Assembly (NCBI GenBank): GCA_902775105.1
Contig: CACYLC010000009.1
Span: 1-43,698, forward strand
Source: Oscillospiraceae bacterium
GTDB lineage: Bacteria; Bacillota; Clostridia; Oscillospirales; Oscillospiraceae
DNA: 43,698 bases
Direction: 5' to 3'
Shown piece by piece: positions 1 to 43,698 of the stretch; position 1 is the stretch's first letter; the number at the start of each line of letters is the position of its first letter. Made by a program: the position numbers and the translations under genes. The notes under the pieces were generated by a model. It had not been told where the DNA came from, searched no databases, and worked only from the letters and a program-made list of their open reading frames with translations.

Positions 1-1
1 G

Positions 2-106
2 AATCTGGACACCGCCCAGCAGGAGACGGCTCCCTTTGACGAGGCTGCCAAGGCCATTGCCGAGGAGCTGGAACAGCGGAATGCGGGTGCGGTGATTTTG
101 GATTGA
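2..106 (+). CDS. hisS: C-terminal end of probable histidyl-tRNA synthetase (partial)
   Basis: Only the last 34 codons are in the window; the frame is open to the left edge and ends with TGA. The peptide begins NLDTAQQETAPFDEAAKAI, which resembles the C-terminal end of class II histidyl-tRNA synthetases, where a 'V-K-[ND]-[LM]-x-[ST]-G-[EQ]-Q-x-x-[VA]-P-[FL]-[DE]-E' stretch closes the anticodon-binding domain. A hisS gene directly upstream of aspS is a very common order in Firmicutes, and that context contributes most to the call. The enzyme would charge tRNA-His in the cytoplasm. With so little sequence, identification rests on motif resemblance plus neighbourhood. Confidence 0.5.
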   Translation, partial: NLDTAQQETAPFDEAAKAIAEELEQRNAGAVILD

Positions 107-137
107 GGGGTGTCCCCCGCATTTCCGTGTGACAATC

Positions 138-250
138 CGTAGGGGCGATTCACGACAGGGAGCCGTAAAGGGGCGGAAGTACCCCTTGAGGATAATCGCC
201 CGTTCGGCAGACTTCCTTTTTTCGGCGGGCGGCTGAGCGTCGCCCCTACG
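138..250. repeat. Dispersed repeat with terminal inverted repeats, hisS-aspS spacer
   Basis: The spacer between the two synthetase genes is bounded by CGTAGGGGCGA (138-148) and its near-complement TCGCCCCTACG (240-250). The same terminal words recur at 32758-32829 and in part near 19810-19910, 30420 and 42158. It looks like a REP/MITE-type intergenic element. I see no ORF and no convincing terminator inside it. Since hisS and aspS run in the same direction, the two may be co-transcribed through it. Confidence 0.6.
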
Positions 251-287
251 AATCCATACCATCTACCATCGAATCGAGGTAATAACC

Positions 288-2004
288 ATGTTCCAATCCC
301 GAACCCACACCTGCGGCGAGCTGCGTGCCGCTGATGCAGGAAAGAGCGTCACCATCGTCGGCTGGCTGGAAAACGTCCGTGAGGTGTGAAACCGCCGAGA
401 TGATGCGCGTCGTCAAGCCCTTAAACAAGGAGTCCACCCTCTCCGTCACCGGCACTGTCCGCATCCGGGAGAGCAAAAACGCCAAAATTCCCACCGGAGA
501 GATCGAGGTCGTCCCCGAAAAGATCGAGGTCTTAGGCCGCTGCCGCCACAACGAGCTGCCCTTTGAGATTAACCGCAGCCGTCAGGCGGACGAATCCATT
601 CGCCTCAAGTACCGCTATCTCGATCTCCGGAACCCCGAGGTCAAAAAGAACATCATTCTCCGCTGCAACGTGGTCTCCGCCCTGCGTCAGGCCATGACCG
701 AGGAGGGCTTTTTGGAGATCACCACTCCGATTTTGACCGCCTCCTCCCCGGAGGGCGCGAGAGACTATCTGGTTCCGGCTCGTAAACACCCCGGCAAGTT
801 CTACGCTCTGCCCCAGGCGCCCCAGCAGTTTAAGCAGCTCCTGATGACCTCCGGTTTCGACCGCTATTTCCAGATCGCCCCCTGTTTCCGGGACGAGGAT
901 GCCCGCGGCGACCGCTCCCCCGGCGAGTTCTACCAGCTGGACATGGAGATGGCCTTCGCCGGTCAGGACGATGTGTTTGCCGTCATGGAGCGGGTGCTGC
1001 CCCCCATCTTCGCCAAGTACGGCACCTACCATATCGCCTCCGAGGCTCCCTTCAAGCGCATCTCCTACCGGGACGCCATGGAGACCTACGGCAGCGACAA
1101 GCCCGACCTCCGCATTGACCTCATTGTGCAGGACGTCAGTGAGATCTGCTCGAAAACCGAGTTTGCCCCCTTCCAGCATCAGACCGTCAAGGCCGTCGTC
1201 GTGCCCAACTGCGGCCTCGCCCGGAAGGCCATCGACAAGCTGTGCGCCGAAGTCGAGGTTCAGTCCGGCAGCAAAGCCTACTGGTGCAAGGTGGACGAGA
1301 ACGGCAATCTCGCCGGCGGCGTCAGCAAGTTCCTTGTGGATTCCAAGGACGCTCTCACCGAAAAGCTGAGCCTTACCCCCGGTGCCTTCATCGGCTTTAC
1401 CGCCGGCAAGCTGGGTGACGCTCAGAAGGCCGCCGGCGTCCTCCGCAATAAGCTGGGCGCAGCCGTTCCCGGCCACATGGACAGAGAGCGGTACGAGTTC
1501 TGCTGGATCGTGGACTTCCCCATGTACGAGATCGGCGAGGAGTCCGGCGAGCTGGAATTTTGCCACAACCCCTTCTCCATGCCCTCCGGCGGACTGGACG
1601 TCCTGCTCAAGGCGGAGCGTGGAGAGCTCGATCCCCTCACCATCACCGCCGATCAGTATGATCTGGTGTGTAACGGCGTAGAGCTGTCCTCGGGCGCCGT
1701 CCGGAACCACGATCCGGAGATCATGGTCAAGGCATTTGAGCTGGTGCGCTTGGGTGAGGAGGACGTGATCCGCAAGTTCCCCGCCATGTACAACGCTTTT
1801 ACCTACGGCGCACCTCCCCATGCAGGCATCGCCCCCGGCGTGGACCGGATGGTCATGCTGCTGGCCGGCGAGGACTCCATCCGGGAGATCATTCCCTTCC
1901 CCATGAACAAGAACGCTCAGGACGTCATGATGGACGCCCCCTCCGCCGTGGAGGAAAAGCAGCTCAAGGAAGTCCATATCAAGCTGGATCTGGACGAAAA
2001 TTAA
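288..2004 (+). pseudogene. aspS: Aspartyl-tRNA synthetase with N-terminal internal deletion/frameshift
   Basis: Class II aspartate-tRNA ligase. The natural start is ATG 288 after GAGGT; it reads [20 protein letters not shown] and on to ..GWLENVREV, then meets TGA at 387-389. The reading then resumes one frame over from about 391 (ETAEMMRVVKPLNKES...) and runs intact to 2004. Compared with family members, about 20 residues of the OB-fold anticodon-binding domain (the 'LRDxxG..QVV' strand) are missing at the junction, implying loss of a length of 3n+2 bases. The rest is complete: the motif 2 loop (FRDEDARGDRSPGEFYQLD), the insertion domain, and motif 3 (GIAPGVDRMVMLL). The longest unbroken frame uses GTG 325, but its first ~24 residues are out-of-frame nonsense. 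aspS is normally essential, so either a second intact copy exists elsewhere, a re-initiated product lacking the OB fold functions, or the assembly is wrong here. Confidence 0.85.
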
Positions 2005-2017
2005 GCTTAGACAGAAT

Positions 2018-2055
2018 AAGCGGGCAGGCTCAACCTGTCCGCTTTTCTCTTTTTT
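2018..2055 (+). terminator. Rho-independent terminator after aspS
   Basis: An 11-bp stem (AAGCGGGCAGG / CCTGTCCGCTT, one G-U pair) with a 5-nt loop is followed by a T-rich run. It starts 14 bases after the aspS stop. Confidence 0.85.
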
Positions 2056-2056
2056 C

Positions 2057-2085
2057 TTGCAAGAAAAACCAGATTATGCTACAAT
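2057..2085 (+). promoter_or_regulatory. Promoter of holin-like toxin locus 1
   Basis: TTGCAA (2057-2062), a 17-bp spacer, and TACAAT (2080-2085). It lies just after the aspS terminator. The predicted transcript start is near 2092, giving the toxin mRNA a leader of about 115 nt. Confidence 0.65.
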
Positions 2086-2206
2086 GCCCCCACGGTAAAG
2101 AGCTGTTATATTCACCGGTATTTGCGGTTCGCTCCCCTGTTTTTTCATCAAGGAGGGGCAGCTTCTTTTGAACATACTCCCCTCCGTATGAGAGGAGGGG
2201 ATAGCC

Positions 2207-2311
2207 GTGGTGACTTGGGATGCGGTCTATAAGATCGCTGAATTGACCGTTCAGACCGGCCTGCTGGTCTGTGCCATTCTCACCCTCATCCACCTGAATA
2301 AAAAGAAGTAA
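2207..2311 (+). CDS. Small holin-like type I toxin (locus 1)
   Basis: A 34-residue ORF from GTG 2207, behind GAGGAGGGG (2192-2200). The peptide is VVTWDAVYKIAEL then a hydrophobic helix (roughly residues 13-29) ending HLNKKK. The layout 'VT[YW]-x(5)-membrane helix-basic tail' is that of the putative holin-like toxins (Hol_Tox type, related in style to TxpA/PepA1/Fst), which insert in the cell membrane. The stop codon sits inside the left arm of a 16-bp terminator stem. The Shine-Dalgarno can be masked by CCCCTC (2179-2184) pairing with GAGGGG (2195-2200), typical of tightly controlled type I toxin leaders. A convergent antisense promoter lies at 2410-2438. Toxicity and function are inferred from family resemblance and locus layout. 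A paralogous locus is at 12,144. Confidence 0.7.
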   Translation: MVTWDAVYKIAELTVQTGLLVCAILTLIHLNKKK

Positions 2312-2403
2312 CCGCCCCCAGCTTCCAACTAAGGCGGTTACTTCTTTTAGTACCAATTGTGCGGGGAGCTAGTCGGATACCAATGATCCAACAGCTCTTT
2401 ACT
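2297..2403 (-). ncRNA. Predicted antisense antitoxin RNA (locus 1)
   Basis: Predicted from the minus-strand promoter at 2410-2438 (start near 2403) and the terminator at 2301-2348, giving about 105 nt. It would be fully complementary to the 3' part of the toxin mRNA. Its 5' end carries TAAAGAGCTGTT, the same 12 bases as the toxin leader at 2096-2107. Confidence 0.55.
2301..2348. terminator. Bidirectional hairpin containing the toxin stop codon (locus 1)
   Basis: A perfect 16-bp stem, AAAAGAAGTAACCGCC (2301-2316) with its complement at 2333-2348, and a 16-nt loop. On the minus strand the right arm runs into TTCTTTTTATT, so this is the likely end of the antisense RNA. The same stem core occurs at 12228-12268. 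Confidence 0.8.
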
Positions 2404-2409
2404 GATACT

Positions 2410-2438
2410 ATTGTATCACTACTATTAGAATAATACAA
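2410..2438 (-). promoter_or_regulatory. Promoter of predicted antisense RNA (locus 1)
   Basis: Read on the minus strand: TTGTAT (2438-2433), a 17-bp spacer, and TACAAT (2415-2410). The -10 box is identical to that of the convergent toxin promoter. Confidence 0.6.
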
Positions 2439-2462
2439 GCGCTTTTTTGATCGTGCCACCCG

Positions 2463-2500
2463 GCCGTCCAGGGTCACGCAACCCCTGGCGGCTTTTCTTT
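2463..2500 (+). terminator. Plus-strand terminator beyond antisense promoter (locus 1)
   Basis: Stem GCCG-T-CCAGGG / CCCTGGCGGC (2463-2473 with 2483-2492), a 9-nt loop, then TTTTCTTT. The T-run is on the plus strand only, so it can end a toxin transcript that reads through the first hairpin and across the whole antisense gene. The T-run abuts the stop codon of the convergent asnB. Confidence 0.75.
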
Positions 2501-4340
2501 ATGCATTCAGATGATAGACCTCCATCCAATGATTCAGTTGAATGAGCCACGCCATCATCTGAGGCCCTGCCATGAGCTGTCCGAACCACGGTTTACCATA
2601 ATCCCCGGCGTCGGACAGCAGGCCATCTTTCAGCGCCTTTTCGTCCACAATGCCGTGGATGGGAGCGTTTGGGTCGGATAGAACGGACTTTAATCTCCTG
2701 CGGCAGAGCTGCTCAAACAGGGGATTGTGGGTCTTGGGATAGGGAGACTTGGGTCGGTTCCGCACGTCCTCCGGGAGCAGTCCCTTTGCCGCATCCCGCA
2801 AGACCTGTTTGCGCACGCCGTCCTTGCTCTTCATCTCCCACGGGATGTTCCAGACGTACTGGATGAGATGGTGGTCGCAGAACGGCACCCGGACCTCCAG
2901 ACCGGAATACATGCTCATCCGGTCCTTGCGGTCAAGCAGATTGGTCATAAACCAGTTCAGATTGAGCCAGCCGATTTCCCGGCGGTTTCGCTCCTCCCCG
3001 GTCTCCCCCTCCAGACGGGGCGTCTTTGCCCGGCTCTCCTGACAGCGGAACCGGGCGTATTCCTCTAAGTCCAGATCCGCCGCCAGTCCCTTGTTAAGCA
3101 CGGCCGATCGTGCGGAAAAGTCCATGCACCACGGAAACGTCTCACTCTCCAGCATATCCTTTCGATGGAACCACGGGTAGCCGCCGAAGATCTCATCCGA
3201 GCACTCCCCGGAGAGGGCGACGGTGTGGTGCTTTCGAATCTCCCGGCAAAAGTAGAGGAGGGACGAATCCACATCCGCCATGCCGGGGAAGTCCCTCGCC
3301 TCGGCGGCATTTTCCAGCAGGTCTACCAGCGGCTCCTGGGGGCAGGTCAGCACCCGGTGCCGGGTGCCGAATTCCTGGCGCATCCGCTCCACCCACGGCC
3401 AGTCGGCGTCGGGCTGAAACGCACTTGACTTAAAATACTTCTGATTGTCTGTATAGTCGAAGGAATAGGTCTCCAAGGGCGGCAGTCCCCGCTCCTGATA
3501 GTCCCTCGCCGCCACGGCGGTGATGACGGAGGAGTCCAACCCCCCGGAGAGCAGGGTACACAGCGGCACGTCGCTGACCAGCTGCCGCCGGATCGCCCCC
3601 ACCAGCAGTTCCCGGAGATGGGCAACCGTATCCTCATAGCTCTCCCGATGAGGCAGGCTCAGCAGATGATACCACTGCACCAGCGCCGTCTGCCCCTGCT
3701 TTTTCCGGAGAAAGTGGCCGGGCGGCACCTCGTGTACCCCGGCAAAGACCCCGTGTCCCGGTGTACGGGCGGGGTTTACCGCCAAAATCTCCTGCCAGGT
3801 CTCCCGGTCGGCTCGGGGCGTCAGGCCGGGGTATTGGAACAGTGTCTTTGGTTCCGAGGCAAAGACCAGCGTCTCCCCCACCTGGGCGTAAAACAGCGGC
3901 TTGACGCCAAATCGATCCCGAAGGAGGAGCAGCGTCTCTCCGTCCCAAAAGGCGAAGGCAAAGATACCCTCTATGTACTCTCCCACCTCAGCGCCATACT
4001 CGATGCAGGCGTGGAGCAGAACTTCCGTGTCGGAGCGGGTACGAAAGGTGTGGCCTTTTGCCTCCAAGGTCTCCCGGAGTGCAGGGGTGTTATACAGCTC
4101 CCCGTTGTAGCAGATGACAAAGGTACGACCGCCCTCGGTGTAGGTCATGGGCTGACGACCCTGCTCCGGGTCAATGACCGCCAGACGCCGGTGGGCCAGA
4201 AGGCAGTTTTTGTCATACCACTCCCCCTCGTCATCCGGCCCCCGGCGCGCCATGGAGTTTGCCATCTTCCAGCCCGCCAGCTGCCACTCCGTCCCTCGGT
4301 TGTCTCGGGTAAAATCACAAAATCCGGCGATTCCGCACAT
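2499..4340 (-). CDS. asnB: Asparagine synthetase (glutamine-hydrolysing)
   Basis: The enzyme makes asparagine from aspartate, glutamine and ATP in the cytoplasm. At 613 residues it has the usual family length. An N-terminal class II glutamine amidotransferase domain starts MCGIAGF, with Cys2 as nucleophile, Arg51 in RRLAVID, NGELYN at 79-84 and Asp104. The synthetase domain carries the pyrophosphate loop SGGLDSS (265-271), then SGECSDEIFGGYPWF and the C-terminal 'RVPFCDH' region. The start is fixed by AAGGAGGT six bases upstream and by the need for Cys2. It is a single gene convergent with the small toxin locus; upstream lies the terminator of the metNIQ operon, leaving only about 65 bp for its own promoter. 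I see no T-box or other leader in that gap. Confidence 0.95.
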   Translation of the reverse strand: MCGIAGFCDFTRDNRGTEWQLAGWKMANSMARRGPDDEGEWYDKNCLLAHRRLAVIDPEQGRQPMTYTEGGRTFVICYNGELYNTPALRETLEAKGHTFRTRSDTEVLLHACIEYGAEVGEYIEGIFAFAFWDGETLLLLRDRFGVKPLFYAQVGETLVFASEPKTLFQYPGLTPRADRETWQEILAVNPARTPGHGVFAGVHEVPPGHFLRKKQGQTALVQWYHLLSLPHRESYEDTVAHLRELLVGAIRRQLVSDVPLCTLLSGGLDSSVITAVAARDYQERGLPPLETYSFDYTDNQKYFKSSAFQPDADWPWVERMRQEFGTRHRVLTCPQEPLVDLLENAAEARDFPGMADVDSSLLYFCREIRKHHTVALSGECSDEIFGGYPWFHRKDMLESETFPWCMDFSARSAVLNKGLAADLDLEEYARFRCQESRAKTPRLEGETGEERNRREIGWLNLNWFMTNLLDRKDRMSMYSGLEVRVPFCDHHLIQYVWNIPWEMKSKDGVRKQVLRDAAKGLLPEDVRNRPKSPYPKTHNPLFEQLCRRRLKSVLSDPNAPIHGIVDEKALKDGLLSDAGDYGKPWFGQLMAGPQMMAWLIQLNHWMEVYHLNA

Positions 4341-4406
4341 AGACAGACCTCCTTGTCACCCTTAGGTTATGCTGCGGGAGGCAAAGAGGTGACCCGGAAC
4401 GCAAAA

Positions 4407-4437
4407 CACCCCGCTCCGGAAGTCCGGAGCGGGGTGC
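4407..4437 (-). terminator. Terminator of the metNIQ operon
   Basis: On the minus strand, CACCCCGCTCCGGA and its complement form a strong GC-rich stem with almost no loop, followed by TTTTGCGTT, about 25 bases after the metQ stop. Confidence 0.85.
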
Positions 4438-4458
4438 GGTGATCAGAACAGATTCTGA

Positions 4459-5289
4459 TTAGAAGATGGGCAGAACGTTGCCCTCGTAGGTGCTGTTGAT
4501 GTAGTCACGGACCTCATCGGACTGGAGCGCCTCCACCAGAGCCAGGACAGCGGGATCATTCTCGTTGCCCTCCTTGACCACGATCAGGTTGGCGTAGGTC
4601 TGAGCGGCCTCGGAGTTGGGATCCTCAATGGCAATGGCGTCAGCGGCAGAGGAGAAGCCGGCATCCAGAGCGTAGTTGCCGTTGATGGCGGCGATATCCA
4701 CCTCGGAAGTCAGGTTGGCGACAGCAGCGGCCTCCACCTCAATGAACTGCAGGTTCTTGGGGTTCTCCACAATGTCGTTGGTGGTGGCGTTCAGGCCCAC
4801 ACCGTCAGCCAGCGTGATCAGGCCGTTGTCCGCCAGCAGCAGGAGCGCACGGGCTTCGTTGGTCACGTCGTTGGGCACGGCAACCAGAGCGCCGTCCTGC
4901 AGCTCATCCAGAGAGGCGGTCAGGCAGGGATAAATGCCAAAGGGCTCGTAGTGGATGGGAGCCACAGACACCAGATGGGTGCCGTTCTCCTCGTTGAACT
5001 GGTTCAGATAGGGAGCATGCTGGAAGTAGTTGACGTCCTCGTCGCCCTCTTCCACGGCGGTGTTGGGCACCACGTAGTCGGTGTACTCGGTGACGACCAG
5101 CTCAATGCCCTGCTCGGCCAGATCATCCACGACCTGAGCCAGGATCTCGGCATGGGGCACAGGGGAGGCGGCGACCTTCAGAACGACGGTCTCGGCAGGC
5201 TCCTCAGCGGTGTTGTTGCTATTGCCGCCGCAGGCAGCCAGGCTCAGAGCCAGAGCCAGAGCCAGGATCAGTGCGAAAAGCTTCTTCAT
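4459..5289 (-). CDS. metQ: Methionine ABC transporter substrate-binding lipoprotein
   Basis: Extracytoplasmic methionine-binding lipoprotein of the NlpA/MetQ family, 276 residues. A hydrophobic signal peptide ends in the lipobox LAAC, so the mature protein would be lipid-anchored at its cysteine, followed by a Gly/Asn-rich linker. The core follows the family pattern: PHAEIL, TEYTDYVVPN, DVNYFQHAPYLNQF, VPNDVTNEARAL, and a C-terminal 'VALVEALQSDEVRDYI'. Two in-frame ATGs lie six bases apart; the inner one (5289) is chosen because AGGAGG sits seven bases before it. It is the last gene of metN-metI-metQ, 24 bp after metI. Methionine rather than another substrate is supported by the upstream Met-type T-box. 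Confidence 0.93.
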   Translation of the reverse strand: MKKLFALILALALALSLAACGGNSNNTAEEPAETVVLKVAASPVPHAEILAQVVDDLAEQGIELVVTEYTDYVVPNTAVEEGDEDVNYFQHAPYLNQFNEENGTHLVSVAPIHYEPFGIYPCLTASLDELQDGALVAVPNDVTNEARALLLLADNGLITLADGVGLNATTNDIVENPKNLQFIEVEAAAVANLTSEVDIAAINGNYALDAGFSSAADAIAIEDPNSEAAQTYANLIVVKEGNENDPAVLALVEALQSDEVRDYINSTYEGNVLPIF

Positions 5290-5313
5290 GTTCATTTCCT
5301 CCTAAAGAAATTT

Positions 5314-5997
5314 TTATTTCAAACGTTTATCAATACTTGTAGACAAACGGCTGAAAACAGATTGGATGATCTGGACCAGCAACACCAGAATGACGATAGT
5401 GACCAGCAGCATGGAGGCCACCCGGCGGTTGTAGCCGTAGCGAATGGCGAGGTCGCCCAGACCGCCGGCACCCACGGCGCCGGCAATGGCGGTATAGGCC
5501 AGAATGGTGATGATGGAGATGGAGCAGCCCAGAATCAGGGACGGCTTTGCCTCCGGCAGATAGACCTTCCAGACGATCTGGAACGTAGAGGCACCCATGG
5601 ACTGAGCCGCCTCAATGACGCCGGCGTCCACCTCAGCAAGGGAGGTCTCTACCATGCGGGCGATAAAGGGCGCCGCAGAGACCACCAGCGGAACAATGGC
5701 GCCCTTGACGCCGATCTTGGTGCCCACGATGAGCTTGGTGAAGTCCATAATGGAGATCATCAGAATGATAAAGGGAAGGGAGCGGCCCACATTGATGATC
5801 CAGCCCACGATCTGATTCAATATTCTGTGGGGCCGGATGCCGTGGTCAGCGGTCAGCACCAGCAGCACGCCCAGAGGCAGGCCGATGAGATAGGCGAATA
5901 CGGTAGAGACGCCGGTCATGACCATGGTATGGATGAATTCCTTCCACAGCAGCGCTCCGTACTGATTCCAGAAGGCGGCGGTAAAGATATCAGCCAT
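5314..5997 (-). CDS. metI: Methionine ABC transporter permease
   Basis: Integral membrane permease of the MetNIQ methionine importer, 227 residues with about five hydrophobic segments. It has the binding-protein-dependent transport signature near the middle (EAAQSMGASTFQIVWKVYLP, the EAA loop that docks on the ATPase) and a C-terminal GAVGAGGLGDLAIRYGY stretch typical of MetI. The start ATG at 5997 follows AGGAGG by 8 bases. It overlaps the metN stop by 8 bases, so translation is probably coupled. A longer in-frame start at 6024 has no ribosome-binding site. Confidence 0.93.
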   Translation of the reverse strand: MADIFTAAFWNQYGALLWKEFIHTMVMTGVSTVFAYLIGLPLGVLLVLTADHGIRPHRILNQIVGWIINVGRSLPFIILMISIMDFTKLIVGTKIGVKGAIVPLVVSAAPFIARMVETSLAEVDAGVIEAAQSMGASTFQIVWKVYLPEAKPSLILGCSISIITILAYTAIAGAVGAGGLGDLAIRYGYNRRVASMLLVTIVILVLLVQIIQSVFSRLSTSIDKRLK

Positions 5998-7003
5998 GGC
6001 TCTCCACCTCCTCTGCGGTGACATAGGGTTGGGAACGGATGTAGCTCAGCGCCTTTGCCGCCTCATTCTCATCCTCCGGCAGTCCCAGCAGCATGGAGCC
6101 GTAGGCTTTGCCGTCGATGTTGTGGGTATCGGCGCCCAGAATGTTGACCTTCACGCCGCAGTCAATGGCCAGAGAGGCAATCAAAGGCTGATAGGCCGTA
6201 CCGCCGTTGAAGGCCACCCGAATGGTGCGGCTGCCGGAGAGCAGGTTTTCCCCCACGCCTCCGGGGTAGACCAGCCGCCGGGCGGCGTCGGTCTTGGGAT
6301 TGGAAAAGATATCGGTGACCTCTCCCTCCTCGGCGATTTTACCGCCGTCCAGAATGGCCACTCGGGTACAGATCTCCTCAATGACACTCATCTGGTGGGT
6401 GATGACCACCACGGTGACGCCCAGCTTCTGATTCAAATCCTTCAACAGGCTCAGAATGGAGGCGGTGGTGGTGGGGTCAAGGGCGGAGGTCGCCTCGTCA
6501 CAGAGCAGCACCTTGGGGTCGGTGGCCAGCGCTCTTGCAATCGCCACTCGCTGCTTCTGTCCGCCGGAGAGCTGGGCGGGATAGGCGTCCGCCTTGTCCG
6601 CCAGTCCCACAATCTCCAGCAGTTCTCTGGCTCTCGCCTCCGCCTTCGCCTTATGTACCCCGGAAAGCTCCATGGGGAAGCAGACGTTTTTCAGACAGGT
6701 GCGCTGCATCAGCAGATTAAAGCTCTGGAAGATCATGGTCACGTTCCGCCGAGCCAGCCGCAGCTCCTTGTCGCTGAGCCGGGTCATCTCGCTGCCGTCA
6801 ACCATGACGCTGCCGGAGGTGGGGCGCTCTAACAGGTTCAGACATCGCACCAAAGTGCTCTTGCCCGCCCCCGAAAGGCCGATGATGCCGTATATTTCGC
6901 CGGGATGAACGTCCAGCGAGATGTCGTCCAGCGCATGGACGGCAGTCTCTCCCTCACCAAAGGTCTTGGTCAGGTGCCGAACCTGAATGATGGGTTCACT
7001 CAC
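5990..7003 (-). CDS. metN: Methionine ABC transporter ATP-binding protein
   Basis: Cytoplasmic ATPase of the methionine importer, 337 residues. Walker A is GLSGAGKST, the ABC signature LSGGQKQRVAIARAL, and Walker B VLLCDEATSALDP, followed by the H-loop (VVITHQ). After about residue 260 comes a NIL-type ferredoxin-fold domain, which in the family senses intracellular methionine and inhibits transport. The GTG start at 7003 is preceded by AAAGGAG; the longer frame upstream runs into the T-box terminator and is not coding. First gene of the operon; expression is predicted to depend on the T-box leader at 7031-7310. Confidence 0.93.
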   Translation of the reverse strand: MSEPIIQVRHLTKTFGEGETAVHALDDISLDVHPGEIYGIIGLSGAGKSTLVRCLNLLERPTSGSVMVDGSEMTRLSDKELRLARRNVTMIFQSFNLLMQRTCLKNVCFPMELSGVHKAKAEARARELLEIVGLADKADAYPAQLSGGQKQRVAIARALATDPKVLLCDEATSALDPTTTASILSLLKDLNQKLGVTVVVITHQMSVIEEICTRVAILDGGKIAEEGEVTDIFSNPKTDAARRLVYPGGVGENLLSGSRTIRVAFNGGTAYQPLIASLAIDCGVKVNILGADTHNIDGKAYGSMLLGLPEDENEAAKALSYIRSQPYVTAEEVESHG

Positions 7004-7030
7004 AGGGATTCTCCTTTTCTCTTTGAAATG

Positions 7031-7310
7031 GGAAACAAAAAAGCCCTTGAAGCATGCTGCCTCAAGGACGTGCGCTCCGCGCCGTGGTACCACCTTGCTT
7101 CGTCTGACTCCTCACGAAATCAGACCTTTGAGAGTTCCGACAAACTCTTACGCTGTTACGGGCGTTCCCGTCGCAGCCTGTACCGGTTCCGGTAGTCAGC
7201 CGCGCAACTCCAAGGCCATCTTCAGCGGGCTCTTCTGTACCTCTTCTCACCGACCGAGGCTCTCTGCGCCATAGCTTCCCGCTTACTCTTCTCTTCATCG
7301 TCTTTAACAT
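7031..7310 (-). promoter_or_regulatory. T-box riboswitch, methionine type, before metNIQ
   Basis: A full T-box leader is readable on the minus strand. Stem I has AGTA (GAAGAGAAGAGTAAGC), the GNTG-like GGTCGGTGAGAAG and the specifier loop GAAGATGGCC, giving codon AUG (complement of 7217-7219). The antiterminator carries the T-box AAGGTGGTACCACGG (complement of 7082-7096). The terminator stem CCTTGAGGCAGCATGCTTCAAGG ends in GCTTTTTTG. The bulge reads UGGU, which pairs with ACCA, fitting the A73 discriminator expected for tRNA-Met. Uncharged tRNA-Met should stabilise the antiterminator and switch the transporter on in methionine starvation. Confidence 0.95.
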
Positions 7311-7333
7311 ATTTAATTGGTAGGTTTACCCGT

Positions 7334-7362
7334 ATTTTACACACCCAACCCCCGGCTGTCAA
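7334..7362 (-). promoter_or_regulatory. Promoter of the T-box metNIQ operon
   Basis: Minus strand: consensus TTGACA (7362-7357), a 17-bp spacer, and TAAAAT (7339-7334). The predicted start near 7327 lies just before the T-box Stem I. Confidence 0.8.
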
Positions 7363-7421
7363 GCGGGAACACCGGAATTATTTTGTTTTTGTGGGGTGTG
7401 GACAAATTACCGGAGCCGTTT

Positions 7422-7622
7422 TCAGGTATTGGTTATGCTGGTTGACGGAAATTCTTTGCCCCTTTTGATCTCCCCGGCATCCGTCAAGTCCTTGCCAAGG
7501 ATGCTCTCCGTGGTCTTGTCCGTCATTCTGCCTTGTTCTAACGCTATTTCAACTGATTTGCTGTCAATCGGCGGACGATTTATAAATCGCCCGCTTTTGT
7601 TATAATACCGTTCGTTTTCCAC
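7422..7622 (-). CDS. Short hypothetical ORF, possibly a gene remnant
   Basis: A 66-residue ORF with a GTG start at 7622 behind AAAGGGGGA. The peptide (MENERYYNKSGRFINRPPID...VEIALEQGRM...) is charged and hydrophilic, without membrane segment or motif that I recognise. Codons 12-19 overlap a near-perfect 20-bp palindrome (7573-7592), which resembles the dispersed repeats of this genome. It lies alone between the T-box promoter and a divergent gene. It could be a remnant of a longer gene or chance; I assign no function. Confidence 0.25.
   Translation of the reverse strand: MENERYYNKSGRFINRPPIDSKSVEIALEQGRMTDKTTESILGKDLTDAGEIKRGKEFPSTSITNT
7573..7592. repeat. Near-perfect 20-bp palindrome
   Basis: GGACGATTTATAAATCGCCC reads the same on both strands except for one position in each arm. 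The flanking words (GGGCGATT.. / ..AATCGCCC) match the core of the dispersed GTAGGGGCGATT repeats seen elsewhere in the window, so this may be a short member of that family. Confidence 0.45.
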
Positions 7623-7690
7623 CTATTCCCCCTTTCCTTTTCCCAAAAACATGATACAATAATCCCATAAATCCCAAACGAGGTATGCTT

Positions 7691-9031
7691 ATGAACTCCA
7701 CCCCCCTGGAAGCCCCCCTCTATGACGCCCTCCACCGCTTTGCGGAGGAAAATCCCCTCCGGATGCACATGCCCGGCCACAAGGGCATCGGCCTGCCTGT
7801 GCCGGAGCTGAAGGGCTATGCCGCCATCGACTTCACCGAACTGAGCCGAACCGGCAACCTCTACGAGGCGGACGGCCTCATTGACCGGGCCGAACAGCTC
7901 TGGGCGGACTACTGGGGGAGTGAATGCTGCCTGTTTCTCACCGGCGGCTCCACTCAGGGACTTCATACCGCCCTGCATCTGGCCGCCAAACCGGGAGAGA
8001 CCATTTTGATGGATCGCACCAGCCACCGCTGCCTTCACACCGGCATGGCACTTTTGGACTTGCAGCCCGTCTGGCTGGATCGTCCCTGGCTGGAGGACGG
8101 CGGCGTCTACGGAGCAGTTTCTCCACAGACTGTTGCGGCAATGCTGGAAAACCTTCCAAATTGTAAAGCCGTCTGTATCACCTCTCCCACCTATTACGGC
8201 GTCTGTTCCGATGTAAAGTCGATTTTGGAGGTCTGCCACGCCTATGGAGCGCGGCTGATTGTGGACGCCGCTCACGGCGCCCATCTGCCCCTCTTTTACA
8301 ACGAAAATCCCTATGCCGGGGCGGATTTTGTCGTCGTCTCCACCCACAAGACTCTGCCCGCTCCGGGTCAGACGGCCCTGCTCTTTGCCAACGGCTGTGT
8401 CGCAGACGACCTGCGGCGAAGCAGCCTGCTGTTTGCCACCTCTTCCCCCTCCTACCCCATGATGGCGGCGCTGGATCGGCTACGGACGTGGCTTGCCTGC
8501 GGCGGCGAAGAGCGGAGCTTTCTCGTGGGCGGGGCAGTGCTGCAGCTGCGGGAGAAGTATCCCTGTCTCCGGGAAACAAATTGTTTCCTTGACCCCATGC
8601 GTTTGACACTTTTAGTGGAAGACGGTGAAGCACTGGCGCAGGAGCTGGAGGCACTGGGGGTTTACCCGGAGATGTACGACCGGCATCATGTGGTCTTGAT
8701 CCTCACCGGGGCGGACGGAGAGGAGCAGCTTGACCGCCTGGACACCGTTTTGACCGCACTGGGACTGGGTTATCAGGAGCCGTACCAGCCCCCCCGCCTG
8801 CTGCCGCCTCCGCCGGAGACAGTCTGTTCCCCCAGAGCGGCGGTGTTCGGCAGGGTGGCGCATCTATCTCTGTCTCAGGCAGAGGGGCGCATTGCCGCCC
8901 AGCAGATCGCCCCCTATCCTCCCGGTGTCCCGGTGGTGGCGCCCGGCGAACGAATTACAAAAAAGCATCTGGCGTATTTGACGGAGATAGGGTATAATAG
9001 ATTGAATGAGCATATTTGCGTGGTGGAGTGA
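7691..9031 (+). CDS. Orn/Lys/Arg decarboxylase-family PLP enzyme (YaaO-like)
   Basis: A fold-type I PLP enzyme of the ornithine/lysine/arginine decarboxylase family, 446 residues from ATG 7691. That start is preferred over ATG 7685 because GAGG is seven bases away. Visible landmarks are HMPGHKG near the N-terminus, LTGGSTQGLHTALHL (cofactor phosphate binding), VDAAHGAHLPLF (the Asp binding the PLP ring nitrogen) and STHKTLPAPGQTALL, with the Schiff-base lysine. The C-terminal domain is short, like YaaO/SpeA-type small members. In Bacillus the homologue heads the yaaO-tmk-darA-yaaR-holB-ricT cluster; here it stands directly before darA-holB-ricT, and tmk is absent. The substrate cannot be told from sequence; arginine or lysine decarboxylation to polyamine precursors is likely. 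Confidence 0.85.
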   Translation: MNSTPLEAPLYDALHRFAEENPLRMHMPGHKGIGLPVPELKGYAAIDFTELSRTGNLYEADGLIDRAEQLWADYWGSECCLFLTGGSTQGLHTALHLAAKPGETILMDRTSHRCLHTGMALLDLQPVWLDRPWLEDGGVYGAVSPQTVAAMLENLPNCKAVCITSPTYYGVCSDVKSILEVCHAYGARLIVDAAHGAHLPLFYNENPYAGADFVVVSTHKTLPAPGQTALLFANGCVADDLRRSSLLFATSSPSYPMMAALDRLRTWLACGGEERSFLVGGAVLQLREKYPCLRETNCFLDPMRLTLLVEDGEALAQELEALGVYPEMYDRHHVVLILTGADGEEQLDRLDTVLTALGLGYQEPYQPPRLLPPPPETVCSPRAAVFGRVAHLSLSQAEGRIAAQQIAPYPPGVPVVAPGERITKKHLAYLTEIGYNRLNEHICVVE

Positions 9032-9071
9032 GGAGGATTTCCTATCCCACCCGGGAAAAGAGGGAACACAA

Positions 9072-9392
9072 ATGAAACTGGTCGTCACCATTGTTCATCC
9101 GGAGGATTCCGACCGCATCGTAAAGTCGCTGGCACAAAAGGGCTACGGCACGACCTGCATTCCCTCCACAGGCAGCTTTCTCGGACAGGAGAATCGGACG
9201 CTGTTCACCGGCGTGGCCGATGAGCGGGTGAAGGAGGTCTCTTCCTTGATCCGCAGCGCCGTCCATTGGCGCAGCGTGGAAAATCCCGGCAAGACTCCGG
9301 ATAACTCCATGGTGGTGGACGAGGACGCCCAAATCACCGTAGGCGGCGCCACCATTTTCGTACTGGACGTAGACCAGTTTCTGCGGGTATGA
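9072..9392 (+). CDS. darA: PII-like cyclic-di-AMP receptor DarA (YaaQ)
   Basis: A 106-residue PII-like protein of the cyclic-di-AMP receptor family. It begins MKLVVTIVHPEDSDRIVKSL, followed by the T-[TG]-G-[SG]-F-L element (STGSFLGQENRTLFTGVAD), and ends VGGATIFVLDVDQFLRV, the hallmark C-terminal strand of DarA/PstA/YaaQ. The family binds c-di-AMP at trimer interfaces. The start at 9072 follows GAGGG by a normal distance and matches family length; an upstream frame from 9006 is not supported. Its stop overlaps the holB start (ATGA), so the two are translationally coupled, as in Bacillus. Its downstream target is unknown. Confidence 0.9.
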   Translation: MKLVVTIVHPEDSDRIVKSLAQKGYGTTCIPSTGSFLGQENRTLFTGVADERVKEVSSLIRSAVHWRSVENPGKTPDNSMVVDEDAQITVGGATIFVLDVDQFLRV

Positions 9393-10258
9393 ATCTGGAC
9401 GCCCTTGCGGGAAACGCCCGTCTGAAGAGCCAGCTCTCCGGCGCAAGTCATCTGCCCCATGCCATCCTGCTGGGCGGCCCTAGGGGCAGCGGTCGGCACA
9501 CATTGGCAAGGCTTTTGGCTCAGGCCATGGTCTGTGACCGGCCGGACATCGCCCCCTGCGGCCAATGTCTCAACTGCAGACGGGTGGCCGAGGGCATCCA
9601 CCCCGACGTGCCGCCCCTCTCCGCCTTTGTCTCCTCCAAAGACCGGGACAAAAAGGACATCGTGGTGGACACCATTCGAAATCTCCGAAACGACGCCTTT
9701 ATCCGCCCCAATCAGGCAAAGCGAAAGGTGTATCTCATCGACCCGGCGGAGACGATGAACGTCAACGCTCAGAATGCCCTGTTAAAGGTGCTGGAGGACG
9801 GACCGGAATATGCCTCCTTCCTGCTCATTGCGGAAAACCCCATGGCGCTTTTGGAGACCATCCGCTCCCGCTGCGTCTGCTACGAGCTGACGCCTCCGGG
9901 AGGACAGGCGGAACGATCCGACCTGCCGGAGGATCCCAAGGTCAAAGCCGCAGTGGAGCGCTTCGCCGCTGCCTTCCGGGAGCAGTCGGAGCTGGCGCTG
10001 ATGGAGTGGTCGGTGGGCGTGCAGAACGACAAGCTGAGCCGGGAGCAGATGGCGCAGTTTTATGAGCGGATCGTGGCGCTCTGTGCCGACGCTCTGGCGC
10101 ACAGACCCGGGGCATACCTCTGGGGCAATGCCCTCTCCCCGCAACAGTTCTCCGCTCTGGCCCAGCTCTGTAAAAACGGATGGGCCGCCATGGAGCGCAA
10201 CGTCTCCCCCGCCCACAGCGCAGGCTGGTTTGCGGTGAGTGCGTGGGAATTGATGTGA
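9389..10258 (+). CDS. holB: DNA polymerase III delta' subunit
   Basis: Clamp-loader delta' subunit, 289 residues, the stator that helps load the beta clamp onto primed DNA. An AAA+ fold is visible: a degenerate Walker A (GGPRGSGRHT, Lys replaced by Arg, as usual for a non-hydrolysing delta'), the zinc-binding cysteines of CGQCLNC with an upstream Cys, NALLKVLEDGPEYASFLLI, and the SRC motif in TIRSRCVCYEL. The C-terminal collar domain is divergent. ATG 9389 overlaps the darA stop. It lies between darA and ricT, the conserved Firmicute order. Confidence 0.9.
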   Translation: MNLDALAGNARLKSQLSGASHLPHAILLGGPRGSGRHTLARLLAQAMVCDRPDIAPCGQCLNCRRVAEGIHPDVPPLSAFVSSKDRDKKDIVVDTIRNLRNDAFIRPNQAKRKVYLIDPAETMNVNAQNALLKVLEDGPEYASFLLIAENPMALLETIRSRCVCYELTPPGGQAERSDLPEDPKVKAAVERFAAAFREQSELALMEWSVGVQNDKLSREQMAQFYERIVALCADALAHRPGAYLWGNALSPQQFSALAQLCKNGWAAMERNVSPAHSAGWFAVSAWELM

Positions 10259-10312
10259 GTATTTCCCTTTTTTCTGTTTCATACGCACCCCTATCCAATC
10301 GGAGGAACAACC

Positions 10313-11476
10313 ATGACCGAAATCATCAGTGTCCGCTTTAAAAACGGCGGAAAAGAATACTTTTTTAATCCAAACGGCCTCAAGGTGGAGGAGGGACAGT
10401 CCGTCATTCTGGAGACCACCAACGGCCTGGAATGCGCCACCTGCGTCAAGGGCAACACCATGATCGACGAGATGCAGCTCATCTCCCCGCTCCGTCCGGT
10501 GCTGCGCCTTGCCACGGAGACGGATCTCCGCCAGCTGGAGGAGAATCAGAAGAAGGAGGCCTGGGCATTTCAGGTCTGTCAGGAGAAAATCGCTCAGCAC
10601 AAGCTGGAGATGAAGCTCATTGAGGTGGAGTACAGCTTTGACGGCAGCAAGATCCTCTTCTTCTTCACCGCCGAGGGCAGAGTGGATTTCCGGGCGCTGG
10701 TCAAGGATCTGGCCGGTATCTTCCGCACCCGCATCGAGCTGCGTCAGGTGGGCGTCCGGGACGAGGCGAAGATGCTGGGCGGACTGGGCGTCTGCGGCAG
10801 ACCTTACTGCTGCGCTCAGTTTTTAAACGACTTCCATCCCGTCTCCATCAAGATGGCAAAGACCCAGAATCTCTCTCTGAATCCCACCAAGATTTCCGGC
10901 GCCTGCGGGCGGCTCATGTGCTGCCTGAAATATGAGCAGGACGCCTATACCGACCTCATCAAGCGTGCCCCCAAGCAGGACTCTCTGGTAGAGACGCCTG
11001 ACGGCATAGGCACCGTCTGTCAGGTAAATCTCCTGCGGGAGACCTCCAAGGTGGTACTGGACAAGGATCCGGAGGAGCCAAAATGCTACCACAACTGCGA
11101 CCTCTGCGTCATTCGTAACGGCAAGGGCAAGCGTCCGGCGGGCTATGAGAAGCCGGAGACGACGGAAAAGGAGAAACCTGCCCGTCCCCTTCCGGAACAG
11201 CTTTTGGACGAGCCGCCTGTTTCCACGGAGGACAATTCCCCGGCCGGAGAGGACAAGGCTGCCCGTCCCAAGCGGGAGCGTCCCCGGCAGAACAACCGTC
11301 CCCGCCGCCCTCAGCAAAATAAGGGCGAGGCAGCTCAGACAGCGGAGCCGTCAAAGCCCCAGCAGGGAGAGGAATCATCCTCCGAGTCCCCCCGCCGCAG
11401 CCGTCCCCACAACCGCAGGCACCGTCCCCGCAGCCGCAGCGGTGAAGGGCAGAGCAATGCCCCAACGGAAAATTGA
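10313..11476 (+). CDS. ricT: RicT/YaaT, PSP1-domain regulatory protein
   Basis: A 387-residue protein with the PSP1 core in residues 1 to about 260. It holds the cysteine-rich signature LGGLGVCGRPYCCAQFL...SGACGRLMCCLKYEQDAY and further cysteines at CYHNCDLC; these bind iron-sulfur clusters in the RicA-RicF-RicT complex of Bacillus. That complex stimulates RNase Y-dependent mRNA maturation and affects sporulation and competence. The last 120 residues are an unusual Pro/Arg/Lys/Glu-rich low-complexity tail, which looks disordered and could bind RNA; this tail is much longer than in Bacillus. The start follows GGAGG. It ends the darA-holB-ricT operon with a strong terminator. Confidence 0.92.
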   Translation: MTEIISVRFKNGGKEYFFNPNGLKVEEGQSVILETTNGLECATCVKGNTMIDEMQLISPLRPVLRLATETDLRQLEENQKKEAWAFQVCQEKIAQHKLEMKLIEVEYSFDGSKILFFFTAEGRVDFRALVKDLAGIFRTRIELRQVGVRDEAKMLGGLGVCGRPYCCAQFLNDFHPVSIKMAKTQNLSLNPTKISGACGRLMCCLKYEQDAYTDLIKRAPKQDSLVETPDGIGTVCQVNLLRETSKVVLDKDPEEPKCYHNCDLCVIRNGKGKRPAGYEKPETTEKEKPARPLPEQLLDEPPVSTEDNSPAGEDKAARPKRERPRQNNRPRRPQQNKGEAAQTAEPSKPQQGEESSSESPRRSRPHNRRHRPRSRSGEGQSNAPTEN

Positions 11477-11489
11477 GATAAAATGACGA

Positions 11490-11524
11490 ACACCCCCGCC
11501 AAACGGCGGGGGTGTGGTGTTTTG
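11490..11524 (+). terminator. Terminator after ricT
   Basis: A perfect 11-bp stem ACACCCCCGCC / GGCGGGGGTGT with loop AAAC, followed by GGTGTTTT. Confidence 0.85.
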
Positions 11525-11560
11525 CAGGCGGCAGACCTCATCCACCGCCAAATCACAAAT

Positions 11561-11998
11561 TTACTTTAACTTCTTCCACTCGCTGACCGCCAGCTCATCG
11601 CAGCGGTTATTCATGGGGTTGGACGCATGTCCCTTCACCCAGTGGAGATGCACGGTATGATATTCCACCAACTCCAGCAGACGCTGCCAGAGGTCGGGGT
11701 TGAGGGCAGGCTTCTTGTCCCCCTTCACCCAGCCGTTACGCCGCCAGCCTACCGCCCAGCCCTTTTGCAGGGCGTCAATGACATACTTGGAATCGGAGTA
11801 CAGCTCCACCTCGCAGGGCTGGTTCAGCGCCTCCAGGCCGCGAATCACCCCGGTCAGCTCCATGCGGTTGTTGGTAGTGTTCTTTTCGCCGCCGGACATT
11901 TCTTTCTGATAATTTCCATAGATCAGAATGGCCGCCCAGCCCCCCGGCCCCGGGTTGCCGGAGCAGGCGCCGTCGGTGTAAAGTGTGACTGTTTTCAT
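11561..11998 (-). CDS. rnhA: Ribonuclease HI
   Basis: A 145-residue type 1 ribonuclease H, which degrades the RNA strand of RNA-DNA hybrids (R-loops, Okazaki primers). All catalytic residues are visible: Asp9 in [15 protein letters not shown], Glu47 in NNRMELTG, Asp69 in YSDSKYV, His124 in VKGHA and Asp134 in NRCDELA. The basic handle region ([13 protein letters not shown]) used for hybrid binding is present. The start follows GGAG. It is a single gene convergent with ricT and divergent from the second toxin locus. Confidence 0.95.
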
Positions 11999-12026
11999 AA
12001 AATTTTCTCCGTTTTTACTTCATCTG

Positions 12027-12055
12027 TTGAACGACATTGTTTTTTGTGTTATCAT
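12027..12055 (+). promoter_or_regulatory. Promoter of holin-like toxin locus 2
   Basis: TTGAAC (12027-12032), a 17-bp spacer, and TATCAT (12050-12055). The predicted start at about 12062 coincides with the first base of the GGTGCTACCC repeat. Confidence 0.65.
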
Positions 12056-12143
12056 TCCATTGGTGCTACCCATTATGGCGGCGGTTAGCCCTCTTACCAA
12101 AGGGGGTAACTTCTTTCACCCCCTTGCGAAGGGGGGTGGCGAA

Positions 12144-12236
12144 ATGGTTACTTACGCTGATCTTTTTCAATACTCCATCGTATTGATCAGTTTAGCCGGT
12201 CTCATTCTCGCTTTCTTCAACAGAAAAAAGAAGTAA
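12144..12236 (+). CDS. Small holin-like type I toxin (locus 2)
   Basis: A 30-residue ORF: MVTYADLFQY, then a continuous hydrophobic helix (about residues 9-25), then NRKKK. This is a textbook member of the putative holin-like toxin family (Hol_Tox type), small membrane peptides of type I toxin-antitoxin loci. The ATG follows GGGGGGTGG, which can be masked by CACCCCCTT (12116-12124); that C-run can instead pair with AAGGGGG at 12099-12105, suggesting two alternative leader folds. The stop codon lies in the terminator stem 12228-12268, exactly as at locus 1. The antisense promoter is at 12317-12345. Function is inferred from family and locus layout. Confidence 0.75.
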   Translation: MVTYADLFQYSIVLISLAGLILAFFNRKKK

Positions 12237-12310
12237 CCGCCCGGCTCGCTACTTGGCGGTTACTTCTTGTAACAACTGAGGGCTAACCGTTTGCCGGGTA
12301 GCACCCTTGT
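12222..12310 (-). ncRNA. Predicted antisense antitoxin RNA (locus 2)
   Basis: Predicted from the minus-strand promoter 12317-12345 (start near 12310) and the terminator 12228-12268, giving about 90 nt. Its 5' part repeats the toxin leader words GGTGCTACCC and CGGTTAGCCCTC in the same order. Confidence 0.6.
12228..12268. terminator. Hairpin containing the toxin stop codon (locus 2)
   Basis: A perfect 14-bp stem AAGAAGTAACCGCC / GGCGGTTACTTCTT with a 13-nt loop. On the minus strand it runs into TTCTTTTTTCTG, a good intrinsic terminator for the antisense RNA; on the plus strand the T-run is weak. Confidence 0.75.
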
Positions 12311-12316
12311 ACTTAT

Positions 12317-12345
12317 AATATACTACCCCCCGGGCGGAAAGTCAA
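12317..12345 (-). promoter_or_regulatory. Promoter of predicted antisense RNA (locus 2)
   Basis: Minus strand: TTGACT (12345-12340), a 17-bp spacer, and TATATT (12322-12317); both boxes are 5/6 to consensus. The -35 box lies in the loop of the plus-strand terminator hairpin. Confidence 0.7.
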
Positions 12346-12369
12346 CTCCTGCCCGGGTGATTTTTATTT
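12329..12369 (+). terminator. Plus-strand terminator beyond antisense promoter (locus 2)
   Basis: Stem CCCGGGC (12329-12335) / GCCCGGG (12351-12357) followed by TGATTTTTATTT. The T-run is on the plus strand only, so it serves a long toxin mRNA. It overlaps the last codons of the convergent gyrA. Confidence 0.7.
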
Positions 12370-14889
12370 CTCAGTCTCGACGGATTCCGGGGTTTCCACG
12401 CCCTCAGACGTTTCCTCCAGCTCCTCCATCTCGTACATCCTGGTCTTGGCCAGACTGATGACCTTCACGCCTTCCGCCAGATTCATCACCCGGACGCCCT
12501 GGGTGACCCGGGAATAGACGCTGATGTCTCCTGCAGAGGTACGGATCATGGTACCGTCGTCGGAGATAATGAGTACATCGTCTCTCGGCTTGACAATGGC
12601 AGTGGCCACTACGCTGCCCGTTTTGGGCGTGATATTGTAGTTCTTGTTGCCGTAGCCGCCTCTGGATTGGAGGGTGTACTCCTCCACAGAAGTCCGCTTG
12701 CCGTAACCGTTTTCCGTGATGGTCAGGAGCGCCTCGCCGTGGCCGGCCACCTCAGCGCCCACCACGTAATCACCGGGGCGCAGCTTAATGCCCCGAACGC
12801 CCACAGCGTCACGGCCCATGCAGCGCACATCCTCAATGGCAAACCGGATCGCCATGCCGTCGTGGGTTGCCAGCAGCATCTCGTCCCCGTCCATGGTGAA
12901 GCGGACGGCAATGAGACTGTCGCCCTCGTCCAGCGTCAGCGCACGAATCCCCGCCTTTCGGGCGGTATTGATCCCGGCGAGGTTGATCCGCTTGACGGTA
13001 CCGTTCCGAGTGGCCAGCATGAGATAGGCGTCCTCCCGGAACTGGCGGCAGTGGATCATGGCGGTGACCTTCTCCCCCGGCTCCAGCGGCAGGACATTCA
13101 CCAGATTGGTGCCTCTCGCCACTCGGCCCGCCTCAGGGATCTGATAGCCCTTTTTCCGATGCACCTTGCCGATATTGGTAAAGAAGAGGATAAAATCGTG
13201 GGTCGAACAGGTGAACAGCGTCTCCACATAATCCTCCTCCCGGAGGTTCTGGGCGTTGACGCCCTTGCCGCCCCGCTTCTGGGTGCGGTAGGCGGAGACC
13301 GGCGTCCGCTTGATATACCCGGCATGGGACAGAGAAAAGACGCACTCCTCCTCCTCAATGAGATCTTCAATGTCGATCTCGTCCTCCACGTCCTGGATCT
13401 CGGTGACACGGTCGTCGCCGAACTTGTCCCGAATGACGGTCAGCTCGTCCTTCAGCACCTGACGAAGCAGTGCCTCGTCCTCCAGCAGCCGCCGGAAGTA
13501 GGCGATCCGCTCTTTCAACTCGTTATACTCGTTTTGCAGCTTCTCCCGGTCAAGCCCCTGCAGCGCTTTCAGCCGCATGTCCAAAATCGCCTGCGCCTGC
13601 ACGTCGGAGAGGCCGAAGCGTTTCATCAGGTTCTGCTTGGCGTCGTCGTAGGATTCCCGTATGATCTTAATGACCTCGTCGATGTTGTCCTGCGCGATCA
13701 GCAGTCCCTCCAGCAGGTGCGCCCGCTCCAGCGCCTTGTTCAGGTCGTAACGGGTGCGGCGGAGAATGACCTCCTCTTGGAAGGCGATGTACTCGTCCAG
13801 AATGTGGCGGAGCGACAGGATCTTCGGCTGGGACTGGTTGTTCACCAGCGCCAGCATATTGATGGCAAACGACGTCTGAAGCTGGGTCTGAGCGAACAGA
13901 CGATTTAACACCACCTGAGCGTTGGCATCCTTTTTCAGCTCGATGACGATGCGCATGCCGTTCCGGTCAGATTCGTCCCGAATATCGGAAATGCCCTCCA
14001 ACCGCTTGTCCTCCACCTGCTCGGCCATATTCTTGATGAGCATCCGCTTGTTCACCTGATAGGGCAGCTCGGTGATGATAATGCGGGTTCTGTCCTTGCC
14101 GAACTCCTCAAACTCATGCCTTGCCCGGACGACGATCTTGCCCCGTCCGGTGGCATAGGCCGCCCGGATGCCGGCACGACCCATGATAATGCCACGGGTG
14201 GGGAAATCCGGGCCTTTCACGTGCTCCATCAGGTCGGCAAGGGTGGCCTCCGGATCGTCCAGCACGCAGATGGCGGCGTTGATGACCTCCCGCAGATTGT
14301 GGGGCGGGATATTGGTGGCCATGCCCACGGCGATACCCGACGAGCCGTTCACCAGCAGATTGGGAAAGCGGGAAGGGAGCACTCTCGGCTCTTTCCGGGA
14401 TTCATCAAAGTTGGGATCCCAGTCCACGGTGTCCTTTTCGATGTCCCGCAGCATCTCCTCGGAGATGCGGGACAGCCTCGCCTCGGTGTAACGGTAGGCG
14501 GCGGGAGGATCGCCGTCCACGGAGCCGAAGTTTCCGTGACCCTCTACCAGACAGTAGCGCATGGAGAAGTCCTGGGCGAGACGCACCATGGCGTCGTAGA
14601 CGGAGGCGTCTCCGTGGGGGTGGTACCGGCCTAAGACGTCGCCCACGCAGGTGGCGGACTTCTTAAAGGGCTTGTCGTGGGTCAGATTGTCCTCATACAT
14701 GGCGTAGAGGATGCGCCGGTGTACCGGCTTTAAGCCGTCCCGCACGTCAGGGAGGGCACGACCTACAATGACGCTCATGGCGTACTCAATGTAGGATTTT
14801 TCCATCTCCGGTACAAGGGGAGAGGTGACAATGACCTGATCCGGGTAGCGAATTTCTTCCGGATCGTAGCTGGGTTTCTTGGATGCCAT
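12364..14889 (-). CDS. gyrA: DNA gyrase subunit A
   Basis: The breakage-reunion subunit of gyrase, 841 residues from ATG 14889, chosen because GGAG is six bases upstream; in-frame ATGs at 14901 and 14967 are less well supported. The catalytic tyrosine is Tyr134 in AYRYTEARL. The quinolone-determining region reads [14 protein letters not shown], so Ala replaces the usual Ser83 (E. coli numbering), with Ser next to it. The C-terminal beta-pinwheel holds the GyrA box QKRGGKG, which identifies gyrase rather than topoisomerase IV and is required for negative supercoiling. The tail is acidic ([19 protein letters not shown]). Downstream of gyrB in the usual origin operon. Confidence 0.96.
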
Positions 14890-14975
14890 ATGATTCTCCA
14901 TTCTGTGAAAATCGTAATCTATCATAATCGGCGGGCGACCACGGGTCGCCCGTTTAATACCCGACATCTGTAAAT

Positions 14976-16925
14976 TTAATAATCCAAATTCACCGCATAC
15001 TTTGCGTTCCGCTCAATGAATTCCTTTCTCGGCTCCACCTTCTCGCCCATGAGGACGGTGAAGATAGCGTCAGCGGCCACGGCGTCGTCCAGTTCGATGC
15101 GGCGCAGGGTGCGCTTTTCCGGGTCCATGGTGGTCTCCCACAGCTCGTGGGGATCCATCTCGCCCAGACCCTTGAACCGGCTGATGTCGATCTTAGCGTT
15201 GGGATTGTCCCCCCGCATCTGGTTGGAGACAGCGTCTCTCTCCTCATCGGAGAAGGCCACTCTCGTCGTCTTGCCCCTCGTCAGCTTGTAAAGCGGCGGC
15301 ACGGCGGAGTAGACATAGCCCTGCTCGATCAGCGGCCGCATAAACCGGAAGAAAAAGGTGAGGAGCAGCGTCCGGATATGGGCGCCGTCCACGTCGGCAT
15401 CCGCCATGATAATGACCTTGTGATACCGGAGCTTGTTGGGGTCGAACTCGTCCCCGATACCGGCGCCCAAAGCGGTGATGACGGGCTGGAGCTTGTCGTT
15501 TCCGTAGACCTTGTCCGCCCTTGCCTTTTCCACGTTGAGCATCTTGCCCCACAGCGGCAGGATCGCCTGAAAACGGCTGTCCCGCCCCTGGGTGGCGGAG
15601 CCGCCTGCGGAGTCGCCCTCGACGATGTAAATTTCCGTCAGTTCCGGGTTATTCTCGTTGCAGTCTCTCAATTTATCCGGCATGGCGGCGCCGCCCAGCG
15701 CCGTCTTGCGGCGGATGGACTCACGGGCCTTTCTTGCGGCCTCTCTGGCTCTGGCGGCGGTGGTGGCCTTTTCGATGATGGCACGGCCCACGGCGGGATT
15801 TTCCTCTAAGAAAATCTCCAGCTTTTCCGAGACAATATTGTTCACCAGCGTCCGAATCTCGCTGTTGCCCAGCTTCGCCTTGGTCTGACCCTCGAACTGA
15901 GCTTCCGTCAGCTTGACGGAGATGACGCAGGTAAGACCCTCCCGGCAGTCGTCGCCGGAGACCTTCTCGTCGTCCTTGAGGAGCTTCTTCTGCTTGCCGT
16001 AGGCATTCAAAACGGAGGTCAGCGCCGTCTTGAACCCCGTCTCGTGCATGCCGCCTTCCGGGGTGTGAATATTGTTTGCAAAGGAGACAATGATCTCGTT
16101 ATAGCTATCGGTGTACTGTAAGGCCACCTCGGCCATGGCGTCGTCCTGCTCCCCCGCCATATAGATGACATGGTTGTGGATAGGCGTCTTGTTCTCGTTG
16201 ATGAACTCCACGAAGGAGCGGATGCCGCCTTCATAGCACATCTCCTCCCGCTGTTCGTGACCGGGGCGGGCATCCTCCATGACGATGGTGAGTCCGGCGT
16301 TCAAAAATGCCTGCTCCTGCATCCGCTTGTGGAGGATCTCGTAGTCATAGACGGTGTCCTCGAACATCTCCGGATCGGGCTTGAAGGTGACGACGGTGCC
16401 GGTCTTGTCGGTATCCCCTACTACGGTCATATACTGGGTGACGTGACCGCGGGCGAACTTCATCTCATGGATTTTGCCGTTCTTATGAACCTGCACCGTC
16501 AGCCATTCGGACAGGGCGTTGACCACGCTGGCGCCTACGCCGTGAAGGCCGCCGGAGACCTTATAGCCCCCGCCGCCGAACTTGCCGCCTGCGTGGAGGA
16601 TGGTAAAGACGACCTCCAATGCGGGCTTTCCGGTCTGTGCCTGAATGTCCACGGGGATGCCGCGTCCGTTATCGGTGACGGTGATGATGTCGCCCTCGCC
16701 GATGGTGACTTCAATGCGGTCGCAGTAGCCCGCCAGCGCCTCGTCAATGGCATTGTCCACGATCTCATACACCAGATGGTGGAGACCGGAGGAGGAGGTG
16801 GAGCCGATGTACATGCCCGGACGCTTCCGGACGGCCTCCAAGCCCTCCAACACCTGAATTTCCGAGGCGTTGTAATCGTTGTCGGCGGACACCGCCGTGC
16901 CCTTTTCCAGTAATTCTTCAGCCAT
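14976..16925 (-). CDS. gyrB: DNA gyrase subunit B
   Basis: The ATPase subunit of gyrase, 649 residues. The GHKL ATPase is visible at [15 protein letters not shown] and [10 protein letters not shown], with the ATP lid at [27 protein letters not shown]. The TOPRIM domain has EGDSAGGSA and [21 protein letters not shown], and the C-terminal domain has [20 protein letters not shown]. It lacks the long insert of Gram-negative GyrB, as expected. The start is preceded by GAGGT. It sits 86 bp before gyrA and just after an acyltransferase gene not usually found in this operon. Confidence 0.96.
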
Positions 16926-16956
16926 AATTCAACCTCATATTCTTAAAACAGTTACT

Positions 16957-18018
16957 TTATCTGACCAGATAGATCTTTTTCAGCAGCTTGCCCCAGAAGC
17001 CCTGCCGCAGCAGCCAGCCCCAAAGCAGACTCGCCAGAATGCCCACTGCGGTATAGGTGATCCACCAGCCGCCGGAGGTGATATAGATCCGCTCCTTCAG
17101 CGCCCTTCTGACCGGCTCGCCCTCCATCCAGAACTGAAAGGCCGCCACCAGACGGAACATGACAAACTGCCAGATCAGAATATCCATGCTGTTTCTGCCC
17201 CACCAGCTCAGGCACCGCTTTCCATAGACGCAGAGCTTGCTCTTGCCGCTGTCGATCATCCTTGCCAGCCACACGGTAACGAAGCTGCCAAGGCAGGCGG
17301 CAAAGAAGAAGAGCAGCAAGCTGGTATACTCATTATTCCCCAGATCGGCTCTTGTGGTCATACCGATCCAAGCAAGCAGAATCAGTGCCACGGCGCCGGC
17401 TGCCCATGTAAAGCACTTCCAAAATTCCTCCCAGTGCAGGCGGACAAGGTACCCAAGCGCATAGAACATACTCAATATCAACACCCGGCTCTGCTTATAG
17501 GGCAGCGTGATATAAAGTGCGGAGATCCCGGCGATAAAGCAGAGCGCCGTGATAAACAGCCGCTTGTATGCGCCCTCTTCTATAAAAACGTCCAGAAATT
17601 TATAGGCAACAGAGACGGTAAACAGGGCGCCGAGAAACCAGATTGCTCCAAGATAGTCTCCATCTTTGTCCAACGTCAGCAATACCCCTCCGATCTTCTT
17701 CAGGGTGGACAGTATGATGCCCGATGTCAGGTTTCCCCGCATCAACTTTGGGATCAGCCGTCCGATGAGGATGAGGATATTCCATCCCACAAAGGGGATG
17801 TATAGGCTCTTGACCTTGCGGATCAAAAAGTCCCGAAAGCTGCCTCTGGGGTTGTACAGAAAACCGGAGAGCAGAAAAAACAGGGGCATATGAAAGAGAT
17901 AAATGTATCTGTTATGAGGCCCATAACTATGACCGTAGAGCACCATCAGAATGCCTAAACCTTTGGCCACATCAATCCAGTCCAATCTTTTTTTTGCCGA
18001 TCCAGATGTTAATTCCAT
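16957..18018 (-). CDS. Membrane acyltransferase (acyltransferase-3 type)
   Basis: A 353-residue integral membrane protein with about ten hydrophobic segments. The N-terminus reads RLDWIDVAKGLGILMVLYGHSYGP, the conserved opening of the acyltransferase-3 family, with the catalytic-type histidine in YGHS; then HMPLFFLLSGFLY. Family members transfer acetyl or other acyl groups to sugars of envelope polysaccharides; this subgroup resembles fucose O-acetyltransferase-like proteins. The start abuts the remB stop with only 2 bases between and has no good Shine-Dalgarno, suggesting coupled translation. Its place between remB and gyrB interrupts the standard recF-remB-gyrB-gyrA order, so it is probably a later insertion. 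Its substrate cannot be told. Confidence 0.82.
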   Translation of the reverse strand: MELTSGSAKKRLDWIDVAKGLGILMVLYGHSYGPHNRYIYLFHMPLFFLLSGFLYNPRGSFRDFLIRKVKSLYIPFVGWNILILIGRLIPKLMRGNLTSGIILSTLKKIGGVLLTLDKDGDYLGAIWFLGALFTVSVAYKFLDVFIEEGAYKRLFITALCFIAGISALYITLPYKQSRVLILSMFYALGYLVRLHWEEFWKCFTWAAGAVALILLAWIGMTTRADLGNNEYTSLLLFFFAACLGSFVTVWLARMIDSGKSKLCVYGKRCLSWWGRNSMDILIWQFVMFRLVAAFQFWMEGEPVRRALKERIYITSGGWWITYTAVGILASLLWGWLLRQGFWGKLLKKIYLVR

Positions 18019-18020
18019 AT

Positions 18021-18299
18021 CTACAATGCTTCTTTCTTTCTGCTGTCCGTCCTGAGTCGCCTCTGTAGCGTGGCACTGGCGGGCTGAGCCAGAATCACCC
18101 GTTGACGGTCACTGTCTCTGCTCTGACAAACCACAAAGCTTTTGGGCAGATCATCGGTGGCGCTCTCCACCTGTCCCGCCTGCTCGGCACGGCTTAAATA
18201 CTGCCGGGTGCGATAGCTCTGGCTTGTGATGTCCAGATCGAAAATGCCGATGATATCCGAATCACGGATCACCGTGTTTTTGCCTAAGTAGAGATACAT
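18021..18299 (-). CDS. remB: RemB/YaaB-like DUF370 protein
   Basis: A 92-residue small protein with the DUF370 pattern: MYLYLGKNTVIRDSDIIGIFDLDITS at the start, KSFVVCQ in the middle and the 'QRVILAQPASATLQRR' end. In Bacillus the protein next to recF (YaaB/RemB) is a regulator connected with matrix and osmoprotection genes; other DUF370 proteins form DNA-binding rings. Its position right after recF supports this assignment. The start follows GAGG. 184 bases separate it from the recF stop, and I see no gene there. Confidence 0.85.
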   Translation of the reverse strand: MYLYLGKNTVIRDSDIIGIFDLDITSQSYRTRQYLSRAEQAGQVESATDDLPKSFVVCQSRDSDRQRVILAQPASATLQRRLRTDSRKKEAL

Positions 18300-18483
18300 A
18301 GTGACCTCGATTTTCAGGGGCGAATGTGGTTTCTCTGCTGCCCCGTGTTATCATCTTCTGCCTGTTGTGCGTGCGCTGCTGGCTTTCAGCCGACTGGGAG
18401 GCGCTCGTGTGGTGCAATGCGTTGGTTGGCGCTGGGGTGCTCATTGGTACTGCGAAGGGTGTGACGGTGTATTCTCGTACCAT

Positions 18484-19587
18484 TCAAAGCACCTGCCCGT
18501 TTTCCACCCTCAGCACTCGTCCCGCCTTCAAACTCCCCTGCTTCTCCTCCTCGCAGCAGGTGATGAACACCTGCCCTCGGTCGATGCGGTTGAGGACGAA
18601 CTCCTGCCGCCGGGGATCCAGTTCGGAGAGGACATCGTCTAGGAGCAGCACCGGATATTCCTCCCGGTCGTCCCGGCTGATCTCCCGCTCTGCCAGCTTC
18701 AGCGCCAGCGCCGCTGTCCGGGTCTGACCCTGACTGCCGAAGGCTCGGGCGGAGACGCCGTTGATGAGAACGTCAATATCGTCCTTATGGGGGCCGGAGA
18801 GACAGCTTCTGCTCTCCCATTCTGCCCGTTTATGCCCCTCCATATGCTCCAAAAGCTGGGAATAGATCACCAGCGCCGGGGCAAGGGGGTCGGTGACGGT
18901 TTTTACCGTCCGGTAGGTCAGCCCCAGCTCCTCCCGCCCGCCGGAGCAATCCCGGTGGATCTTCGGGGCGAACTGCCTGAGCTTTTCCACGTAATAGGCC
19001 CGATAGTGGATGATGTGCGCGCCTAACTGGCACATTCTGATGCTGTAAGTGTCCAGCGTATCCGCCACAACGGGATCGTCCAGATAGTCCTTTAAGATTC
19101 GGGTCTTTTGCTCCTGAAGCCGGCGATATTCCCCGACGGCCTCGGCGTATCTGGGGCGGAGCTGGCTGATGGCGTCGTCCAGAAACCGCCGTCTCTGGGA
19201 CGCTCCCGCCTTGATGAGGGACAGATCCTCCGGACAAAAGAGCACGGTATTCAAAATGCCGGCCAGCTCGACTGCGCTTTTCAGCTTCACCCCGTTGGAC
19301 TTTAAGCTCCTGCGGACGCCCTTTCTCAGCTCCGCCTCCAGCTTAAAATCCCGGTTCCGGCTCTCCAGCAGCATCTCCATTTTGGCGCTGTCCCGTTCAA
19401 AGGAGATCAGCTCCCGATCCGTCCGCGCCCGGTGGCTGCGGCAGTCGGAGAAGTAGCGGATGGCCTCGATCAGGTTGGTCTTGCCCTGGGCGTTCTCCCC
19501 CACCACCACATTGATGCCGGGGTGGAAGTCCACATTGAGTCCGCTGTAATTGCGAAAGCCGTCCAGCTTCAGGTTTTGAACGATCAT
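18484..19587 (-). CDS. recF: DNA replication and repair protein RecF
   Basis: An SMC-like ATPase that works with RecO and RecR to load RecA on gapped DNA. 367 residues from ATG 19587, which overlaps the yaaA stop in an ATGA, so a longer upstream frame is rejected. Motifs: [14 protein letters not shown] at the start, Walker [15 protein letters not shown], the RecF-typical [24 protein letters not shown], the signature [16 protein letters not shown], and Walker [14 protein letters not shown]. Family length and motif order are normal. Confidence 0.96.
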
Positions 19588-19793
19588 TCGATGATGACGG
19601 TATTGCCGTCGATCTCTACCACGTCGCCGGGACGGAGCTTCTTGCCCCGCATGGTGCACTGATCGCCGTTGACCTTCACTTCGCCGGCCTGAATGCGGAG
19701 CTTAGCGTCGCCGCCGGTCTCCACCAGACCCTCGTATTTGAGAAGGCTGTCCAGCTTGATATATTCGGTTGTGATCTTGGAACGGTATTCCAT
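19584..19793 (-). CDS. yaaA: S4-domain RNA-binding protein YaaA
   Basis: A 69-residue protein starting [20 protein letters not shown]. Its S4 domain ([20 protein letters not shown]...GDVVEIDG) is typical of the small YaaA/RlbA proteins encoded between dnaN and recF in Firmicutes, some of which help ribosome assembly. The start at 19793 follows AGGAG; an upstream extension runs into the dispersed repeat and is rejected. The stop overlaps recF by 4 bases. Confidence 0.93.
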
Positions 19794-19809
19794 AGGTTCT
19801 CCTTTGATA

Positions 19810-19910
19810 GCGGGCGGCCGAGGGCCGCCCCTACCCGATCTTTGCTGATCTCTCAATCATGTGGTAGGGGCGGGAATGCCCCGGAGAGGGTACTCGCCCC
19901 CCGGTAACGG
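19810..19910. repeat. Dispersed GC-rich repeat between dnaN and yaaA
   Basis: The 128-bp gap between dnaN and yaaA carries GCGGGCGGCCGAGGGCCGCC with CCCTAC, then GTAGGGGCGGGAATGCCCC and GTACTCGCCCC. These are the same words as in the other dispersed repeats of the window, in inverted arrangement. No gene and no T-run are seen. Confidence 0.55.
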
Positions 19911-19920
19911 GAATCTTATT

Positions 19921-21060
19921 TTATACTCCTGCCTTCAATCTGACCGGCAGCACCATATAGGTAAAGGCATCCGGGGCGATATTGCCGCCCTCCGCCCCGG
20001 TGATGACACAGGGAGAGACGGAGGTATTCAGGGACAGATAGACCGACGGAGTGGGTACCGCCTTGAGGGCGTCCAGCAGGTACTTATGATTAAAGCCGAT
20101 CTCCAGACCCTGTCCGTCCCCGTCCACCGGGCACTCGTCGTAGGCATTCCCCAGGGCGGTGGAGGTCTTGACCTTCAAAATCCCCGGCTCGAAGGTACAG
20201 CGGAGGGGGCTTTTCTGCTGCTCGCTGATAATGAGGGAGCAGCGCTCAATGGACTCCATCAGTCTCCGGGTATCGGCGTTGACCCGGATGGCGGAAGTTG
20301 CGGGAATCGCCTTTCTGTAATCCAGAAACTCGCCTTCCAGACGGCGGGTGATGAGGGTGACTTCCCCGGTTTTGAACATAATATGCCGCTCGCCCTGAAC
20401 GACCTCAACCAGCTCCTCGCTGTCTCCGGCGATGCGCTGGACTTCCTTTAAAGCGGCGCCCGGCACCACGAAACGAAATTCCTTCGCCCCCGTGAGGTTG
20501 TCAATTTTTTCCCTTCGCAGGGCCAGCCGATAGCCGTCTACCGCCACCATAGTCAGGCGGTGCCCCTCCTCTCCCGGCTCCACGTCAAACAGGGCGCCGG
20601 TATGGATGGGTCGGGCGTCAGACTGGGAAATGGCAAATCCGGTGCGGTCGATCATGTCCCGAATGGCGCTCTGGGAGATTTGGAAGGTGTTCATATACTC
20701 CACAGTGGGGAGGTCAGGGTACTCCGAGGCGTCGATGCCCTGAATGTTAAATTCGCTCATGCCGCAGCGGAGATTGACGGTAAAGCCGTCTGTGGAGAAG
20801 ATCACCACGTCGTCCGGCATCCTGCGGACGATCTCACCGAACAGCCGGGCGGAGAGCACCATGGCTCCGGTCTCTCGTACCTCTGCAGGGACGACGGAAC
20901 GGATGCCGGTTTTCAGATCATAGCCGGTGATGCGGAGCTGGGTCTCTCGGGCCTCTACCAGAAGTCCTTCCAGAGCGGGGATGGAGCTTTTCACTGCCAC
21001 TGTCCGGGAGGACATGTTGATGGCGCTCAGGAGCAGTGCCTTCTCACAGGAAAATTTCAT
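19921..21060 (-). CDS. dnaN: DNA polymerase III beta subunit (sliding clamp)
   Basis: The ring-forming processivity clamp, 379 residues, with three similar domains as in all bacterial beta clamps. The N-terminus MKFSCEKALLLSAINMSSRTV and the C-terminal end (TYMVLPVRL, preceded by a hydrophobic cleft-forming stretch) are characteristic. The start follows CGGAGG by a normal distance. It lies 372 bp after dnaA with oriC in between, the classic order. Confidence 0.97.
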   Translation of the reverse strand: MKFSCEKALLLSAINMSSRTVAVKSSIPALEGLLVEARETQLRITGYDLKTGIRSVVPAEVRETGAMVLSARLFGEIVRRMPDDVVIFSTDGFTVNLRCGMSEFNIQGIDASEYPDLPTVEYMNTFQISQSAIRDMIDRTGFAISQSDARPIHTGALFDVEPGEEGHRLTMVAVDGYRLALRREKIDNLTGAKEFRFVVPGAALKEVQRIAGDSEELVEVVQGERHIMFKTGEVTLITRRLEGEFLDYRKAIPATSAIRVNADTRRLMESIERCSLIISEQQKSPLRCTFEPGILKVKTSTALGNAYDECPVDGDGQGLEIGFNHKYLLDALKAVPTPSVYLSLNTSVSPCVITGAEGGNIAPDAFTYMVLPVRLKAGV

Positions 21061-21432
21061 AGGGAACCTCCGTTCTCTTTTCAGAAAGAAAGATTATTTA
21101 TAAATAGCAGTAGTAGTAGGGGGCGGGGAAAAGTGGAAAACCGTGGGAAAGGGTTGAAAATGCTGGGAAATGTCGTCCTCAGGGGGTTGTGGAGAAATTT
21201 GGCGTAATCCACAGGCAAGACCTGAGAGGAGCGGTTTTCCACGGAAACACAATCCACAGGAGGAAAAGTTTATGTGGATTCTGTGGATGAATTTTTTCGG
21301 CGGCTGATGGTACTTTGCCCTTTTGTGCAGCGGCTGGCCTACCCGGCCGGGGGGCAATTTTGAGTGAGAGGAATCCTTGTTGTCTGTTGCGTCTCCCCGG
21401 TGGTCTCCCCGGCTTTCGCCCTCGCTTTTCCT
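21061..21432. other. oriC: Chromosomal replication origin (oriC), dnaA-dnaN spacer
   Basis: A 372-bp gene-free spacer. Starting next to dnaN, on the plus strand: AT-rich GATTATTTATAAA (21092-21104); five trinucleotides TAG CAG TAG TAG TAG (21105-21119), matching the DnaA-trio idea; GGGGCGGGG (21120-21128); then four units with an exact 10-bp period (TGGAAAA, TGGGAAA, TTGAAAA, TGGGAAA starting at 21134, 21144, 21154, 21164). Next come near-consensus DnaA boxes: TGTGGAGAA 21188, TAATCCACA 21205, TGTGGATGA 21282 (one mismatch each) and weaker ones at 21235, 21250 and 21273. The order AT-rich, trio, GC tract, boxes agrees with the Bacillus unwinding module. I see nothing clear in 21300-21432. Confidence 0.85.
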
Positions 21433-22752
21433 TTAATATCCCCGGCTGTTGATGTTGCTCTTGATGTCTCGGATAATTTCTGACAGCTCCCGGTTCTTTT
21501 TGATCTCGCCTTCGATCTTCTCCAGCGAGTGCATAACGGTGGTATGGTGCTGACCGAACACCTTGCCGATCTCCGGGAGGGACAGGTTTGTGATCGACCG
21601 AATCAGGTAGATAGAGACCTGTCGTGCCAGCACAATATCCTTCATACGGGAGGAACCCAAGATGGCCTTGGTGTCCATGGAATAGTATTTCGCCGTCTCC
21701 TCTACGATGATCTCCGGAGAGGGGATGTACTCATCTCTGGCGTGGATCAGCTCCCGGATGGCTCTGCCCACGTTTTCGTCGTTGACGTTTCGGCCCATCA
21801 GATCCCGATAGGCCAGAAGGCGCTTGACGGTTCCCTCGATCTGCCGGACGTTGGCCGTGATATTCTGGGCAATGTACTCAATGATGTCGTTGGGCAGCTC
21901 CAGTCCCAGCATAATGGCCTTATTCTTAATGATGGCGCACCGGGTCTCATAGTCCGGCGGCTGGATGTCCACCAGAAGTCCCCACTCAAACCGGGTCTGC
22001 AGACGGTTTTCCAGTCTTGCCATCTCGCTTGGCGGCCGGTCAGAGGTGAGAACGATCTGGTGTCCCGCCTCGTACAGGTTATTAAAGGTATTAAAAAACT
22101 CCTCCTGGGTCTGCTCCTTGCCGGCGATAAACTGGATATCGTCCACCAGCAGCAGGTCCTTGTCCCGGTACTTCTGCCGGAAGGCGTCAGTGGTCTTGGT
22201 GCGGATGGCCTCGTTCAGCTCATTGGTAAACTCGTCGCCCTTGATGAAGATAATGCTGTAATCCGGGTGATTGCGGTGAATGGTGTGGTAGATGGCGTAG
22301 AGCAGGTGGGTCTTGCCCAGACCGGACTCGCCGTAAATAAACAGCGGATTATAGCTCTTGCCGGGGTTATCCGCCACATGGAGGGCGGCGTTATAGGCAA
22401 ACTGGTTGGAGGTGCCCACCACAAAGTGGTCAAAGGTAAACTCCTCGCTGCCCATCAGCACGTTTTCGTTGCGCCTGTCCCCGCCGCTGCGGTAGGCGTC
22501 TGCGTCCTCCTTTGTCAGTACCTGCACCTCCAGATCGGCGGCGAAGAGATCGTACAGCACCTTCTTCAGTGCCGGCAGATACCGGGAGAGAATGACATCC
22601 CGCTTAAAGGGGGTGGGCACGCACAGCACCAGCTTGTCCTCAACCAGATCAATGGCCTCCGTATCGCCAAACCAGGTACTGACCGCTGTGGGCGTCAGCT
22701 CCTGTTCCAGGAGCGTGACCACACTGGCCCAGATGTCGGCAGCGGAATTCAT
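21433..22752 (-). CDS. dnaA: Chromosomal replication initiator DnaA
   Basis: An AAA+ initiator that binds DnaA boxes and opens oriC, 439 residues from ATG 22752 (MNSAADIW). Domain I covers roughly residues 1-80 and domain II is a short linker. Domain III carries FTFDHFVVGTSNQFAYNAA, Walker A GESGLGKTHL, Walker B LLVDDIQF and the sensor LTSDRPP. Domain IV has the DNA-binding signature ARQVSIYLIRS..LPEIGKVFGQHHTTVMHS. The Shine-Dalgarno GGGAGG is about 12 bases away, rather far; upstream in-frame codons do not look like DnaA. Its promoter is at 22864-22892. Confidence 0.96.
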   Translation of the reverse strand: MNSAADIWASVVTLLEQELTPTAVSTWFGDTEAIDLVEDKLVLCVPTPFKRDVILSRYLPALKKVLYDLFAADLEVQVLTKEDADAYRSGGDRRNENVLMGSEEFTFDHFVVGTSNQFAYNAALHVADNPGKSYNPLFIYGESGLGKTHLLYAIYHTIHRNHPDYSIIFIKGDEFTNELNEAIRTKTTDAFRQKYRDKDLLLVDDIQFIAGKEQTQEEFFNTFNNLYEAGHQIVLTSDRPPSEMARLENRLQTRFEWGLLVDIQPPDYETRCAIIKNKAIMLGLELPNDIIEYIAQNITANVRQIEGTVKRLLAYRDLMGRNVNDENVGRAIRELIHARDEYIPSPEIIVEETAKYYSMDTKAILGSSRMKDIVLARQVSIYLIRSITNLSLPEIGKVFGQHHTTVMHSLEKIEGEIKKNRELSEIIRDIKSNINSRGY

Positions 22753-22863
22753 ATCGGAAAAAAACCTCCCATCGCCCGCCGCAGCGGACAGAAAATAAGC
22801 CTTTCCGGGAAAGGCAGTCTGCGCAGCCGTCTCTCTTGCCGGCACGCTGTTTTGATTGAGATG

Positions 22864-22892
22864 ATTATACCACGCAATGGGCTTTTTTACAA
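22864..22892 (-). promoter_or_regulatory. dnaA promoter
   Basis: Minus strand: TTGTAA (22892-22887), a 17-bp spacer, and consensus TATAAT (22869-22864). The leader would be about 105 nt. Confidence 0.7.
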
Positions 22893-23053
22893 GAGTTACA
22901 CATTTAATAAACAAATTGCGTTTTCCGGGCAAGAATTGGCGTTTTAAACAGGCCGGACAAGGGAAACCCCTTGCTTCAACCACAAGATATTGTGTTTTTC
23001 TTGCATTTGACACCAATCTTGCCTATTTTATTTCAAAAAATGGAGAATGCCTG

Positions 23054-23083
23054 TTGACAGAAAGAAATTTCTTAGGTTATAAT
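23054..23083 (+). promoter_or_regulatory. rpmH promoter
   Basis: Consensus TTGACA (23054-23059), an 18-bp spacer, and consensus TATAAT (23078-23083), fitting a highly expressed ribosomal protein gene. Confidence 0.85.
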
Positions 23084-23206
23084 GTCTTTTGCATTCTGGG
23101 TCAAAATGGCATCCGGCTGTTTGAAGGACCCGGAACAAGAATCGTTCGCTGCGGCCGGTTTTTTCAGCCGGCTTGTTGAGCAATAAGAAAGTCGGAGGTG
23201 TTATTT

Positions 23207-23347
23207 ATGGCTACCAAACGTACCTACCAGCCCAAGAAGCTCCATCGCTCCAAGGTTCACGGTTTCCGCAAGAGAATGGCGACCGCCAACGGCCGCAAGG
23301 TTCTGGCCCGCCGTCGTGCCAAGGGCCGTATCCGTCTGACCCACTGA
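23207..23347 (+). CDS. rpmH: 50S ribosomal protein L34
   Basis: A 46-residue basic protein: [20 protein letters not shown], then [20 protein letters not shown] and RIRLTH. This is the conserved L34 sequence in full. GGAGG lies eight bases before the ATG. First gene of the rightward operon at the origin (rpmH-rnpA-yidD-yidC-khpB). Confidence 0.98.
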
Positions 23348-23394
23348 TACGAGCCGCTGATGTGAAGGGCAAAGCGAAAATAGCGCCATGATTT

Positions 23395-23447
23395 TCAGGG
23401 GTGGAGGATCCGGGGCCACAGCGCCGCAGTATGATCTCCGCCCCTGA
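23395..23447 (+). promoter_or_regulatory. Stem-loop in the rpmH-rnpA spacer
   Basis: TCAGGGGTGGAG (23395-23406) can pair over 12 positions with CTCCGCCCCTGA (23436-23447), with one G-U and a 29-nt loop. No T-run follows, so it is not a classical terminator. It may be a processing or partial attenuation site that lets rpmH be made in excess over rnpA. Confidence 0.4.
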
Positions 23448-23501
23448 ACGCATAGGGACAGCTTTTACCCGCCGCCCGCCGCCGTAAGGAGAGAACAGAA
23501 T

Positions 23502-23849
23502 TTGAAGCGCCACTTTTCCCTGAAACAGAATCGGGATTTTCAGCGGCTCTACCGCAAGGGAAAGTACGCCGCCACCTCCACGCTGGTGATCTACTGGCGG
23601 CCCAACCGATTGGAGCATAACCGCCTGGGCATCACTGCCAGTACCAAGCTGGGTCACGCCGTGATGCGCAACAAGCTGCGTCGGAGGATCCGGGAGATCT
23701 ACCGCCATCACGAGGGCGAGATGAAAACGGGCATCGACCTTGTCGTCGTGGCCCGTCAGCAGGCGCCCCAGGTGGATTATTGGAAGCTGGATCGGGATTT
23801 TCGAAAGCTCACCAAAAAGCTGGGCATCCGGACGGAGACGGAGCAATGA
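23502..23849 (+). CDS. rnpA: Ribonuclease P protein component
   Basis: The 115-residue protein subunit of RNase P, which together with the catalytic RNA matures the 5' ends of tRNAs. Begins LKRHFSLKQNRDFQRLYRKGK; the RNR signature is MRNKLRRRIREIYR. The start is a TTG at 23502 preceded by AAGGAGAG; no ATG gives the conserved N-terminus. The stop overlaps the yidD start (ATGA). Confidence 0.96.
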   Translation: MKRHFSLKQNRDFQRLYRKGKYAATSTLVIYWRPNRLEHNRLGITASTKLGHAVMRNKLRRRIREIYRHHEGEMKTGIDLVVVARQQAPQVDYWKLDRDFRKLTKKLGIRTETEQ

Positions 23850-24064
23850 AGCGGGTCTTTCTCTGGCTGATCCGGTTTTATCAGACCCAGATCTCTCCCC
23901 TGCGCCCGCCCGCCTGCCGCTTTATCCCCACCTGCTCGGAGTATGCCCGTCAGGCGGTGGAGAAGTACGGCCCGGCAAAGGGCAGCCTTCTGGCGGCCAA
24001 GCGGCTTTCCAAATGCCATCCCTTCCATCGGCAAAAGACCATCGAGTATGACCCGGTGCCGTAG
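23846..24064 (+). CDS. yidD: Membrane protein insertion efficiency factor YidD
   Basis: A 72-residue protein with the conserved YidD pattern: MKRVFLWLIRFYQTQISPLRPPACRF, then PTCSEYARQAVEKYG and CHPF. It is a small, probably membrane-associated factor assisting YidC. The ATG overlaps the rnpA stop by 4 bases, so translation is coupled. Position between rnpA and yidC is the standard one. Confidence 0.96.
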   Translation: MKRVFLWLIRFYQTQISPLRPPACRFIPTCSEYARQAVEKYGPAKGSLLAAKRLSKCHPFHRQKTIEYDPVP

Positions 24065-24164
24065 AGACGGATCAATTTGAAAATCGAAACGGGACGTCGA
24101 TCCGAAAGATGTTTCGTTTTCCGGCACCCCACCTACCCAGCCTTATCATTAGGAGGCCAAAAAT

Positions 24165-25445
24165 TTGATTACCGCAATTTTACAGTTTTTCGGCAGGATC
24201 CTTTTGTGGATCTACAACTTCTGCGGCAACTACGCTCTGGCGCTGATCATCTTTACCCTGCTGACGAAGCTTGTCCTCTTCCCCCTGTCCTACCGGGGCA
24301 AGAAGAGCATGATGCAGATGAACTCCCTCAACGGAGAGATGCAGCGGCTTCAAAAGCAGTACGGCAAGGATCAGGCCCGCTATCAGCAGGAGATGCAGAA
24401 GCTCTACGAAGAGGAGCATATCAACCCCATGGGCGGCTGCCTGTGGTCCCTGCTGCCCTTCCCCATTCTGATGGGACTTTACTACGTCATCCGCAAGCCC
24501 ATGCTCTATATGCTCTGCCTGACGGAGGATCAGATCTCCGCTGTCAAGGAGGCGCTGGTTGCCGCCCAGTCCGGCATTCTGGACGGGGTGAATCAGGCCT
24601 ACGAAGAGGTCCGCATGATGAGCGTCATCAGCCAGGACAGCAGCCTCTATCAGGTGGCTGCCAATGCGCTGGGCGACGGGGCGGACAAGCTCCAGACCAT
24701 CAACTTCAATATGTTCGGCATTGACCTGGGCTCCATCCCCACCTGGAAGTTCTGGACCTGGGATTCCGTGAACTGGGGCAATATCGGCCTGTTCCTCATC
24801 CCGCTGGTGGTGATCGTGGTGCAGTATGCCTACTCCTTCTACTCCATGAAGTCCAACCAGATCAAGAACGGAGACGAGAAAAAGGAGGAGGCCGCCGCTG
24901 CCGGCAACCAGTCCACCAAGACCATGATGATGGTCATGCCGCTGATGTACCTGTGGTTCGGCTATATCATGCCCGCCGGCATGTGCGTTTACATGATCTT
25001 CAGCTCCATCTTCCAGATGCTTCAGGAGCTGATCTTCTCCAAATTCCTGAACAAGAAGTTCGCTGAGGAAGAGGAGGAGCGGAAAAAACGCCTGGCCGAG
25101 AAGCGGGAGCAGGAGAAGGTCAAAAAGGCCGAGATCGCTGCCCGCCGGGCTGCCGAGCAGGAGGAGCTGGCGAAAAAGGGCAAGAAAGCCGTCAAGCAGG
25201 CTCAGAAGAAGCGCCAGGACAGCGGAGCCGGACAAATCGGTGTCCGCCGCTACGCAAGAGGCCGTGCCTATGAGGCGGATCGCTACCCCACCACAGCCTA
25301 CCGTGACCCTCAGGACGTGCTGGACGAGGAGGCGCTGGAGCGTGCCCTCGCCAAGCGGGGGAAGAAGCAGGCTGCGGAGGAGATCACGTCTCCGGAGACC
25401 CCGGTTGAGACCGTCTCCGAAGCTGACAACCAGAACGAAGAATAA
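24165..25445 (+). CDS. yidC: Membrane protein insertase YidC/OxaA (SpoIIIJ type)
   Basis: A 426-residue insertase placing proteins in the cytoplasmic membrane. The start is TTG 24165 behind AGGAGG. The first segment (residues ~1-40) leads to Arg44 in LSYRGKKSM, the conserved groove arginine, followed by the cytoplasmic helical hairpin rich in Gln/Lys (about 45-82). Further hydrophobic segments lie near 90-110, 205-225 and 250-290. There is no lipobox, unlike Bacillus SpoIIIJ. The region between the second and third segments (about 110-200) has an inserted soluble stretch. The C-terminal 130 residues are strongly charged (EEEEERKKRLAEKREQ), a coiled-coil-like tail that in related proteins contacts ribosomes. 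Confidence 0.95.
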   Translation: MITAILQFFGRILLWIYNFCGNYALALIIFTLLTKLVLFPLSYRGKKSMMQMNSLNGEMQRLQKQYGKDQARYQQEMQKLYEEEHINPMGGCLWSLLPFPILMGLYYVIRKPMLYMLCLTEDQISAVKEALVAAQSGILDGVNQAYEEVRMMSVISQDSSLYQVAANALGDGADKLQTINFNMFGIDLGSIPTWKFWTWDSVNWGNIGLFLIPLVVIVVQYAYSFYSMKSNQIKNGDEKKEEAAAAGNQSTKTMMMVMPLMYLWFGYIMPAGMCVYMIFSSIFQMLQELIFSKFLNKKFAEEEEERKKRLAEKREQEKVKKAEIAARRAAEQEELAKKGKKAVKQAQKKRQDSGAGQIGVRRYARGRAYEADRYPTTAYRDPQDVLDEEALERALAKRGKKQAAEEITSPETPVETVSEADNQNEE

Positions 25446-25460
25446 GGGAGTTGAACATCC

Positions 25461-26300
25461 GTGACCAAGTATATTGAGACCACCGGCAAGACGGAGGAAC
25501 TGGCCGTCGCCGCTGCTCTGGAGCAGCTGGGACTGGAGCGGGACGACGTCTCCGTGGAAGTGATCGCCCGGGCCAAGACCGGCTTTCTGGGCATTGGCAG
25601 CAGCCCCGCCAAGGTGCGGGTGAGCTACGAGGCGCCTGACGAGGAGGAAGCAGCTCCCGCCGCCGCTGTGGCAGAGGATGCGCCCAAGGCAGAAGAGCCC
25701 GCCCCCGCCCCTGCGGCGGAGGAGAAGCCCAAGGCGGAGGAAAAGCCCGCTCCCAAAAAGGAGAAGGCAGAGAAGCCCGCCGCCGAGAAGAAGGCGGCTC
25801 CGTCCAAGACAGAAGCCCCTGCTCCCGCGGCAGAGGCCAAGCCTGCCGACCGCACCGCCGATATTCAGCAGTTCCTCATCGGCCTGCTGGCGCATCTGGA
25901 GGTAGAGGCCAAGCCTGCCGTCACCGTGAACGCCGAGGGCACCTATGAGGTGGTGCTGGAGGGCGAGGATCTGGGCGCCCTCATCGGCAGAAGAGGCGAG
26001 ACGCTGGACGCCATCCAGCAGCTGACCAACTACGCCGTCAACCACGGCCAGCACAGCCGTACCCGCATCCATGTGGACTGCGAGAACTACCGGGCCAAAC
26101 GGGAGGAATCCCTCCAGAGACTGGCCCACAAGACGGCGGACAAGGCGGTGAAGTACCGCCGGAATATGATGCTGGAGCCCATGAACGCCTACGAGCGCCA
26201 CGTGATCCACGCCGAGCTGCAGGAGTATCACCCCAATATTTCCACCTATTCTATCGGCACCGAGCCGAATCGCCGCATCGTGGTGGCATATAACAAATAA
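25461..26300 (+). CDS. khpB: KhpB/Jag RNA-binding protein
   Basis: A 279-residue protein with three parts. Residues 1-52 form the Jag N-terminal domain (KYIETTGKTEELAVAAALEQLG...GFLGIGSSPAKV). Residues about 55-130 are an Ala/Pro/Lys/Glu-rich linker, unusually long. Residues about 131-279 contain a KH domain (GEDLGALIGRRGETLDAIQQLTNYAVN) followed by an R3H domain (RAKREESLQRLAHKTADKAV...YERHVIHAELQEY). The protein binds RNA and in related bacteria works with KhpA on cell envelope and division genes. The start is GTG 25461 after GGAG, as family length requires. Last gene of the operon; mnmE and mnmG, often next, are not here. Confidence 0.94.
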   Translation: MTKYIETTGKTEELAVAAALEQLGLERDDVSVEVIARAKTGFLGIGSSPAKVRVSYEAPDEEEAAPAAAVAEDAPKAEEPAPAPAAEEKPKAEEKPAPKKEKAEKPAAEKKAAPSKTEAPAPAAEAKPADRTADIQQFLIGLLAHLEVEAKPAVTVNAEGTYEVVLEGEDLGALIGRRGETLDAIQQLTNYAVNHGQHSRTRIHVDCENYRAKREESLQRLAHKTADKAVKYRRNMMLEPMNAYERHVIHAELQEYHPNISTYSIGTEPNRRIVVAYNK

Positions 26301-26304
26301 TCAA

Positions 26305-26335
26305 AAAGGACACGCTCCGGCGTGTCCTTTTTTTG
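26305..26335 (+). terminator. Terminator of the rpmH-khpB operon
   Basis: A perfect 11-bp stem AAAGGACACGC / GCGTGTCCTTT with loop TCCG and a run of T. Confidence 0.92.
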
Positions 26336-26372
26336 AGTCTGAAACCAGATGAAACGCGTTCTTCAAATTGGT

Positions 26373-27233
26373 TCAGACCCGCTTTTCTTCCGATTTCCCG
26401 ACATTTCCAAAGCAGAACCGCTCCACCACCTCGGCCACGCCGTCGTGGTTGTTGTCCCGCTCTGTCACATAATCCGCCGCCGCCTTCACTGCCTGGGTGC
26501 CGTTTGCCATGGCCACGCCGATGCCGGCCGCCTGAATCATGGACAGGTCGTTGGCCTCGTCCCCCACGGCAATGGCGTTGGAGATGGGTACGTTCAGCCT
26601 GCGGCACATCTCAATCACCGCCTGCCCCTTGTTCATCCCGGCGGGGACGACCTCCAGATAGGAGCGGTTGGAGAAGAAGCAGTCCGCCCGACCGGACAGA
26701 TGGGTCTCGATCCAGTCCCGCATTCCCTCCAGCCTGCTGTGGTCGTCAAAGTCCACGATCAGCGCCTTGGGCGGAGGAGCGGTCAATTCCGTTCGAATGT
26801 CGTCCGCCACCCGGTAGTCCATCCCCAACGGGGCGCAGTACCGCTGTGCCGTCTCGCCGTCGTTGCGGGATTCTACAATGATCTCGTCAATGGAATAGGT
26901 GACAATACACACGCCCCGGCGATTGGCCTCGTCAAACACGGCGTACAGCGCCTCCGGGTCCAGGAAAGTCCGGCTGAGAACAGACTCGGTGCCGCAGTCA
27001 TAGACCACGGCACCGTTGAAGGTGATGAGATAACAGCCCGACCTGTCCAGTCCCAGCCGCTGCGCCTGGATCTTTGCGCTGGAGAGCGCCCGTCCGGTGG
27101 TGATGACCACCCGATGCCCTGCCCTCAGCGCCCGTTCCAGCGCCCTGCGGTTGCCGGGAGAGATCTCCTTCCCGTCGTCCAGCAATGTGCCGTCCAGATC
27201 GAGAAAGAGGAGTCTCAGGTCCGTCCGATCCAA
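26373..27233 (-). CDS. HAD-family (Cof-type) phosphatase
   Basis: A 286-residue hydrolase of the Cof/HAD-IIB subfamily. The N-terminal motif FLDLDGTLLDD holds the nucleophile Asp12 and the acid/base Asp14. Motif 2 is VVITTGRA, a lysine motif is at GMNKGQAV, and motif 4 is AIAVGDEANDLSMIQAAGIGVAM. The cap sits between motifs 2 and 3, typical of sugar-phosphate or flavin/PLP-phosphate phosphatases. The start is TTG at 27233, directly adjacent to the stop of the upstream membrane protein. The substrate is not predictable. Confidence 0.88.
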   Translation of the reverse strand: MDRTDLRLLFLDLDGTLLDDGKEISPGNRRALERALRAGHRVVITTGRALSSAKIQAQRLGLDRSGCYLITFNGAVVYDCGTESVLSRTFLDPEALYAVFDEANRRGVCIVTYSIDEIIVESRNDGETAQRYCAPLGMDYRVADDIRTELTAPPPKALIVDFDDHSRLEGMRDWIETHLSGRADCFFSNRSYLEVVPAGMNKGQAVIEMCRRLNVPISNAIAVGDEANDLSMIQAAGIGVAMANGTQAVKAAADYVTERDNNHDGVAEVVERFCFGNVGKSEEKRV

Positions 27234-27695
27234 TTACTCGCCCTTGTCCTCAGAGGTGAAGTCAGAGACCTTGGGCGCTTTGGCGGTAAACAGGTTCTCT
27301 TTGCTCTCGCCCTTCAGCTTGGCGTTGATCTCCATGGTGTTCTTGACCAGCAGGATGGTCAGCATGAACAGCTCATAGACCAGACGGCAGATAATGGGGC
27401 CGAGGATCAGATAGAGCAGGCCGAAGAGAGCGGTAGAGCTGGAAGAATACCAGGTTTCGATCTTGGCAAACAGCAGGAAGAAGCCGATGCCGATGCAGGC
27501 CATGGTGTTGAGGATGTAGAAGAAATGGAAGATTTTCTCGATCAGCAGATACTTGAGCTGGAAAAAGTCCCGAACAGCCACAAAGAAGGGGTGGATCTGC
27601 TCCGCCTTTCCCTCAGGGAGTACAAAAATGTACACCAAAACGGTGCCCACGATGGCGAGAATTGAGCCAAGGGCGATTGCAATACCTACATTCAT
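27234..27695 (-). CDS. Small membrane protein (DUF4282-like)
   Basis: A 153-residue protein from ATG 27695, preceded by GGAGG at seven bases. Hydrophobic segments lie near residues 4-25, 55-75 and 85-120. The third ends in RLVYELFMLTILLVKNTMEIN, a pattern like the DUF4282 family (two membrane helices with a conserved R-x(3)-E-L element). The C-terminus is polar. Unknown function. It is followed immediately by the HAD phosphatase and is driven by a full-consensus promoter. Confidence 0.6.
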   Translation of the reverse strand: MNVGIAIALGSILAIVGTVLVYIFVLPEGKAEQIHPFFVAVRDFFQLKYLLIEKIFHFFYILNTMACIGIGFFLLFAKIETWYSSSSTALFGLLYLILGPIICRLVYELFMLTILLVKNTMEINAKLKGESKENLFTAKAPKVSDFTSEDKGE

Positions 27696-27744
27696 ATCAA
27701 TACCTCCAAAAAAATAAAAATATAGCATAGTTTATGCTGGCATT

Positions 27745-27773
27745 ATTATAAGGAATTTGTCTTTTTCTGTCAA
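27745..27773 (-). promoter_or_regulatory. Full-consensus promoter of the membrane protein/HAD pair
   Basis: Minus strand: TTGACA (27773-27768), 17 bp, TATAAT (27750-27745). The predicted mRNA starts close to a small hairpin AGCATA-AAC-TATGCT (27723-27737). Confidence 0.85.
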
Positions 27774-27845
27774 CACGGCGTTTTGTTATTTCTTCACAGA
27801 TAATTCATAAATTTCCCGGTGCTGTTTAAAAATGATTCATGGAAA

Positions 27846-27865
27846 TTTCAGTCTTGTTTCAGTCT
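27846..27865 (+). promoter_or_regulatory. Candidate response-regulator operator (11-bp-spaced direct repeats)
   Basis: TTTCAGTCT occurs at 27846-27854 and again at 27857-27865, 11 bases apart, upstream of a possible -10 (TACACT, 27872-27877) with no usable -35. OmpR/PhoB-family regulators bind such head-to-tail half sites and replace the -35 contact. The partner regulator is not in the window. Confidence 0.45.
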
Positions 27866-27923
27866 GGGGCGTTACACTTGTCTTGTAAACAGAAACACCT
27901 CATCGCCGGAAAGGATGATCTCT

Positions 27924-28232
27924 ATGAAAAAGGCACTCCCAATCCTCATTGCACTGGCGCTGACCCTCTCCCTCACCGCCTGCGGAGGCACCCAGACTGA
28001 TACCGACCAGACCACAACGACGGAGCAGACCGCTCAGACCGAGCAAACGCCGCCCGCCCTCCCTGACGGTGAGGAGCCCCGGTTCTCCGAGGGTGACCGA
28101 CCTGCCCTCCCCGACGGTGAGCAGCCCCGGTTCTCCGAGGACGGCCGCCCCCTACGCCCTGACGGGGAAATGCCTCAGCGCCCCGCTGAGGAAAATCTGA
28201 CCGGGGATCAGGCCGACGAAAGCCAGTCGTAA
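27924..28232 (+). CDS. Repeat-containing lipoprotein of unknown function
   Basis: A 102-residue secreted lipoprotein. The signal peptide MKKALPILIALALTLSLTAC ends in a lipobox with Cys20, followed by a Gly/Thr/Gln-rich stretch. Residues 44-91 are three 16-residue units of the form P-x-x-P-D-G-E-x-P-R-F-S-E-x-x-R (the third is diverged). They are acidic and proline-rich, so likely an extended, unstructured surface region. The start at 27924 is preferred over ATG 27915 because AAGG is at a better distance. Divergent from the membrane protein gene; preceded by 11-bp-spaced direct repeats. No known function. Confidence 0.75.
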   Translation: MKKALPILIALALTLSLTACGGTQTDTDQTTTTEQTAQTEQTPPALPDGEEPRFSEGDRPALPDGEQPRFSEDGRPLRPDGEMPQRPAEENLTGDQADESQS

Positions 28233-28235
28233 ACC

Positions 28236-28270
28236 AATGAAAACCACCGGCTTGGCCGGTGGTTTTCATT
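28236..28270. terminator. Bidirectional terminator between lipoprotein and sfp-like gene
   Basis: A perfect 16-bp stem AATGAAAACCACCGGC with its complement, loop TTG, and T-rich flanks in both directions. It serves both convergent genes. Confidence 0.92.
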
Positions 28271-28894
28271 TTACATTGGCATAATGATCATCTGCACCTC
28301 TGACGGCGCCTCTTCCTGTACACAGACCGCCAGATGGTACCCCGCAGCGGGAAACTCCACCAGCTGGGTGGAAAAGCCGGGGCCAGGGTTCTCCGCCTCA
28401 AAGCTCTTCAGGGAGCACTGCAGCCCCTCGCCGGTACACTTGATATAGGCCTCCTTTTGCACCCACAGATCAAAGAGCAGCTCCGTCTGCTCCTCGCCGG
28501 AGAGGGACAGAAGCCGCTGCTGCTCCAGGTTGGAGAAGCGCCGCTCAATCTTGACGGTGACGGGGCGCAGTTGTTGAATATCCACGCCCACGGGGGCATC
28601 CGCCACGGCGCAGACCGCCCACACGCCGGAGTGGGACAGATTAAAGTGGAAGTCCGGACGACCCAGCAGATAGGGCTTTCCGTTGGAGCCTTTGTCCCGG
28701 CTCACCGGCAGCGGCATCTCCCGACAGTGCCGATGGACGGCACGCTGAAAGAGCAGCTCCGCCGCCAGACCCAGCTTCTGCTCCCGCTGGGGCAGGACAG
28801 AGAGCTGATAGAGCCTGCTCTCCGGCACGATACCCCGGTAGCTCTCCAGCGTCGGCTCCAGCTTGAGAATATCAAGGGCATAGATATAGATCAT
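28271..28894 (-). CDS. 4'-phosphopantetheinyl transferase (Sfp type)
   Basis: A 207-residue enzyme that transfers phosphopantetheine from CoA to carrier proteins. The magnesium-binding motif is GVDIQ (Asp105), followed by RRFSNLEQQ and WVQKEAYIKCTGEGL (with Glu148 and the conserved Lys). The FNLSHSG motif (84-90) binds CoA. The length and two-half layout are those of the Sfp group, which serves peptide or polyketide synthases, though in some species it also serves fatty-acid ACP. No synthase gene is in the window, so the partner is unknown. The start at 28894 follows GAGGTG. Confidence 0.9.
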   Translation of the reverse strand: MIYIYALDILKLEPTLESYRGIVPESRLYQLSVLPQREQKLGLAAELLFQRAVHRHCREMPLPVSRDKGSNGKPYLLGRPDFHFNLSHSGVWAVCAVADAPVGVDIQQLRPVTVKIERRFSNLEQQRLLSLSGEEQTELLFDLWVQKEAYIKCTGEGLQCSLKSFEAENPGPGFSTQLVEFPAAGYHLAVCVQEEAPSEVQMIIMPM

Positions 28895-28942
28895 GGCATT
28901 CACCTCGAAAAAAATCAACTCAGATTGAATTGATTACCATCT

Positions 28943-28971
28943 ATTATAAAAGATCCCGGTTTGACTGTCAA
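28943..28971 (-). promoter_or_regulatory. Full-consensus promoter of the sfp-like gene
   Basis: Minus strand: TTGACA (28971-28966), 17 bp, TATAAT (28948-28943). Just downstream the palindromic words AATCAA / TTGATT (11-nt gap) could be an operator. Confidence 0.85.
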
Positions 28972-29098
28972 CGCTGCAAAACGGGGAAGCACCGCTTTAC
29001 ATAACCAAAATTTTCCCCGTTTTTTGAAAAAAACCTTGCAATTTCACCGGAAAATCGGAACGGTTTCCATGAGAACCAAACGCTCTTTTAAATATTGC

Positions 29099-29127
29099 TT
29101 GCATTTTCCCGGCTGCGTGTATATAAT
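29099..29127 (+). promoter_or_regulatory. Promoter of the aroF operon
   Basis: TTGCAT (29099-29104), a 17-bp spacer, and consensus TATAAT (29122-29127). The transcript would start near 29134, leaving a leader of about 255 nt before aroF. Confidence 0.8.
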
Positions 29128-29158
29128 GGCATATAGAATTCATTGTTTGAGGTGCCCT

Positions 29159-29263
29159 ATGGAACGATCCGCCCTCAAAACTGCATCCTTCTCCAATTTC
29201 TGCTTTGGCTGGGGCCGATTTACGGCTTACGGCTTTTTTGGCGTGGAAAAAAACGAGAAGTGA
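29159..29263 (+). CDS. Aromatic-rich leader peptide before aroF
   Basis: A 34-codon ORF with ATG 29159 behind GAGGTG (29150-29155). After MERSALKTAS it reads FSNFCFGWGRFTAYGFFGV, then EKNEK and stop TGA 29261-29263. Six Phe, one Trp and one Tyr fall within 18 codons, far above normal. It lies in the leader between a good promoter and a terminator that precedes aroF (first enzyme of aromatic amino-acid synthesis). This is the arrangement of ribosome-mediated attenuation as in pheA and trp leaders of enterobacteria. The peptide itself has no expected function beyond sensing Phe (and possibly Trp/Tyr) tRNA charging. Confidence 0.75.
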   Translation: MERSALKTASFSNFCFGWGRFTAYGFFGVEKNEK

Positions 29264-29266
29264 TGA

Positions 29267-29364
29267 AATGAATGGGTCAGCCCCGGAACAGGGGCAGCAG
29301 GCAAATCGCGTCAGCGCAAAGCTCATTGATTGCATCCGGTGCATTCAGTGGGCTGTTATTTTTT
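29267..29364 (+). promoter_or_regulatory. Transcription attenuator of the aroF operon
   Basis: Terminator: AGCTCATTGATTGCA (29320-29334) pairs with TGCATTCAGTGGGCT (29340-29354), 14 of 15 positions including two G-U, loop TCCGG, followed by GTTATTTTTT. Antiterminator: AATGAATGGGT (29267-29277) can pair 10 of 11 with 29321-29331, the left arm of the terminator. It begins three bases after the leader stop codon, so a ribosome that reaches the stop would cover it and permit termination, while one stalled on aromatic codons would leave it free. A small hairpin GCCCC/GGGGC (29280-29295) lies between. Confidence 0.75.
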
Positions 29365-29387
29365 GCAAATTGAAGGAGAGAACTGTC

Positions 29388-30407
29388 ATGGTAGTCATCT
29401 TAAAACCGGGAACCAGCCAGAACGACGTACGGAGAATGACCGCATACTTCGAGGCGAAGAACTTTAAAGTGGGCGTCACCGTTGGCGTAGACTGCACCAT
29501 TTTGGGCTTGGTGGGCGATACCACCGCACTGGATCTTCACAAGCTGCAGCAGTTCGACGTGGTGGAGCGGGTCGCCCGTATCTCCGAGCCGTATAAGAAG
29601 GCCAACCGGAAGTTCCACCCCGACGACACCGTGGCAGACGTCTCCGGCGTCCCGGTGGGCGGCGGCAATTTCACCGTCATGGCAGGCCCCTGCTCCATCG
29701 AGGGACAGGAGCAGATCACCGAGATCGCCAAGGCCGTCCAGTCCTCCGGAGCGGGCATCCTCCGAGGCGGCGCCTTCAAGCCCCGCACCTCTCCCTACTC
29801 CTTCCAGGGCATGGGCATCCCCGGCCTGAATCTCATGCTGGAGGCCAAGGCGGAGACCGGCCTTCCCATCGTCACCGAGCTGGTCAGCCCGAAATACTGC
29901 GAGATCTTCAACGACAAGGTGGATCTGGTGCAGATCGGCGCACGGAATATGCAGAATTTCGAGCTGCTCAAGGAGGCGGGCAAGATGTCGAAGCCCATCC
30001 TCCTCAAGCGGGGTCTCTGCGCCACCATTGAGGAATGGCTGATGTCTGCTGAGTATATTATGAGCGAGGGCAACGAAAACGTGATCCTCTGCGAGCGGGG
30101 CATCCGCACCACCGAGACCTATACCCGCAATACGCTGGACGTCTCCGCCATTCCCGTTGTCAAGCGGATGAGCCATCTGCCGGTCATCGTCGATCCCAGC
30201 CACTCCGGAGGCTACACCTATCTGGTGGAGCCCCTCTCCATGGCCGCCATTGCCGCCGGAGCCGACGGCCTCATCATCGAGGTGCACAACGACCCCGCCC
30301 ACGCCAAATGCGACGGCCAGCAGAGCCTCACCCCGGCACAATTCGACAGCCTGATGAAAAAGGCGGGGAAATTGGTTGACCTCATGGGAAAGAACATTGT
30401 AAAATAG
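29388..30407 (+). CDS. aroF: 3-deoxy-7-phosphoheptulonate synthase (DAHP synthase)
   Basis: First enzyme of the shikimate pathway: phosphoenolpyruvate plus erythrose 4-phosphate gives DAHP. 339 residues. An N-terminal ferredoxin-like regulatory domain (about 1-70, MVVILKPGTSQNDVRRM...) is followed by a type I-beta catalytic barrel: VMAGPCSIEGQEQ, GGAFKPRTSPYSFQG, a metal-site His in DPSHSGG, and the 'GADGLIIEVHNDPAHAKCDG' end. ATG 29388 follows AAGGAG; a frame extending upstream to 29205 crosses the leader and is rejected. The stop codon TAG is the first part of a dispersed repeat. Controlled by the upstream leader-peptide attenuator. Confidence 0.96.
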   Translation: MVVILKPGTSQNDVRRMTAYFEAKNFKVGVTVGVDCTILGLVGDTTALDLHKLQQFDVVERVARISEPYKKANRKFHPDDTVADVSGVPVGGGNFTVMAGPCSIEGQEQITEIAKAVQSSGAGILRGGAFKPRTSPYSFQGMGIPGLNLMLEAKAETGLPIVTELVSPKYCEIFNDKVDLVQIGARNMQNFELLKEAGKMSKPILLKRGLCATIEEWLMSAEYIMSEGNENVILCERGIRTTETYTRNTLDVSAIPVVKRMSHLPVIVDPSHSGGYTYLVEPLSMAAIAAGADGLIIEVHNDPAHAKCDGQQSLTPAQFDSLMKKAGKLVDLMGKNIVK

Positions 30408-30450
30408 AGTTCAGAGAGCGCAGGGGCGAGGCACGACTCGCCCGCTGCCG
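30405..30450. repeat. Dispersed repeat overlapping the aroF stop
   Basis: Begins TAGAGTTCAGAGAGCG and continues CAGGGGCGAGGCACGACTCGCC. Nearly the same sequence is at 42143-42186, and the first 12 bases recur at 35756-35767. Its first three bases are the aroF stop codon. Confidence 0.65.
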
Positions 30451-30489
30451 AAAACGTAAAATTGCCATCCAAATAAGGAGCCACCCGCC

Positions 30490-31551
30490 ATGAAAACGCT
30501 TACCGTCCATCTTCCCGGCAGGGAATATGACATTTTGATTGAAAAGGGCATTCTGCGCCAAACAGGAGTTGAATGCCGCCGCGTCCTCCCAAAGACCACC
30601 CGCATCCTGCTGGTCACGGACTCCAATGTGGCTCCTCTTTACGGTAAACAGGCGGAAGAGAGCCTGACAAATACCGGCTTCACCGTCCGCACCTTCACCA
30701 TCCCCGCCGGCGAGCCCTCCAAATGCGCCGACCAGCTGGTGAACCTCTGGAACGAGGCCATGTCCTTCGGCATCACCCGCACGGACGCCATCGTCGCCCT
30801 GGGCGGCGGCGTAGTGGGCGATCTGGCGGGTTTTGCCGCAGCCACCATTTTGCGGGGCATCCCGTTTATCCAGATCCCCACCACCCTCCTGGCTCAGGTG
30901 GACTCCTCCGTGGGCGGCAAGGTGGCCATTGATTTGGATGCAGGAAAAAACCTCGTCGGCGCTTTCTGGCAGCCAAAGCTGGTGCTCATGGACCCGGACA
31001 CCCTGAACACCCTCCCGGACATCACCTTCTCTGACGGCATGGCTGAGGTCATTAAGTACGGCTGTATCTGGGACGCTGACTTCTTCCGGCTTTTGGAGCA
31101 GTGCGGTAATCGTTCCGGCGTCATGGAGCGGATTGAGGAAGTCCTCTACACCTGCTGTGCCATTAAGGCAAAGGTGGTGGAGCAGGACGAGCGGGACACC
31201 GGCCTGCGCATGATCTTAAACTTCGGCCACACCTTAGGCCACGCCTACGAAAAGGCATACCACTACGAGACCTACACCCACGGGCAGGCGGTCTCCGCCG
31301 GGATGTGCCTGGTGGCAAAGCTGGGAGAGCAGCGGAATCTCACCGTCCCCGGAACGGAAGCCGCCATTCGCCGCCTGACTGCCGCCTACGGACTTCCCAC
31401 CCACATTCCCTGCTCTCTCGAGGACTACCGCTCCGCCGTCGGGCTGGACAAAAAGGGCAGCGGAGATGCCATCACAGTCATTTTCCTGAAACAGTTGGGG
31501 GAGACTTTGCCCCGAAAGATGGACAAGAAGGAGCTGCTGAACCTGCTATGA
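30490..31551 (+). CDS. aroB: 3-dehydroquinate synthase
   Basis: Second shikimate enzyme, converting DAHP to 3-dehydroquinate with NAD and a divalent metal. 353 residues. Conserved stretches: GGGVVGDLAGFAAATILRG (NAD-binding), QIPTTLLAQVDSSVGGKVAID, SDGMAEVIKYGCI and the metal histidines in NFGHTLGHAYEKAYHYETYTHGQAV. The start follows AAGGAG. The stop overlaps aroA by 4 bases (ATGA). Confidence 0.96.
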   Translation: MKTLTVHLPGREYDILIEKGILRQTGVECRRVLPKTTRILLVTDSNVAPLYGKQAEESLTNTGFTVRTFTIPAGEPSKCADQLVNLWNEAMSFGITRTDAIVALGGGVVGDLAGFAAATILRGIPFIQIPTTLLAQVDSSVGGKVAIDLDAGKNLVGAFWQPKLVLMDPDTLNTLPDITFSDGMAEVIKYGCIWDADFFRLLEQCGNRSGVMERIEEVLYTCCAIKAKVVEQDERDTGLRMILNFGHTLGHAYEKAYHYETYTHGQAVSAGMCLVAKLGEQRNLTVPGTEAAIRRLTAAYGLPTHIPCSLEDYRSAVGLDKKGSGDAITVIFLKQLGETLPRKMDKKELLNLL

Positions 31552-32762
31552 AGGTAACGATCACCCCCACAAAGCTCAGCGGCATCATCTGTCCCCCCTC
31601 CTCCAAAAGCCAGAGCCACCGGCTCATCATCGCCGCCGCGCTGGCTGAGGGGCAGAGCAGGTTACATAACATCTCTCCCAGTCAGGACATCACCGCCACC
31701 CTTCGCTGTATGGAGGCGCTGGGTGCGGCGGCGGAGGGCGAGATCATCTCCGGCGTCCGCTCCATCGGCGGTGAGGCAGACCCCCTCCCCCGTCTGGACT
31801 GCGGCGAATCCGGCTCCACCCTGCGCTTTCTGATTCCCGTGGCGCTTGCCGTGGCGGGGGGCGGCGTCTTTACCGGGCACGGACGGCTTTTAGAGCGTCC
31901 CATGGAGCCGTATGAGAACCTCTTTCGGGAAAAGGGGATTTTCTACGAGGCCACTCCCACGGAAATTACCGTAAAGGGCGCATTAAAACCGGGCAATTAC
32001 CCCCTTCCCGGCAACGTTTCCAGCCAGTTCATTACCGGACTGCTCTATGCCCTGCCCCTTTTGGAGGGAGACTCTGAACTGATTTTGACCACCCCTCTGG
32101 AATCCGCCGCCTACGTGGACATGACGCTGGAGGCATTGGCGCAGTTCGGAGTGGAGATCCAGCCCAGGTCAACCGGTTGGCACATTCCCGGCCATCAGCG
32201 TCCGAGGGGAAGAGAGCTGACCGCCGAGGGAGACTGGTCCCAGGCGGGGTTTTACTACGCCGCCGCCGGTATTGGAAATTCTGTGACGCTCACCGGCATG
32301 AACCCGGACTCCCGTCAGGGGGACAAGATCGTTGAGGACTACGCCGCCCGGCTGAACGGCTCCGGTGAGGTGACGCTGGATGTGAGCCAGTGCCCGGATT
32401 TGGCCCCAGCTCTGGCCGCCCACGCCGCACTCCGGGCGGGACAAACGTGCCATCTGGTGAACGCCGCCCGGCTTCGCATGAAGGAGAGCGACCGCATTGA
32501 CTGCGTGGCAAGCGAATTGAACCGGCTGGGAGCGCAGGTGGAGACCTTTCCTGACAGCATGACGATTTACGGCGTCTCTCAGCTTCACGGCGGCGAGACA
32601 GACGCCCATAATGACCACCGCATCGCCATGATGCTGGCCATCGCCGCCACCAGAGCGACGGGAGCGGTTGTGATCCACGGGGCAGAGAGCGTGAACAAGT
32701 CCTACCCCCGATTCTGGGAGGATTATAAAATGTTGGGCGGGAAATTTTCAATCTCTCCGTAG
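31548..32762 (+). CDS. aroA: 3-phosphoshikimate 1-carboxyvinyltransferase (EPSP synthase)
   Basis: Sixth shikimate enzyme, joining PEP to shikimate 3-phosphate; the target of glyphosate. 404 residues. Motifs: PPSSKSQSHRLIIAAAL (phosphate-binding Lys), LDCGESGSTLRFLIPVAL, RMKESDRIDC and DAHNDHRIAMMLAI. The glyphosate-loop word reads CGESGSTLRF, lacking the usual NAGTA(M/T)R form and so nearer to class II-like or divergent Firmicute enzymes. ATG 31548 overlaps the aroB stop. The stop TAG (32760-32762) is part of a dispersed repeat, so the last residues may have been altered by repeat insertion. Confidence 0.96.
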   Translation: MKVTITPTKLSGIICPPSSKSQSHRLIIAAALAEGQSRLHNISPSQDITATLRCMEALGAAAEGEIISGVRSIGGEADPLPRLDCGESGSTLRFLIPVALAVAGGGVFTGHGRLLERPMEPYENLFREKGIFYEATPTEITVKGALKPGNYPLPGNVSSQFITGLLYALPLLEGDSELILTTPLESAAYVDMTLEALAQFGVEIQPRSTGWHIPGHQRPRGRELTAEGDWSQAGFYYAAAGIGNSVTLTGMNPDSRQGDKIVEDYAARLNGSGEVTLDVSQCPDLAPALAAHAALRAGQTCHLVNAARLRMKESDRIDCVASELNRLGAQVETFPDSMTIYGVSQLHGGETDAHNDHRIAMMLAIAATRATGAVVIHGAESVNKSYPRFWEDYKMLGGKFSISP

Positions 32763-32829
32763 GGGCGACTCGCAGTCGCCCGCCGACAACAGAAATCTCC
32801 CAAACGGGCGACTAAGAGTCGCCCCTACG
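32758..32829. repeat. Dispersed repeat with terminal inverted repeats at the aroA end
   Basis: CGTAGGGGCGACTC...AGTCGCCCG then CGGGCGACTAAGAGTCGCCCCTACG: two nested inverted pairs in 72 bp. It includes the aroA stop codon. Same ends as the element at 138-250. Confidence 0.7.
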
Positions 32830-32903
32830 AACGGCGGTAATTACGGACATGTCCATAAATCGCAACATTCCGTTGGTACAGTTTCCACACAGGAGGAACC
32901 CAC

Positions 32904-33965
32904 ATGAAACATACCATTTTCGGCGAATCCCACGGCCCCGCCATCGGCGTGGTGCTGGAGGGCGTCCCCTCCGGCATCGAACTGGATCTGGAGCAGATCG
33001 CCTTTGAGCTTGCCCGCCGCGCGCCGGGAAAGGACAATCTGTCCACCCCCCGGAAGGAGGCGGATATCCCGGAGATCGTCTCCGGCCTCTTTGAGGGGCA
33101 CACCACAGGCACCCCCCTCTGCGCGATCATCCGCAATACCGATACCCGGAGCCGGGATTATGCCAAGACAAAAGACCTTGCCCGCCCCGGCCACGCTGAC
33201 TATACCGGCTTTATGCGCTATCAGGGCTATAACGATTATCGGGGCGGCGGTCATTTTTCCGGCCGCCTGACAGCGCCGCTGGTCTTTGCCGGGGCGGTGG
33301 CCAAGCAGATCTTAGCCGCCGAGGGCATCACTGTGGGGGCGCATATCCGCTCCATTGCGGGGGTAGAGGATCTCCCCTTCCAAAACGACGAACAGCCCCT
33401 CAGTAAGGGACTGTTCAAGGAGCTGGCGCAGAAATCCTTTCCCGTCCTGTGGGACGAGCGGGGACAGGAGATGCAGACGGCGATTTTGGCGGCAAGAGAG
33501 CAGAAGGACAGCGTGGGGGGCGTGATTGAGTGCGCGGTGCTGGGCGTCCCCGCCGGACTGGGAGAGCCGGACTTCGGCGGTAATGTGGAGGGCATCTTTT
33601 CTCAGCATCTGTTCGCCGTCCCCGGCGTCAAGGCGGTGGGCTTTGGCGACGGCTTCGGCTTTGCGGCTTTGAAGGGCAGTCAGGCAAACGATCTGCTTTA
33701 CATGAGAAACGGCGAGGTCACGTCGGATACGAACCACTCCGGCGGCGTCAACGGCGGCATTTCAAACGGCCTGCCCATTTTGTTTGAAGCTGCCCTCCGT
33801 CCCACTGCCAGCATCGCCCAGAGCCAAAAGACCGTGAATCTGGACAGCTGGACGAATGACGAGATCACCATTCAGGGCAGACACGACCCCTGCATCGTCC
33901 ACCGTGCCGTCCCCGTCATCGAGGCGGCGGCGGCGCTGGCCACGTGCGAATTGCTGGGGATTTAA
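32904..33965 (+). CDS. aroC: Chorismate synthase
   Basis: The last shikimate enzyme, making chorismate from EPSP with reduced FMN. 353 residues. Signatures: FGESHGPAIGVVLEG at the N-terminus, DYRGGGHFSGRLTAPLVFAGA (FMN site), GVNGGISNGLPI and the C-terminal QGRHDPCIVHRAVPVIEAAAAL. The start follows AGGAGG. 141 bp downstream of aroA, with a dispersed repeat between; probably the same transcript. Confidence 0.96.
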   Translation: MKHTIFGESHGPAIGVVLEGVPSGIELDLEQIAFELARRAPGKDNLSTPRKEADIPEIVSGLFEGHTTGTPLCAIIRNTDTRSRDYAKTKDLARPGHADYTGFMRYQGYNDYRGGGHFSGRLTAPLVFAGAVAKQILAAEGITVGAHIRSIAGVEDLPFQNDEQPLSKGLFKELAQKSFPVLWDERGQEMQTAILAAREQKDSVGGVIECAVLGVPAGLGEPDFGGNVEGIFSQHLFAVPGVKAVGFGDGFGFAALKGSQANDLLYMRNGEVTSDTNHSGGVNGGISNGLPILFEAALRPTASIAQSQKTVNLDSWTNDEITIQGRHDPCIVHRAVPVIEAAAALATCELLGI

Positions 33966-33997
33966 GCTTTAGCCTGCTGGATTTTCGTATGATTGTC

Positions 33998-34020
33998 CGT
34001 ACGGGACGGCGTCCCGTACG
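33998..34020. repeat. Strong palindrome between aroC and pheA
   Basis: CGTACGGGAC-GGC-GTCCCGTACG: a perfect 10-bp stem with a 3-nt loop, followed by AATTTC. Without a T-run it is more like a REP-type hairpin or mRNA processing site than a terminator. Confidence 0.5.
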
Positions 34021-34073
34021 AATTTCGTCAAAATCACCCCAATGCACACAAAACACAAAAGGGGGAACCATAT

Positions 34074-35240
34074 ATGCAAGACATCAAATACCTCCGCGGT
34101 CAGATCGACATCATTGACAAGCAGATCGTGGGCCTCTTCCAGCAGCGGATGGAGGTCTCCCAAAACGTGGCCCGATATAAGATCGCAAATCACATCCCCG
34201 TCTTAGACCCCCAGCGGGAGCGGGAGGTTTTAGAGGCCAAGGCCGCCATGGTGGAGACGCCGGAGCAAAAGGCGGACATCGCCAAGCTCTACGAGACCAT
34301 TATGTCCATGAGCCGGGCCTGCCAGCGCCGGGTGATGGACGATCAGGAGCCGGAGCCGGAGGGCTTTTTCCGGCAGTACAACGAGGTGTACGCCCCCGTC
34401 GCTCACCCCAGAGTAGTCTATCAGGGCATGCCCGGCGCTTATAGCGAGGAGGCGGCAGTGGATTTCTTTGGCCGGTCGGTACGCAGCCGTGGACTGGCTC
34501 GATTTGAGGACGCCTTTGAGGCACTGGCAAACGGCGAGGCGGACTACGCCGTCCTGCCCATTGAAAACTCCACCACCGGAGCGATCCGGCAGGTACATGA
34601 TCTGCTGGGTCAGTACGACTTCTTTATGGTGGGTGAGACGACGGTAAAGGTGGAGCACTGCCTCATGGCGCTCCCCGGCGCTACGCTGGAGGGCATCACC
34701 CACGTCTATTCCCATGAGCAGGGTCTCTTCCAGTCCGACCGCTTTTTGGATCAGCATCCCGACTGGGTGCGGGTGCCGCTTTTGGATACGGCGGGCAGCG
34801 CCAAATATGTCAGCGAGAGCGGCGACAAGACCAAGGCTGCCATCTGTTCCCGTCGTGCGGCGGAGGTGTACGGGCTGAACATTTTGGCAGAGCACGTCAA
34901 CCACAACGGGGAGAACTATACCCGTTTTGCCGTCATCCGCCCCAAGCCGGAGCTGCGGCCGGGGAGCGATAAAATTACCGCTGTATTCACTCTGCCCCAC
35001 CAGAGCGGCTCACTCCACGAGATTTTGACCATCTTCGCCGTCAACGGCCTGAACCTGGTCAAGCTGGAGTCCCGCCCTCTCCCCGACCGGAAGTGGGAGT
35101 ATCAGTTCTATGTGGAATTTACCGGCAACCTCCACGCCCCCGGCATGGACGCCGTATTGCTGGAGCTGGATCAGTCCACGGCCCATTTCCGCATCGTCGG
35201 CAATTATGTGGCCAATCTGGGTGCGGGGGACGCGGTATGA
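34074..35240 (+). CDS. pheA: Bifunctional chorismate mutase / prephenate dehydratase (P-protein)
   Basis: The enzyme committed to phenylalanine: chorismate to prephenate to phenylpyruvate. 388 residues in three domains. An AroQ-type chorismate mutase (about 1-90: LRGQIDIIDKQIVGLFQQRMEVSQNVARYK) is followed by prephenate dehydratase (about 105-290: VVYQGMPGAYSEEAA, VLPIENSTTGAI). The ACT domain (about 300-385) has the feedback-site ESRP in LVKLESRPLPDRKWEYQFYVE, which binds phenylalanine in the family. The start at 34074 follows GGGGGA; an upstream extension is not supported. The stop overlaps aroK (ATGA). No tyrA or trp genes are present here, so the cluster appears oriented to phenylalanine. 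Confidence 0.96.
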   Translation: MQDIKYLRGQIDIIDKQIVGLFQQRMEVSQNVARYKIANHIPVLDPQREREVLEAKAAMVETPEQKADIAKLYETIMSMSRACQRRVMDDQEPEPEGFFRQYNEVYAPVAHPRVVYQGMPGAYSEEAAVDFFGRSVRSRGLARFEDAFEALANGEADYAVLPIENSTTGAIRQVHDLLGQYDFFMVGETTVKVEHCLMALPGATLEGITHVYSHEQGLFQSDRFLDQHPDWVRVPLLDTAGSAKYVSESGDKTKAAICSRRAAEVYGLNILAEHVNHNGENYTRFAVIRPKPELRPGSDKITAVFTLPHQSGSLHEILTIFAVNGLNLVKLESRPLPDRKWEYQFYVEFTGNLHAPGMDAVLLELDQSTAHFRIVGNYVANLGAGDAV

Positions 35241-35758
35241 AAAATATCGTCATCATCGGCATGATGGGCTGCGGAAAGAGCACCTGCGGCCGCTATCTGA
35301 GTGAGTTTACCGGTCTGCCTCTGGTGGACACCGACCAGCTCATTACCGAGCGGACAGGCAAGACCCCCAGCGAGATTTTTGCCCAGCAGGGAGAGCAGTA
35401 CTTCCGTGATCTGGAGACAGACCTCTGCCGGGAGCTGTCAGAGCAGTCCGGCCTCATCATCGCCACCGGCGGCGGTCTGCCCCTGCGGGAGGAAAACCGC
35501 CGGCTTTTAAGGGAAAACGGCGTCGTCGTCTTTCTCAGCCGCCCGGCGGAGGACATTTTCAACCCGGAAAAGCTGAAGGATCGCCCTCTGGCACAGATGG
35601 GGAAAGAGAACTTTTTACGTCGCTTTGAGGAGCGTGTTCCCATCTACCGGGAGATGGCCCACTATGAGGTGGAGAGCGCCCCGGTCAAGGCAGAGACGGC
35701 AAAAAAGGTGCTGGCCGTGTGGGAGAAGGAGACAGGAGTCTTGAGTTTAGAGTCATAG
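35237..35758 (+). CDS. aroK: Shikimate kinase
   Basis: The fifth shikimate enzyme, phosphorylating shikimate with ATP. 173 residues, normal length. Walker A GMMGCGKST (8-16), shikimate-binding DTD and ATGGGLPL, and lid arginines in KDRPLAQMG. ATG 35237 overlaps the pheA stop, so the two are coupled. The C-terminal end (GVLSLES) and its TAG stop merge with a dispersed repeat that begins TAGAGTTCAGAG, so the native C-terminus may have been modified. Confidence 0.95.
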   Translation: MKNIVIIGMMGCGKSTCGRYLSEFTGLPLVDTDQLITERTGKTPSEIFAQQGEQYFRDLETDLCRELSEQSGLIIATGGGLPLREENRRLLRENGVVVFLSRPAEDIFNPEKLKDRPLAQMGKENFLRRFEERVPIYREMAHYEVESAPVKAETAKKVLAVWEKETGVLSLES

Positions 35759-35890
35759 AGTTCAGAGCCGCAGGCCAGGCGAGGGCGCAGTTGCGAAGCA
35801 ACCAGCCCAGCGATGCTGGGAAGCAGCGAGCCGGACAGGCCAGCCACCGCACGAGAGGACAAGGCAGACTCGGCCGCCGAAAAACCTCCC
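35756..35890. repeat. GC-rich structured repeat after aroK
   Basis: Starts TAGAGTTCAGAG like the repeats at 30405 and 42143. It continues with nested short palindromes (GTTGCGAAGCAAC, CCCAGCGATGCTGGG, GCCGCAGGCCAGGC). No ORF with a ribosome-binding site is apparent. It resembles an imperfect intergenic repeat able to fold as RNA. Confidence 0.5.
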
Positions 35891-35922
35891 ATCCCAACTC
35901 CAGCACAAGCCCAATGACGAAG

Positions 35923-35962
35923 AAAACCAGCGACAGGAGCAGAAACTCCCGTCGCTGGTTTT
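35923..35962. terminator. Bidirectional terminator between aroK and putP
   Basis: Stem AAAACCAGCGAC / GTCGCTGGTTTT (12 bp, perfect) with a 16-nt loop; T-rich on the plus side (GATTTT), and A/T-rich on the other. Confidence 0.8.
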
Positions 35963-35985
35963 GATTTTACAGGAAAGTAGATGAA

Positions 35986-37533
35986 TTACTTCTTGTTCAG
36001 TGCCTTGACCTTGTCGAAGGTCTCGCCGATCTCCTCACCGGGAGCCGGCGTCACAAGGCTGACCACCACGCAGAGGAGAAGGCCAAACAGGAAGGCGGGC
36101 AGCAGCTCATAGATGGAGAACAGACCGCCCAGAGGCTTCACCGCATACTTCCAGATAAAGACCATTGCGCCGCCGCCGATCATGCCGGCCAGAGCGCCCC
36201 AACGGTTGGTGCGCTTCCAGAACAGGGCGCAGAGCATCACAGGGCCGAAGGCGGCGCCGAAGCCTGCCCATGCAAAGGAGACGATGGTAAATACAGAGCC
36301 TTCCTCTCTCGCCCAGATGGCGGCAAAGACGGCAATGACCACCAACGTGACCCGGGCAATGATGAGGGCGGTTTTCTGACTGATCTTCAGACCGAGCACG
36401 CCCTGCAGAATGTCCTCGGACACGGAGGAAGAGGCGGCCAGCAGCTGGCTGTCGCAGGTGGACATGGTGCAGGCCAGAATGCCCGCCATAACCACGCCGG
36501 CCAGCAGCGCCGTAAAGATGCCGTGGGTTGCCAGCAGGTTGGCAATCTCAATGATGACCCGCTGAGAGGAGGTGGTGCCGTTGAAGCCCAGGTCGGCAAT
36601 AGCGCCCACGTTGGCCATGGCGAGACCGATGATGCCGATGACCACAGCCACAGCCATGGCGATGAACACCCAGATCGTGCCCACCCGGCGGGAGACCTTG
36701 ATCTCCTCCGGGTCACGGATGGCCATAAACCGCAGCAGGATGTGGGGCATGCCGAAGTAGCCCAGGCCCCAGGCCATGGTGGAGACAATGCCCAGCACGC
36801 CGCCGTAGGAGACGGGGGAATTGGTGGCCGGATCGTAGGCGGTAATGAGAGACAGATACCCGTCCAGCGAAGTGGCGTGCTCTGCCACCACACCGGCGCC
36901 GCCCGCCACGGCAGTACCGAAGCAGAGGACGATGATGAGTGCGATGCTCATAACGATGGACTGAATAAAGTCGGTGGTAGAGGCCGCAGTAAAGCCGCCC
37001 AGAGCGGTGTAGACCACAATGACCACGGCGGAGATGAGCATGGCCGTCAGATAGTTAATGCCGAACAGGCTGGAAAACAGCGTGCCGCAGGCGTTAAAGC
37101 CGGAGGCAGTGTAGGGGACGAAGAACACCACGATGACCAGTGCGGCAATGCCCAGCAACAGGTGGTTCTTATCCTTGAAGCGCTTGTCGAGGAAGGATGG
37201 CACAGTGACGGCGTCCACCTCTTCCGAGTAGTACCGCAGGCGCTTGGCCACAACAAGCCAGTTGAAGTAAGTACCAATGCCCAGACCCAGCGCCGTCCAG
37301 AACGGCTCGCAGATGCCGGAGAAATAGGCCACACCGGGCAAACCCAGCAGCAGCCACGAGGACATATCCGATGCCTCAGCGCTCATGGCCACCACATAGG
37401 GGCCCAGCTTGCGGCCGCCCAGATAGAAGTCGCTGCTGTCCTTGGTACTCTTACTGTACCTGGCACCCAGATAGACCATGAAGCCCAGATAGACCACAAT
37501 GGCGATCAGGATGCAGATCTGATCCCTTGTCAT
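35986..37533 (-). CDS. putP: Sodium/proline-type symporter
   Basis: A 515-residue member of the sodium:solute symporter family with about 13 hydrophobic segments. The N-terminal region SDFYLGGRKLGPYVVAMSAEASDMSSWLLLGLPGVAYFSG carries the sodium-binding elements typical of PutP; the later stretch 'ILACTMSTCDSQLLAASSSVSEDI' is the conserved TM8-TM9 region with the Na-coordinating Ser/Thr. It is most similar in pattern to proline permeases, though a related substrate is possible. The start follows GAGAGGG. A monocistronic gene with its own promoter. Confidence 0.88.
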   Translation of the reverse strand: MTRDQICILIAIVVYLGFMVYLGARYSKSTKDSSDFYLGGRKLGPYVVAMSAEASDMSSWLLLGLPGVAYFSGICEPFWTALGLGIGTYFNWLVVAKRLRYYSEEVDAVTVPSFLDKRFKDKNHLLLGIAALVIVVFFVPYTASGFNACGTLFSSLFGINYLTAMLISAVVIVVYTALGGFTAASTTDFIQSIVMSIALIIVLCFGTAVAGGAGVVAEHATSLDGYLSLITAYDPATNSPVSYGGVLGIVSTMAWGLGYFGMPHILLRFMAIRDPEEIKVSRRVGTIWVFIAMAVAVVIGIIGLAMANVGAIADLGFNGTTSSQRVIIEIANLLATHGIFTALLAGVVMAGILACTMSTCDSQLLAASSSVSEDILQGVLGLKISQKTALIIARVTLVVIAVFAAIWAREEGSVFTIVSFAWAGFGAAFGPVMLCALFWKRTNRWGALAGMIGGGAMVFIWKYAVKPLGGLFSIYELLPAFLFGLLLCVVVSLVTPAPGEEIGETFDKVKALNKK

Positions 37534-37565
37534 AAGAAACCCTCTCTTTTCTTCAGTTTCACTTT

Positions 37566-37594
37566 AGTGTATCATAGAATGAAATTGTTAGCAA
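37566..37594 (-). promoter_or_regulatory. putP promoter
   Basis: Minus strand: TTGCTA (37594-37589), 17 bp, TACACT (37571-37566). Confidence 0.6.
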
Positions 37595-37657
37595 TGAAGA
37601 AAGCGTATAAATATTCAGGGGAACCACGGGGTTGGTTGTGAATTTTTGCAGAAAGAG

Positions 37658-37695
37658 CCTCATCCACCGCTGCCGTCAGGCTGTGGTGGATGAGG
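37658..37695 (-). terminator. Terminator after the 37712 gene
   Basis: Stem CCTCATCCACC / GGTGGATGAGG (11 bp), followed on the minus strand by CTCTTTCTG. Confidence 0.6.
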
Positions 37696-37711
37696 GGCGA
37701 TCACCGTCACA

Positions 37712-38200
37712 TTACACCAAATACACCTTGAGCCGATCAATATTGTCCGTCTCATGGCGGATCGTCTCTCGTGCCAGCGCCACGGCGGGGTCTCCTGCCT
37801 GCTGGGCGTACTGCGCCTCGGTCTGGCTCTGGGCGGGGTTGTCCTTGGGATTGCCGTAGCTGTTCAGCACCCCCGTAAGGGTCAGAATCCCCATATTGCT
37901 CCCCTCGATCATCAATTTGGCCAGATGGCTGGTCTCCTGATTCAGCAGCGTCTTGCAGCAAAGGGCGCTCTGGAGCATCATCTGCTGCCCCTTCGTCAGC
38001 TCCTGAGGGCACTGACCCAGATTGCTCAGCTCCTGCTCCGCCTGTTTTTTTGTGGCCTCGTACTGCTCATACTGGGTCTGCAGGTCAGATCGAAAGCCTG
38101 CGTTCTTCACCTTGGGCAGCAGCAGCCCGATGGCCTCGGCGCCCATGGCCGAGCCCTTATAAATCTCCTGCAGCAGCGCCGTCTCATTGGAAAATTCCAT
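37712..38200 (-). CDS. Hypothetical helical protein
   Basis: A 162-residue protein with no signal peptide or membrane segment. It is rich in Gln, Glu and Leu and reads as long amphipathic helices (LLQEIYKGSAMGAEAIGLLLPKV, QYEQYEATKKQAEQELSNLG), with a C-terminal ARETIRHETDNIDRLKVYLV helix. The arrangement suggests a four-helix, ferritin-like or DUF-type bundle. I do not recognise the family. The start follows GGGGAG. It stands alone, divergent from prmA. Confidence 0.75.
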   Translation of the reverse strand: MEFSNETALLQEIYKGSAMGAEAIGLLLPKVKNAGFRSDLQTQYEQYEATKKQAEQELSNLGQCPQELTKGQQMMLQSALCCKTLLNQETSHLAKLMIEGSNMGILTLTGVLNSYGNPKDNPAQSQTEAQYAQQAGDPAVALARETIRHETDNIDRLKVYLV

Positions 38201-38241
38201 CTCAAAATCTCTCCCCTTTCGACGCTAGTTTGTGCTGACAG

Positions 38242-38270
38242 TTGCAATTCATGCGAATTTCAGGTATGCT
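38242..38270 (+). promoter_or_regulatory. prmA promoter
   Basis: TTGCAA (38242-38247), 17 bp, TATGCT (38265-38270). Confidence 0.6.
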
Positions 38271-38309
38271 ATGAATTGAAAAAATCTGTTAATTTGTGAG
38301 GAAGGAACG

Positions 38310-39284
38310 ATGGATCAGATTTGGCTGGAAGTGAGCATCGACACTGTCTCCGACTGTCTGGAGGATCTGGCGGCCTATTTGACCGCACGGGGTATAGTGG
38401 GTCTGGTGCTGGAGGACGAGCAGGAGCTGTATCAGTTTGAGGACGAGAACCGGGACAGCTGGGCAAACATCGACGAGGGGCTGAAAACCGCCATGAAGGG
38501 CGTCTCCCGGGTGAAATGCTACGTCACCGACGACGAGGACGGCCATGTCCGCCTGGAGGACGTGAAAAGCGGGTTGGAGGCGTTCCGGGAGCGGGTTGGA
38601 AAGCCTGCCGGGACGCTGAAGGTCTCCACTACCTCCCTTCAAGAGGAAGATTGGGCCCACAACTGGCAGAAATACTACCAGCCCTTCCCGGTGGGAGAGC
38701 GGCTCTATATCGTCCCGGAGTGGATGCGGGGCGAGGCAGTTCCGGAGGGCAGAACGCCCATCTATTTAAACCCCGGCCTGATCTTCGGCACCGGATCCCA
38801 CGGCACCACCCGGCTCTGTCTGGAGGGAGTGGAGCGGTTTACCAGGCCCGGAGACCGGGTGCTGGATCTGGGCACGGGCAGCGGCATTCTCTCCATCGCC
38901 GCTCTGGTGCTGGGGGCAAAGGAGGCGGCAGGCTGCGACATCGACCCAAAGGCCAGCCGGGTTGCTGGGGAAAACGCCTCCTATAATGGCATTACGAATC
39001 AGTTCCGGGTGGAGACGGGCAATATCATCGGAGACGCCCATTTGCGGCAGCGCCTTGCGGGTCAGTACGAGCTGGTGCTTGCCAATATCATTGCGGACGT
39101 CATTATCCCCCTCATTCCCTATGTGAAGGATTATCTTGCCCCCGGCGGCAAATTCCTCACCTCCGGCATCATCGACCACCGGGCTGAGGATGTGAGGCGG
39201 GCGCTGGAGGAGCACGGCTATACCATTTTGGAGCGGCACGACCGGGAGGGCTGGGTGTCGTTTACAGCTGCAAGAACGTTTTGA
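38310..39284 (+). CDS. prmA: Ribosomal protein L11 methyltransferase
   Basis: A SAM-dependent enzyme that trimethylates ribosomal protein L11. 324 residues. The N-terminal substrate-recognition part (WLEVSIDTVSDCLEDLAAYLTARGI) is followed by the linker and catalytic domain: LIFGTGSHGTTRLCLEGVER, SAM motif DLGTGSGILSIAALVLGA, CDIDPKA and LVLANIIADVIIPL, the NxxA/D-type motif of PrmA. The start follows GAGGAAGG. Followed after 22 bp by a WYL regulator, likely co-transcribed. Confidence 0.95.
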   Translation: MDQIWLEVSIDTVSDCLEDLAAYLTARGIVGLVLEDEQELYQFEDENRDSWANIDEGLKTAMKGVSRVKCYVTDDEDGHVRLEDVKSGLEAFRERVGKPAGTLKVSTTSLQEEDWAHNWQKYYQPFPVGERLYIVPEWMRGEAVPEGRTPIYLNPGLIFGTGSHGTTRLCLEGVERFTRPGDRVLDLGTGSGILSIAALVLGAKEAAGCDIDPKASRVAGENASYNGITNQFRVETGNIIGDAHLRQRLAGQYELVLANIIADVIIPLIPYVKDYLAPGGKFLTSGIIDHRAEDVRRALEEHGYTILERHDREGWVSFTAARTF

Positions 39285-39306
39285 GACCATCCGAGGAGAA
39301 ACCATC

Positions 39307-40287
39307 ATGCCCAGATCAGCCAACCAAAAGACCAAGCTGCTCCACCTGCTGCGCATCTTTTTCTTCGAAAGCGACGAGGAGCACCCCCTCACCGTCCCGG
39401 AGCTGGTGGAAAAGCTGGAGGCGGAGGGCATTCCTGCTGAGCGCAAGAGCATCTATCACGACATCGAGACGCTGCAGGGTATGGACTTTGACATTCAGCT
39501 CCAGCGGGGGAGGGGCTACTTTCTGGGAGAGCGGCTGTTCCAGCTGGCGGAGCTGAAGCTGCTGGTGGACGCCGTCCAATCCTCCAAATTCATTCCCGGG
39601 CGCAAGAGCAGCCAGCTGATCGAAAAGCTGGAGCAGCTGGCCTCCCGCCATCAGGCCCAGAGCCTCCAGCGGCAGGTCTTTGTGGCCGGCCGGGTCAAGA
39701 CGCTGAACGACCGGGTCTACTACAATATCGACACCATCCATCAGGCCATCAGCGACAACCGGCAGATCACCTTCAAATACTTCAAATACAACCGGGAGCG
39801 GAACAAGGTCTTTCGCCATGACGGCAGGCTGTATCAGGTCAGCCCCTTCACCCTCCTGCGCAGCGACGACAACTACTATCTCATCGCCTACGATGCCGCA
39901 AATGAGGAGATCCGCCATTACCGGGTGGACAAAATGACGGAAGTCACCTGCGGCAAACGCCGCCGGGAGGGCGAGGAGGTCTACCAGTCCTTCGATCTGG
40001 GGCAGTATACCCGCCTCCATTTCGGCATGTTCCGGGGCAGAGAGGCGGATATCCTCCTGCGCTGCGAGAATCGAATGGCGGATATTCTCATTGACCGCTT
40101 CGGTGAACAGATCTCCATGGCGCCGGACGGGGACGGACACTTCACCTGTTCCGTCCGTCTGGCGGTCAGCCCTCAGTTCTTCGGCTGGCTCTTTGGCCTG
40201 GGAGACGGCATTCAGGTCGTCGGCCCGGACTGGGTGGTGGCGGATCTGAAGGAGCAGATGAGGCAAGTCGGCGGGCTGTATGAATAA
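39307..40287 (+). CDS. WYL-domain transcriptional regulator
   Basis: A 326-residue cytoplasmic regulator. Residues about 10-75 form a DeoR-like winged helix-turn-helix (LLHLLRIFFFESDEEHPLTVPELVEKLEAEGIPAERKSIYHDIETL). Residues about 140-215 are the WYL domain, with YNRERNKVF...YQVSPFTLLRSDDNYYLIAYD, which in this family senses nucleotides or other ligands. A C-terminal WCX extension closes it (FGEQISMAPDGDGHFTCSVRL...). Such regulators often control DNA repair or defence genes, but none lies close by. In an apparent operon with prmA. Confidence 0.88.
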   Translation: MPRSANQKTKLLHLLRIFFFESDEEHPLTVPELVEKLEAEGIPAERKSIYHDIETLQGMDFDIQLQRGRGYFLGERLFQLAELKLLVDAVQSSKFIPGRKSSQLIEKLEQLASRHQAQSLQRQVFVAGRVKTLNDRVYYNIDTIHQAISDNRQITFKYFKYNRERNKVFRHDGRLYQVSPFTLLRSDDNYYLIAYDAANEEIRHYRVDKMTEVTCGKRRREGEEVYQSFDLGQYTRLHFGMFRGREADILLRCENRMADILIDRFGEQISMAPDGDGHFTCSVRLAVSPQFFGWLFGLGDGIQVVGPDWVVADLKEQMRQVGGLYE

Positions 40288-40340
40288 CGGGGATGTGGCT
40301 GCATCGTCCCGCTTTTACAACACCAATCTACATTTCCACC

Positions 40341-40376
40341 AAGGACGGGGAACAAAATGCCCGTCCTTTTCTCTTT
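40341..40376 (+). terminator. Terminator after prmA and the WYL gene
   Basis: Stem AAGGACGGG / CCCGTCCTT (9 bp) with a 10-nt loop and TTCTCTTT. Confidence 0.8.
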
Positions 40377-40386
40377 GCCTTTTCCT

Positions 40387-40415
40387 TGACGGGGAGAGAG
40401 AAACAGGGTAGAATG
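40387..40415 (+). promoter_or_regulatory. pyrG promoter
   Basis: TTGACG (40387-40392), 17 bp, TAGAAT (40410-40415). The predicted start region lacks the GGGC-type initial sequence used in reiterative-transcription control of Bacillus pyrG. Confidence 0.7.
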
Positions 40416-40467
40416 TAAGCTAGGTATGAATTGGCTCGAATTCAAGCGAAAATGGGAGGAAATTTCC

Positions 40468-42081
40468 ATGGGCGTAAAACATATTTTCATCACCGGCGGC
40501 GTGGTCTCCGGACTGGGCAAAGGCATTACCGGCGCCTCTCTGGGCCGCCTGCTGAAGCAGCGGGGCCTCAAGGTGGCGCTGCAGAAGCTGGATCCCTATC
40601 TGAACGTAGACCCGGGCACCATGAGCCCCTATCAGCACGGAGAGGTGTTCGTCACCGACGACGGTGCCGAAACCGACCTGGATCTGGGTCACTACGAGCG
40701 GTTCGTCGATGTGAACCTGAACGTCAACTCCTCCGTCACCTCCGGTAAGGTGTATTGGTCGGTGCTGAATAAGGAGCGCAACGGCGATTATCTGGGCGGC
40801 ACCGTCCAGATCATCCCCCACATCACCAACGAGCTGAAGGATCGCATCTACCGCATGGAGAAGGGCGACCCCAAGGACGTCATTATCACCGAGATCGGCG
40901 GCACCGTAGGCGACATGGAGTCTCAGGCCTTTTTGGAGGCCATTCGCCAGATCAGCCGGGAGCTGCCGAGAGAGGACTGCATGTTCATCCACGTCTCTCT
41001 GGTGGTCTCTATCCCGGGCACCGGCGAACTGAAGAGCAAGCCCACCCAGCACTCCTGCAAGGAGCTTTTGAGCGTCGGCATCCAGCCGGACGTCATCATC
41101 TGCCGCTCCGACTCCCCCCTGACCGACGATATCCGCAGCAAGATCGCCCTGTTCTGCAACATTCCCCCGGAGAACGCTATCTCCAACCTGACTGCTCCCA
41201 TCCTCTACGAGGTGCCCCTCATGCTGGAGGAGGAAGGACTGGCCGAGGTGGTCTGCAAGCGGCTGAATCTGGACACGCCCAAGCCCGACCTCACCGTGTG
41301 GCGCAACATGGTGGAGCGTGCCAAGGCCGCCAAGGAGACGGTGGAGATCGCTCTGGTGGGCAAGTACGTCGCCCTACACGACGCCTATCTGTCCGTGGTG
41401 GAAGCCCTGACCCACGGCGGCATTGAAAACGACGTCAAGGTGAACATCCGGTGGGTGGATTCCGAGCTGGTGGACGACACGAACGCAGCCCAGGTGCTGG
41501 ACGGCGTAGACGGCGTCCTCGTCCCCGGCGGCTTCGGTGACCGGGGCATCGAGGGCAAGATCTCTGCCATCCGCTGGGCCAGAGAGAACAAGGTGCCCAT
41601 GTTCGGCATCTGTCTGGGCATGCAGATGGCGGTGGTGGAATTCGCCCGCCACGTGCTGGGTCTGGAGGGCGCTCACTCCAGCGAGCTGAATCCGGACACC
41701 CCTCACCCCGTCATTGACCTCATGCCGGAGCAGCGGGATATCTCCGCAAAAGGCGGCACCATGCGGCTGGGCACCTATCCCTGCCGGCTGACGGGTACCG
41801 ACTCCAAGACCTACGCCGCCTACGGTGAGCCGGTGATCTACGAGCGTCACCGCCATCGCTGGGAGTTCAACAACGCCTACCGGGAGCAGCTCACCAACGC
41901 CGGGCTCAAGCTGGCCGGCCTCTCCCCCGACACCCGTCTGGTGGAAATTGTCGAGCTGCCCGACCACCCCTGGTTTGTGGGCGTCCAGTTCCACCCCGAA
42001 TTCAAGAGCCGTCCCAACCACGCCCATCCCCTGTTTCGGGATTTCATCGGCGCTGCAAAGCAGCTGCATGAGAGCAAATAA
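40468..42081 (+). CDS. pyrG: CTP synthase
   Basis: Makes CTP from UTP, ATP and glutamine. 537 residues. The synthetase domain begins [23 protein letters not shown] (P-loop) and has [39 protein letters not shown]. The glutaminase domain, from about residue 295, has VPGGFGDRG, the nucleophile Cys in GICLGMQ, and the His-Glu pair in [11 protein letters not shown]. The start at 40468 follows GGGAGG; an in-frame ATG at 40426 would add 14 residues not found in the family. Confidence 0.97.
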
Positions 42082-42089
42082 GATAGCGT

Positions 42090-42128
42090 AAAATCCCGCT
42101 CCGGTTCAGTATGGAGCGGGATTTTTAG
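42090..42128 (+). terminator. pyrG terminator
   Basis: A perfect 13-bp stem AAAATCCCGCTCC / GGAGCGGGATTTT with a 10-nt loop and a T-run. Confidence 0.9.
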
Positions 42129-42142
42129 CGTTGCAGAGTTAT

Positions 42143-42186
42143 AGAGTCCAGAGAGCGTAGGGGCGAGGCACGACTCCCCCGCCGTC
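42143..42186. repeat. Dispersed repeat after pyrG
   Basis: TAGAGTCCAGAGAGCG followed by TAGGGGCGAGGCACGACTC, nearly identical to 30405-30450. No gene within 42129-42367. Confidence 0.6.
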
Positions 42187-42231
42187 AAAAACGCACCCCA
42201 AGGGGAACCCAAAGACAGGCATACAGAACCG

Positions 42232-42265
42232 AACCCCGGCCAGCGTAGCTGACCGGGGTCGTTGT
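42232..42265. repeat. 34-bp hairpin repeat, left copy
   Basis: Contains the stem CCCCGGCCAGC-GTA-GCTGACCGGGG. An identical 34-bp copy lies at 42838-42871. It may act as a weak terminator (TCGTTGT follows). Confidence 0.75.
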
Positions 42266-42316
42266 GTCCATCGTGCATCAGGCAAAATCTTAAGCCACTT
42301 TTAACGTTTTTGTGCT

Positions 42317-42344
42317 TTGATTCTTAATACGTTCGCTGTACAAT
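42317..42344 (+). promoter_or_regulatory. Promoter of the disrupted lipoprotein gene
   Basis: TTGATT (42317-42322), 16 bp, TACAAT (42339-42344). Confidence 0.55.
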
Positions 42345-42367
42345 AGGCACAAGAAGGGGGCGTTTTG

Positions 42368-42822
42368 ATGAAAAGACATATGATCTGTATATTGGCGGCA
42401 CTTGCCACCCTTTTGCTTTGCCTGACTGGGTGCGGTAACGGGGATGACACCGTGACTTTCCGGCTGGTGTGTCAGAGCAAGGACATCTATCAGATCTATT
42501 GGTGTGTCAGAGCAAGGACATCTATCAGATCTATTACACCTGCTACATAGACGGTGAATATTTCTGCATGGGCGGTCTGGCGGATCTGGACGGAAATGCG
42601 CTCACTGAGGACTCTGACCTGACCTTCTCTTTTCCCGAGAGCTATTTTGAGGGATCGGATCTCTCCAAAATTTCCTTTACGTTCTCTCCCTACGGGAAAG
42701 ATGATACCTCGGAAATCGCCACGACAGAGCGGCTTTACATCGCAGCTGAGTACGGAAAGACGTACACGATTTATTTCTCCGGCGACAGAGAACACGGCTT
42801 TACCGTAGAGCTTGCTAATTAG
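42368..42822 (+). pseudogene. Lipoprotein gene frameshifted by a 35-bp tandem duplication
   Basis: ATG 42368 follows AAGGGGG. The N-terminus MKRHMICILAALATLLLCLTGC is a clear lipoprotein signal with lipobox LTGC. After FRLVCQSKDIYQIY the frame continues into the second copy of a 35-bp repeat and soon stops near 42550. If one copy is removed, the reading joins TVTFRLVCQSKDIYQIYYTC with a further ~90 residues (IDGEYFCMGGLADLDGNAL...GKTYTIYFSGDREHGFTVELAN), ending at 42822. The intact product would be about 139 residues, a small extracellular beta-rich lipoprotein of unknown role. Either the gene is inactive in this strain, is switchable by slippage, or the duplication is an assembly artefact. 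Confidence 0.75.
42466..42535 (+). repeat. Perfect 35-bp tandem duplication
   Basis: The unit beginning GGTGTGTCAGAGCAAGGACA occupies 42466-42500 and again 42501-42535 without a mismatch. Since 35 is not a multiple of three, it shifts the lipoprotein frame. Confidence 0.95.
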
Positions 42823-42837
42823 CCGTATAAACGCACA

Positions 42838-42871
42838 AACCCCGGCCAGCGTAGCTGACCGGGGTCGTTGT
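42838..42871. repeat. 34-bp hairpin repeat, right copy
   Basis: Identical to 42232-42265, in the same orientation. The two copies flank the lipoprotein gene. This one lies between the lipoprotein and the convergent thiolase and may terminate both. Confidence 0.75.
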
Positions 42872-42896
42872 TTCAATCATGCAGTAGCCTAAAAGC

Positions 42897-43697
42897 TTAC
42901 ACCTTTTCGAAAATAGTAGCCACGCCCTGACCGCCGCCGATGCACAGGGTCGCCAGACCCAGCTTGGCGTCCTCACGCTTCTGCAGCTCGTGGAGCAGGG
43001 TGACGATGATACGAGCGCCGGAAGCGCCGACAGGGTGACCCAGAGCGATGGCACCGCCGTTGACGTTGACCTTGCTCATGTCGAAGTGCAGCTCACGGGC
43101 CACGGCAATGGACTGAGCGGCAAAGGCCTCGTTGGCCTCGATAAGGTCGATGTCGTCAATGGTGAGGTTTGCCTTCTTCAGGGCGTCACGGGAGGCGGGG
43201 ATGGGGCCGGTACCCATAATCTTGGGATCGACGCCGCCCTGACCGTAGGAGACCAGCTTGGCAATGGGCTTCAGGCCGTACTTCTCAACCGCCTCGCCGG
43301 AGGCCAGCACGATGGCGGCAGCGCCGTCGTTGATGCCGGAGGCATTGCCTGCGGTGACACGACCCTGACCCACGTTCTCGGGCAGATCCTTGATTTCGGT
43401 GGCCTCAAAGGTCATCTCCACCTTGCCCAGAGTGCCGTCAGCGGTGGTGGGGAAGCAGGGGCGGAGCTTGCCCAGCGTCTCGACCGTGGTGCCGTGGCGG
43501 GGGAACTCGTCCACCTTGAAGTCCACGATCTGCTTTTTCACCTTGACGGGCACGGGGACGATCTCGTCGTCGAACTTGCCGGCAGCCTGAGCGGCCTCAG
43601 CCTTCTGCTGGGAGGCGGCGGAGAACTCGTCCAGATCCTGACGGGTGATGCCCCAGATGTCGCAGATGTTCTCAGCGGTGGAGCCCATGTGATAGCC
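42897..43697 (-). CDS. Acetyl-CoA acetyltransferase (thiolase), partial
   Basis: The C-terminal 266 residues of a thiolase, cut by the right edge of the window. Visible: [10 protein letters not shown] (substrate-loop region), the long loop domain, [26 protein letters not shown], the catalytic His in [19 protein letters not shown], and the second catalytic Cys in [16 protein letters not shown] at the end. The nucleophilic Cys lies beyond the window. Family members condense two acetyl-CoA to acetoacetyl-CoA, the entry to butyrate formation in Clostridia, or run the reverse in beta-oxidation. The sequence style is that of the clostridial biosynthetic enzyme. Gene symbol (thlA/atoB) left open. 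Confidence 0.92.
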
Positions 43698-43698
43698 G

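Follow-up and report, generated by a model that had tools for sequence, protein, structure and literature searches.

Organization of the aroF operon and its leader

The window, that is, the whole 43,698-nt stretch of DNA analysed here, is contig CACYLC010000009.1 of assembly GCA_902775105.1 (Oscillospiraceae bacterium), positions 1 to 43,698. Its + strand carries the gene order aroF-aroB-aroA-aroC-pheA-aroK, with a leader region in front of aroF. The features are listed below.

29099..29127, + strand: promoter; −35 TTGCAT at 29099-29104, 17 nt spacer, −10 TATAAT at 29122-29127
29149..29154, + strand: Shine-Dalgarno sequence of the leader ORF, GAGGTG (GAGG at 29149-29152)
29159..29263, + strand: leader ORF, 34 codons plus TGA
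29165..29194, + strand: segment 1 (B), leader codons 3-12; predicted partner of segment 2
29207..29239, + strand: hairpin C in the leader ORF (29207-29234), then UUUUUU at 29234-29239 (Phe26-Phe27 codons); pause- or terminator-like
29259..29278, + strand: segment 2 (D), spanning the leader stop; predicted partner of segment 1 or, as antiterminator, of segment 3
29280..29295, + strand: small hairpin GCCCC-GGAACA-GGGGC between segments 2 and 3, read from the sequence
29320..29364, + strand: intrinsic terminator; hairpin 29320-29354 (−19.1 kcal/mol), then the tail GTTATTTTTT to 29364
29320..29337, + strand: segment 3 (E), left arm and loop side of the terminator
29338..29354, + strand: segment 4 (F), right arm of the terminator
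29388..30407, + strand: aroF, DAHP synthase of the AroF type with a ferredoxin-like N-terminal domain
30490..31551, + strand: aroB, 3-dehydroquinate synthase
31548..32762, + strand: aroA, EPSP synthase
32904..33965, + strand: aroC, chorismate synthase
34074..35240, + strand: pheA, chorismate mutase-prephenate dehydratase-ACT
35237..35758, + strand: aroK, shikimate kinase

The translation of the leader ORF is MERSALKTASFSNFCFGWGRFTAYGFFGVEKNEK. As described in the first-pass annotation, the ORF has 34 codons and a Shine-Dalgarno sequence, and between codons 11 and 27 it contains six Phe (codons 11, 14, 16, 21, 26 and 27), one Trp (codon 18) and one Tyr (codon 24). The pheA gene that the annotation had noted further down the cluster belongs to the same operon as aroF, and the terminator that it had proposed is present. 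Its consensus-type promoter was also found in place, with a −35 element that matches TTGACA at only 3/6 positions. A TTG[ACT][ACT]N-16/17-TATAAT-like site of this type, mostly TTGCAT or TTGCAA, is located 29-53 nt 5′ of the leader start in 60/67 relatives. A generic promoter scan and a strict terminator scan listed neither of these two elements.

Terminator and predicted mutually exclusive pairings

The complementarity of 29267-29277 to the left arm of the terminator, which had been claimed for the window, is real and longer than claimed: 29259-29278 is predicted to pair with the left arm and loop at 29320-29338 (2:3 pairing, −14.3 kcal/mol). A further pairing, missed in the first pass, joins 29165-29194 with 29255-29279 (1:2 pairing, −19.9 kcal/mol). 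A terminator was found in each of the 57 leaders scanned; that of L052 was set by hand, the automatic pick being another hairpin. The best partner of segment 3 was segment 2 in 47/57 leaders and hairpin-C sequence in 10/57. When the search was limited to RNA 3′ of hairpin C, every leader had a segment 2 partner, at −6.7 to −23.4 kcal/mol, and these partners show plain compensatory variants, for example in L055, L085, L130, L137 and L142. In 11/69 leaders segment 2 does not extend past the stop codon.

A partner-swap test was carried out on 64 of a set of 70 leaders, of which 57 were found automatically and 13 were added by hand (L092, with a leader seen by eye, is not in the set). The six omitted were L095, L097, L098 and L146, with no clear segment 2, L123, with no terminator record, and L018, with its upstream region cut. 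Mean energies of real and swapped partners were −16.8 and −13.9 kcal/mol for the 2:3 pairing, −18.0 and −15.9 kcal/mol for 1:2, −16.5 and −13.6 kcal/mol for hairpin C, and −23.6 and −15.9 kcal/mol for the terminator, with 0/2000 permutations as good in each case. On 13 dissimilar representatives (12 for hairpin C), the permutations as good numbered 0, 2, 0 and 0 per 2000 for the same four pairings. Because segment 2 had been picked by its fit to its own segment 3, the test of 2:3 was favoured; the tests of 1:2 and hairpin C carry no such bias.

Three other pairings were rejected by the same test. A hairpin masking the leader Shine-Dalgarno sequence (GTGAGG with CCTCAC) was attractive by eye, but 1829/2000 permutations were as good or better. 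Pairing of the in-ORF hairpin arm C5 with segment 2 was equalled by 422/2000 permutations. Pairing of arm C3 with segment 3 was equalled by 19/2000 on all sequences but by 1111/2000 on the representatives.

Covariation was scored on alignment A2, with the pair structure taken from one of its members. A2 holds 43 of the 63 leaders whose coordinates were available; the 20 that diverged most had been removed. For 2:3, 85.7% of the cells are paired and 22 further pair types occur (0/500 shuffles); two-sided change is seen at 6 pairs, and 40/500 shuffles reach as many, a point against the proposed attenuator. For 1:2, 82.6% are paired, with 17 two-sided cells (0/500 shuffles; shuffled mean 3.4). 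Hairpin C has 93.8% paired and 4 two-sided cells (1/500 shuffles), and the terminator 97.2% paired and 54 two-sided cells (0/500 shuffles). When the 3′ partner was slid, the cells paired and the covariation score always fell, the true register being highest, whereas two-sided cells were more numerous in some slid registers (2:3 at +1, 20 vs 12; hairpin C at −1, 8 vs 4).

The leader, the terminator core and the pairings recur in the relatives far beyond chance. Conservation of the leader ORF and of the alternative pairings in close relatives had been suggested as a check on the attenuator, and both are conserved. As predicted structures, four pairings are supported by these comparisons: 1:2, 2:3, 3:4 and the in-ORF hairpin.

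In-ORF hairpin, codon choice and peptide conservation

Hairpin C, which had gone unnoticed in the first-pass annotation, is formed by codons 17-25. Its stability together with the following U residues is better than that of synonymous recodings (mean z −1.6; 29/63 at or below 0.05), and in two relatives, L182 and L224, it was the automatic terminator pick. It may pause transcription, giving the ribosome time to catch up, or act as an early terminator that is opened by a translating ribosome. The CGAUUU of its loop (window 29216-29221) is invariant, 43/43 in A2, though CGA accounts for just 18/659 Arg codons downstream.

Third positions of the leader codons are mostly frozen: Leu6 is CTC in 39/39, Thr7 ACA in 35/35, Ala9 GCA in 35/36, Gly17 GGC in 36/36, Arg20 CGA in 43/43, Phe21 TTT in 43/43 and Gly25 GGC in 42/42. 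Thr8 is split (ACT 28 and ACC 12 of 41), and Gly30, outside segment 1 and hairpin C, is free in its codon (10/24). Over 22 leader columns the share of the top codon is 0.89; in the downstream gene the corresponding share for these amino acids is 0.74. Of the aromatic codons at leader column 13 and beyond, 196/211 are UUU or UAU, vs 189/662 in the downstream genes. RNA pairing thus accounts for much of the conservation of the peptide.

The peptide is conserved beyond its aromatic residues (T.AS, GWARF, G.G), which would fit an arrest of the TnaC kind, in which a conserved nascent peptide stalls the ribosome on free phenylalanine or another ligand. In TnaC the ribosome is stalled by the peptide in response to tryptophan. 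We consider arrest of this kind very unlikely here. The conserved residues coincide with segment 1 and hairpin C, where most third codon positions are frozen, pointing to a strong constraint on the RNA, beside which the peptide may still play a part; residues vary where the pairing is kept, for example Phe11 to Arg; and stalling induced by a ligand would be wrong in sign for a biosynthetic operon unless it were wired differently.

Distribution in the Oscillospiraceae

A search with the leader peptide gave matches in 42/200 genomes of the family (E up to 10, weak matches counted), and a 17-row profile gave matches in 78/400 (E up to 0.1, weak matches counted). Among 30 loci from the peptide search, all 16 with E <0.001 and two weaker ones lay directly 5′ of an aroF orthologue, and the other 12 did not. 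Many loci had been fetched because a leader was already found in them, so that the fair sample is the one of 46 genes obtained through aroF. In 200 family genomes, aroF genes of the A type (orthologues of the window gene, 66-100% identity) were found in 47 genomes; those of the B type showed 55-65% identity among the matches listed. One of the 47 A genes stands at a contig edge, leaving 46 assessable, among which G115 is represented by a second contig piece (L133). By our own reading, a leader ORF and a terminator stand directly before 42 of the 46; the leader is absent from L099, L107, L148 and L149. Three of the 42 leaders, from one genus, are divergent and lack the usual terminator core. 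Upstream of aroF in L095, L097 and L098, of one genus, we observed a divergent NRFYGYFTCAFWGAG-like leader whose terminator is a different one and for which no antiterminator partner was clear.

A second set, overlapping the first, consists of 80 named loci, of which 78 had enough upstream sequence; a CGAUUU-bearing leader ORF was found in 66 of these 78 and a CTCATTG-type terminator core also in 66. The loci with a leader include Flavonifractor plautii ATCC 29863 (L231) and Pseudoflavonifractor capillosus (L238).

Two loci depart from the usual arrangement. In the close relative L175 (L175:1201-1503), whose aroF is 82% identical, a promoter stands directly before aroF with no leader or terminator, and this may be a natural loss of the attenuator. 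In G275 (L138:977-1170), a homologous Phe leader with the in-ORF hairpin and a terminator precedes an aroK-aroE fusion gene, an apparent hop of the leader to another shikimate gene.

Homologous leaders were also sought beyond the family, at order level with A1 in 295 genomes and with the broader profile A3 in 394 (order) and 391 (class) genomes. These samples include family members; the matches that lay outside the family all had E of at least 0.002, about chance level. None of the six aro proteins tested was found around 13 of these outside-family matches.

Phe leaders and Tyr leaders on paralogous operons

The order aroF-aroB-aroA-aroC-pheA was found in 9/9 long loci (about 9-10 kb), eight of which also have aroK; a tenth locus, L264, was too short. 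In the 70 leaders of A-type genes, Phe is the commonest aromatic residue (mean 4.9, vs 1.0 Trp and 1.4 Tyr). Phe outnumbers Tyr in 65/70, and the reverse never occurs.

By an automatic criterion, a short aromatic ORF was found upstream of B-type aroF in 28/34 loci (11/14 in L150-L163 and 17/20 in L279-L298), and two further leaders, cut or damaged, were seen by eye in L158 and L286. A Tyr-Arg-Tyr/Cys/Arg core is present in 24 of these 28 leaders, and a terminator-like hairpin follows in 28/28. Tyr outnumbers Phe in 24/28, with the reverse in 2. In all 20 loci with downstream sequence, tyrA lies downstream of the B-type aroF on the same strand. Thus Phe leaders go with pheA and mostly Tyr leaders with tyrA, and the leader codons match the operon's branch. 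The antiterminators of the Tyr leaders failed the swap test, 297/2000 permutations being as good. The genome of the window has no B-type aroF above threshold; its tyrA stands elsewhere, and no leader was seen in the 420 bases before it.

Two other sequences were noted upstream of aroF genes. A promoter-like and palindrome-like sequence, TTGACTTTA..N..AAGTGyTAAAGT, was seen by eye before B-type aroF in L152, L151, L157, L285, L280 and L286, and may be a regulator binding site. Before the more distant aroF of L251 stands a different Tyr/Phe leader (MNGIQMTTRYVSYQGYYGVGVFVLFS) with a terminator.

Proposed mechanism

The leader of the window has a cluster of Phe codons, codons matched to the pathway, a terminator and, by prediction and covariation, the 2:3 and 1:2 pairings. 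Sequence comparison and folding together make it very probable that the leader is a ribosome-mediated transcription attenuator which reads the charging of Phe-tRNA and controls aroF-aroB-aroA-aroC-pheA-aroK. The observations are the parts and their conservation, the covariation, the biased codon choice, and the agreement of the leader codons with the branch that the operon serves. The conserved leader and pairings, the presence of pheA in the operon and the matching of leader codons to the branch across paralogous operons support the attenuation-type mechanism that the first-pass annotation had put forward.

From these observations we infer ribosome stalling, timing and a response to phenylalanine, as follows. 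Transcription would start near 29135, as judged from the −10 element, and a ribosome would translate the leader. With ample Phe-tRNA, the ribosome at the stop codon would cover segment 2, and segments 3 and 4 would form the terminator. With scarce Phe-tRNA, the ribosome would stall at the Phe codons and leave segment 2 free; at the early Phe codons the stalled ribosome would cover segment 1. The free segment 2 would pair with segment 3 before segment 4 is made, and the polymerase would read through. Without translation, segments 1 and 2 would pair and termination would follow.

Folding was computed with a fixed ribosome footprint; RNA ahead of the ribosome was left free, and RNA behind it was barred from pairing with RNA ahead. 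With the transcript extended up to segment 3, the 2:3 pairing was predicted in 60, 59, 45, 52, 61 and 64 of 65 leaders for ribosomes stalled at F11, F13, F16, W18, F21 and F27 (consensus numbering), respectively. It was predicted in 12/65 with the ribosome at the stop codon, and in 18/65 without a ribosome, where the 1:2 pairing dominates. The proposal that a ribosome reaching the stop hides the antiterminator agrees with the window but does not hold for all leaders: in the 11/69 whose segment 2 extends no further than the stop codon, a moving ribosome, rather than one at the stop, would have to open segment 2. In the full-length transcript the terminator was more stable in 61-65 of 65 leaders at any ribosome position; antitermination must therefore be kinetic, a matter of timing, as it is in trp attenuation.

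The greater stability of the terminator over the antiterminator at equilibrium would also be expected if the leader were translated without regulatory effect and a leaky promoter-proximal terminator set a constant level of expression. Covariation in mutually exclusive pairings and the codon choice are not expected without regulation, and such an arrangement is hardly credible.

The same attenuator could also respond to the charging of all three aromatic tRNAs (Phe, Trp and Tyr), which would fit an operon of the common pathway and is compatible with the reading of Phe. Trp occurs in 60/70 leaders and Tyr in 58/70, and the antiterminator is predicted with the ribosome stalled at Trp18 in most leaders, as given above. 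Against this stand the predominance of Phe among the aromatic residues, the fact that pheA is the sole branch gene found in the operon (of the branch genes, the search in the relatives covered pheA), and the replacement of Trp18 in several relatives. Trp18 lies in hairpin C, so that RNA pairing may fix it. We regard general aromatic sensing as rather unlikely.

Phe-tRNA charging, then, is the signal that we favour. More tentatively, with somewhat less than even confidence, we suggest that members of the family have a matched pair of leader-peptide attenuators on two DAHP synthase operons, with a Phe leader in front of aroF-BAC-pheA and a Tyr leader in front of aroF-tyrA, and that the Phe leader works through two checkpoints. 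The in-ORF hairpin, whose U-tract consists of Phe-Phe or Tyr-Phe codons, would pause or end transcription without a ribosome, and the downstream terminator would then read Phe-tRNA charging.

T-box, TRAP and Rfam searches

None of 4227 Rfam families matched the locus at the gathering threshold; two weak unrelated matches were obtained, the better with E 0.49. No match was found on 18 B-type or leaderless loci either. A T-box at the locus was rejected, as there was no covariance-model match and no GGUGGNACC antiterminator bulge. TRAP control was rejected as well: no match to the TRAP family was found in the genome, which is about 90% complete, and the locus has just five scattered (G/U)AG triplets.

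These results bear on a further explanation, that a T-box, TRAP or another RNA or protein sensor acts on the conserved terminator and the ORF is incidental. The terminator core CTCATTG is unusually conserved, and T-boxes do exist in the genome. The core is predicted to pair with segment 2 as well as segment 4, however, which can account for its conservation, and the leader codons change from Phe to Tyr according to the branch of the operon. Together with the absence of Rfam and TRAP matches, this makes such a sensor extremely unlikely, and a Phe-reading attenuator remains the preferred interpretation.

There were 15 T-box matches in the genome of the window, 8 of them over the cut-off. Downstream of these 8 lie valS, leuA, glyS, tyrS, a TrpX-like transporter gene, trpE, an acetolactate synthase gene and pheS. 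A T-box at window 7061-7307 (− strand; 88.3 bits, under the gathering score of 93) lies upstream of metN-metI-metQ-like genes (a methionine transporter operon).

Comparison with known systems

The trp and pheA leader attenuators are known from enterobacteria, and the kind is best documented in Proteobacteria. In Firmicutes, T-boxes are better known than leader-peptide attenuation. T-box leaders (RF00230) share with the Oscillospiraceae leader the sensing of tRNA charging, and they occur in the same genome before pheS, tyrS and trpE; in a T-box, however, the tRNA binds the RNA directly and there is no leader ORF.

Leader-peptide attenuation in Firmicutes is described for the His leader peptides of hisS*/hisZ in bacilli (PMC2965389) and for the ilvD leader of Staphylococcus aureus (PMC5794164); these concern other amino acids and other operons than the Phe leader described here. 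The uORFC-13-1 motif belongs to aroF of Acholeplasma and is reported from there and from environmental sequence only (PMC8632094). As described, it shares a uORF with Phe codon(s) and an intrinsic terminator 5′ of aroF, and it differs in that its description gives one or more Phe and an additional stem (PMC8632094). In a literature search, with most subscription papers outside its scope, no title or abstract reported the Oscillospiraceae Phe leader element.

With the enterobacterial trp and pheA leaders, the Oscillospiraceae leader shares an ORF rich in the regulated residue, the 1:2, 2:3 and 3:4 pairings and a terminator before the first gene. It differs in belonging to another phylum and another operon and in having no Rfam match; its segment 1 starts from about codon 3, and an additional hairpin with a U-run lies within the ORF. 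The pairing of RNA within the ORF would explain much of the strong conservation of a throw-away peptide. The paralogous operons, with their Phe and Tyr leaders, amount to a natural codon swap. Attenuation of the trp/pheA type would be extended here to central aromatic biosynthesis in the Oscillospiraceae, in a genome that also bears T-boxes.
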